Translations under genes and position numbers: made by a program
Notes under the pieces: model-generated
Told to the model about the DNA's origin: nothing
Database searches by the model: none
Seen by the model: the letters and a program-made list of their open reading frames with translations, nothing else
Source: Natronococcus sp. A-GB7
GTDB taxonomy: Archaea > Halobacteriota > Halobacteria > Halobacteriales > Natrialbaceae
DNA: 44,137 nt
Assembly (NCBI RefSeq): GCF_029688865.1
Contig: NZ_JARUKV010000034.1
Location: 1 to 44,137, forward strand
Direction of reading: 5' to 3'
In this document: positions 1 to 44,137 of the stretch, in pieces
Layout: every line of letters begins with the position of its first letter
Position numbering within the stretch: position 1 is the first letter of the stretch

Positions 1-51
1 GCAATCCACAAACACGGGGTGACGTTCTTAGCGCGCTTAATTCCTTTTTAA
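1..51 (+). CDS. possible 3' end of an upstream gene (partial)
   Basis: Reading from base 1 gives about 16 residues (AIHKHGVTFLARLIPF) and a TAA stop at 49-51. The next gene starts five bases later, with no convincing TATA box at the right distance, so an upstream operon partner would fit. The fragment is far too short to identify and may be chance. Confidence 0.22.
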   Translation, partial: AIHKHGVTFLARLIPF

Positions 52-56
52 AAGCG

Positions 57-986
57 ATGAGTCAACGAGATGATCCACCCGCTGCATCACCCAAGTCCAA
101 TAGCAGTGAAGACGAAACAACGGACGTATCGCGTGGTGGACTCCAAATGCGAGACTGGTCCGCTTCGTCGAATCACGACAATCCAGTACGTTCCTATGAA
201 GCCGTCTACAGGGAGTGGTTGAACGATATCGACTGGCTTCTCGACCGATTCGAGCGTGACCCAGTCGCCACTATTTCGGAGATTGGGCAGGTTCTCAAAG
301 CGATTAATCGATCGAATGTTCTAATTCTGATTCTTGAAGACCTCAATCGGTCCCAAGGTGAGTCTGTTGAGAACTTGGCTGTCCAATCACCTCGAAACGT
401 GATCAAGGATCTGTATACACAGCGATCCATCAAGGGCCGACTTGATAGTCGGATTGCGTCCCTATTCGAACTCGTTCAGCTCCAGATGGAGCAAGAGCCG
501 AAGCAGGCTACCGAACTGTATGATGCGATCGCGGACAACATCTATCCGAACACCGTGCTCGCTTCTCTCATAGCCAGCGAACACATCGCCGATTCACCTG
601 CAGAATACTACCAGCAGCAAGATTGGGGGTTCGAGGAACTACTGATTCAGCATTTCTTAGACGAAGACGCGCTGATTGCCGAACTCTCTCCAAGTCGCGT
701 TGAAACGACAGCAGCGGCGATGACCGAGCTTCTGGAGGGTGTTGCCGAAATAATCGACCAGTCCAGGTGCCTCAGACGATATGCCAGTCACGCATATCTG
801 GACAAAACAGCCGCACAACAGGCGGTTCGAAGCCGCCTAGCCAGCTCGCTTCTCTATGCTGGTCCCGAAGCTATCGAAAAGTATCAGGAGGAATACGGTC
901 AAATCAAGCGTATCGAAGCGGAACTCAAAATGAACGAGGAATGGCTCCCATCGGAACAGAGGTCCTGCCTCGATGGTTGGATCTGA
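57..986 (+). CDS. unrecognised helical protein, probably frameshifted near its C-terminus
   Basis: A 309-residue acidic, mostly helical protein with no signal peptide, membrane segment or motif that I recognise. The first 45 residues are rich in Ser, Asp and Pro and look disordered. The frame ends at 986 in an abrupt tail (EQRSCLDGWI). From about 940 another plus-strand frame continues to a TAA at 1253-1255 and reads like ordinary protein (TEVLPRWLDLIRLVPELFPY and onward). Adding one A in the run near 955-958 would join the two as LPSE-TEVLPRW, giving roughly 400 residues. I therefore suspect a single-base deletion and a longer ancestral gene. A methyltransferase gene follows, so a defence role is possible, but function is unknown. 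Confidence 0.6.
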   Translation: MSQRDDPPAASPKSNSSEDETTDVSRGGLQMRDWSASSNHDNPVRSYEAVYREWLNDIDWLLDRFERDPVATISEIGQVLKAINRSNVLILILEDLNRSQGESVENLAVQSPRNVIKDLYTQRSIKGRLDSRIASLFELVQLQMEQEPKQATELYDAIADNIYPNTVLASLIASEHIADSPAEYYQQQDWGFEELLIQHFLDEDALIAELSPSRVETTAAAMTELLEGVAEIIDQSRCLRRYASHAYLDKTAAQQAVRSRLASSLLYAGPEAIEKYQEEYGQIKRIEAELKMNEEWLPSEQRSCLDGWI

Positions 987-1268
987 TTAGGTTGGTACCA
1001 GAGTTGTTCCCGTACCATAGCCCAGTACATTTCGTCGGTATGTACGTTGCAGGAAGCGTTCCTCAATTCCCTGGTCTTGGGACTGCTGAAACACTGTTAC
1101 CATCGAACCTTCGGGAAGGGCCACTGGATGTACCAGTAGTTGTAGGAGACCATATTCAGGACTGGGTCCAAATATTCCTCTTTGGAAACCTCTCCGCTGT
1201 TGTGGAGAACAGTCCAAGACAGACAACGCTAGCTGAACAGACAAGTGATGAGTAAGAGTGGCGCACAT

Positions 1269-1285
1269 CTTATATATATTATAAG
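1269..1285 (+). promoter_or_regulatory. TATA-box promoter of the methyltransferase gene
   Basis: An AT-only core flanked by CTTATA and TATAAG arms (a near-perfect inverted repeat) lies 26-42 bases before the ATG at 1311. That is the spacing expected for a haloarchaeal TATA box driving a leaderless or nearly leaderless transcript. Confidence 0.6.
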
Positions 1286-1310
1286 CCTCGAGGCAGAATA
1301 GGGTCATAAG

Positions 1311-2681
1311 ATGAAAGGACACGTTACAACACCATCCGGACTTGCAGACCGAATGGTGGCGAAGTTGTTCGCAGATCACGAACCAGAATCAGGGGATCGT
1401 ATTCTATTCCCTGGTATTGGCAGTAACGCTCCCTTTATCCACGCAGTGAAGAGGTGGTGTGACAAGCATGATGCACCGATGCCGGAAGCGGTCGCTGTCG
1501 AGCTTGATCCAGTCAGGATCGACGATGTTGAAGAAAATCTTGAAGATGTTGATGTGGACGTTCAGGAGCGAGATTTCTTAGAGTCCAGCATTCCGAGAGA
1601 TCTTGGAGAGTTCGATTACATTATCGGGAATCCACCGTACGTTCCTGTCACGCAATTGAATGACGGAGAGAAAGAGCAGTATGGGGAAGAATTCGATACT
1701 GCTTGGCGACGGTTCGATCTCTACATCCTTTTCTTTGAACGTGGACTCGAACTACTAGCCGACAATGGTCGTCTTGTGTATGTCACGCCCGAAAAGTTCG
1801 AGTACATTTCTTCGGGAGACGCTCTTCGGGAACTTCTAACTAACTACCACGTCCAGGAGATCAACCACATCGATCAGGACTGGTTCCCTGACCTGAAAGT
1901 CTATCCAGCAATTACAGTAATCGACGCCACGGAATCCGATAGAACGCACATTGTCACTCGCACCAATGAAGAACGTACAGTCTCCCTCCCTACGGATGGG
2001 AGTTCTTGGGCTGCACCAATTCGAGGCGGAATCGATATTGAAGATACTGGCGTCACCCTCAGTGATATTACCGTCCGCATCTCCGCAGGCCTCGCTACTG
2101 GACGAGATTCGCTGTTTGTGAGCGACAAGGACGATGTTGCACCACAGCTGATCGAAGAGGGATGGGCATACCCGACTGTCAGTGGAAAGCAGTTGCGAAC
2201 GCACGACTGCCCTTATACGGACGATCTGATCCTCTGTCCATACGATGAACGGGGGAATTTGGTTTCGGAAAATGAACTGGGGGCGTACGGTGACTGGGCT
2301 GAGATTCATCGGGAAACGCTCGAGGAACGGTCGTGCGTGCAGAAACGCAACCGGCCTTGGTACGATTGGCACAACGCACCACCAATGCCAGAGATGCTGC
2401 GCCCCAAGATCGTATGCAAAGACGTCGCTAAGGAACCGGAGTTTTGGGGAGAACCAGAAGGCACTGTAATTCCCCGCCACTCTGTCTATTACATTGTTCC
2501 CAAGAGTCACATAGAGCTCGACAATCTGCTTACGTATCTGAATTCGGAAGAGGCGAAGAAATGGATTGAGGCGAACGCACAGAAAGCGTATACGGATCAC
2601 GTGCGCATCCAATCCGAAATGATCGAAGACCTCCCTATTCCAAAGGAATTTGCGGAAACGATGCAAACATCTCTGGTTTGA
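1311..2681 (+). CDS. N6-adenine DNA methyltransferase (NPPY class, TaqI/Eco57I-like)
   Basis: This 456-residue protein should methylate adenine N6 in DNA using S-adenosylmethionine. Motif IV is NPPY at residues 107-110. Motif I is degenerate: LFPGIGSNA at about 32-40 replaces the usual DPACGSG. An acidic motif II follows (VELDPVRI, about 63-70). After the catalytic third, the C-terminal part (about 200-456) resembles TaqI/Eco57I-type target-recognition domains. There is no nuclease domain. The ATG at 1311 follows a TATA box by about 30 bases. Downstream lie broken pieces of a DUF3883 protein, so it may be the surviving modification half of an inactivated restriction-type system. Family assignment is firm; target sequence and partners are unknown. 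Confidence 0.85.
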   Translation: MKGHVTTPSGLADRMVAKLFADHEPESGDRILFPGIGSNAPFIHAVKRWCDKHDAPMPEAVAVELDPVRIDDVEENLEDVDVDVQERDFLESSIPRDLGEFDYIIGNPPYVPVTQLNDGEKEQYGEEFDTAWRRFDLYILFFERGLELLADNGRLVYVTPEKFEYISSGDALRELLTNYHVQEINHIDQDWFPDLKVYPAITVIDATESDRTHIVTRTNEERTVSLPTDGSSWAAPIRGGIDIEDTGVTLSDITVRISAGLATGRDSLFVSDKDDVAPQLIEEGWAYPTVSGKQLRTHDCPYTDDLILCPYDERGNLVSENELGAYGDWAEIHRETLEERSCVQKRNRPWYDWHNAPPMPEMLRPKIVCKDVAKEPEFWGEPEGTVIPRHSVYYIVPKSHIELDNLLTYLNSEEAKKWIEANAQKAYTDHVRIQSEMIEDLPIPKEFAETMQTSLV

Positions 2682-2718
2682 TGATATAATAGTCCAAAGG
2701 ACCGTACAGAAATCGAAT

Positions 2719-3328
2719 AACGGATCTGGTTCTGGTGGAGTTCCTGCCTCGCAAGAGTACCGAACCAAAATCGACGACTTCGGAATGGCTCTCACGATTG
2801 AGTCCGAACGAGACCGTCTGCGACAGTGTGATGAGACCAACCCTGAAATGAACATCTAGGACGTGACACGCCCGAGACATACGGGGACGCAAAAGGAGAC
2901 CCCCACGTGATGTCGGCCATCGATAACTTCCTCGTGGAGGTTGGACTCTCCGAGGACGAGAACCCGTTCGACACTGACTGGCCGGGTTTTGACGTGCTGA
3001 CCATCACAACCACCGAGGATGGCGACCCCGTAATCGATCGGTGTATTGAACTCAAGACATCGGACTGAAGACACGCAAACCCTCTCTCTCGTGGAACGAG
3101 CGGAAGGCTGCCGGAAGTGCGCTCACGGACCGTTATTACCTCTATGTGGCTCGAACCAGTCGTATGGGAAAAAGCGGCGATGCAACACTGCTGGAGATCC
3201 CGAGACCGTTCCAGACGCTGACTAAACACCGGCGCGAACGCCGCGAGCGCGAAGTCCAACTTGACCTGCGGAGTTTCGATCTCGAGGACGACACGATCAT
3301 TCAGCGTCCTATTGGGTGGAAAGAGTAG
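2719..3328 (+). pseudogene. decayed C-terminus of a DUF3883 (NOV-like) nuclease-domain protein
   Basis: Three plus-strand frames join into one DUF3883-type end. Bases ~2719-2859 read GVPASQEYRTKIDDFGMALT up to a stop. Bases ~2847-3068 read GRDTPETYGDAKGD, then MSAIDNFLVEVGL, GFDVLTIT and IELKTS. After TGA at 3066-3068 the reading shifts to SLSWNERKAA, YYLYVAR and LLEIPRPFQT, ending at 3328. The IELKTS segment corresponds to the E-x-K part of the predicted restriction-endonuclease fold in DUF3883, and W-NE-KAA followed by YYLYV is typical of that family. At least two frameshifts separate the pieces, so this is a remnant. The missing N-terminal part was probably a helicase or ATPase. Confidence 0.7.
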
Positions 3329-3432
3329 GGTATTGCTGGGTTAACAAACTACTGTATTTAATATAGCGACCAATTCGGAGGGTGCAATTCGAAGATAGGG
3401 CACAACACCTTCGCTCTTGAGAGGCCATCGAA

Positions 3433-3630
3433 TCACAATTTTCGCTTGAGGACCTGCGTCAGCTGGTTCTCGAGTTCAGTAGCCTGCTGATTCTTGATCT
3501 CGCTCTCGGCTTGCTCTTTGATCGTCGCGCCGAATCGGAAGAGCACGAACAGCTTGAACAGCGAATCCGTATCGTCCGGTGCGAGTGCGGTCTGCTCGAG
3601 CCAGACAAAGCACCTATCAACTCATCTGAT
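3433..3630 (-). pseudogene. unidentified 3' gene fragment
   Basis: On the minus strand about 63 codons read as plausible helical protein (LFKLFVLFRFGATIKEQ and onward, ending LTQVLKRKL) to a TGA at 3433-3435. No start codon or upstream coding extension is visible; a stop lies just before it. I take it as the surviving C-terminus of a lost gene of unknown family. Confidence 0.35.
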
Positions 3631-3734
3631 GAGGCACTCCTCTTGTTTCCAGTAACCCCTATACCCACTCGAGTGCAGCATTATGCTGCGCCACATAACC
3701 GGGATCTATGGCCCCGTCCGGTATTGTAACCCGT

Positions 3735-3840
3735 TCACTCTTGATGGGTATCACAAGCGTATCCCGTCGGGAACGGATACTCGTTCGACTCACAGTAGTC
3801 GTAGACTGCTTCGACAAATGGTCCTATTTCAAAGATAAGG
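3735..3840 (-). pseudogene. second unidentified 3' gene fragment
   Basis: About 33 minus-strand codons read GPFVEAVYDYCESNEYPFP and end CDTHQE plus TGA at 3735-3737. They look like a natural C-terminus but have no start. The rest of 3330-3912 shows nothing else that I can support. Confidence 0.3.
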
Positions 3841-3912
3841 CGTATTTACAACGTAGCCCGGGCTGAGTACTCTGAAGGGGTAGAATAGATCCTCTGTGGG
3901 TTATGACTCGAG

Positions 3913-6900
3913 TCAGATCGTCTTCCAGACCTTCGGCACTTCCTCCGGACTAGTGACCGCAACAACGCGGTAGTTCATCCTGAGTAGCTTGTTACGCTTG
4001 TCTTCATCACCCCTTTTGACGTGGTCTTTCTCGTGGTCGGGGCCGTCGACGAAGACGGCGATGGGTTGGCTCCGGCCGTTCCCCGTCTCGAAGAAGAAGT
4101 CCGCCTCTGCAATGGGAACGTCGCCGTCGTAGATTCGACGCTGGGCATCGTCCGGGAGTGGGAGCGCCTCCTTCTGGACGGCTTCCAGCACCTCACGTTC
4201 GAGACTGGACTCACACATCCCGAGCAACTCCTGGTACCGCTCCTTGGACCCTATCGACTCTACACGGGTGAGCGACATGGTCTGGGCGCCGTAGAGCCAC
4301 GGCATCACGAGGGTCCGGTCGAACATGGAGTGCTCGCGCTGATTGTAAAACGACATCAGACACTCATAACACGCCCGTTCACAGCCATCGGCATCGTTGG
4401 CGTGCAGGACGTCGAGTGCTTCAGTAACCGCGCGTCGAAAGCGATCCTTCTTGGGGTCGGTGAGGTCATGGAGCGCACCTGCGCCGCCCTCACTGGTTTC
4501 GTGAACCACGACAGTCATCTGGTCAGGCGAAGTCGGCGACGGCTTGAGGAACGTAGAGAGCTCCTGTTCGTCGAGATCGAACTCAACCAGAATGCCCTGG
4601 TAGAGCGCCTCTTTGAGCGTGTGGTAGAAGTGGAGCTGTTCTTCGAGTTCGAGCTCTTCCGGGACAGGCGGGGTAATTGTTACTGTGTCGTGGTTGCCCT
4701 CAGTATAGAGCTCGATCTCCTCTCGGATATCCTCGCGGTCGGCGCCGGCGTAGCAGCCGTCGTCTTTCACGTGCTTTTCGATCATGTTGTAGCTCGTAAG
4801 CCAGCGTTTACACTCGGTACAGAGCGCAAAGCCCTGGAGCTCGTCGTCATCACGCCCACGGATCCCGCTGTTGACGGTTACGATGCGGGCATTCGGCTCG
4901 TAGGTGACAGCAGCTGTGACACCGTCACCGGACAGCTCAAACTCCTGGGCCTTCTTTTGCTCGTAGTAGGTGTTGATGTCGTAGCCTTCGCGACGCCGCT
5001 CCTCGTCGTCGCTGGTGATGTTCTCTTCAGGGCGAGCCCGCATATCCGGAAGCTCCATCGTGTTTGGGTTGGAGTGGTGCCCGCTGAACGACTCGCTACA
5101 GACGGGACAGCCTGCTGCGTTCTCGGCTTCATTACCCATCAAAATCGCCTGACAGTTCGGACAGACGATTTTGTGTTGGGTGATCGGCTCGGCGTCGCGA
5201 GTCTTCGGTCGCGCGTACCTGATCCCATGGCGTTCACCCCGATAGTATACGTTATTTCCGGGGGCAAACTCACGGATCGCCTGTGAATCGTCTCGCTGAA
5301 TGTCGTCCGGGAGTGAGGTGAATCCGAGTGTACAACTCGTCCGTGGGAAACCGTAGTTCGGGAGGAAGCCCTGTGATCGGAGGTACTGATAGGCGTAAAA
5401 CCGCTTCCCACCGCTGCGCATGTCCCGGAGACGCGCTTCGACAGCAGAGCGCTCCCGTTCTGCCTGCGGATTTCTGTCGTCGTGTTGAAGCTGCTTGTTC
5501 AGCCGTCGAAGCTCTCGGGTGAGGCGGGTGTACTCGATCCGCCATGGCTCGAACGCCTTGTCGAGGTAGGCGACAAAGTTGTCGACGCGATCCTCGATGA
5601 GTTCGTCAGTGAACCACTCCTGATACTCAGCCTGTTCCCGCTCGTGGGCGAACGCTCCTTTCACGGCATTGATGATCGCCTCGCGTTCGGCCTGAATCGC
5701 GTCCTCAAGGTCCTCGCAGAAGCTCTGGATCATCGGGTAGTCGTTCTTTCCATCCTCGATGTCGAGGACGTACTGGAGCTTCGTCTCGAACTTGAATTCG
5801 ATTACCTCGAGCACGAGCGCGTTGATGTGTGCTTCCAGAAGATCGCGGTTGTTTAGCAGGAAGGTCGGCGGCGAGATCTTCCCGGCGATGATGCGTTCTG
5901 GGCGCTGGTAGAAGTACTGATCGTGAGAGACGCCGCCGAAGCCACTGCCACAGAAGGTGGTCACCAGCGATGGCTGGTCCTGCCGGCCGGCACGCCCCGA
6001 CCGTTGGGCGTAGTTGCTAGGGTTCGGCGGGACATTCCGCATGTAGACGTTCGAGAGGTCACCGATGTCAATGCCCAGTTCCATCGTCGGCGTCGAGACG
6101 ATGGTGTTGAGGTCGTCTCCCTTGCGGAAACGCGTTTCGAGTTCCTTCCTAATGTCGCCCTCGATCTGGCCGCTGTGTTCGGCAGCGAGAACGTCGACGG
6201 CTTCGTCGAACGACATGTCGTAGAGGTCGTGGAAGTAGGACTCTCTGAGATCTGTGTCCTCCGGGGTGACGTTGCCACAGCTGGCGTTGAGACACATCTT
6301 CAGCCGCTTTCGGGTGATGACGGTCTTGCATTTCGGGCAGACTGAGACGTCACTTGGGTCGTGTTCTTTCAAGCGGATGTACGAAGGGTTGAGCATGAAC
6401 GCCTGTCGCCCTCGGTAGACGTCGTTCTCTTCGAGTACCTGCAACACTTCATCATCACTAAGCAGTTCACGGACCGCTTCGATTACCGTCGCGGCTCGAT
6501 CTGTCTCGACATCGAGAGCGCGGGTGGTCCACTTCACATGGCGTGATCTCCAGTCGGTGAATCGGTGGATCTGTTCGGTGCCTTTCGTCGAGGCAGTGTC
6601 GCTGAAGCCTTCTGGAAACCGGAAGAACTGCTGTTTGTGGAACTTAACGCTCTCGTCAAGCTTGCTCAGTACCTCGTTCCGGAAGTTCCCGAAGTTGCTG
6701 AACGTCGGGTGGTTGATAGCGGCCGTGCGACGAAAGAGATCAAGGAATGCTTTACAGTACTCGTACCGAACCTCGGGGTCAGCGGTGGCGAGTTCTGGGA
6801 CGTCCTCCCATTGTTCGTCGATTTCTGCGAGCCGGTCGAGGTTCTTGTACTCGACATCCAGAAGCCCGACGTCCTCCAGGCTCTGTTGACCACGTTGCTG

Positions 6901-9213
6901 ACTCTTCCTCAGTTCCAGTAGCACGTGGAACTGGAGATAATCGCTGAACCGACCCTTTTCATCGTCGAGAACACCGAACATGTCCCGGGCGAGTCCATCC
7001 GGGACAGCGCTGTTGTCGTCGAGCACCTCGAACGTCCGATTCCCGATGTCTGTCAGCCCGACATCGCCGTGCTCTTTGAGCGCTCCATAGAGTGCTCGTC
7101 GGAACTTGACCCGCTGGTAGAGGTTATTGAGGTGGGCAGCCTGTAACGCGGTGTCCTGCCGGTTGTCGCTAAAGGCGATAGTTTTCTGCTGGTCCTTCGG
7201 TAGCTCCTGCATCGTCGAGCCGATGAGCACGTCTGTCGCCGTCGAGCGACCGACCATGCCGAACTTGAACATCTTCGAGAGCTCCATCGCCCGACCCATC
7301 CGGGAGTGGCTCACACCGCAGTTGCCACAGAAGAGGAACTCGCCGGAGTGCCACATGACCTGCAAGCCCTGACTCGCGAAACAGCCACACTGGAGCTGGC
7401 CGCTGTCGAGGTGACCACCCGTGAGACGGTTGTGGGTGGGGCAGTACGTCGCTGGTTGGGGTACGGCCTCCTCCCACGTGTCTCGGAGCTCGCCGGAGTC
7501 ATCGAACCACTGCGCGGGAAGTGTGACTTCGTCGCGGTCCCACTCACCTCGCATCACGTAACCGGCGGTCTCGCCGTCGCCGACGCTGAGGTCCGACACT
7601 TCACGAGGGGTGAGGTGATCGGCCTCGCCGCGGGCGATGGTGTAGTACTCCTGGCCACAGGCTCGACAGAAGGAGAGCGGGAACGCCTTACGGCTCCGTT
7701 CGTGCTCTTTCGCGCAGTGGCGACACTCGAGGTCGCCAGCGTCGCTGAGGTGGGGATCCTCTGAGTTCAGCGTCTCCGGCGTGAGACACGCTACGAGCCC
7801 GGAGCCCTGCGAGAAGAACGAGTGGAGCTTGGGGATGAAGATTGGTTGCTGTTCGCCCTGCACCTCCGTGGTGCCTACAGTGCCGGCAAGGAGTGCGGCC
7901 TCCAGTTCGCGACGGGCTTCGTCCGGTGTGACCTCTGGTCGAACCTCGTTCTGATACTGTTCGACAAGTGACGGCTCATCAGGATTGGCAGCTTCGCCGG
8001 AGGGGTTGATCTGCTGGCTGCGTTCGCTGAGGCGGCCGTCGAGGAAGGCAACTGTCGGATGAGCCAGTAACACCTCGCCGATAGCCTCAGCAGTCTTCGT
8101 CTCCTCCGTACTCAGGGCGCGTTTGGTGAGCCGTTCGGCGAGTTTGGTCGCCTCGTCGGCTGTGCCGTCGAAGCGCCGAATGTCGTCGTCGGTTACCTCG
8201 ACCTCGTCGGGCAGCTCCGTACCATCGGTGAACTGGATCGGGTAGTGGCTCTCGCCGATGACGCTGTCGGGGTCGACGGGCGCGCCGAAGATCCGCTCGG
8301 AGAAGTTAGCGATCTCCTCTTCTGCGTCCAGGCCTTCTTCGCTGGCGACCGTCGCTGACGTCCCGATACACGTGAGATCTTCTCCAGCACCTGTGTGCTC
8401 TCGCAGGCGGCGGATGAGGGCAGCGACATCGGCTCCTTGGTGGCCGGTGTACGTGTGCACCTCGTCGAGGACGAGATAGTTGAGCGCGCCCTCGTGGGCG
8501 GTCGGGAAGAGGTCCTTGTCCTCGTGGCGGGTGAGGATGTAGTCCAGCATGACGTAGTTCGTCATCAGGATGTCCGGTGGGTCACGCTGCATCTCCTCCC
8601 GGGAGACCACTTCACAGTCGAGTGCCTCCGTCCGGTCGAACTGCTGGAGGAACTCCGCCGCCCCGTCGGGATTGGGCGGTGTGTCGCCTGTATAGAGGCC
8701 CATCCGGAGGCCAGAGTTGTCAAGGCGCTTGGCGAACTCCTCGTACTGTGAGTTCGCCAGCGCGTTCATCGGGTAGATCATAACCGCCTTGATCCCTTCC
8801 TCGCCCCGTTCACGGGCGTCGAGGCAGTGGCTCACGATCGGGATCCCGAACGCGAAACTTTTGCCGGACCCCGTCCCCGTTGAGACGATTGTGTTGCCCT
8901 GATCGATCGAGCGGATCGCTTCGGCCTGATGTTTGTACGGTTCAATCGGATTGCCATTGCCGTCGTCGAAGACGTCGAGAACTCCAGCGTGTAGGATGCC
9001 GTCGTCGACCAGCTCCTCGAGGGGCGTGCCGTACTCGAAGCGCTGGTTCAGCTCGACGAATGGCTCCTTCCAGAGGACCTTCCCGGTGTTGATACGGTCG
9101 TCGATCCATTGGCCGATGACGTCGTCATCGACGTTCTGGAACGTCTCAACGTAGTTTCGGTACGAAGATTGCACCTCGTCTAGGGCGTCAAAAGGATTCA
9201 GCCGAGTAGACAT
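3913..9213 (-). CDS. giant SF2 helicase with DUF1998 and C-terminal nuclease-like domain (DISARM/Druantia-type, YprA family)
   Basis: This 1766-residue protein is a DNA helicase of the YprA/MrfA type, the family used by DISARM (DrmA/DrmB) and Druantia (DruE). Visible motifs are Walker A TGTGSGKS at ~112-119, DEVH box at ~248-251 and motif VI QRSGRAGR at ~1070. The DUF1998 signature is GGAGALHDL at ~1579 plus CERACYECLMSF at ~1610. Several CxxC pairs suggest zinc ribbons (CRHC/CRAC, CGNC, CPKC, CPNC/CPVC, CTEC). The last ~95 residues (AEADFFFE, then IAVFVDGPDH, then DEDKRNKLL) resemble a Vsr/DUF559-like PD-(D/E)xK nuclease fold. The length suggests a fusion of the helicase and DUF1998 roles that DISARM splits between two genes. 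It is separated from the methyltransferase operon by a broken copy of its own 5' end. Confidence 0.88.
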   Translation of the reverse strand: MSTRLNPFDALDEVQSSYRNYVETFQNVDDDVIGQWIDDRINTGKVLWKEPFVELNQRFEYGTPLEELVDDGILHAGVLDVFDDGNGNPIEPYKHQAEAIRSIDQGNTIVSTGTGSGKSFAFGIPIVSHCLDARERGEEGIKAVMIYPMNALANSQYEEFAKRLDNSGLRMGLYTGDTPPNPDGAAEFLQQFDRTEALDCEVVSREEMQRDPPDILMTNYVMLDYILTRHEDKDLFPTAHEGALNYLVLDEVHTYTGHQGADVAALIRRLREHTGAGEDLTCIGTSATVASEEGLDAEEEIANFSERIFGAPVDPDSVIGESHYPIQFTDGTELPDEVEVTDDDIRRFDGTADEATKLAERLTKRALSTEETKTAEAIGEVLLAHPTVAFLDGRLSERSQQINPSGEAANPDEPSLVEQYQNEVRPEVTPDEARRELEAALLAGTVGTTEVQGEQQPIFIPKLHSFFSQGSGLVACLTPETLNSEDPHLSDAGDLECRHCAKEHERSRKAFPLSFCRACGQEYYTIARGEADHLTPREVSDLSVGDGETAGYVMRGEWDRDEVTLPAQWFDDSGELRDTWEEAVPQPATYCPTHNRLTGGHLDSGQLQCGCFASQGLQVMWHSGEFLFCGNCGVSHSRMGRAMELSKMFKFGMVGRSTATDVLIGSTMQELPKDQQKTIAFSDNRQDTALQAAHLNNLYQRVKFRRALYGALKEHGDVGLTDIGNRTFEVLDDNSAVPDGLARDMFGVLDDEKGRFSDYLQFHVLLELRKSQQRGQQSLEDVGLLDVEYKNLDRLAEIDEQWEDVPELATADPEVRYEYCKAFLDLFRRTAAINHPTFSNFGNFRNEVLSKLDESVKFHKQQFFRFPEGFSDTASTKGTEQIHRFTDWRSRHVKWTTRALDVETDRAATVIEAVRELLSDDEVLQVLEENDVYRGRQAFMLNPSYIRLKEHDPSDVSVCPKCKTVITRKRLKMCLNASCGNVTPEDTDLRESYFHDLYDMSFDEAVDVLAAEHSGQIEGDIRKELETRFRKGDDLNTIVSTPTMELGIDIGDLSNVYMRNVPPNPSNYAQRSGRAGRQDQPSLVTTFCGSGFGGVSHDQYFYQRPERIIAGKISPPTFLLNNRDLLEAHINALVLEVIEFKFETKLQYVLDIEDGKNDYPMIQSFCEDLEDAIQAEREAIINAVKGAFAHEREQAEYQEWFTDELIEDRVDNFVAYLDKAFEPWRIEYTRLTRELRRLNKQLQHDDRNPQAERERSAVEARLRDMRSGGKRFYAYQYLRSQGFLPNYGFPRTSCTLGFTSLPDDIQRDDSQAIREFAPGNNVYYRGERHGIRYARPKTRDAEPITQHKIVCPNCQAILMGNEAENAAGCPVCSESFSGHHSNPNTMELPDMRARPEENITSDDEERRREGYDINTYYEQKKAQEFELSGDGVTAAVTYEPNARIVTVNSGIRGRDDDELQGFALCTECKRWLTSYNMIEKHVKDDGCYAGADREDIREEIELYTEGNHDTVTITPPVPEELELEEQLHFYHTLKEALYQGILVEFDLDEQELSTFLKPSPTSPDQMTVVVHETSEGGAGALHDLTDPKKDRFRRAVTEALDVLHANDADGCERACYECLMSFYNQREHSMFDRTLVMPWLYGAQTMSLTRVESIGSKERYQELLGMCESSLEREVLEAVQKEALPLPDDAQRRIYDGDVPIAEADFFFETGNGRSQPIAVFVDGPDHEKDHVKRGDEDKRNKLLRMNYRVVAVTSPEEVPKVWKTI

Positions 9214-9424
9214 TGAGACGATAAATGTGAAAGTAGATAGAAAACAGTTGTGCTACCACATGTCTAATATTGGTGTGGGTTGAGAACCAAGCGTATAGAG
9301 TAGATAGATTAAATCGGCAATATCTGCACGGGACTTAAACTGTTCTGACGTCCCTATCATTCAACCAGCGCAGAGGTGTTGATTCGAGTGAAAGTTTCGA
9401 TTTCTCATATATTGATCTCGGCGA

Positions 9425-9991
9425 GGGATGAGCGACTCACATTGGCACTCTGGCAGCCGGTATATATGTGGACCAGGGCCGATGACTAGATACTGCAACG
9501 CGCCTTGGTGCATATATTGTAATTCTATCGTCATTCCCGGCGAGGATGAGATTGAGCATGATGTAGTGGTTAAACGATCTGTCTTGATACCATTCAGGAC
9601 CGTGGCTGACGATGGGGGATGCCAAATACGAAGCTCCTCATAGACCCAGTCCCAGTTGATACGATGGTGTTATTGCCAGACTGAATCGACCCGATGGCCT
9701 TGGTTTGGTGCTTGTACGTTTCGATGGGCTCGCCGCTGCGTCCAGTGAAGACGTCAAGTACTCCCTCGTGTAGTACGCCGTTCTCAACGAGATGGTTGAG
9801 CTTCGGCCCCTGCTGGAAACGGTGGTTCAGCTGGACGAACGGCTTCTTGTAAAGGATGATCCCGACTGCATACGATCCTCAACTTAGGCGTCGATAGTAT
9901 CGTCGGCGACGTTCTGGAACGTCTCAACGTAGGAGCGAGACGAATGCTGGACGCCGCCCAGTGCGTCAAAGGGTTTGATTCAGAAACTCAT
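9425..9991 (-). pseudogene. degenerate duplicate of the helicase 5' end
   Basis: Starting with an ATG at 9991 that overlaps the methyltransferase stop (ATGA), the minus strand reads MSF-stop-IKPFDALGGVQ, then YVETFQNVADDTID. Later frames give EYLTSSLDAAASPSKR-like and VSTGTGS segments. These match the intact helicase's MSTRLNPFDALDEVQ, YVETFQNVDDDVIG and Walker A region. After FGIPIVSH there is a deletion to a piece like NYVMLDYILTRHED, ending with VHIYTGCQSAN, which matches the DEVH box region. In-frame stops and frameshifts make it dead. It occupies the position that a coupled helicase gene would have had. The remaining 9214-9424 is the leader of the intact helicase; I see no convincing TATA box there. 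Confidence 0.75.
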
Positions 9992-12900
9992 TGGTCCTCT
10001 TCGGATGTATCAGAAACTCTCGTAGATAGCTCTTCAAATCGCTTCTTGATCTCTTCGCGGGTACGGAAGTAACCATGTTCCTTGTTGTCTTTTCTCTGTA
10101 TCTGCTCGAAGATGCTAAATACCTGGTCAATGTCCCCTACCGAAAGCCCATACATATGGCAAATGAGGGCTTCTAACTCGAAGCGGATTTCTTCTCTTTG
10201 GTTCCCTTTCGGTGATGAAAAGGAGTATGGATTTGAAACCCCAACTTCCTCCATATAGCTATCCAAGTTATCCGAATTGCACGCAAGACGAGTGACTAAC
10301 CCAACAATCCGACGACCTATGGGGTCCCCATCGAACTTGACCTCTTCAAATCGGCTCGGATCGGGTACAGGTAGTTGTTTGATTATGAACTGACTGAGAT
10401 GGGTTCCTCCTACCTTTTGGCGAGCGACATAATCGAGGGTGTAAGAGTTCATGCAGGCCATCATCAACGCCGCCTCTCTTGCATCCAATCCGAGGATGTG
10501 ATTCATTGTATGGACGGTGGGAGCGTCTGGCAAGAGAGAACAGATAGCTGTACGCTCATCCGTAGCCCTCGTAATATCTCTCAGTGCCATATGCCATGGC
10601 GCACGGAATTTTTCCTCATAGACCTCCTTCTTAAGCCAATAGCGCGGTAGAACCGAGAACGTGGGATCATCTTTCTCCTCAGTAGAGACTTTTCTTGGAT
10701 CATTACCGTCTATTTCTTGGTCATGCGTTGCAAACCGATGGTCATACTGATGAAAGAATTTTGACTCATATATTGGGAGGTACTCCTCGTCACCACTAAC
10801 AAATCGATTCCGATCGTCCAACTCCAAGTCCTCTTCGGATAGTTCCTCATATGTATAGAAGAGCCCCGAGTCATTAGATTTGTTAAACATGACACTAAGG
10901 TTGACTCCCCAAGGATCACCGCATTTTTTCTCTTCAATCTTGAGTGCGCCCGTGTTTTGATACAGTTTTAGGGTTAGTTCTGCGTCCTCCTCATTATCGA
11001 ATGTTGGACAGTTTTTGGTGTTTGGATTAATGAGGCTAATATCCCTCTTCGAAAGCTGGTATTTCTTTTCTTGGTCATGTAGTTGGTCAATACTTGTCAA
11101 GTTGAATGCGAGATCAAAGTGGTTCTGTGGAAGTTCGCGCCCAGCAATAACAAGCAAGCAGAATTTAAACTGACCGTGAACGTCTTGGAAAATCCGATTC
11201 TTGTTATCGAATCCATATAGTGAGTCTAATCGTTGATTTTCAACCAGCTTTCTGAAGAAGTCCTGTGTAGATGAATCTGTAGCAATACCGGTCGGGGATA
11301 CCAGTCCCGCTTTCCCGCTTGGGGATACGTTATCAGTCGCGAACCCAGCAAAGAGCGCATATGTATTCACATACCCCTTACTTGATTCTGGATACCGTCC
11401 ACTTTCTTTGAAGAACTTCGTTTGTTGGTCGATTCTCTGTACTTCGTTCTCCCAGTCCTCATGTAATTCTGGGTTCTCTTCTTTCAGCTCCTCTATAAGA
11501 TTCAAACGCTTGGATTTTGTTTCAGCCTTCGCGATTTTGGGAGCTGTCACTGCAAAGAACTCTACGGCCTCGAGCGAGACTCGATCCCAGGGCGGATTGC
11601 CGAGAATACAGTCAAATCCACCATCATTGTAGACGCTCGGATACTCAATTGGCCAATGGAAGAAACTGTTTTTTTCAGCGATCTTCGAAGCCCGATTGAT
11701 CATTGCCTCCAAATCATCGGAGAGGTCTTCATCACGGCGGACTTGATCGATCGTTTTTGGAGTAGGATGTTCTCCGGGAGTATCCCTATGCATAGGCCAG
11801 AAGAAAGCCGATGTCCATAGGTCGTAGACCTGTTTTTGTTGCTGGTAAGTCTCACTCTGCTTGAATTCCTTATAGAGTCTTTCCTTCTTGTGGACGTCTT
11901 CCTTAGTATCCTCTTCTATGGAATCAAGCTCTTCAGCGAGACTTCGATACTCCTCCACCCCTTGTCCAAAAGAGGCAAGAGATTGATTACCCTCAGTTCT
12001 ACGCTGTTTATTTTCTTTTCTGACTCGCTTTCGGAGTTCATTGCCGATATGCCACTTTCGTCCACTAGACGTCTCGTATGCATCGACTGGAATCTCTGCA
12101 TCAACTAAATCAGGAGTCGTACCGAGGAGGGAGTTACCTTGCTTGATACGATGATCCAAGAAGCTTAATGGCTTATCCTCAACTGCCGAGTTAATCCAAA
12201 GGCTAGCTTTTGCCAGTTCGACAGCCATTGGGTTGAGGTCAACACCGTAAATGCAGTGTTGCACTACGGAGCGTCTGGATTGTCGAATTGTTCGTTCGTC
12301 AGGATACAAGGAATCAGAACGAATCTCGGCAAGTCGTTGCCCTAGGAAGTTATTTGCCGCAATGAGAAAAGCACCGCTACCACAGGCGGGGTCACAGACC
12401 GTAATCTCCAACAACTGTTGTTCTTGGACCTCAGTAGAAGCATCATTGTTCACTCTATCCTCCACTACGGGCTTGAGAGAGCTTTGGATGAGTTCGTCAA
12501 CAAGACCAGGATCAGTGTAGTAACTCCCAGTCTCTTTACGCTCCATCCCCCGATCATCAAGATAGAATGATCCAGAAGTGATGGTTCGGTCTTCGAGTTC
12601 GATGACAGTCTCTGCAAGCTGTGGCGTGAACTCCAGTAGGCTTTCGTACACCGCACCGATCTCTTCGACGCCCAGATCGGCGTACGAGATGCGCTGCTGG
12701 TAGCCGCCTTGCTCGATATGGGTTAGGTCATGGACCGCACTCAGAAGCTTCTCATTCGGGCACTTAGCGTCCAGAATAAACTCCAGGTTGTCGTTGTCGA
12801 ACAGAGCCCCATTGTAGCCGGGAACCCCCAGCGAGTTGTCGCCCTCGCCGACGAGGCGGAAGGTCACTTTCAACCCTTCCCAAAAGTCCACATTCCTGTC

Positions 12901-13974
12901 GCCACCCTTGCCCTCTTCGGCCCGCTCACGGAGCTTCGTGATACTGTACTCTTCCGTATAGAGACTGTCCCGCTGGGACATCATACCCCTCTGCTCGGTG
13001 AACATCAGGAACAGCAGTCGATAGACGACGTAGAGCAGGTCCTGGTAGTAGTCTTCAGCAGCGTCCTGTCCATTTTCTTCCAGTGCTTTCTTGATTTCGG
13101 CATCGAGGAACCCGTTCCCGAGCGTCTCTAGGGCACTAACAACGTTCTCCTGAAGATCCTGTCCGACCTTCACACCCGTCGAAAGAGCAATCTGATAGAG
13201 TCGTTCAAGCGGGGTCTCGCCTTCGTCGTCTTCGTCTGCAACTACGGGTTCGATGAACCGCGAGGCGTGGCACAAGCGGTAGAGCGTCCGGAAGTCTCCG
13301 TAGTTGCGGTTTGTGAATATGTTCTCCAGGTCGAACTCGACGTATCCTCGGGTGTAGGTATGGTAGTAGTCCCGAAGGAGCCGTAGTTTCAGTCCATCAG
13401 TAACCACACTCCACTGTAAGTCGCTATTCGCGTTCAGATAGGTCTGCAGCTCGTCATGTGGGCTTTTTCCGTTCGACCCCTTGTGGTCGCCGTCGTCAAG
13501 GGGGTTCTCAGGGTCGGGTTGCACCATGTGCAGGACTGGCGGTATCGCGTCCGGCGTGTCGTACGTGGCTTGCACCGGCTCTTTGGATGCCCAACCCAAA
13601 TAATCAGCCTTCAGCGTCACGCCATCGGCCGTCATGTCAGCCTGATGTGACCCGGGGCTGAAACCCAACTCTTCGAAGAGTCGTCTGCTCCACTTCGAGC
13701 GCACCTCTGAGGTGTCCATCTTGAAGACAGCGTTGTCACGGCTGATTTCGTCCCACCGCTCTACAAGTTCGTCCCAGGCGTCGCTCACCCGACTCTCGAT
13801 AGTAGTATCGGTCGACGGGGTATCAGTTCCGGGGAACGCGAACGTCTCGGGCTTGACCGCGTCTTCACTACACTGTTCATCCCGGAGTTTGTGAAGAAGC
13901 TGTTCGGTCATTAAGCCCCCGCTGGGCTCGATGAACGTCGTTTCGTCTCGTCGTCGTTGGGTCTGCTGGCTCAT
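9988..13974 (-). CDS. large Eco57I-type adenine methyltransferase, copy 2 of a tandem pair
   Basis: At 1328 residues this has the architecture of DISARM DrmMI, BREX PglX and type IIG enzymes. A ~500-residue N-terminal region precedes motif I (DPACGSGAFLIA, ~527-538) and motif IV (NPPW, ~791-794), then a long target-recognition half. It closely resembles the upstream gene over its first ~600 residues; for example NIFTNRNY, GAVYESLLEFTPQ and YLDDRGMERKETGSYYT occur in both. Beyond that the two diverge, mainly after the catalytic motifs. Base composition changes with this: 35 of 60 bases are G/C in the line at 13201, but only 25 of 60 at 10801. The start overlaps the preceding stop (ATGA), implying translational coupling. 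Likely role: host-DNA marking for the helicase system. A nuclease role is not supported. Confidence 0.87.
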   Translation of the reverse strand: MSQQTQRRRDETTFIEPSGGLMTEQLLHKLRDEQCSEDAVKPETFAFPGTDTPSTDTTIESRVSDAWDELVERWDEISRDNAVFKMDTSEVRSKWSRRLFEELGFSPGSHQADMTADGVTLKADYLGWASKEPVQATYDTPDAIPPVLHMVQPDPENPLDDGDHKGSNGKSPHDELQTYLNANSDLQWSVVTDGLKLRLLRDYYHTYTRGYVEFDLENIFTNRNYGDFRTLYRLCHASRFIEPVVADEDDEGETPLERLYQIALSTGVKVGQDLQENVVSALETLGNGFLDAEIKKALEENGQDAAEDYYQDLLYVVYRLLFLMFTEQRGMMSQRDSLYTEEYSITKLRERAEEGKGGDRNVDFWEGLKVTFRLVGEGDNSLGVPGYNGALFDNDNLEFILDAKCPNEKLLSAVHDLTHIEQGGYQQRISYADLGVEEIGAVYESLLEFTPQLAETVIELEDRTITSGSFYLDDRGMERKETGSYYTDPGLVDELIQSSLKPVVEDRVNNDASTEVQEQQLLEITVCDPACGSGAFLIAANNFLGQRLAEIRSDSLYPDERTIRQSRRSVVQHCIYGVDLNPMAVELAKASLWINSAVEDKPLSFLDHRIKQGNSLLGTTPDLVDAEIPVDAYETSSGRKWHIGNELRKRVRKENKQRRTEGNQSLASFGQGVEEYRSLAEELDSIEEDTKEDVHKKERLYKEFKQSETYQQQKQVYDLWTSAFFWPMHRDTPGEHPTPKTIDQVRRDEDLSDDLEAMINRASKIAEKNSFFHWPIEYPSVYNDGGFDCILGNPPWDRVSLEAVEFFAVTAPKIAKAETKSKRLNLIEELKEENPELHEDWENEVQRIDQQTKFFKESGRYPESSKGYVNTYALFAGFATDNVSPSGKAGLVSPTGIATDSSTQDFFRKLVENQRLDSLYGFDNKNRIFQDVHGQFKFCLLVIAGRELPQNHFDLAFNLTSIDQLHDQEKKYQLSKRDISLINPNTKNCPTFDNEEDAELTLKLYQNTGALKIEEKKCGDPWGVNLSVMFNKSNDSGLFYTYEELSEEDLELDDRNRFVSGDEEYLPIYESKFFHQYDHRFATHDQEIDGNDPRKVSTEEKDDPTFSVLPRYWLKKEVYEEKFRAPWHMALRDITRATDERTAICSLLPDAPTVHTMNHILGLDAREAALMMACMNSYTLDYVARQKVGGTHLSQFIIKQLPVPDPSRFEEVKFDGDPIGRRIVGLVTRLACNSDNLDSYMEEVGVSNPYSFSSPKGNQREEIRFELEALICHMYGLSVGDIDQVFSIFEQIQRKDNKEHGYFRTREEIKKRFEELSTRVSDTSEEDQ

Positions 13975-16900
13975 TGTTCGATCACCTCTGTGGTCGTGAT
14001 GTCGTCCTGCATCTCTTCGAAGCGTTGCTTGATCTCGTCGCGAGTTCGGTAGTAGCCGTATTCGTCGAGCTCTTCATCGCGAATCTGTTCGAACGTCGAG
14101 AACAGACGCTCGAAGTCGGCGGCGTCGACGCCGTAGACGTGGGCCATGAGCGCCTCGAGCTCGAAGCGAACCTCTTCACGGGGACGGCCATTGGGCGTCG
14201 TGTAGGAGAAGGGCTCGCTGTCGTAGCCTGCCTCACGGGCGAATTCTTCGAGGTCGACGGCGTGGTAGGTGAGCTGGAGAGCCAGCTCCTTGATTCGGTC
14301 ACCGATAGGGGCGTCGTTGTAGCGTATTTGTTCGAAGCGTTCGGGATCCGGGATGGGGAGTTGCCGGGTTATAAAATTATTCAGGTGAGTACCACCTACT
14401 TTCTGCCGAGCGACGAAGTCCTGCGTATAGGAGTTGAAAGCGGCAATGAGCAGGAGCGCCTCATCGGCAGAGGGCCCACTGATATGGTTGAGCGAGTTTC
14501 CCGTTGCTGCCTCCGGAAGAATACAAAAGATCGCTGTACGGCGGTCTGTGGCCCGAGCGATTTCTCGGAGAACGACGTGCCAGTCCTGTCCTGACTTAGC
14601 GGCGTACTCGTCATAGGGGATCCAGTACCGCGGCGTCGCCAATTTATGCGGGTTATCCAACTCTTCCTTCTCAATCCTCGATGCGTCACCTTTGTCCATC
14701 TCATCCTTTGGTGAGGTCTCGAACGTAGAGAAGCGATGGTTATACTGGTGTGTCTGCTTTGACTCATACAGTCCGATAAGGTTCTCTTCGCCACATTCTA
14801 ACCGCTGCGCAGTTCGGTTGAAATCCCTTCCACGAAGATCTGCGTAACTCTCGAATAGCCCTGAATCATCAGACATATGGAACATCCGATGGATATTGGC
14901 TTCCCATGGATTGCCAGCATCATCATTCTCGACTACGAACGCTCCAATTGAATCGTGAATCTTGAGGATTAGCTCCGCGTCTTTTGCACTCTCGAAGGTC
15001 GGACAGTTCTTGGTGTTCGGGTTGATCCGCTCAATGTCATTTCGGGTGAGTTTGAAGCGGTTATCATCATCATTGTGGAGTTGCTCAACACGTGTGAGAT
15101 AGAAGGCGAGTTCGAACTCCTCTTGTGGATTGTCTTTACCTGTCTGGGCGAGTAGGCAGAACTTGTAACTACGATGTACTGCCGGGAAAATGCCTTTACT
15201 ATTTTCGAAGTCAAACAGAGACTTCAGCTGCTGCTCTTCCACAATCTTCTGGAAATACTCTTGGGTGCTCGCATCGGTCGCGATCCCAGTCGGTACAATC
15301 AGCCCGTTATAGCCGCGTGGAGAGGTGTTCTGGAGAGCTAACTCCGAAAAGACCGCATATGTATTCACGTTTCCTTGCCCGGTCAGCTCATATTTCCCAG
15401 AACTCCTGATGAATGAAGTTGTCTTCTCCAGTCCTTCAGAGACAGTCAAGTATTCTTCGTAGAGCTCAGGGTCCTCTTCCTCTAGCTCCTCAATCATCGC
15501 GTTACGCTTCGACGCCGTCGACGTATTCGCGATATCGGGGCGACTCACCGCAAAGAACTTCGCAGGCTCGAATCTGAGCCGCTCCCACGGTGGATTCGCC
15601 AACACACAGTCGAACCCACCTTTCTGATACACCAGTGGGAACTCGAGTTCCCAGTGGAAGAACGAGTGCGTCTCGCTGAACTCTCGAGCCAAGGCACACA
15701 TCTCTTCGATGTCGCTCTCGGGTTTCTCGAGATCGTGCGGGCCCTCCGTCCGAACTTTCTGAATCGCGCTCGGCGTCGGGTTCTCTGCGACGGAGCCGTC
15801 GAGCGGCCAGTAGAACGCCGCCGTCCAGACGTCGTGGGCGAGCCGTTCGGTCTTTAACGCCTGTGACTCCTCGAACTGCTCGTAGAGCTCGGCTTTGCGC
15901 TCGACGTCGCTAATCGCGTGCTCGTCAAGCCCCTCCAGCCGCTTCGCGATCTCGAGATGCTCCTGCTCGTCGTAGCCCATGGTGAGCGTCATCTGGGCTT
16001 GCGACTTGTCGGTGAACGTCTTGTTCTCCTCTCGAACACGCTTTCGAAGGTCGTTGCCGATATGCCAGTCGCGTCCCTTCGACGTCTCGTAGGCGTCGGC
16101 GGGCACTCCATCGGCAATTAGGTCCCTCGTCGCCCCGATGAGCGAGTTTCCCTGCTTGATGCGGTGGTCGAGGAAGCTGAGCGGCTGGTCTTTCACTGCA
16201 GAGTTGATCCAGAGACTGACCTTTGCCAGCTCGACGGCCATCGGGTTCAGGTCGACCCCGTACAAACAGTGCTGCACAACTGACCGTCGAGCCTCGCGTA
16301 CAACCTTCTTCTCGGGGTAGTCCGAGCCACTCCGGATCTTTGCGAGCCGTTTCCCGAGGTAGTTGTTCGCGGCGATAAGGAACGCGCCGCTCCCACAGGC
16401 GGGGTCGACGACGTCAATGCTCAAGAGCGCCTCTTCTTGCTCCTCCACCGACGCGTCCTCGTCGACGCGGTCGTCAACGGTGGGCTTCAGCGCGCTCTGA
16501 ATGAGCTCGTCGACCAGTTCGGGCTTGGTGTAGTAGCTCCCCGTTTCTTTGCGCTCCATCCCTCGGTCGTCGAGGTAGAACGTCCGGGAACTGACCTTCC
16601 GCTCTTCGATTTCGACAGCCGTCTCCGCATACTGGGGAGTGAACTCGAGCAGGCTCTCGTAGACGGCACCGATCTCGTCGACACCGAGGTCAGCGTAGGA
16701 GATTCGCTGCTGGTAGCCCTGCTGCTCAACGTGCGTTAGCTTGTGAATCGCGTCCAGTAGCGCGTGATTCGGACACACGGCGTCGTCGATGTAGGCCATC
16801 TTCGAGTCGTCGAAGAGCCCACCGTTGTACCCGGGAACGGACAGCACGCCGTCGTCGCGCCCCTGGCCGACGAGACGGAATGTAACCTGCAGTCCTTCCC

Positions 16901-17990
16901 AGAGGTCAACCTGTGTATCCCGTCCTGACGCTCGCTCGGATCGCTCTCGAAGCGTGCTGATGGAGTACTCCTCCGTGTAGAGGTCGCCACGGTCGGTCAT
17001 CATGCCGCGCTGCTCCGCAAAGAGTAAGAACAGGAGCCGGTAGACGACTCGCAGGAGACCCTGGTAGTACTCGTCAGCAACGTCCTGACCGCCTTCTTCG
17101 AGCGCCGTCCGAATCTCCGGCGTCAGGAATCCGTTCCCCAGAACCTCTAGTGCCTCGACGACGTTCGACTGAAGATTCTCGCCGACCTTGACACCGGTCG
17201 CGAGCGCTACTTGATACAGCGATTCCAGCGGCGACGTAGCGTCGTCCCCGTCGCCATCGACGATGAAACGCGAGGCGTGGCAGAGCCGGTAGATCGCCCG
17301 GAAATCCTCGTAATTGCGGTTGGTGAAGATATTCTCTAGGTCAAACTCCACGTACCCTCGCGTATACGTGTGGAAGTAGTCCCGCAGCAACCGGAGTTTC
17401 AACCCGTCCGTGACGATGCTCCACTGGAGATCAGTACTCGCGTTGAGGAAGGTCTGCAATTCGTCGTGCGGGCTTTTCCGGTTCGATCCATGGTGGTCCC
17501 CATCGTCCAGCGGGCGCTCCGGATCGGGCTGCACCATGTGGAGCAACGGTGGCGACGTCGCTGGGACATCTGCATCCGCATGTACGGCATCTTTCGGCGT
17601 CCAGCCCAGGTAATCGACCTTCGCCGTCACACCGTCGGCGGTCATGTCCGCCTGGTGGTGTTCTGGCGAGAACCCGAGTTCCTCGAAGAGGCGGCGGATC
17701 CATTTCGAGCGTGCCTCAGAGACATTCATCGAGAACACCGCATTGTCCCGACTAATCTCGTCCCACCGTTCGACAAGCTCCTCCCAGGCGGCGCTGATCT
17801 GCTCTTCAAGCTCGGTCTCAGAGGTCGGTGCTCCGACCGACCCGATTCCGAACGTCGAGGGCTGCACGGCGCTTTCGCTACAGGATTCGCCACGGAGCTT
17901 CGAGACCAACTGCTCGGTGAGGATTCCCCCACTGGGTTCGATGAACGTCGCGTCGTCCGGTCGATTGCGTTGTCGCAGTTGCTGGTTCAT
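13971..17990 (-). CDS. large Eco57I-type adenine methyltransferase, copy 1 of a tandem pair
   Basis: 1339 residues: motif I DPACGSGAFLIA at ~527-538, motif IV NPPW at ~796-799, and a C-terminal recognition half ending in a helical tail (EQIRDEELDEYGYYRTRDEI) shared with its paralogue. The N-terminal region has the order seen before Eco57I-like methylase domains (HHQADMTADG, then LHMVQPDPE, then LQTFLNAS, WSIVTDGLKLRLLRD). At the place where active nucleases show an E-x-K motif, neither copy has one, so I infer modification without cleavage. Its ATG shares one base with the helicase stop upstream (TAATG), and its own stop overlaps the next ATG, so helicase and both methyltransferases form one coupled operon. 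Two copies suggest two methylated targets. Confidence 0.88.
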   Translation of the reverse strand: MNQQLRQRNRPDDATFIEPSGGILTEQLVSKLRGESCSESAVQPSTFGIGSVGAPTSETELEEQISAAWEELVERWDEISRDNAVFSMNVSEARSKWIRRLFEELGFSPEHHQADMTADGVTAKVDYLGWTPKDAVHADADVPATSPPLLHMVQPDPERPLDDGDHHGSNRKSPHDELQTFLNASTDLQWSIVTDGLKLRLLRDYFHTYTRGYVEFDLENIFTNRNYEDFRAIYRLCHASRFIVDGDGDDATSPLESLYQVALATGVKVGENLQSNVVEALEVLGNGFLTPEIRTALEEGGQDVADEYYQGLLRVVYRLLFLLFAEQRGMMTDRGDLYTEEYSISTLRERSERASGRDTQVDLWEGLQVTFRLVGQGRDDGVLSVPGYNGGLFDDSKMAYIDDAVCPNHALLDAIHKLTHVEQQGYQQRISYADLGVDEIGAVYESLLEFTPQYAETAVEIEERKVSSRTFYLDDRGMERKETGSYYTKPELVDELIQSALKPTVDDRVDEDASVEEQEEALLSIDVVDPACGSGAFLIAANNYLGKRLAKIRSGSDYPEKKVVREARRSVVQHCLYGVDLNPMAVELAKVSLWINSAVKDQPLSFLDHRIKQGNSLIGATRDLIADGVPADAYETSKGRDWHIGNDLRKRVREENKTFTDKSQAQMTLTMGYDEQEHLEIAKRLEGLDEHAISDVERKAELYEQFEESQALKTERLAHDVWTAAFYWPLDGSVAENPTPSAIQKVRTEGPHDLEKPESDIEEMCALAREFSETHSFFHWELEFPLVYQKGGFDCVLANPPWERLRFEPAKFFAVSRPDIANTSTASKRNAMIEELEEEDPELYEEYLTVSEGLEKTTSFIRSSGKYELTGQGNVNTYAVFSELALQNTSPRGYNGLIVPTGIATDASTQEYFQKIVEEQQLKSLFDFENSKGIFPAVHRSYKFCLLAQTGKDNPQEEFELAFYLTRVEQLHNDDDNRFKLTRNDIERINPNTKNCPTFESAKDAELILKIHDSIGAFVVENDDAGNPWEANIHRMFHMSDDSGLFESYADLRGRDFNRTAQRLECGEENLIGLYESKQTHQYNHRFSTFETSPKDEMDKGDASRIEKEELDNPHKLATPRYWIPYDEYAAKSGQDWHVVLREIARATDRRTAIFCILPEAATGNSLNHISGPSADEALLLIAAFNSYTQDFVARQKVGGTHLNNFITRQLPIPDPERFEQIRYNDAPIGDRIKELALQLTYHAVDLEEFAREAGYDSEPFSYTTPNGRPREEVRFELEALMAHVYGVDAADFERLFSTFEQIRDEELDEYGYYRTRDEIKQRFEEMQDDITTTEVIEQ

Positions 17991-20839
17991 TAGGTCGGGT
18001 AGTAGAGTCCGATAGTCAGCAGGTCTTCACTTGCGACGTCGAGGTTGTCGAAGCCGGCTAGCTGCTCGCCGTAGCCGGCCTCGCGCAACTTCTCGTGCAT
18101 CTCTTTACGTTCTTGTGAGATCTCTTCACGCCGCTTGTCGGCTCGGTCGTCGATGGCCCGTTCGAGCTTCTCGTGTTCGATCGCCGTTTCGATGTCGCGC
18201 TTCCACTCCTGTTCGGAACGGCCGGCATCGGTCGCATCATCGTCGAGTAACGCCCGTACCTTCTCCTCAGTTAGTGGCTCCTCACCGTAGAGTGGGAGCG
18301 CCAGCTGGAGTAACTCCTCCATCACGGTCGGCTTCTCCCCCGTGTAGGCGAAGTAGCGGACCTTGAACGTGTAGAGCGCGGTCGGCTCCGACACAAGGGA
18401 GGTTCCGCGCATCGACGTCCGACCATACCTATCCTTACTCGTCAGCGCCACCTCCTTGACAGCCTCGATGAGTCGCTGCACAAGCGGGTGAGCGATGTCA
18501 AGCATCTCGACCTTCTCGTCCTCGGCGGCACGGTTGGGGTCAAACGTAACGCGTTCGTACTCGTCTTTGATATCCGTCCCGCGGACTTCGTCGGTGGTCA
18601 GCTTGATCCTGTACGTCCCGTCCACGTTGACGTCGAAGGTGCAGTTGAACAGCTGGAGTCCGCTCTTGACGAACGACTCGAGTGCATCCTCACCGCCAAG
18701 CAGCTTCTGAGTCTTCTCCTGGCGTTCCTTGACTTCGCTCAGATCGACTTCCGTGTGGTTGTAGAACGACTCGTCCTTGATACGCTCGAGTACCTCGTTG
18801 TCGAACGCGCTCTCTTCGGTCTCCGCCCCGCTATCGCCGCTTCCGTAGTCCATCAGCGTCTGCTGTGGCATCAGCTCGCTCAGCTCGTGGGAGTCAAGCA
18901 ACTTCAACAGTCCCTCGTCGTCGCCGAGATACGGCGGCGAAAATCCATACTCCGAACGGATCTCCTGAGCCTTCTCGATAAGCTTCGTCAGCACCATCCG
19001 GTCCATCGGGTCGTCGACGACCATCGTCCGGATGAACACTTTGTCACGCTTCTGGCCGTATCGGTCCACCCGACCGTTTCGCTGTTCGAGCCGATTGGGG
19101 TTCCACGGTAGTTCATAGTGGATGACCTGGTTCGCGGCGTACTGCAGGTTCATCCCCTCGCTGATCACGTCGGTCGCGATCAACACGCCGCGGTCTGCGT
19201 CAGCGAACGCCTGGAACCGCTCGTTCCGCTCGGCCTCTCCCAGTTCGCCGTAGAGGGTGTGGAGGTTGATGCTGTCACCGAATTCGTCATCAATGTGTTT
19301 CTTGAGGTACTCCAGTGTATCGACATATTTGGTGAAGATAATCGTCCCACCGCTCCGGAATCGGGCCGGAAGTGTTTGTCCGAGGAGCTGCTGAAGCTTG
19401 CTGTCGTGAGTCTTGGTGACCCGCTCTGCCGCCCCAAGCGTCTCCTCAAGCGAGTCTAGTTCCATCCGGATGGCCTTCTCGTCGCCAGTCACGACGCGCT
19501 CGACACGTTCACCAAGCTCGGTCTCGGTGTAGTCCTCACCGGGGTCGCTGTCTAGTGCATTCGCCTGGGCCATGTCCTCCGAGACCCCGGCATTTTCGTC
19601 GATTTCGCCACCGGACTCTTCGAGCTCTTTCAGTCGATCATTCAGCTTCCCACGGCGGTTCTTGAGTGATTGGCGAAGTGCCTCTGGGCTCGAAAGCGCA
19701 CGCTTCAGGAAGTGAATGACCGTCCACTGGGCGATGTTGCGGTTGTCGGACTTCTTGGCGGCTTCCACGAGTGTGTCACCGTAGTCCCGAACCGCATCAT
19801 AGGCAGTCTTCTCGTAGTCCGTTGGTGAGACCTCGACTGTTTTCTGATCTCGTTCCGGGAATGGATTGTCCGCACCCTCACCGAACCACTGTTCGACATC
19901 CTTACGGCGACGCTGGACGACGTGACGCTTCGCGATATCACGGTTGATCTGTGGGTTGTTGGCATCACCCGACACGATTTCGGGGTTGACCATCTTCAGC
20001 AGGCTGGCGTAGCTGTCGGTGTAGCCGTTGTGAGGCGTCGCGGTGAGCAAGAGCGCGTGCGTCGCTGCGTCGGTAATCTGCTGGGTGAACTCCCAACGTT
20101 GTTTCGACGGCGACTGCGATGACGAAGACGTGTGCGGCCGGCAAGCCAAGTGTGCCTCGTCAATGATCACGAGGTCCCAGTCCTGGCTCAGGATCTGACT
20201 CCGGATCCGGCTCTGTTTGGCGTAGTCGATCGAAACGATGTGCTTCGAGTAGTACTCCCAGATACTCGTTCCCGGCGGGACGTCCTTCTCCATCACCTTG
20301 CGGTTTCGCCGGTTCGTGATCTTCGGTTCGATGTGGAAGAAGTGCTCGAACGCCTCTCGCCACTGCTCACGCAGATTTGCAGGCGTGACAATCAAGATAC
20401 GGTCGGCGCGATTTCGGGCCATCAGCTCGCTCGTGATCAGGCCCGCCTCGATTGTCTTCCCCAGACCGACGTCATCGGCAAGGAGGAGCCGGACGGCGGG
20501 CATGTCGAGACCCATCACGACCGGCGTCAGCTGGTACTCCGTCGGGATGACCCGGGAGCGCTGCAGGCTCATCAGCGGCGCCGTACCGTGAAGCATCGAG
20601 AGACGGTTGGCCCGTATCAGTAGGTCCTGAAACTGCGGACTCCCCATCTTCTCCGCCGACGGAGTGGGCAAACTCCCTTCCTCGATCTGCTCGATCGGGG
20701 CGTAGAAGCGGTGCGTCGACGTCGCGCCGTCCAACGCCGTCGCCGTCACCTCCTGTCCGTCGATGGCGTCGACGCGCCAGAGACGATTACGGTTCCGGAT
20801 AACTGTACCTGGTAGAAGTGAGTTAGGGTCGATACTCAT
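17990..20839 (-). CDS. SNF2-family helicase (DISARM DrmD-like)
   Basis: A 949-residue SF2 translocase: short N-terminal SH3-like segment (GTVIRNRNRLWRVDAIDG), then Walker A DDVGLGKT at ~119-126, DEAH at ~223-226, helicase C-terminal core with QYAANQVIHYELPWNPNRLEQ-type motif V, and motif VI QRNGRVDRYGQ at ~585. The last ~200 residues are helical and charged. SNF2 proteins of this size open class 1 DISARM operons (DrmD) directly before the methyltransferase, which is the order here. It is the first gene of the minus-strand operon. The ATG at 20839 leads straight into the conserved start; another ATG 19 bases upstream is out of frame. Helicase assignment is firm; DrmD equivalence rests on context. 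Confidence 0.88.
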   Translation of the reverse strand: MSIDPNSLLPGTVIRNRNRLWRVDAIDGQEVTATALDGATSTHRFYAPIEQIEEGSLPTPSAEKMGSPQFQDLLIRANRLSMLHGTAPLMSLQRSRVIPTEYQLTPVVMGLDMPAVRLLLADDVGLGKTIEAGLITSELMARNRADRILIVTPANLREQWREAFEHFFHIEPKITNRRNRKVMEKDVPPGTSIWEYYSKHIVSIDYAKQSRIRSQILSQDWDLVIIDEAHLACRPHTSSSSQSPSKQRWEFTQQITDAATHALLLTATPHNGYTDSYASLLKMVNPEIVSGDANNPQINRDIAKRHVVQRRRKDVEQWFGEGADNPFPERDQKTVEVSPTDYEKTAYDAVRDYGDTLVEAAKKSDNRNIAQWTVIHFLKRALSSPEALRQSLKNRRGKLNDRLKELEESGGEIDENAGVSEDMAQANALDSDPGEDYTETELGERVERVVTGDEKAIRMELDSLEETLGAAERVTKTHDSKLQQLLGQTLPARFRSGGTIIFTKYVDTLEYLKKHIDDEFGDSINLHTLYGELGEAERNERFQAFADADRGVLIATDVISEGMNLQYAANQVIHYELPWNPNRLEQRNGRVDRYGQKRDKVFIRTMVVDDPMDRMVLTKLIEKAQEIRSEYGFSPPYLGDDEGLLKLLDSHELSELMPQQTLMDYGSGDSGAETEESAFDNEVLERIKDESFYNHTEVDLSEVKERQEKTQKLLGGEDALESFVKSGLQLFNCTFDVNVDGTYRIKLTTDEVRGTDIKDEYERVTFDPNRAAEDEKVEMLDIAHPLVQRLIEAVKEVALTSKDRYGRTSMRGTSLVSEPTALYTFKVRYFAYTGEKPTVMEELLQLALPLYGEEPLTEEKVRALLDDDATDAGRSEQEWKRDIETAIEHEKLERAIDDRADKRREEISQERKEMHEKLREAGYGEQLAGFDNLDVASEDLLTIGLYYPT

Positions 20840-21061
20840 AGGGAGCTCTCATTCATGGGTGGTTGAACCTCGGGTCGTGAATAGTTTGACCTATTCCACT
20901 AGCCACTTATGCATTTCCTTGATGTGGTTGAATCGGATGAGGTGCCGTCATTCAAGTATTAAATAGCGATCGGTCCAGTTCTGACACTTCTGGCAAACAT
21001 CGGTACAAAACCCACACCACAATTATTGGTAGACCAAACTGTTCTCTGCATCACCAAGTTG

Positions 21062-21068
21062 TTAAGTA
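21062..21068 (+). promoter_or_regulatory. TATA-like box of the McrBC operon
   Basis: TTAAGTA begins 32 bases before the ATG at 21094, the spacing for a leaderless haloarchaeal transcript. It favours that ATG over the in-frame GTG at 21070, which would lie inside the promoter. The 254-base divergent gap (20840-21093) must also hold the promoter of the minus-strand operon, but I could not place it. Confidence 0.45.
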
Positions 21069-21093
21069 GGTGGCGCGTCGCGATTTTTACCAT

Positions 21094-23619
21094 ATGCCGC
21101 CTGGGATCGTGCTGGCGTCTGCGACGAGTCCGACTGAACAAGCTGCGTTCGACGAACTCGTTCACCGTGGCGTCGAGTATGATGCCGTCGCCGACTTCCA
21201 CCCGCCGTCGAGCGATCGGGTGGTCCACGCCTGGACGGTCCCTGAAAACGACGACGTCGACCCGACACGTATCTCCGCGGGCGATATCGTACTCTTCTAC
21301 AGAGGGAGCAATCGATACAAGTGGGCAGCACAGATCACTCGTGTTGATCAGGATCCCGATCTAGCCCACGACCTGAATACCCGCGTCGACGACGCCGCAC
21401 CGGCCGCACATCCACACGACGAACTGAGTAACATAGTCCTGTGGCTCACCATCCCGGTCCCAATTGAGCTCCAGAGTTTCGAGCTGCACGACCTATTTGG
21501 TCTCGATCAGAAGGCGCTCACTCGAACTATCATTCCACACACCGATGCCATCGACGAACTCCTCGAGGAGTACGGGTCGCTCGAGTCGATGCTCACCGCT
21601 CACCGCGAGCCACCATCGGTCTTCGTCGAAAAGACGTCACTATCTGATAAGCCGTATAAACAGTCAGGCCAGGAACTCGAGCTGGGCTCGGGTGCGTTCT
21701 CCTCGAGCGAGAGCATTGATGGACGCGACATTTACGGGACGCTGCGCGAGCCTGAAGTTGGCGATCTGGTGCTCCACATCCTCACAGACACCCGAGAGTT
21801 TCGCGGCGTTTCCATCGTTACGTCGACGCTTCGGGACGACTTTCAGGGCCCCTCGGACGGGTCGTGGACACCAAACACCGAGGGCGGTGGCTACTTCCTC
21901 CCCTTGGGAGGGTATCGAGCGTTTGAGAACCCCGTCGACTTTGACGACGCCTTGTTGGACAACGACGACTACCATCCGCGACTCAAGGAGATCTATGAGG
22001 TCCACGACGGTCACCTGTACGACCAGAACTTCGAGCTCGTCCAGGGAGGGTACTTCACTAAGCTCCCCATCGATCTGCTCTACCTCTTCATCGCGATCGA
22101 ACCTAGACTTCTAGCGGACATTCGCCGTGTCTACTGGGACCTCCAGCCACCGGAACCAGCAGACCAGTACAAGAAGGTTAGCGAGACGGTCGTCGACATC
22201 CGGACACGGCTGCCGTTCACATCGACCGGCCTGGATTGGTTCCAAGAAGCCTTTACACAGACCATTATAGAGACACTCTCCGAGTCACTTGCGGGTGTCG
22301 AACCCAACGCCGAGCTCGATCGGACCCAGGCGGTTCACTGCGAGCTGATCACGCAACTCTACTTCGCAAACGAAGAGACGCTCACAGCGATAGCAGAGGA
22401 AGTCGGCATTGGTGCAACGAACCGAATCAGCCACGCAGAGACGCTCTTTTTCGTGCTCTTTCGTGAGCTACAGTCTCGTGCAGGCGTGAACCCGAACATG
22501 AACCAAGTGAAGATAGATACGCTCGTCAGCGAGACGTACACCGTCGAAGCACCGACGCTCGACGTACCCGTCGACGAAGGTGGACCGCTCAAACCCCGAG
22601 AGAAACCCGAAGAGGGTGACGAGATCGCCCGCCAGCTGGTCAACAGCGGGCAGATGGTCTTCTACGGACCGCCGGGGACCGGAAAGACCTACACCGCAAA
22701 GCGATTTGCCCACTGGTGGCTCAACGAGCAAGATGGCGTCGACGCGCATACGAGTCAACTGGAGACCGTTACGTTCCACCCGTCATTCACGTACGAAGAC
22801 TTCGTCGAAGGCCTAAGCGTCGACACCACCGAAGAGGGATCGGTGACCTATGACGAACAACCGGGGGTGTTCCTCGAGTTCGCAAATGAAGCGAAACGCG
22901 CCTATCACGCAGCCGGCGACGACGAAGAGGCGCCACGGTATGTCTTGATCATCGACGAGATCAACCGGGGCAACCTCGCCCAAATCTTCGGTGAGATGAT
23001 TACAGCACTGGAGTCGGACAAGCGCCTCGACGGCGAGAACGAGACCGAAGTCTCCCTTGCTCACTCAGGGAGCGCGTTTCATCTTCCGCCGAATCTCTAC
23101 CTGATCGGGACGATGAACACCGCCGACCGCTCGATCGCACTCGTCGACGCCGCCCTTCGCCGACGGTTCCGTTTTCTCTCTTTCCCACCGAAGCTCCGAC
23201 TCCTTCGCGAAGAACACAAGCTCGGCGACTGGACCGATGTCGACCGAATCGCCTCCGCACCCAGCCACTCCGATTCTCTCCTCGCTCAATCACTAATCGC
23301 GGTGTACGAACTGAACAAGCGTATCCGCTCTGAGCATGATCTCGGTCGGGGCAAACAGATCGGTCATTCGTTCCTCTTCAACGTTGACACTGACACAGAC
23401 ATCGTCGACACCTGGCGGTTCGAGATTCTGCCGCTGCTCGAGGAGTATTTGTTCGGGCAGTACTCCAGAATCCGTGAGGTGCTGTTCGTCGGCGACGGCG
23501 AGATGCTGTTTGACTGGGAGCGTGAGCAGATCAAGTCGTTCGACGATGGCAAGTTGTCCACCGCACTCGAACCGTTTGTCGCCGAGTTCAACTCGTCGGA
23601 GGCCACCGACGACGACTGA
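21094..23619 (+). CDS. mcrB: McrB-type GTPase/AAA+ restriction subunit with two EVE/PUA-like sensor regions
   Basis: McrB is the NTP-driven motor of McrBC, which cuts DNA carrying modified cytosine. This 841-residue version shows Walker A GPPGTGKT at ~525-532, Walker B and sensor region LIIDEINRGNLAQIFGEM at ~617, and the GTP-family signature MNTADRS at ~674 followed by DAALRRRFRF. Two N-terminal segments resemble EVE/PUA-like modified-base readers. One is at ~60-95 (ISAGDIVLFYRGSNRYKWAAQI); the other at ~220-300 (VGDLVLHILT, FRGVSIV, GYFLPLGGYRAF). A helical linker follows. The stop shares one base with the mcrC start (TGATG). It is divergent from the DISARM-like operon. The start was chosen by the TATA box. 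Confidence 0.85.
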   Translation: MPPGIVLASATSPTEQAAFDELVHRGVEYDAVADFHPPSSDRVVHAWTVPENDDVDPTRISAGDIVLFYRGSNRYKWAAQITRVDQDPDLAHDLNTRVDDAAPAAHPHDELSNIVLWLTIPVPIELQSFELHDLFGLDQKALTRTIIPHTDAIDELLEEYGSLESMLTAHREPPSVFVEKTSLSDKPYKQSGQELELGSGAFSSSESIDGRDIYGTLREPEVGDLVLHILTDTREFRGVSIVTSTLRDDFQGPSDGSWTPNTEGGGYFLPLGGYRAFENPVDFDDALLDNDDYHPRLKEIYEVHDGHLYDQNFELVQGGYFTKLPIDLLYLFIAIEPRLLADIRRVYWDLQPPEPADQYKKVSETVVDIRTRLPFTSTGLDWFQEAFTQTIIETLSESLAGVEPNAELDRTQAVHCELITQLYFANEETLTAIAEEVGIGATNRISHAETLFFVLFRELQSRAGVNPNMNQVKIDTLVSETYTVEAPTLDVPVDEGGPLKPREKPEEGDEIARQLVNSGQMVFYGPPGTGKTYTAKRFAHWWLNEQDGVDAHTSQLETVTFHPSFTYEDFVEGLSVDTTEEGSVTYDEQPGVFLEFANEAKRAYHAAGDDEEAPRYVLIIDEINRGNLAQIFGEMITALESDKRLDGENETEVSLAHSGSAFHLPPNLYLIGTMNTADRSIALVDAALRRRFRFLSFPPKLRLLREEHKLGDWTDVDRIASAPSHSDSLLAQSLIAVYELNKRIRSEHDLGRGKQIGHSFLFNVDTDTDIVDTWRFEILPLLEEYLFGQYSRIREVLFVGDGEMLFDWEREQIKSFDDGKLSTALEPFVAEFNSSEATDDD

Positions 23620-24884
23620 TGGCTGTCTCGACGCACATAGACGAAGTCCAGTTCGCAGCCGACATCGAGCTCTCGGAGTATGAAGAACATGATGAGCCGA
23701 TTGAGCTGAGCGAAGCGGCGGCACGAATGCTCACCCAGGAGGTGAACGGCGGCGACGATCGCGATGGCGATCGGATCAAGCTGCGCTACAACCGTGACGG
23801 GGAGGCGATCCTCACGGCGACCTCATACGTCGGCATCGTCTCACTCCGGGATGGCCCAACAATCCAGATCCAGCCGAAGGCTGCGGGCACGAACCTCCTT
23901 TCACTACTCCGTTTCGCCCACAACACGACGGCCACGACGTTCGAGACACAGACGCCCTATCGACAGGGACAGACATTTCTCGACGCGCTCGGGGCACTCT
24001 ACGAAGCCGAGCTGCGACGAGTCCTGAACAAAGGGCTCCACACGGACTACCAGCGAAAGAGTAGCACCGAACAACACCTGCGTGGACAGCTCAACCTCCA
24101 GCGTCAGCTCCAGCGTCATCCACCGACGCCCACGGCGTTCGAGTGCACCTACGACGAACTGACCCACGACATCACCGCGAACAGAGCGATCTTGTACGCA
24201 ACGTCGATCCTCCTCGGCCTCGTCTCCGATCCTTCTGTCTCTCGGTCGCTGCAACAGCACCAGCAGCTACTGCGCCGGCGGGTCACCCTCGAGCCAGTTA
24301 CGGTCCAGCAGGTCGAACGCATCCAGCTCACGAGACTCTCGGACTACTACGAGGACGTCCTCCGCCTGGCTCGCCTGGTCATCGGCAACGCATTCATCAG
24401 CGAGCTCGAGGCCGGCGCCAGCGCCTCTTTCGCGATGCTCGTGAACATGAATACCGTCTTTGAGAACGCCGTCGAGCGGGCCGCGCGGGCTGCCGTCACT
24501 GACCGGGACGGCTGGCGAGTCGTGCCACAAGACCGGAGTCAGTCGTTGCTCACCGGTGGCCGTCATGACGTCACGCTCAAACCTGACGTGACAGTGTTCG
24601 ACGGCGCGGACTCGGTGCGAATGGTCGGCGACGCCAAGTGGAAGACCAGCCCACCGAAGAATGCTGACTTCTACCAGATGACCTCCTATATGCTCGCACG
24701 AGACGCACCGGGCGTTCTCTTCTACCCCAATTGTAACGGAGCGAATGCGTCCCAATCGATCGTCGCCGAGCAGTATCCGCTCGAGCTCGTCGAGCTGCCG
24801 ACATCGAAAGAGGTCAGTAATCACGAGGAGTTTGTTACGGTGTTCAAGCGGGCAGTGGCAGCATCTCTTTCGATTACTGAATAG
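23619..24884 (+). CDS. mcrC: McrC nuclease subunit
   Basis: The 421-residue partner of McrB. The N-terminal half (~60-250) carries the usual McrC beta-rich start (ILTATSYVGIVSLRDGPTIQIQPKA) and helical ATPase-stimulating region. The nuclease is the C-terminal PD-(D/E)xK domain: LKPDVTVF at ~320-327 and GDAKWK at ~335-340 supply the catalytic Asp, Asp and Lys. It is translationally coupled to mcrB by a TGATG overlap. Length and motifs are intact, so the pair should be functional. Known McrBC needs methylated or hydroxymethylated cytosine; whether that holds here depends on the unusual McrB sensor regions. Confidence 0.88.
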   Translation: MAVSTHIDEVQFAADIELSEYEEHDEPIELSEAAARMLTQEVNGGDDRDGDRIKLRYNRDGEAILTATSYVGIVSLRDGPTIQIQPKAAGTNLLSLLRFAHNTTATTFETQTPYRQGQTFLDALGALYEAELRRVLNKGLHTDYQRKSSTEQHLRGQLNLQRQLQRHPPTPTAFECTYDELTHDITANRAILYATSILLGLVSDPSVSRSLQQHQQLLRRRVTLEPVTVQQVERIQLTRLSDYYEDVLRLARLVIGNAFISELEAGASASFAMLVNMNTVFENAVERAARAAVTDRDGWRVVPQDRSQSLLTGGRHDVTLKPDVTVFDGADSVRMVGDAKWKTSPPKNADFYQMTSYMLARDAPGVLFYPNCNGANASQSIVAEQYPLELVELPTSKEVSNHEEFVTVFKRAVAASLSITE

Positions 24885-25009
24885 CGTGCCATAGAAGACC
24901 AGCTGAATGGGTTGAACAAGTCCAAGTAGAGGGTCAATCAGTCCGTGGCCTCTATCGGTTCGTCGATGATTCACGTGAAGAGTAACGAATGGTATTCAAC
25001 AGGACCTCC

Positions 25010-25324
25010 GGAGCCTGAACCCCTAAGACCGATTCGTGGTTTAGCTGTCGGATGGCTCAATTTGGTCTGCAGCAAGCTCTCTCGCAAGATACACTCGACC
25101 CAGTGCTAAATGGCCTGATGAGAACGCTCAATGCCGCTCAAGCGAAGAATTGCTTGTATCTCTCGGAGCGAACATCCGGTCGCGTGGAGGCGGACGGCAA
25201 ACACCCTGGCGAGTGTCGTCGTCCGCTCATGCTTCCAAGCTTTCTCAAACTCCTCCGCGTAGTACTCGCTGAGCAGGTCTACGGGCATGTTCCACACTAA
25301 CTCCACGACCTGCTCGTTCCTCAA
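25010..25324 (-). pseudogene. remnant of an IS6-family (ISH type) transposase N-terminus
   Basis: The minus strand reads MPVDLLSEYYAEEF, then RLHATGCSLREIQAILRLSGIERSHQAI, a TAG where haloarchaeal IS6 transposases have Trp, then HWVECILRE and PTAKPRIG. This is the helix-turn-helix start of an IS6-type transposase; the DDE catalytic core is missing. The stop codon and truncation make it inactive. The rest of 24885-25051 holds nothing I can support. Confidence 0.65.
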
Positions 25325-25614
25325 ACTGGCCTAACTAGACGGTGCCTAGAGATCGATCAAAATATCATGTTGAATGACAGTATAGCTGGCACGTTCTGTT
25401 CATTCACACCCAATATTCCGACCCCCGTTATCAGTCATACTGACTTACTGACTGATTTTGGACCTGATGAACACCCTCGATCCGCTAGCCTCCTATAAGA
25501 CTCACATAGGTCATTAGGGGGAGCACTGTCTATAGTAGCCGCTGAAAGTCAATGCACATCCGATCGCTCGACAACTATACGATCAGTACGTAAATCTCTC
25601 AGGTGTTACTATAA
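25325..25614. other. intergenic stretch beside the transposase remnant
   Basis: There is no supported gene here. It contains a small cluster of CTGACT-like direct repeats near 25438-25462. A segment around 25525-25570 may be the end of an old insertion element, but no matching inverted end was found, so I leave it unassigned. Confidence 0.3.
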
Positions 25615-25800
25615 TTAATGAAATTTGAGGAGTGAGGGGGTCGTATAGTTGGTGTCGACCGTCTCGGTGATCTCGGTCGCGAGCTCCTCAAGGGTCTCGC
25701 GCTGACTGTCGTCGACGTCGGGATCCAAATCGACTGATACGGTGGAACGGGTATCAGCGACGCTCAACATCTCAGCCTTGGAAAGTCGATGATCGGTCAT
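25615..25800 (-). CDS. small acidic protein coupled to the sacsin-like gene
   Basis: A 61-residue protein starting at the ATG at 25800, inside the last 29 bases of the 1640-residue gene, hence likely translationally coupled. Its composition is haloarchaeal (VDLDPDVDDSQRETLEELATEI), with one amphipathic helix. No family recognised. A longer in-frame start at 25827 is possible but lies deeper in the upstream gene. Confidence 0.5.
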   Translation of the reverse strand: MTDHRLSKAEMLSVADTRSTVSVDLDPDVDDSQRETLEELATEITETVDTNYTTPSLLKFH

Positions 25801-28800
25801 CCGAACGTCGATTGATACGGAGGACAATGCCGTCGTGTGTGAACCCCTCGACGTCGAGTTCGTCGAGGAGCGCTGGGAGCTCCTCGAGGTGACCGTTCAG
25901 ATTGATGGCCGACTCGTCCGGGAGCACCCCGACGAGTCGCCAGTCGCCCCGATACCGCCACGCATCTTCGGGATCGGATTGTAGGCACACACGGCGATAG
26001 ACCGAGATCTGGTTCGCACTGAGATGGACATTGCTCGCAGGGCCACCGGAGAGCGCCTTCGCCTCATATCTGACCGGTCGGAACTCGCCGTCGTCGTGTA
26101 CGAGCCCAACGAGATCGAATCCAGCGCCATCCCAGACACGAGAGATGTGCAGGCCCCGGGCCAGTGCTGAGTCATCGTCAGTTGCTCGCCATTCGTTCCA
26201 TGCCTCACGGACCGACGACCGGGTGGTTCCTTCGGGGAACGGTGAGAGGAGGGCCTCTCGGGCCGCCTCGAAGAACTCTGGGCTATCGTCGTGTTCTAAT
26301 GCGGAGAGGGTTTCGTCACGGACGCAGTCCAGCAGCGCCACTTCTGCCTCGTCGCCGACTATCTTCTGAGCCTTGTGCTTCCGCGCCATCTCCTGTCGGT
26401 CGAACGTCCCGTTATCGTTCGGGTGACTCTCCAGACCCTCTGGCCCATCTCGAGTCCATCCTGCATCGCTCGCGTCTTCGATCTTCGAGATTGATTTGTA
26501 GCGTGGCGAGAAACGTCGAATTTCGTCGCTCAAGACCTCCGGATCAGGAATCTTCGAGGCTGGAATCGAAGCGGTGTAATCCGCGTTGGATAGCCAGCGG
26601 ACGACAGCCCGAGATTGGTCGAACGTGAGTCGATGGACGGCGGAGTCGATGAACTCTTCGAGAGACTGCTCGACGGTCTCTTCGTCTGCATCCTCCACCC
26701 CGTTCGACGAGACGAGATTGACCAGATACGACACTAGCCGTGGTTGGTGATCGTCGAACCAGCGCTGCCACCGGAGGCGATGCTCGTGGGAGCATGAGAA
26801 TCGGGGCCTGAACCGATCTTGTTCCTCGGTGAGGTCAAGCTCCTTGAACCGTTGGTTGATTTCTACGTCGCGCACATCGTCGGAGCACTCGCCCATCCCG
26901 ATATCCGATGGTCCGAGCGAGGACAGCTGGGTAGGAGATTCGATAGAGTGGTTGAGTGTGAGATCGAACTCCCCCAGCACATCTCTGGTCGCATCGAACA
27001 AATTTCGTTTTGCGGCCTCGTCCAGCGGGTAGAGCAGCTGGGCGTACTGGCTCACGAGAGGTCCGGCATCTTTCCGATCGACGAATCGGTCGAGACGGTC
27101 GACACCATCATGGTCGTACTCAGTCAGGGCCCGCTCGAAGAGGATACCGACCTGGCGTTGATCTTCGAACAGGAGGTCCGCGAGGGCCTCACCGAACGGT
27201 GTCAGGTCGTGTGATGGTTCGCCCAGAGCACCATCGAACACGATGGTGGGGGCGTCTGTGTCCACGAAGAACGCATAGCTGTCCTCGCCTCTGTATCGTT
27301 CCTCGGAGTCGAGCTCCCGTCTGTCCGCGGAGAGAGTGTACTCCACCCATGCGTCTTCGACCTGCTGGAACAGACCATTGTGCCATCTGTCGATGATGTC
27401 GTCGTCTATATCGAGACGTCTGACGGCCTCGCTCAGCGCCAAGAGACGTGGGAGCAATCGCTCAATCGCCTCCTGTTTCTCGGTGGCCCTATCGTCGGTA
27501 TCCCCGTCGGTTTCGTCAAATCGGACCTGGCGGTTGACGGTGAGGAGGCGGGATTGCAACGGCGACGAGTCGTTGACGGACTGGCTCGGTAGTACCGCGG
27601 TAACGAGGGGGACTGAGTGGAAGATCCGACGCATCTGATCGCGATCGTCGGAGTTCGTGATGATGTAGGCGGGCTCGCCAGAGAGTTGTCGCCATTCAAG
27701 GGGACGTTCGTGCAGCCCTGTGGACGTCTCTGCGGGATGATACGTCAACAACGGTGGGGGATCGGTCCTTGATTCAGCCGAATCGTTGGAGACGATGGCC
27801 TGAAGGACTCGCTCGTACAGCCCGATGAGTGCATCGCGAGCGGAGGAGTCGACCTCGACACTGGTCAAGTCGAGGTTTTGGAGACGGTCGGCGAGTCTGC
27901 GTGCGGGGGCCGCATCATGCTTCTCGAGGGTTCCCTCGGATATTCCATCGAGCGCACCGAGCGTCGTCAGGATCTCTTTGTACTCCGACCCCTGGCCGAC
28001 ACTCCACAGGACGCGCTTTCGCCCGTACGAGCGCGTCGGGAGCACGACCACATCACGGGGAGCGACCCCGGCAGAGGCATCAGAGAGGTATCGTGGAGGT
28101 TCAGCGTGTCCGGTCGGGTCCTCCGTCGATTCGGAGTCGCTCTGGACGGGGAACCATGGCCGTTTGGCGAGCGGTGGGACCAGATTCGTCGACGCCCTCG
28201 ACGAATCTTCCTCATCTCTTCGTTCGTCGATCTCCTGCTCGATGAGGTCAGACAACCAGACGTCCCAGGCGTCTGCAATCGAGACCAACCACGCATCGGA
28301 CGGGCGGTCATCGTCGAACGACCCGTCCGAGAGCTGTGGCATCGTCGGGGCGCTGGGCCGTGTCTCTGCGGGGACGATGGTCGGCGGGATGGCTCGCGCA
28401 TCGACGATGGCGTCTTGTCCACCTTCGATGAGGGTCAGTGGGATGCCTCCCTCGGGAGGTTCCGGCCCACAACCTAGGAACAGCAGGAATGATTTGACAT
28501 CGAGAGATGGCGGGAGGTCGCCGAGTCTGTCGATGTCGACCTGGTCGATGGTGAGTTGACGGGCGGGCGCCCATAGTGTACCATCGACGGGTAAATGGAG
28601 TGTCGCAATCGATCGGCCCGCCCGCTGCTCGGTACCGCTTGAGTCTCCGGATAGGAATCGCCACCCCATCCCGTATCCGTCGCTCTCTCCGAACGGGTCG
28701 GTCTGGTAGCGTTCGTAGAGGAACAGCTCCGCCGCGTATCCGATCAGTTCGCGTTGGAGGGTCGCTGCTCGGTCGGCATCCTCCGCCAGGGGCTGGTAAT

Positions 28801-30694
28801 TGATGCGGGCAGGGGAGTTCCGAAGCTGGCGAATCTCGGAGAGCAACTGCACAGGATTAAACGACCGTTCTCCGAGCGACGAGCTATCGCCGCCGACGAA
28901 CAACGAGGGGAACTCGAATGTGGTCACAGAACAACCTGCTTCTCGCAAACTGGTAGGGAGGGGAAGCGGACGGTCGTCTTCGTCGTCTCTGACGAACAAC
29001 ACCCGATCGCTCTTCTCTGTCTCCCAGACCTCACGGCCTGATTGGGTCGTCGGGAGCGGCACCCGAACCGATTCTTCACCCTCGCTCTCGACCGGGATTG
29101 TCGGTGTCTCTCGCTCGCGGAGTGCGTCGCACAGGGCATCGGCGTACTTTCCCAGCGTCACCGTCCCGCAGCCCTTTCCGCAGTGATGGTCCAACCACGC
29201 CCTGGATACCCGCCAGAATCGATCGCATTCGCCTGTCTGGACGCCGTCCTGGGTCTGGAAGTACCGGTCGGCCAGCTCCGCCCAGAGCTCGTATGACTCC
29301 CGGGCCTTCATATCGTCGCCGAAGAGGAGTGCTGCGAGGTGCTCTTCGATTCTCCGAGCAGGGATTCCGCTTGCCCCAGGGTCGAGGAGTGACCAGAAGT
29401 CGCGGCGGATGGTGTCATTATCTTGTCCCTCGACGCGCTCGACATCTTCGGGGTCGATTCTCGTCCACTCGACGGTACTCAGTGGGGCCCCAACCTCCTC
29501 GAGGAGTTCGAGGAGATGGAGCTCGGCTCCAGCCTCGAGGAGCGCTTGGTTGTACCGACCGACGCTATCGTCCTCGACGGTCAGTCCTTTGCGATCTGGC
29601 TGCAGGAGAAAATCGCCATTGAAATCGACTCCGAACGGTGCATCCAGTTCCGTCGGGAGGTAGCCGTAGAGCTGCCCCTCGACATCTCTAGCATCTGACC
29701 CAGGCCAGCTGATTGCAGCACCAGGGTTCGAGAGGTCGTAGTCGGCTTCTGCAGCTTCCTCTGCGAGCGATGTCGACGAGTGACGCTCCGATCTCCAGTA
29801 CGCCATCGACCGCCCGGAATCCTCGCTCCACGTTCCGTCGGTCGGCCAGGTCCGACGCTCGAAACAGCGGTCCGACGTCTCGGCTCTCACGGTTAGTCCG
29901 CGGCTGTGTTCGAGTACCCCGGCGAAGTGAAGATGGCTCTCGTTGAGATTCTCCATCATCTTCGAGACCTCGTCCATCCGCTTCGTGGGAATCGGGACCA
30001 CGACGGCGGTGGTGACCTTTCCGTCGGGTATCGGTGACGGTCGTCCATCGCTCATCAGCGGGAGCGGGAAGTGATAGCTCGGACGTGTACCAATGTCCGA
30101 GTAGGTGGGCTCAGTCGTCTCGAGGAACCTCTCGTGACCCCGTCGTACGTCGGCGGAGTCGAGGCGCTCGCTCCAAATCTCGTCGTCCAAGTGCGAGTGG
30201 AGTTCCATCCCCCACCAGCCGTCCTCGTGTCGACTCCAGACACGGACCCAGTCGTTCAACCAGAAGACTGATCGGAACCCGACTCCCTTGTTCCCGACGC
30301 TCTCGTCGGGTGATTTGTTCGACAGGTGGACCGAGCAGAGTGCATTGAAGTCCGGTCGGTGGGCCTCTTCCGGTGGGTCACGGTAATCGAACTTGGGGTC
30401 GATTGAGATGGGAAGTCCATCGTTCGTGACGACGAGTGCGTAGGAGCTGGCCGAGGTCGGCGTCTCGACGACGTTGACGGTGATTTCTGCATCCGCTCTG
30501 TCGAGTGCATTCTGGAGCAGTTCGAAGACAACACGGCCAGCGTGTGCACGACGGACGCCCTGTTCGTCGCCACGTTGCTGTAGCGCCGTCTCTCCACGTT
30601 GCCTCTCGTAATAATAATGATGCTTCTTGAAGATGGTCTTCAGAGCACTCGATGTGGGGTAGGTATCATCTCGTTCGGACACGTCCAGGCTCAT
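25772..30694 (-). CDS. sacsin-like HATPase protein with C-terminal DUF3883 nuclease-like domain
   Basis: This 1640-residue protein joins a GHKL (Hsp90/histidine-kinase type) ATPase at its N-terminus to a NOV/DUF3883 domain at its end. ATP-site boxes are the N-box FELLQNALDRAD at ~57-68, TNDG at ~90-93, and NKGVGFRS at ~135-142. The C-terminal domain has GFDLVGLV at ~1525 and RYEAK at ~1542-1546, which fit the D and E-x-K of a restriction-endonuclease-like fold. The 1350 residues between show no recognised motif. Such proteins occur in prokaryotic defence islands; here it lies next to McrBC. I infer an ATP-gated nuclease or sensor for foreign DNA, but the reaction has not been seen in this sequence. 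A coupled 61-residue protein follows. Confidence 0.8.
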   Translation of the reverse strand: MSLDVSERDDTYPTSSALKTIFKKHHYYYERQRGETALQQRGDEQGVRRAHAGRVVFELLQNALDRADAEITVNVVETPTSASSYALVVTNDGLPISIDPKFDYRDPPEEAHRPDFNALCSVHLSNKSPDESVGNKGVGFRSVFWLNDWVRVWSRHEDGWWGMELHSHLDDEIWSERLDSADVRRGHERFLETTEPTYSDIGTRPSYHFPLPLMSDGRPSPIPDGKVTTAVVVPIPTKRMDEVSKMMENLNESHLHFAGVLEHSRGLTVRAETSDRCFERRTWPTDGTWSEDSGRSMAYWRSERHSSTSLAEEAAEADYDLSNPGAAISWPGSDARDVEGQLYGYLPTELDAPFGVDFNGDFLLQPDRKGLTVEDDSVGRYNQALLEAGAELHLLELLEEVGAPLSTVEWTRIDPEDVERVEGQDNDTIRRDFWSLLDPGASGIPARRIEEHLAALLFGDDMKARESYELWAELADRYFQTQDGVQTGECDRFWRVSRAWLDHHCGKGCGTVTLGKYADALCDALRERETPTIPVESEGEESVRVPLPTTQSGREVWETEKSDRVLFVRDDEDDRPLPLPTSLREAGCSVTTFEFPSLFVGGDSSSLGERSFNPVQLLSEIRQLRNSPARINYQPLAEDADRAATLQRELIGYAAELFLYERYQTDPFGESDGYGMGWRFLSGDSSGTEQRAGRSIATLHLPVDGTLWAPARQLTIDQVDIDRLGDLPPSLDVKSFLLFLGCGPEPPEGGIPLTLIEGGQDAIVDARAIPPTIVPAETRPSAPTMPQLSDGSFDDDRPSDAWLVSIADAWDVWLSDLIEQEIDERRDEEDSSRASTNLVPPLAKRPWFPVQSDSESTEDPTGHAEPPRYLSDASAGVAPRDVVVLPTRSYGRKRVLWSVGQGSEYKEILTTLGALDGISEGTLEKHDAAPARRLADRLQNLDLTSVEVDSSARDALIGLYERVLQAIVSNDSAESRTDPPPLLTYHPAETSTGLHERPLEWRQLSGEPAYIITNSDDRDQMRRIFHSVPLVTAVLPSQSVNDSSPLQSRLLTVNRQVRFDETDGDTDDRATEKQEAIERLLPRLLALSEAVRRLDIDDDIIDRWHNGLFQQVEDAWVEYTLSADRRELDSEERYRGEDSYAFFVDTDAPTIVFDGALGEPSHDLTPFGEALADLLFEDQRQVGILFERALTEYDHDGVDRLDRFVDRKDAGPLVSQYAQLLYPLDEAAKRNLFDATRDVLGEFDLTLNHSIESPTQLSSLGPSDIGMGECSDDVRDVEINQRFKELDLTEEQDRFRPRFSCSHEHRLRWQRWFDDHQPRLVSYLVNLVSSNGVEDADEETVEQSLEEFIDSAVHRLTFDQSRAVVRWLSNADYTASIPASKIPDPEVLSDEIRRFSPRYKSISKIEDASDAGWTRDGPEGLESHPNDNGTFDRQEMARKHKAQKIVGDEAEVALLDCVRDETLSALEHDDSPEFFEAAREALLSPFPEGTTRSSVREAWNEWRATDDDSALARGLHISRVWDGAGFDLVGLVHDDGEFRPVRYEAKALSGGPASNVHLSANQISVYRRVCLQSDPEDAWRYRGDWRLVGVLPDESAINLNGHLEELPALLDELDVEGFTHDGIVLRINRRSDDRSSTFQG

Positions 30695-30745
30695 CGGCGA
30701 AGCAGCGTGTTCAGTTCCTTCACTGAAGCGGTGAGTTTGGCGTGA

Positions 30746-31085
30746 TCAGCGCTTGATTGTCGTCCCTCGAACAATGTCATAGACTTTGTGACGGTGCACT
30801 CTCATTTCATGCTTCGCATCATGGGACATGGGGCACTTGACCAGATTGACTCCGGTACAGCCTCGAACTCGACAGAGGTAGCAGAACAGCCAGGAAGGGA
30901 TATGGACTAAATTGCCGCTCTGTTGGAGCGAACCGTTGTGTTTGACGACAACTCCAATCGAAATCTCGTACTCACCGACGAAACGGTGGATACCGCGAAG
31001 GTTCATGTCGCTCGAATTCTCGCGTTTCACCCCTACAGACAAAGTGTACCCAGCACCATCGATTTGGACTATCTGCTCGGAAGTT
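30746..31085 (-). pseudogene. 3' remnant resembling the DUF4143 end of an AAA ATPase
   Basis: The minus strand reads EQIVQIDGAGYTLSVGVKRE, then MNLRGIHRFVGEYEISIGVVVKHNG and LVHIPSWLFCYLC, ending at a TGA at 30746. The pattern (beta strand, V-x-VK, L-G-RRF, GVVV, then IP-WLF) matches the C-terminal nuclease-like DUF4143 domain of archaeal AAA_14/DUF4143 ATPases. The ATPase part is absent, a stop lies just upstream, and its 5' end overlaps the winged-helix gene's end. A stand-alone ~98-residue protein from a TTG at 31042 is the alternative. Confidence 0.45.
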
Positions 31086-31299
31086 CTTCAGGAACAAGTT
31101 CGTAGATCCCATGGCCAAGTGGTTCCACGATATTATCCTGTTTCAATCGACCAAGACGCTCACGAACATATTGCGAAGAGTATCCCGTTTCTTCAGCAAT
31201 CAGCGGCGCATTTGCTCTCCCCTCACGAAGTACGTCTACGATTGCCCAGTCAGCATCCCGCATATCATCCGCGTCCATAAATCGTGCTGATGTACTCAT
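31069..31299 (-). CDS. phiH1-repressor-type winged-helix regulator
   Basis: A 76-residue DNA-binding protein. DWAIVDVLREGRANAPLIAEETGYSSQYVRERLGRLKQDNIVEPLGHGIYELVPE is a classic small haloarchaeal winged helix: recognition helix SSQYVRERLGRL, then a GHGIYEL wing. The start is the ATG at 31299; the longer frame upstream runs through the palindromic operator. It is transcribed away from the first leader-RNA module, and two palindromes fill the gap, one overlapping the module's TATA box. I infer that it represses that module and probably itself. Confidence 0.75.
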   Translation of the reverse strand: MSTSARFMDADDMRDADWAIVDVLREGRANAPLIAEETGYSSQYVRERLGRLKQDNIVEPLGHGIYELVPEELPSR

Positions 31300-31316
31300 T
31301 AGTGTCTGATAAATGG

Positions 31317-31330
31317 TTGGCAATTGCCAA
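31317..31330. promoter_or_regulatory. perfect 14-base palindrome (candidate operator)
   Basis: TTGGCAATTGCCAA is its own reverse complement. It lies 18 bases before the winged-helix start and touches the next inverted repeat, so it is well placed for autoregulation. Confidence 0.55.
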
Positions 31331-31365
31331 AAACCTATGGGTGATAACCTACAACCCATAGGTTT
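31331..31365. promoter_or_regulatory. 12-base inverted repeat operator overlapping the module TATA box
   Basis: AAACCTATGGGT (31331-31342) and ACCCATAGGTTT (31354-31365) pair perfectly, 11 bases apart. The right arm runs into TTAATA (31364-31369), so a bound dimer would block TBP at the plus-strand promoter. Confidence 0.65.
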
Positions 31366-31369
31366 AATA
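31364..31369 (+). promoter_or_regulatory. TATA box of module 1
   Basis: TTAATA lies 31 bases before the first base of the leader's closing stem at 31395, which places transcription start at or next to that stem. Confidence 0.5.
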
Positions 31370-31394
31370 GTCGCACTGTGATACTACAGAGTAG

Positions 31395-31462
31395 AGACCG
31401 AGGGTGGCCGGAAAATCTCGGCCGGGTGCTCTAACACCCGACCTCGGTCTGGCTACAGACCA
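31395..31462 (+). ncRNA. structured 5' leader RNA, module 1 (three-way junction plus start-codon hairpin)
   Basis: Closing stem P1: AGACCGAGG (31395-31403) with CCTCGGTCT (31442-31450), 9 pairs. P2: GGCCG (31406-31410) with CGGCC (31419-31423) around GAAAATCT. P3: GGGTG (31424-31428) with CACCC (31435-31439) around CTCTAA. Alternative hairpin P4: GGTCTG (31446-31451) with CAGACC (31456-31461), one base before the ATG; it uses five bases of the P1 3' strand, so P1 and P4 exclude each other. No Shine-Dalgarno sequence is visible. The second copy at 35964-36034 keeps loops and pairings with different stem bases. Most haloarchaeal mRNAs are leaderless, so a folded leader is notable. Its ligand, if any, is unknown. 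Confidence 0.65.
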
Positions 31463-31774
31463 ATGACAGCTACAACACAATCCGACTCGAAGGTTTCGGA
31501 TGCAGTCGACAGTATGGCGGCGAAAGTCGGTTTCGTCGTCGGCATCGATTCAGAGCACTCCGCACACATCTACTACCCAGCTGCAGACACGGTCAAAGTC
31601 TACGACGTCGGTACCGACTACGTGGTCGGCGACTACATCGACAACGAGACACGCGAGCACACCGAGGAACTCGAGGGCCGCCCACTGGCACACTGGATGT
31701 GCTACGTCCGTGACGCCCGTGGCGAATGGGCCGAAACGACCCACCGAGCGCCAGCGTTCGGAGGGTCCAACTGA
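31463..31774 (+). CDS. VGID-type conserved haloarchaeal protein, module 1
   Basis: A 103-residue soluble protein that follows the leader RNA directly. Its core, VGFVVGIDSEHSAHIYYPAADTVKVYDV (~23-50), matches the product at 36035-36325 (LLVGIDTEDAHHVYRTTDETVHVI). The C-terminal half has W-x-CYVRDARGEW, similar to WIEYVKAERG in the paralogue. I know such pairs from haloarchaeal plasmids and provirus-like elements, but not their function. The stop overlaps the next start (TGATG). Confidence 0.75.
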   Translation: MTATTQSDSKVSDAVDSMAAKVGFVVGIDSEHSAHIYYPAADTVKVYDVGTDYVVGDYIDNETREHTEELEGRPLAHWMCYVRDARGEWAETTHRAPAFGGSN

Positions 31775-32223
31775 TGAAGCTCACCACGACTCCAGAGCAA
31801 CTGCTCGAGGGTCTCTCCATTGGCACCCAGGGCAGTACCCACTGCCAGTGGTGTGACTACGAATTCTACGAGGGCGACACCGCTACCGTTCTCGTATCTC
31901 ACCCAGCCGATGCCGACTGCTGGACGGTCCACCGCGCCTACTGCGCCGGCTGTGACCCCTCCGCGATCGCCGGTCCGACACTTGGCTGTACGGAGCTACT
32001 GGCTCGGTGTCGGCTGGGTACTCGAGCGGATCTCGCAATTCAGCAAACCGAGCTGGTCATTCTCGACCCCAAGCTGATCGACGCGAGTGAACCTGCCGAG
32101 AGTCAGTCTGCGCTCGAGACCGACGAGGACCCAACCACAGAGAGCCAGCCGTCGGACACGGAGGGCCTCGAGGTCGAGACGCTGCCACCGCGTCTCCGCA
32201 CGTCCGACAGCCGCGCCGACTGA
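31774..32223 (+). CDS. CxxC/CxxC zinc-ribbon-like protein, module 1
   Basis: 149 residues. The start MKLTTTPEQLLEGL is shared with the paralogue MRVATTPTQLLEGF at 36322. C24-x2-C27 and C57-x2-C60 could hold one zinc ion; between them lies a strand-rich region (GDTATVLVSHPADADCWTVHR). The segment GCTELLARCRLGTRADLAIQQTELV is nearly identical in the second copy. The acidic tail after ~110 is disordered and not conserved. ATG 31774 overlaps the preceding stop, so the upstream in-frame ATG at 31726 is not used. Function unknown; nucleic-acid or protein binding is a guess from the ribbon. Confidence 0.75.
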   Translation: MKLTTTPEQLLEGLSIGTQGSTHCQWCDYEFYEGDTATVLVSHPADADCWTVHRAYCAGCDPSAIAGPTLGCTELLARCRLGTRADLAIQQTELVILDPKLIDASEPAESQSALETDEDPTTESQPSDTEGLEVETLPPRLRTSDSRAD

Positions 32224-32374
32224 GCCCGGCACTCGATGTCGGTCACTTCGCCCCCAGCCCACGAGTGTGGAGACTCCACCGTTTCCGGAGTTCTCCCAGA
32301 CAGGTCGACCGACGACAGCAGACACAGCAACGCGTATCGTTCGCACAGCGATTTTTCACGATTGCGAAGCCACA

Positions 32375-32686
32375 ATGTCTTCCGACCACACTACTTCCGA
32401 CAGCGACGCACAGTCGACGACTATCCAGACGCTAACCGAGGAACTGCGAGCACTTCGCTCACGAGTCGACGACCTCGAGACCGAAAATGAGGTGCTCAAA
32501 CGCCGCGTTGAAACACAGTCCGATCGAATCGAGGGACTCGAGAGCCAGATCAACAAGAACGGCCAAGTCCGAACAGGCCTCGCACAGAACGCTAATGAGG
32601 CAAGGTTGGCGGCTGAAGAAGCGAGGGGAATTGCCTACTCTGCCAGCGCGAAAGCGTCCCAGGTCGAAGCCAGCAATGGAAAGTGA
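32375..32686 (+). CDS. coiled-coil protein downstream of module 1
   Basis: 103 residues: an acidic Ser/Thr/Asp tail (~1-18), then an unbroken heptad pattern (LTEELRALRSRVDDLETENEVLKRRVETQ, about 20-65), then an Ala-rich helix. The frame is open for 96 codons upstream, but the ATG at 32375 is where haloarchaeal composition starts, and an AT-rich TATA-like run precedes it by about 22 bases. In related elements such a coiled coil is joined to a longer C-terminal domain; the gene after it may be that part, separated here. Confidence 0.65.
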   Translation: MSSDHTTSDSDAQSTTIQTLTEELRALRSRVDDLETENEVLKRRVETQSDRIEGLESQINKNGQVRTGLAQNANEARLAAEEARGIAYSASAKASQVEASNGK

Positions 32687-32728
32687 GAGCGACAGGCAGC
32701 ACAGCTACCTAGTAATGTCGATCCTTCA

Positions 32729-33256
32729 ATGAGTCCGCTTGATTTCTTCGTGAATTGTCGCCCATACAAGGTCAGGGAGCGCTTCGCCGATGAGTGGAAT
32801 GAACAAAACACATACCAAGCGTTACTCGTCACGAAGCGCTGGGACGAATTCGCGACCAAACAAACCACTGGCGGCGGTGTGTTCTTCACTCGTGGCAACG
32901 TGCGGCAGGCCCTGACCGCGATCATGGGCGAACAGCCACGCGGGACGACTACTATGCGCGTCTGGGATTCGATAGTAGAACTTGGGGGAGGGAATCTCGA
33001 GAAACGAACGCAGAAGGTGAGTCCGAAGCAGCCAGCAAAGGAGATCTTAGCAATGGACTTCGAGACTGCGACTGGATTGCTCGAGGATCGCTACTGTCAT
33101 TTGGATCTGCTTGAGGAAAGTGCAGCGAGTGCTGGTAGTATCACACCTGTTGTGACCAAGCCAACAGCCAAGCAGCGTGGGAATAACAAGAAGAGCTGCT
33201 ACAATATAAGATACAGCTACGGCCGGACTGATTATCGAGTTCCCTGGATGAATTAG
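32729..33256 (+). CDS. uncharacterised protein, possibly the detached C-terminal part of the coiled-coil protein
   Basis: 175 residues with an unusual mix: a helical first 110 residues (YQALLVTKRWDEFATKQ, then FFTRGNVRQALTAIMGEQP and RVWDSIVELGGGNLE) and a basic tail with Tyr and Arg. The order 'helix, W-D-FA, strand, R-N-VR-AL, G-E, helix, basic strand' recalls the C-terminal domain following coiled coils in haloarchaeal plasmid proteins. That is recollection, not a search. It starts 42 bases after the coiled-coil stop. Confidence 0.5.
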   Translation: MSPLDFFVNCRPYKVRERFADEWNEQNTYQALLVTKRWDEFATKQTTGGGVFFTRGNVRQALTAIMGEQPRGTTTMRVWDSIVELGGGNLEKRTQKVSPKQPAKEILAMDFETATGLLEDRYCHLDLLEESAASAGSITPVVTKPTAKQRGNNKKSCYNIRYSYGRTDYRVPWMN

Positions 33257-33412
33257 CGATGGGCCCATGTCCCGAATCTGCTGCAGCAGGTTAGACCGTC
33301 ACTTCGTGTATATGAGCCTACTCGGTAGCTATAACCTTCTATGATTGGAACGACGAAATTGCTGTCCTACAGACCACTTAGTCCTGTAGTCAGACCCAGA
33401 TTTTGGATAATA

Positions 33413-35350
33413 TCAATCCTCAGTCCAATCGTCATACTCGGAATCGAGTTCTGCTGCGCGCTTATAATGCTTTTCTGCCCTCTGCTCCTCTCCTTCACTC
33501 GAGAGAAATTGAGCATACTCGTAATGAGTTTTCGCGCAATCGGGTTTGATGTCCAACGACTCTTTGAAATGATCTTCCGCCTCTTGTTCTTCATTTAATT
33601 TCTCCCATAATAGAGTTGCATATTTTCTGTGAGCTTCGGAGTTTCTTGGGTCACTTTCTAGTGCAGCCTTGTAGTAGTCTTTAGACTCTTCCGGATTATT
33701 CAATTCATTCGAGAGCAAATCTGCATAATGAAGGTTACCCGAAACGTCATTCGAATCAATTCTAAGTGCTGTCTGATAATGTTCCTCAGATTTTTCCAAA
33801 TCTCCTATTTCTTCAGATAATAATTCTGCATACTTAGTGTGTGTAGATACATCATCTGGGTTGAGTTCGAGAGCTCTTTCATAATGCTTCTGCGCTGCTT
33901 GCGGCTGGTCTAGCTGGTTTCCAAGCAAATCTGCATAGTTGCTGTGATGAGCATAGTGTTCAGAGTTAAGATCAAGAGCCCTTTGATAATGTTCTTCTGC
34001 TTTTTCCGGTTGTTCTAGTTCGTCTCTTAATAACTTCGCATAATTTCCATGTGCAGAATGATTCTCTGGATTGAGCTCTAGAGACTTCTCGAAATGTTTT
34101 TGAGATTTCTCTGGCTCCTCAAGTTTATTAAATAATATATGAGCGTAATTATTATGGACAGGGGGGTCCTCAGGATCGATCTCGAGTGCCTTTTTGAAAT
34201 GATTTTTTGCCCTCTCTGGCTCGTCAAATCCCTCATTCAATATGCGTGCATAAAGAGAGTGCGCTCTTGAAAATATTTGAGGTAAATCTCCATTCGTTTC
34301 TTCTTCATCTAGTACATCATCTAAGATATTACTAGCTTCTTCATACTTTTCTGAATTGAAAGCCGAATATGCTTTAGCAATAGAATTAGATATGTCGAAT
34401 TTTTTCTGTTCTTCCTCGGGAGCGTGTTTCATTGCTTCTTGCCTTTTTTCTGAAAGCGAAATGGCTCGACTGTGAGCTCGTTCCATCAGTTTGTGTTCCT
34501 GAGGTGCAGTCAACCCATCTACCCTGGTATATATTTTTGAAAATAGTTCTTCAAATCCTTCAATTTCCACGTGGAATACATTAGGTTGGTGTAGTAGCTT
34601 CTCTGTATATTCAGAAACGTCATCAACTGAACGCGTGCACCAAAAAATACCGGCATCAGACCGATTTGCTTCCAAGAGAGGTTTCATTAGAGAGTTGTCT
34701 AATCCGCTATAGCCAACAACGACTAGTCCATATTCGCCAATTGTTTGGGTTAAAATATCTGCAATATTCTCTTCTAGATCCTTTGTTTCGCTACCCAGAT
34801 TTTTGACGTTTTCGTACAGATAATCTCCGTGCACCTTAACGATTGTTGGTGAATCACGCGTCAGAGTGAATTGTGTTGCTATTGCATTATGGTTTATTAG
34901 AAGTGGTCTTTGCTCAATATAATGATAGAACGCGTCATACAGAAGGTCGTCAAAGTTAGGTGTTAATGTTACTGGAACGTATTTCTCACCATAATCATTA
35001 GTCATCATCGATGCAAGTACAATATGTCCAAATTGAGGGTCAGCCCCGCTTACGACTTGATTCTCTATGTATTTTCGCCGCTGTCTTTTTGTCGTATACA
35101 CTTCTTCAAACCAAAATCCATACGCATTTTGAGTCTCGTTTATACTTCTTTCTTTCTTTGATACCCATCCCTCAAAATTTTCTTCGGTTTTTTCTCTGCT
35201 GTAAGCTTCCTTTTGCCAGTTCTCTATTAGACCACTGGCTGTAGGGATTCCTGCGGATTTCGATGTCCCAGCACCAATCAGAAAAGCATATTCTCCTTTA
35301 CATTCAGTGATTGTTTTTATGAGGTCGTCTATTGTCTTTTGCTTTATCAT
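33413..35350 (-). CDS. SIR2-TPR defence-type NADase candidate
   Basis: 645 residues. The first ~290 form a SIR2_2-type domain: NAD-loop GAGTSKSAGIP (26-36), TPNFDDLL (130-137), catalytic-type His in VKVHGD (H174) and VVGYSGLD (211-218). From ~365 there are about eight tandem TPR-like repeats of 35 residues (pattern PEKAEEHYQRALDLN, then YADLL). SIR2 proteins in phage defence deplete NAD+ when triggered (Thoeris ThsA, DSR proteins); the TPRs would sense or bind a partner. The gene is strikingly AT-rich (19 of 60 bases G/C in the line at 34321, against 33 of 60 at 22741 in mcrB), and the protein is Lys-rich, unlike its neighbours, so recent transfer is likely. It sits between the two leader-RNA modules. 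Confidence 0.87.
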   Translation of the reverse strand: MIKQKTIDDLIKTITECKGEYAFLIGAGTSKSAGIPTASGLIENWQKEAYSREKTEENFEGWVSKKERSINETQNAYGFWFEEVYTTKRQRRKYIENQVVSGADPQFGHIVLASMMTNDYGEKYVPVTLTPNFDDLLYDAFYHYIEQRPLLINHNAIATQFTLTRDSPTIVKVHGDYLYENVKNLGSETKDLEENIADILTQTIGEYGLVVVGYSGLDNSLMKPLLEANRSDAGIFWCTRSVDDVSEYTEKLLHQPNVFHVEIEGFEELFSKIYTRVDGLTAPQEHKLMERAHSRAISLSEKRQEAMKHAPEEEQKKFDISNSIAKAYSAFNSEKYEEASNILDDVLDEEETNGDLPQIFSRAHSLYARILNEGFDEPERAKNHFKKALEIDPEDPPVHNNYAHILFNKLEEPEKSQKHFEKSLELNPENHSAHGNYAKLLRDELEQPEKAEEHYQRALDLNSEHYAHHSNYADLLGNQLDQPQAAQKHYERALELNPDDVSTHTKYAELLSEEIGDLEKSEEHYQTALRIDSNDVSGNLHYADLLSNELNNPEESKDYYKAALESDPRNSEAHRKYATLLWEKLNEEQEAEDHFKESLDIKPDCAKTHYEYAQFLSSEGEEQRAEKHYKRAAELDSEYDDWTED

Positions 35351-35616
35351 AGATCCCCTTGTACCTCTTTTTCCATAATTACCTAACAGGATGTAGTTTC
35401 TCTCATAATAAGATTTTCATTGATATTAGATACACATGCACTACCACGTGTATGACTGTATGCAAAGAGACAACATTATTTGGTTGGATTTTTCTAATTG
35501 TTTGGTGTGGTTCCAATGATTGTAGAATGTATAGGCTTTTCAGCCCATTTGAGTGTACTTAACTGACTTCTAACGTTCACTCATCCCAGACTTGCTCAAC
35601 TAAACAACACCCCACA

Positions 35617-35865
35617 TTATCTCTCAGAATTACTATTATAATTCTCACAGACAACTGTTCGGAGTTCTTCGAGAAGTTCCGGATGATGTTCCTCCAACAT
35701 TCTGATGTCCTGGGGCAATTCATCTCGAATACGTTTCCGAACCCGCGATACTGCTTGGTATCGCTTCGAATCATCCACATCGGCCTCATCACTTATTCGC
35801 TCAAATTCTGTATCTGTAATTAGCGCGCGTGATTTCGCCATGTCTGCTGTTTTGACGGTTGGCAT
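35617..35865 (-). CDS. small conserved haloarchaeal protein, divergent from module 2
   Basis: 82 residues (or 74 from the ATG at 35841). AKSRALITDTEFERI, then RYQAVSRVRKRIRDELPQDIRMLEEHHPELLEELRTVVCE is a pattern I know from small haloarchaeal proteins of unknown function in mobile DNA. It is all-helical and charged. It holds the place that the winged-helix repressor has beside module 1, and three copies of a 9-base repeat lie in its upstream region, so a regulatory role is inferred. Confidence 0.6.
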   Translation of the reverse strand: MPTVKTADMAKSRALITDTEFERISDEADVDDSKRYQAVSRVRKRIRDELPQDIRMLEEHHPELLEELRTVVCENYNSNSER

Positions 35866-35876
35866 AGTAGTATCTT

Positions 35877-35930
35877 ATATTCGCAGTAGCAAAATAGTTG
35901 CGTATATTCGCAATGTTCCAAATATTCGCA
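35877..35930. repeat. three 9-base direct repeats in the divergent promoter of module 2
   Basis: ATATTCGCA occurs at 35877-35885, 35904-35912 and 35922-35930. The middle copy is preceded by TGCG, making a partial palindrome (TGCG-TATATT-CGCA). The cluster ends just before the TATA box of module 2, the position of an operator. Confidence 0.6.
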
Positions 35931-35934
35931 ATCC

Positions 35935-35940
35935 TTAATA
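35935..35940 (+). promoter_or_regulatory. TATA box of module 2
   Basis: TTAATA, identical to the module 1 box, lies 29 bases before the leader's closing stem at 35964. Confidence 0.5.
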
Positions 35941-35963
35941 CCGGACAGGAGAAATGGTGACTA

Positions 35964-36034
35964 AGCACGGAATGTCTCGGAAAATCTCCGAGGACGGTGC
36001 TGGAACACCGACCCCGTGCTGGAGTCTACCAGCA
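35964..36034 (+). ncRNA. structured 5' leader RNA, module 2 (covarying copy)
   Basis: P1: AGCACGG (35964-35970) with CCGTGCT (36014-36020), 7 pairs. P2: CTCGG (35976-35980) with CCGAG (35988-35992) around AAAATCT. P3: CGGTG (35995-35999) with CACCG (36006-36010) around CTGGAA. Alternative P4: TGCTGG (36017-36022) with CCAGCA (36029-36034), touching the ATG at 36035 and sharing four bases with P1. Unpaired or loop-edge sequences CGGAAAATCTC and GGTGCT/AACACC are the same as in module 1, while P1, P2 and P4 bases differ yet still pair. The frame is open through the leader from an ATG at 35954, but that ATG lies upstream of the predicted transcript start. Confidence 0.65.
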
Positions 36035-36325
36035 ATGTCAATTCAACCACGCACACCCGAAACCGTTTCGGCTCGCAGTCGCACCGACCACCCGAACTAC
36101 CTCCTCGTCGGCATTGACACCGAGGACGCACACCACGTCTACCGAACCACCGACGAAACCGTCCACGTCATCCACGGCACCGACCGAACCTGCCGCTACA
36201 ACCTAGACGCCCACAACCTGTGCATCTACGACTGGATCGAGTACGTCAAAGCCGAACGCGGCTTCACCACACAACACCTCTACTCGAGCCTCTCCACTGC
36301 GTTCCCCAACGGTGACGACCAATGA
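36035..36325 (+). CDS. VGID-type conserved haloarchaeal protein, module 2
   Basis: 96 residues: YLLVGIDTEDAHHVYRTTDETVHVIHGTD (~26-54), then a helical end with WIEYVKAERGFTT. It is a paralogue of the protein at 31463, shorter in the middle. It starts directly after leader hairpin P4, and its stop overlaps the next start (ATGA). Function unknown. Confidence 0.75.
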   Translation: MSIQPRTPETVSARSRTDHPNYLLVGIDTEDAHHVYRTTDETVHVIHGTDRTCRYNLDAHNLCIYDWIEYVKAERGFTTQHLYSSLSTAFPNGDDQ

Positions 36326-36687
36326 GAGTCGCCACCACCCCCACCCAACTCCTCGAGGGATTCCCAGTCGGGCCCCAACCCACTGCGTGCCAACACTGCG
36401 GGGACATCCTCCAGGAAGGCGACCGCGCGACCGTCTTCGCCGCCCGCCCAGCCGACACAGACCAGTGGGCGATCCATCGCCCCTACTGTCTGACCTGCAG
36501 TCCCGACACCATCCGCCATCCAACAGTCGGCTGTACGGAACTCCTCGCGCAGTGCCGACTCGGCACTCGCGCTGATCTGGCCACCCAGCAGACCCGACTC
36601 GTCGTCCTCGAGCCCGAACTCACTGACTCGAGTCCCCCGACCAACAGGGCCACCGACCCACGGGCGATGCCCGTCCCACCCCGGTGA
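36322..36687 (+). CDS. CxxC/CxxC zinc-ribbon-like protein, module 2
   Basis: 121 residues, paralogous to the product at 31774. C23-x2-C26 and C56-x2-C59 are kept; the stretch GCTELLAQCRLGTRADLATQQTRLVVLEPEL is almost the same as in copy 1. The tail is Pro-rich and short. It is coupled to the preceding gene by an ATGA overlap. About 158 bases without a supported gene separate it from the next CDS, much like the 151-base gap in module 1. Confidence 0.75.
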   Translation: MRVATTPTQLLEGFPVGPQPTACQHCGDILQEGDRATVFAARPADTDQWAIHRPYCLTCSPDTIRHPTVGCTELLAQCRLGTRADLATQQTRLVVLEPELTDSSPPTNRATDPRAMPVPPR

Positions 36688-36845
36688 GCTCCCTGCCACA
36701 CACTCGCGCCGACAGCCCCTGAGCCACTGCGCTCGGCTGTCTGCACTCTCCACCGTCGCCTCCAGGACTCGATGGCACGCCACCCCACTCGCCAGTCAGC
36801 ACGCCCCCAGCGCACACTCGGACTCCCACTCGAGGTGAGCCCACC

Positions 36846-39380
36846 GTGACCGACGCGGGACTCACACCGACACAACAGCCGCCGCTCTCTCCAACGGCCA
36901 CCCTCGAGATCGATACCGATCCAGTCTCCGAACTCTGGGAACAGCTGTTCGACCACCAGTCGATTCGCGACCGATTCATCCGTGCCGTCCGTCGGTTCGC
37001 CGACGGCCGGACTGTCCCAGAGTGTTACAAGCACCTCGAGGACCAACAGATCCCCTACTGGCTGCGCTCTCGAATACTGGACGTTGCCCGCGGCAACCGT
37101 CGCGAAGCCTGGCGACTCGCCACCGATCTCGTGCCAAAACTGGGACAGGGTCACGCGAGTCTCGAGGACCTGTTCGCGACTGCCGACTTCTTCACCACTA
37201 ATGTTGCCGACGAGCAGCCGCCGACGCTCGCGATAACAATCGACCGCGCGTTCGAGGACGCCCCGCGACGGAAACGCGAGTCGGTCTGCCGACTGCTCGC
37301 CGTCCTTGCGACCGGCTTCGACATCCGCGTCGTCGCGAGTGGCCGCACTCAGCATTGGCTCGCTCGAGAGCACCGCGAAGAACTGCCCGGCGTGAGCGAG
37401 TGGCGGGAGACACACCATCCTACTGGGGACCAAGTTGAGCAAGCACTCGAGGTACTGGATCCCGATGGCCGCAAGGTCGAACTCCTGCGACAACTCGAGA
37501 AAGAACCCGCCAAGACGCTCTCGAGGCACGCACTACGAGCGATGCACGACGTCGACCGCAGTCGGATCTCCCAGCTGCTGGTCTCCGAGCAGAACTCGCT
37601 CACGGAACTCGGACTCATCGCCGAGTTTGGGCCCGCCGATGATCGGACTGTCGAGTTGCTCGAGGCCGGCCGACAGCTACTCGCCACGCTGGACGCCCAA
37701 GTCGGCCGGCAGCAGGAATTGACCGAGGCCGTGAGCGACACCGGAACAACCGGCCAACAGTGCCGTGTAACCCCGCGCACACGAGGGGAGGGAGGTGACA
37801 GCAGTACAGACAACAACCCCTACCGGACAGCCTATCTCGACCGTCCAAGCCATGCCGGTGCTGTCGGCTGTGGGGAAGCCGGCGATATCGCCCTCGTAGA
37901 CGCACCGTTCGAAGGCCAAGCAGACGCTCCGGACCACACTCGGTACGTGAGCTTCGACGGCGATCGGGAGGAAGCCGTGGTCGCGGTTCGGGCGAGTGGG
38001 CCCCTGCAGTACGTGGTGAGTCTCGCGACAGCGTTAGCCTCTCCGCGGTTGGTTAACCGAGTGCTCACCGACAGCCGTCTCGAGTCCCTAGAAGATCCGC
38101 CGGCGATCCTTCGGGATGCTCGGTGTATCGGTGGACTCTCGGATGAGGCTCTCGCGGATCCGGAAACACTTCGAGAGACGTTCATCGAGTGGGGGACTGA
38201 GCTCGAGGATCTCACGGCAAAACTCTCGGCCGGCGAGTACGAGGCCCGCGACCGCTTCCGTGGGTCGATCATGCGATCGGCTCACGGCCTTGCTGGCTCG
38301 ATTATCCATCTCTTCGACGCTCTCGAGATTGACGTTACCCGCGAACTCCGGGTGCCGGCTGGGCTCGACACGAACTCGCTGAAGGAACTCGCGACGTCGA
38401 TCAGCATTTCAGCCGCAATTCAGTCGAAATACGGTGCGTTCGCCTGTTATCGGCAGCTGTTCGAAGCTCGAGAGGAGAAGCGTCAGAGTGCGCTCTCGCC
38501 GACTGTCGACGCCGACGACCCACTGGGGACGCTCATTGGCTCCCTGGTCGTTCGTGGAAACGACGTCCACCGACTCCGCCCGAAACTCGAGCAATCGCTC
38601 GAGACGCCAGCAGCGCTCGCTGAGGACGCTCCCGAATTCGCGGTCCGCGTTTCCCTGTCAACAGTCGACCGGACAGCCTATGCAGCGGCTGTGACGCGAA
38701 TCCTCCAAGCCAAGAATCTGCGACTAACTCGAGAGATCGTTTCGTTGCTCCACGCACTGGCTGGTTCACCATACGCCGCTGCTCGAGCACTGCAGCAACT
38801 CGGCGCCGAAGACGACCGCCGAGAGCTTCGACCGGACGAACTCCGCTATGCGCTGGGAACACTCGAGCCTGCGCAGTTGCTCTCCGATCTCCCACCGACG
38901 GTTGGCCGAATCGTTCATACTCTTCTCACAGCTGAAAGACGCCTCTCACAGTGTGAGCTCGCCGACCGGGCGGACCTCTCGACACGGACGGTCCGGAACT
39001 ATCGCAACCGACTCGAGGCGCTCGATCTCATCCGTGTCGACGAGAACGGGTATCGTCTGGCGTTATCGTTCCAGATAGCCACCGAACGCCGTGACTCAGT
39101 TGTTCCGGCTGTGCTTGAGGAGAACCAGACGCTCCTCGATGCAGCCGATGCGCTGCTCGAGACGATTCTCACACCAGACCGGTACGGCGATCCAGATGAC
39201 CCGCTTGGGAGTGCGTTGTTCTGGCCACCGGATCCGGAACGGTTACTCGACCATCCGACGACTGGCCCATGGATGCGACTAGCCGCTGCACTCACAGCAA
39301 CAGAACTCACCAAAGACAGCCAGACCGTTCAGATAGGACCAATGCTCGAGCAGCAATCGCTTTCTCACACAACTCCGTAA
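36846..39380 (+). CDS. large winged-helix protein of a haloarchaeal mobile element
   Basis: 844 residues from a GTG preceded by a Shine-Dalgarno-like GAGGTGA 10 bases away. The first ~220 residues have an alpha/beta pattern with a hydrophobic strand and acid (TLAITIDRAFED, then FDIRVVASGRTQHWL). A middle region (~330-560) is helical, and a C-terminal MarR-like helix-turn-helix (LSQCELADRADLSTRTVRNYRNRLEALDLIRVDENGYRL, ~695-735) is clear. No Walker A motif is visible. I cannot place it in a named family. A replication-initiation or regulatory role in the element is possible from its size, winged helix and the hairpins just downstream. Confidence 0.65.
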   Translation: MTDAGLTPTQQPPLSPTATLEIDTDPVSELWEQLFDHQSIRDRFIRAVRRFADGRTVPECYKHLEDQQIPYWLRSRILDVARGNRREAWRLATDLVPKLGQGHASLEDLFATADFFTTNVADEQPPTLAITIDRAFEDAPRRKRESVCRLLAVLATGFDIRVVASGRTQHWLAREHREELPGVSEWRETHHPTGDQVEQALEVLDPDGRKVELLRQLEKEPAKTLSRHALRAMHDVDRSRISQLLVSEQNSLTELGLIAEFGPADDRTVELLEAGRQLLATLDAQVGRQQELTEAVSDTGTTGQQCRVTPRTRGEGGDSSTDNNPYRTAYLDRPSHAGAVGCGEAGDIALVDAPFEGQADAPDHTRYVSFDGDREEAVVAVRASGPLQYVVSLATALASPRLVNRVLTDSRLESLEDPPAILRDARCIGGLSDEALADPETLRETFIEWGTELEDLTAKLSAGEYEARDRFRGSIMRSAHGLAGSIIHLFDALEIDVTRELRVPAGLDTNSLKELATSISISAAIQSKYGAFACYRQLFEAREEKRQSALSPTVDADDPLGTLIGSLVVRGNDVHRLRPKLEQSLETPAALAEDAPEFAVRVSLSTVDRTAYAAAVTRILQAKNLRLTREIVSLLHALAGSPYAAARALQQLGAEDDRRELRPDELRYALGTLEPAQLLSDLPPTVGRIVHTLLTAERRLSQCELADRADLSTRTVRNYRNRLEALDLIRVDENGYRLALSFQIATERRDSVVPAVLEENQTLLDAADALLETILTPDRYGDPDDPLGSALFWPPDPERLLDHPTTGPWMRLAAALTATELTKDSQTVQIGPMLEQQSLSHTTP

Positions 39381-39422
39381 CAACTGAGTCTCGTTCTATC
39401 TCCGATCTCCCACTACGCTTAG

Positions 39423-39484
39423 TTAACCAACGGAAACCCCTCCGCTGTACCCTGTGTTGGTTAAGCAGCCGATCTTGCGATCGG
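39423..39484. repeat. two adjacent inverted repeats after the large winged-helix gene
   Basis: TTAACCAAC (39423-39431) pairs with GTTGGTTAA (39456-39464) across 24 bases, and CCGATC (39469-39474) pairs with GATCGG (39479-39484) across TTGC. They could be a terminator, a protein-binding site or part of a replication origin. The rest of 39381-39720 shows no supported gene. Confidence 0.5.
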
Positions 39485-39720
39485 GGCCAATCTGCTATGT
39501 ACAGGCCAACTAGGTAACGAAACGGTGCTTGATCTCCCTGATAGCTGTCAAAACCCGCCTGCTGAATATAGAGGATTAGTGCAGCACGATAGCATCGTTT
39601 ATTTCCCGTCTGTAGTGGTGATTCGAAGAGCAGTGAGTTCACATATTGACAGTTACAGTGACGCTCGTTAGAGATATTCAGTCTATCTAGTTTGTTACAA
39701 TATGGGTGAAAGCCGGACCC

Positions 39721-39727
39721 TTTACGC
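39721..39727 (+). promoter_or_regulatory. TATA-like box of the Bat-type regulator
   Basis: TTTACGC starts 32 bases before the ATG at 39753, consistent with leaderless transcription and with choosing that start over the ATG at 39702. Confidence 0.35.
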
Positions 39728-39752
39728 TTCTTCCTGCCTTACAGACTTCAGC

Positions 39753-42701
39753 ATGGATTCGACTGTCGGACAGAATAGCGAATTGCAAACCAGAGTCCAG
39801 CAGCAGGAAGTTGCCGCCAAACTCGGTCAGCAAGCGCTCGAAACCGACAATCTCGAACAGTTGATGCACGACGCTACTTTTAGTATTGCCGAGACACTTG
39901 ATAATGTCTATGTCAAAATTCTGGAGGTTACTCCTAGTGGGGACGAAATGTTCCTTCAACAGGGTGTCGGCTGGCGCGATGGCCTCGTCGGCGAAGCAAC
40001 GGTGTCAGCGGATTTAGACTCTCAAGCGGGCTATACGCTGCTCTCTGAGAAACCGATTATCGTAGACGACCTTCGAACCGATGAACGGTTTTCCGGACCT
40101 GAGTTGCTCACCAGCCACGAAGTCGTCAGCGGTATCAGCGTTATCATTGGCGCTGTCGAAGAGCCGTGGGGCGTACTCGGAGTACACACAACTGAGCGCC
40201 GCGAGTTCACAGACCACGACGTGAACTTCGTCCAAAGCATCGCTAACGTGCTGGCAGCGGCGATCACGAAAATAAATGCGAAGCAACAGCTCTACGAAAA
40301 AGAGAAGAAGCTCAAAGAGACGTTCGACCGCATCACGGACGGCTTCATCGGGATGGATGCTGACTGGACCGTCACATACATCAACGACCGCGGGAAGGAA
40401 CTGATTGACTTCGACGGTGAGGGACTGGTCAACAGGAACTTCTGGGATGTGTTCGAGCCGGCGCTCGGAACGGCGTTCGAGGAGCAATACCGTGAGGTGG
40501 TCGCCACCCAGGAGCCCACCTCATTCGAGGAGTACTACCCGCCGCTCGACGGCTGGTTCAAGGTTCACGTCTATCCGTCCGCGTCGGGTCTATCAATCTA
40601 CTTCCGCGATATAACCGAGCACCGGAAGCACGAACGTGATCACGCACTGTTTCGCACGCTACTCGATTACTCCACCGATGCCGTCTTCATTGAAGATCCC
40701 AGGACCGGCGAGATCATCGACGCCAACGACACCGCTACTCGACAGCTCGGCTACCCTCGTGAGGAACTATTGGATCTAACGATAGCCGACATCGACACCG
40801 AACTTCCCACGCAGGAGGACTACCAGGCATTCGTGACGAACCTCAAAGACGATGGGCACACGACCTTTAACGGGACGCACCGGCGGAAAGACGGCTCCAC
40901 GTTCCCGGTTGAAGTCAACGTTTCGTACATTGAACTGGATCAGCTAGAACGGGGGTACGTCCTCGCGCTCGCGCGCGACGTCACCGAGCGCAAGCACGCC
41001 GAAGAACGAATTCGTGAGAACAAGGCGGCGCTCGAACGGCTCAACGTCGCAACCCAGGAACTGATCGACGCTGATCCCGAGGAGATGCGACTCCAGACCG
41101 TCGACATCGCCCAGTTGGTCCTTGACATCGAGTACGCTGGGCTTTGGCTCTACGACGAAACGATCGGCGAGCTTGACGAATACGCCAGTCGAACGAGCCC
41201 CGAAATCGAACCTGACACAGTTCAGCTACCCACTAACCTTTCCGAGCGGGCCTGGCGGACGTTCGTCAGTGATGATGTGGACGTCGAAAACGACGTCGAG
41301 TGTAGTGAGAACGACACGGGGACGTCACCACTTCGGAGTCTTGTGTTAGCCCCATTGGGGAGACATGGCGTCATTTGTGTCGGCTCGACGCAGTCCGACA
41401 CGTTCGACGATAGGTTAGTTGACCTCGTAGAGACGATCGCCACTACGGTCGAGACCGCGTGGGACCGTGCCGATGGCGAAGCGAAGTTAGAACAGCAGAA
41501 CTCGGAGTTAGCCCGGGTCGATCGGCTCAACATGTTGATCAGGGAGATTGATCAGGCACTCGTCCGAGCGGAAACGATCGAATCTATCGATGAGGCCGTC
41601 TGCGAGCGCCTAGCCGAGTCCGCCCTGTTCGAGTTCGCCTGGATCGGCGAGTTCGACGCCGCCGGCGATACGGTTGCCGCTCGACAGTGGGCGGGGATTG
41701 ATGGAACCTCTCTGGAACAACTCACTACGAGCGAGGAGTCTGTATGGTCTGAGAGCCAGGTCGTCGCCGCAGTCCGGACAGGCGAAGTTCAAGTCGTCGC
41801 TGACACCGCAACAGATCCACGGGCATCGCCGTGGCGCGAAGCCGCGCTGGAATCTGGCGCGCGGTCGTGTATTTGTATTCCACTCGTGTATGACGAGTCT
41901 ATCTACGGTGTCTTGGTTGTGTACGGCAGGACGCCACAACCCGACGAACGGAACGTGGACGTCCTCTCGGAACTCGGGGAGACAATCGCCCACGCGATTC
42001 ATGCGGTTGAAACCAGAGTGACTCAGCAAACCGACAGCATCGTCGAACTCACACTCCAAACGACGGCAGAACTGCCACTCGTTCGGCTCTCCCTGGAGAC
42101 CGACTGTGTGATCGAGTTTGAGGGAGCGGTTCCGAGAGACGACGGGGACGTGACTGTGTTCTTCACTGCGAATGACGTGTCTCCCGACGAGGTTATGGTT
42201 GCCAGCGAGCAATCGCTCATCATCAAGGAAGTATTTCCTTTAGCTCAACAGGATACCGCTTCCCAATTCAAAGCACGGTTGGCCGACTCGACGCTAGCCA
42301 GCAAATTCCTCGAACAGGGTGCGACGATCCGCTCGCTAAACATCGATGCGGGGACGGCCACTGCCGTCGTAGAGTTGCAGGAGTCAGCCGATGTCCGTGA
42401 GTTCGTCGAGGGTATAAAGCGTGACGTTCCCGATCTCGACCTGCTCGCTCGCCAGTCTCGAGCCAGGCCACCCGACACGGAACAGCAGCTCCAAACCACA
42501 TTCGAGAAGCGCCTCACCCCCCGTCAACAAGAGATCCTCCAACTAGCCTACCGGAGTGGATACTTCGAATCACCCCGCGTCCAAACGGGCAAGGGACTCT
42601 CCGACGAGCTGGACCTCTCGCAATCGACGTTCAACTATCACCTCAGAGGGGGCGAACGCAAACTCCTGGCGATGGTGTTCGATCTCGATCCAGAGGAGTA
42701 G
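39753..42701 (+). CDS. PAS/GAF sensor-regulator with bacterio-opsin-activator (HTH_10) C-terminus
   Basis: 982 residues from the preferred ATG (999 from 39702). Order: GAF (~20-180, LDNVYVKILEV and GVLGVHTTERREF); PAS (~195-290, DGFIGMDADWTVTYIN, ending YFRDITEHRK); PAS (~295-415, AVFIEDPRTGEIIDAN, ending ARDVTERKHAEE); GAF-like (~425-580); GAF (~595-750, FAWIGEFDAAGDTVAARQW); BAT domain (~765-915); and the HTH_10 end LTPRQQEILQLAYRSGYFESPR, then LDLSQSTFNYHLRGGERKLLA. Such haloarchaeal proteins are one-component transcription regulators that sense redox, light, oxygen or metabolites through PAS/GAF. No kinase domain is present. The target genes are not evident. Confidence 0.88.
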   Translation: MDSTVGQNSELQTRVQQQEVAAKLGQQALETDNLEQLMHDATFSIAETLDNVYVKILEVTPSGDEMFLQQGVGWRDGLVGEATVSADLDSQAGYTLLSEKPIIVDDLRTDERFSGPELLTSHEVVSGISVIIGAVEEPWGVLGVHTTERREFTDHDVNFVQSIANVLAAAITKINAKQQLYEKEKKLKETFDRITDGFIGMDADWTVTYINDRGKELIDFDGEGLVNRNFWDVFEPALGTAFEEQYREVVATQEPTSFEEYYPPLDGWFKVHVYPSASGLSIYFRDITEHRKHERDHALFRTLLDYSTDAVFIEDPRTGEIIDANDTATRQLGYPREELLDLTIADIDTELPTQEDYQAFVTNLKDDGHTTFNGTHRRKDGSTFPVEVNVSYIELDQLERGYVLALARDVTERKHAEERIRENKAALERLNVATQELIDADPEEMRLQTVDIAQLVLDIEYAGLWLYDETIGELDEYASRTSPEIEPDTVQLPTNLSERAWRTFVSDDVDVENDVECSENDTGTSPLRSLVLAPLGRHGVICVGSTQSDTFDDRLVDLVETIATTVETAWDRADGEAKLEQQNSELARVDRLNMLIREIDQALVRAETIESIDEAVCERLAESALFEFAWIGEFDAAGDTVAARQWAGIDGTSLEQLTTSEESVWSESQVVAAVRTGEVQVVADTATDPRASPWREAALESGARSCICIPLVYDESIYGVLVVYGRTPQPDERNVDVLSELGETIAHAIHAVETRVTQQTDSIVELTLQTTAELPLVRLSLETDCVIEFEGAVPRDDGDVTVFFTANDVSPDEVMVASEQSLIIKEVFPLAQQDTASQFKARLADSTLASKFLEQGATIRSLNIDAGTATAVVELQESADVREFVEGIKRDVPDLDLLARQSRARPPDTEQQLQTTFEKRLTPRQQEILQLAYRSGYFESPRVQTGKGLSDELDLSQSTFNYHLRGGERKLLAMVFDLDPEE

Positions 42702-42930
42702 TTGAATACAAGTCGTTGTTCATCCCATTATTGCGTTCTGTACTCTCTTTTATTCACGTATTATCTCGACGTGTTCCTTGTACATTGGTGATTGAGGGGG
42801 ACTGAAGGAGCGTTTAGTAGGGAGAGTACGGATTGAGACAGATAGGCGTTCGCAATAGTGCGACGCGATCTCGGGTGCTGGCGCAGTTTTTCGAGACTAT
42901 TCTTTCCTTGGTGCCCCCCCGATCGAGGGT

Positions 42931-43194
42931 ATGATCTGCAACCAGGAGGAGCGTAGATCTGGCGAACACGAATCAGAGGGGCTGTTTTTCGGTGCGAACG
43001 TGCCAGCAGGGGTGGCCGGAGTGCTCAGCGTTTTGAGCCACTGGAACAACCGACGAATATTTTTCCAGTTCCTGAAGCAAGACGAACCGATCTCGGTCGA
43101 TGTACTCACAGCACGGGTCGCATCCGATAGCTCATTGCTTGCGACCGCCAGTACCGTGAGACCTGAGGAACGTAACAAGGAGGCCTCCAGATAA
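42931..43194 (+). CDS. small winged-helix-like protein coupled to the next regulator
   Basis: 87 residues. The middle (VLSVLSHWNNRRIFFQFLKQDEPISVDVLTARVAS) has the 'N-RR-F-L, then V-L-RVA' layout of small haloarchaeal winged-helix (DUF7344-like) proteins, but it is shorter and lacks the wing. The stop TAA shares a base with the next ATG, and a strong ribosome-binding site for that gene lies within its last codons. It could also be a degenerate copy of its neighbour. Confidence 0.5.
   Translation: MICNQEERRSGEHESEGLFFGANVPAGVAGVLSVLSHWNNRRIFFQFLKQDEPISVDVLTARVASDSSLLATASTVRPEERNKEASR
43177..43183 (+). promoter_or_regulatory. strong Shine-Dalgarno site
   Basis: AAGGAGG lies 10 bases before the ATG at 43194. 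Most genes in this window have no such site, so it supports internal translation start of the second gene in a coupled pair. Confidence 0.6.
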
Positions 43195-43535
43195 TGATGA
43201 CTGAAGAGAGACATTCACAGCCGTCGATGGACACCGTTTTAGATGCCTTAGAAAACCAGTATCGTCGCCGCGTGCTCGTCGCGCTGCTGGAACACAATCC
43301 GCAGGACGCCGCGGACCCAAAAACGCCTTCGGACAGTGAACTCGCAGATGAGGACTTGGAAACACTTCGGATTTACATGACGCATACGCACCTTCCGAAA
43401 CTGGAAGTGTCAGGATTCATCGAGTGGGACCGGGACACAAACTCGATACGGAAGGGACCAAACTTCGACGAGATTCAACCACTGCTGGAGTTAATGCAGA
43501 ACCACGCCGATGAACTACCCGACGGCTGGTTGTGA
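43194..43535 (+). CDS. DUF7344/ArsR-like winged-helix regulator
   Basis: 113 residues. MDTVLDALENQYRRRVLVALLEHNPQD, then LRIYMTHTHLPKLEVSGFIEWDRDTNSIRKGPNF is the usual haloarchaeal winged-helix plan: first helix with YRRRVL, HLPKLEVSGFIEWD recognition helix and wing. It is likely a DNA-binding regulator. A second ATG follows directly, so it may start one codon later. It lies downstream of the Bat-type sensor-regulator, in whose company such proteins are common. Confidence 0.7.
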   Translation: MMTEERHSQPSMDTVLDALENQYRRRVLVALLEHNPQDAADPKTPSDSELADEDLETLRIYMTHTHLPKLEVSGFIEWDRDTNSIRKGPNFDEIQPLLELMQNHADELPDGWL

Positions 43536-43759
43536 CTGTAGTGGGCTACTGACAGTTGAAAGCTAAGTTTCCCTCCCGTTGCACTCTTCGGTGGTGAACT
43601 TGTGAATAACGCCATGTATATTGCACGCCGTTGCTGCGATTTGTCCACCTCTCGGGTGGTTAGCGCAATAAGTGTTACATCACCGTCTAGTTCTGAGCCT
43701 TCTCAGCCAACCCCTTCCATCAAACAATTAATACAGTTTCTGCGGTCGTGACATCCTCG

Positions 43760-43777
43760 CCCGGCGTGAACGCCGGG
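43760..43777. repeat. hairpin at the IS200/IS605 element end (3' part of a possible omega-RNA)
   Basis: CCCGGCG (43760-43766) pairs with CGCCGGG (43771-43777) around TGAA, next to the minus-strand motif GAGGATGTCA. This GC hairpin plus GAGGATGTC-like end is typical of haloarchaeal TnpB elements, where the guide RNA overlaps the 3' end of tnpB. With TnpB broken it is probably relictual. Bases 43536-43740 show nothing else supported. Confidence 0.6.
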
Positions 43778-43822
43778 GCTTCCACCGCAGGTGGAATACC
43801 CAGACTGGCTGGGATTGAGGTT

Positions 43823-44137
43823 TCAAGACGTGTGCGCGTCACCGGTCTCCGGCTCTGTCCCCGCTCCCACTGCTGGTGAGCTAGACGAACCCTTGTCATC
43901 GGAAGCCCGCCTCTCGGACGGGAGTCCCTCTCTCGGTGACATGTCTTGGTGGGCCTGCCACTGGCCCCCGCTCTGTGGCGAGTCAGCGCCTGCCGATTTC
44001 CAAGGCAAGCTCTCTCCCCGCGGATTTAGCCGATTGGCTATGTTCGCTGCTGCGTTCAGATCCGCTTGGTACTCCCCGAGCACGCCCCGTTCCTACACTT
44101 GAACGTGGCTTGATGCGGTCGATACCCCACGTGTTGA
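43823..44137 (-). pseudogene. tnpB: C-terminal remnant of IS200/IS605 TnpB (runs off the window)
   Basis: The minus strand from the window edge reads GYRPHQATFKCRNGAC, then, after a one-base shift near 44084, GEYQADLNAAANIANRLNPRGESL and an unconserved acidic tail to the stop at 43823-43825. DLNAAANIA is the last TnpB RuvC motif, with its catalytic Asp, and FKCRNGAC is the second half of the zinc finger. Where the first finger should have CxxC, the bases give H-V-G, so a Cys is also lost. The frameshift between zinc finger and last catalytic Asp means that this copy is dead. Confidence 0.7.

Follow-up and report, generated by a model that had tools for sequence, protein, structure and literature searches.

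The window analyzed here, a 44,137-nucleotide stretch of Natronococcus sp. A-GB7 (contig NZ_JARUKV010000034.1), is a defense island (3916–30694 and 33413–35350) with a DruE-like helicase, DISARM-like components (two DrmMI-like methylases and a DrmD-like helicase), TmtA, a restriction-like protein, and a SIR2-TPR protein. The gene for the last of these is located between two modules, each made of a structured leader followed directly on its 3' side by a small gene, A, which overlaps a second gene, B (Table 1). The two B proteins are 58% identical; the A proteins are distant relatives (25%). Gene A copies are also found on plasmids of Haloterrigena turkmenica DSM 5511 and Natronococcus occultus SP4. 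AlphaFold models of A2 (pLDDT 72) and B1 (pLDDT 83) find no significant fold match in the PDB. A gene for an 844-aa protein with a C-terminal HTH (VTDAGLTPTQQPPLSP...; 36846–39380) comes after the second gene pair and is kept behind related pairs.

Table 1. Coordinates of the leader modules and neighboring features (positions are those of the window)
Feature	Position	Strand	Sequence, basis or remark
Leader RNA 1	31395-31462	+	Sequence, fold, covariance-model match E=1.5e-13
Leader 1 P1 (predicted)	31395-31403/31442-31450	+	AGACCGAGG/CCTCGGTCT
Leader 1 P2 (predicted)	31406-31411/31418-31423	+	GGCCGG/TCGGCC
Leader 1 P3 (predicted)	31424-31428/31435-31439	+	GGGTG/CACCC
Leader 1 P4 (predicted)	31446-31461	+	GGTCTG 31446-31451/CAGACC 31456-31461; one nt 5' of AUG; excludes P1
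Leader RNA 2	35964-36034	+	Sequence, fold, covariance-model match E=6.8e-11
Leader 2 P1 (predicted)	35964-35970/36014-36020	+	AGCACGG/CCGTGCT
Leader 2 P2 (predicted)	35975-35981/35987-35993	+	TCTCGGA/TCCGAGG
Leader 2 P3 (predicted)	35995-35999/36006-36010	+	CGGTG/CACCG
Leader 2 P4 (predicted)	36017-36034	+	TGCTGG 36017-36022/CCAGCA 36029-36034; abuts AUG; excludes P1; GGAG at 5' side
Gene A1	31463-31774	+	103 aa; first after leader 1
Gene B1	31774-32223	+	149 aa; CxxC...CxxC zinc-ribbon-like; overlaps A1 stop codon
Gene A2	36035-36325	+	96 aa; first after leader 2
Gene B2	36322-36687	+	121 aa; B1 paralogue
First 13 codons of A1, apparently nucleotide-constrained	31463-31501	+	Family comparison
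First 13 codons of A2, apparently nucleotide-constrained	36035-36073	+	As in copy 1
TATA box of leader 1	31363-31369	+	TTTAATA; sequence, family-wide TATA position
TATA box of leader 2	35935-35940	+	TTAATA; sequence, family-wide TATA position
Perfect 11-bp inverted repeat, probable operator	31332-31364		AACCTATGGGT/ACCCATAGGTT; overlaps TATA box; read from sequence
Three direct repeats (family D18), probable operator	35870-35932		ATATTCGCA; between divergent gene and promoter 2
Divergent winged-HTH regulator gene	31072-31359	-	Pfam HTH_24 E=1.3e-5; start codon uncertain
Divergent small regulator-like gene	35620-35865	-	82 aa; RALLTETERE-type family, seen at other loci

The initial annotation described the same three-helix junction in both leaders. 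A P1/P2/P3 three-way junction is indeed predicted for each (−34 kcal/mol, z −3.7 for leader 1; −27 kcal/mol, z −2.3 for leader 2), but the helix lengths differ, with a P1 of 9 bp in leader 1 and 7 bp in leader 2 and slightly different lengths of P2. The elements it listed as fixed are found as described, i.e. CGGAAAATCTC is identical in both leaders (31409–31419 and 35978–35988), GGTGCT with AACACC is present in both, and TTAATA boxes start at 31364 and 35935, 31 and 29 nt 5' of P1. CGGAAAATCTC has only one other copy in the genome, a chance match within the 3'-terminal part of a transposase-like gene.

Family-wide, an A-rich BRE is found at −33 to −31 and a TATA-like box at −29 to −23 relative to the start of the leader model. 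The distance between these elements and the start of transcription is well established in archaea, and based on this spacing the transcript would begin at the first bases of P1, in agreement with the earlier proposal that it starts at the stem, with a leader of about 65–75 nt. Most loci also carry a close, divergent small gene upstream; among 130, it is winged-HTH-like in 79 and belongs to a second family in 28. The repeats overlapping or preceding the promoters in the window (Table 1) are probable operators. Similarly, haloviral repressor-operator regions of the PhiH1/PhiCh1 type pair an operon promoter with a small, divergently oriented regulator; the PhiCh1 repressor region was considered as a relative and rejected, as the leader model matches nothing significantly in the first 50 kb of PhiCh1.

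We searched for further members using a covariance model whose base pairs are those of P1–P3 only, seeded by 24 leaders with very different stems that were reached via gene B homologues in relatives. At E ≤ 0.1, a threshold at which some tens of the matched genomes may be chance matches, the leader is matched in 204 of the 392 genomes sampled from the order, and at E ≤ 0.001 in about 146 of 392 (counted from the listed best E-values)—i.e. a frequency of about 37–52%. These matches cover 67 of 95 genera of the order (E ≤ 0.1); a single genome has as many as 8 copies, and A-GB7 itself has about six. Outside the order, the model has zero matches among 148 genomes drawn from the whole phylum. A further 80 loci were retrieved, and the leader and its neighboring genes were read in each. 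Some gene B homologues (L009, L030, and L032) have no match to the leader model and share another hairpin, ACGGGAGGTAACAGTGTAACCTCCGGTG, upstream instead.

The leader represents an RNA family absent from Rfam 15, consistent with the initial annotation, which recognized no described family. Specifically, there is no Rfam 15 match on the leader in the window region up to E = 5 or, up to E = 0.5, at another 12 loci, and we found no prior description in the literature searched, which largely excludes subscription journals. The leaders also have no CRISPR family match. A CRISPR-handle origin, suggested by the spacing of GAAGC and GTTTC, was rejected because both motifs are missing from many members; GAAGC is one of several P4 arm types (see below).

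Two copies are insufficient to prove that stems are kept paired through compensatory change, and the proof comes from the approximately 130 further members, which carry such changes in P1–P3. Among 99 distinct sequences, 86.5% of P1–P3 cells are paired, and double-sided changes affect 394 cells, compared with 131 ± 9 after shuffling and no more than 54 when partners are slid, in an alignment that was fitted to the covariance model. These changes involve 17 of the 20 pairs of P1–P3. A ranking of all column pairs across the leader and coding start, which used no pair information although its leader columns come from the model-fitted alignment, places pairs of P1, P2, and P3 at 10 of the first 13 positions (11 of 13 counting the next one down). 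Both analyses reveal that the 5' UTR holds an aptamer-like fold that is conserved and covaries, in line with the selected RNA structure proposed from the two copies. The pairs also carry a strand signature, as G-U outnumbers A-C in P2 (85 vs 26). At the two ends of the six-nt P3 loop, the facing nucleotides are usually C-A (40) or U-G (31), which are isosteric wobble pairs. The G-U excess and this interchange point to selection on RNA from the transcribed strand rather than on DNA.

Beyond what the initial annotation contained, we find a second pairing at the start codon, an extension of the conserved signal into the first 13 codons, and unrelated operons, with at least 27 types of first gene, behind the leader. 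The second pairing, P4, joins the 3' strand of P1 to a segment ending 0–3 nt before the AUG, so that P1 and P4 are mutually exclusive; in riboswitch terms, and by computation, the leader has an expression platform that excludes the aptamer-closing helix. A P4 of 5–9 bp is present in 119 of 129 distinct leaders, about 8% lacking it under the detection rule used. Because P4 pairs are absent from the covariance model, their conservation constitutes a separate test. The mean best contiguous helix is 6.07 bp in 48 nonredundant leaders, compared with 4.53 ± 0.13 bp when the 3' arms are swapped. This register-free test was chosen because column-based counts of P4 are register-sensitive; the arm is displaced by one nt from one member to another, which makes such counts weak—i.e. 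pairing exceeds shuffles in alignment A3, yet a one-column slide scores equally, and the count in alignment A2 is not significant.

In 118 of the 119 detected cases, the 5' strand of P1 is a second possible partner for the 5' arm of P4, and the three strands vary together, with types that include GAAGC, AGACC, CCAGC, AAGGC, AGGAC, and GAACC. The two states have nearly equal predicted energies, with a median P1-vs-P4 difference of −1.2 kcal/mol (range −5.9 to 4.7) for folds of about −35 (119 leaders), based on nearest-neighbor energies at 37 °C that do not represent molar KCl. The P1 state is predicted to be favored in 84 of 119 leaders, and the energy balance becomes worse when 3' arms are exchanged (mean −4.1 real vs −7.8 swapped). 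An SD-like tetramer is found at −22 to −7 in 51% of leaders, compared with 24% of shuffled sequences, the match not being clear in leader 1.

The first genes behind the leader fall into 27 clusters that are unrelated beyond residue 15, yet share their first 12–13 codons (residue identity across clusters of 0.175, vs 0.07 further in). Within this stretch, Glu at codon 9 is encoded by GAA in 84 of 84 cases (0.35 in gene bodies), Val at codon 11 by GTT in 41 of 44 (0.13 in gene bodies), and Gln at codon 4 by CAA in 26 of 26. The early codons of 473 neighboring genes have no such bias (GAA 0.42, GTT 0.19). Judged from these codon choices, the constraint acts on nucleotides, with a signal that is due in part to common descent inside large clusters. 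Scoring every column pair gave no convincing covariation for a coding-region hairpin or for pairing between the 13-codon stretch and the leader. The later genes of some leader operons (L099, L086, L096, and L112) encode recurrent coiled-coil proteins, some with an HTH-like C-terminal part, that are possibly related to replication or partition.

At other loci, the leader precedes SWIM zinc-finger genes located beside methyltransferases or type IIG enzymes, as well as operons encoding Csm3-like, Cmr3-like, and uncharacterized 249-aa proteins (L100, L103, L120, L126, L043, L045, and L169–L193). The latter operons are likely HRAMP, judging from the published description of these array-less haloarchaeal systems (PMC8730458). 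A leader is found upstream (E ≤ 0.03) at a minimum of 16 of 27 close homologues of the Csm3-like (HRAMP-like Cas7) protein, and these loci add the strand-swapped variants GAACCC and GACAACC. In viruses, neither gene A nor the SWIM-type first gene was found in phages, and a scan of viral contigs with gene B gave no match. The same scan with the leader pattern matched one contig, halovirus Humcor1 (L199, 3797–3878, minus strand), where a weak match (E = 5e-4) ends exactly at the HrrHm1_160 start codon and lies in divergent orientation to a RALLTETERE-family regulator gene.

The leader can adopt two incompatible folds, and one of them closes over the start codon, which resembles an integral on/off control of translation. 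We consider it likely that the leader is a cis-acting, bistable element regulating translation (off in P4, on in P1) and set by a common signal. The mRNA would start at the P1 5' strand. With the P1–P2–P3 junction closed, the nucleotides before the AUG would be free and ribosomes could initiate; in the other state, the outer 3' strand of P1 would pair with the AUG-abutting segment as P4, whose loop often contains or adjoins an SD-like GGAG/GAGG, and initiation would be blocked. A signal shared by many operons, such as a small molecule, an ion, an RNA-binding protein, or a small RNA, may bind or melt the junction and thereby set the balance between states, and the promoter is probably also controlled, on the level of DNA, by the divergent local regulator. 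The switch model does not account for the 13-codon constraint.

The leader may be seen as working like a translational riboswitch, a likeness that concerns architecture alone and assigns no class. Translational riboswitches with a mutually exclusive platform likewise have a 5' aptamer-like junction closed by P1, with the 3' strand shared with a hairpin at the RBS/AUG. By contrast, the haloarchaeal leader is without a known ligand or an Rfam match, precedes many unrelated operons, and has a constraint that continues 13 codons into the gene. Synthetic theophylline riboswitch E, which works in Haloferax volcanii, likewise regulates haloarchaeal translation with a hairpin that masks the SD and AUG, but it is engineered and differs from the leader in aptamer and sequence (PMC8241225).

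Other readings of the leader are each less likely than a bistable switch. Ribosomal protein and other autoregulatory leaders are likewise short structured 5' UTRs before an operon, and here too a downstream operon protein could bind its own leader: zinc-finger-like proteins of small size (CxxC, SWIM) are common among the downstream gene products, and the conserved P3 and P2 loops could serve as protein-binding sites. However, the first genes behind the haloarchaeal leader are mutually unrelated (27 clusters), and no single protein family is seen at all loci in a non-exhaustive sample of later operon genes. Autoregulation appears unlikely, and because one leader serves unrelated first genes, a common trans signal is likelier than control by the first product. 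We also give little credence to a passive structured 5' end, i.e. a fold that stabilizes the mRNA or acts as a ribosome stand-by site with no switching. This reading agrees with the predicted preference for the P1 state and with the location of the fold at the extreme 5' end of the transcript, but leaves the P4 complementarity, the joint change of three strands, and the energy balance unexplained.

Selection at the DNA level, whether on a cruciform, recombination, or operator site or on the single-stranded DNA structure that the initial annotation offered as an alternative, appears very improbable. Such recombination sites would have no strand bias and a position independent of gene starts, whereas the leader has strand-biased G-U pairs in P2, the C-A/U-G interchange in its P3 loop, and a fixed place between promoter and AUG. 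What speaks for a DNA site is that the module is common to unrelated genes and to mobile/defense contexts, with inverted repeats and divergent regulators nearby. The frequent presence of leaders at HRAMP-like Cas7 loci could also mean that array-less HRAMP complexes use the leader as a guide or scaffold RNA, its place at the head of the operon being incidental. This we regard as the most improbable reading, given that A-GB7 has no HRAMP-like Cas7 at E ≤ 1e-10 despite its several leaders, that the majority of leaders precede other operons, and that the leader lies directly against the AUG.

Most haloarchaeal mRNAs lack a leader. In H. volcanii, a study of transcription start sites judged control by structured leaders not typical (PMC4983044), and a structured leader with strong covariation and a two-state design in approximately 37–52% of the order's sampled genomes contrasts with this view. 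It is conceivable, if rather doubtful, that a single archaeal riboswitch-like class reads a common stress or infection signal and serves as the joint on/off control of dozens of unrelated mobile/defense operons, including HRAMP, extending into 13 codons so that new genes are captured behind a ready-made switch and an N-terminal tag. The link with HRAMP-like and accessory operons provides a handle on when such poorly understood systems turn on. Natural translational RNA switches in haloarchaea, and what they would sense, are now directly testable in tractable species.
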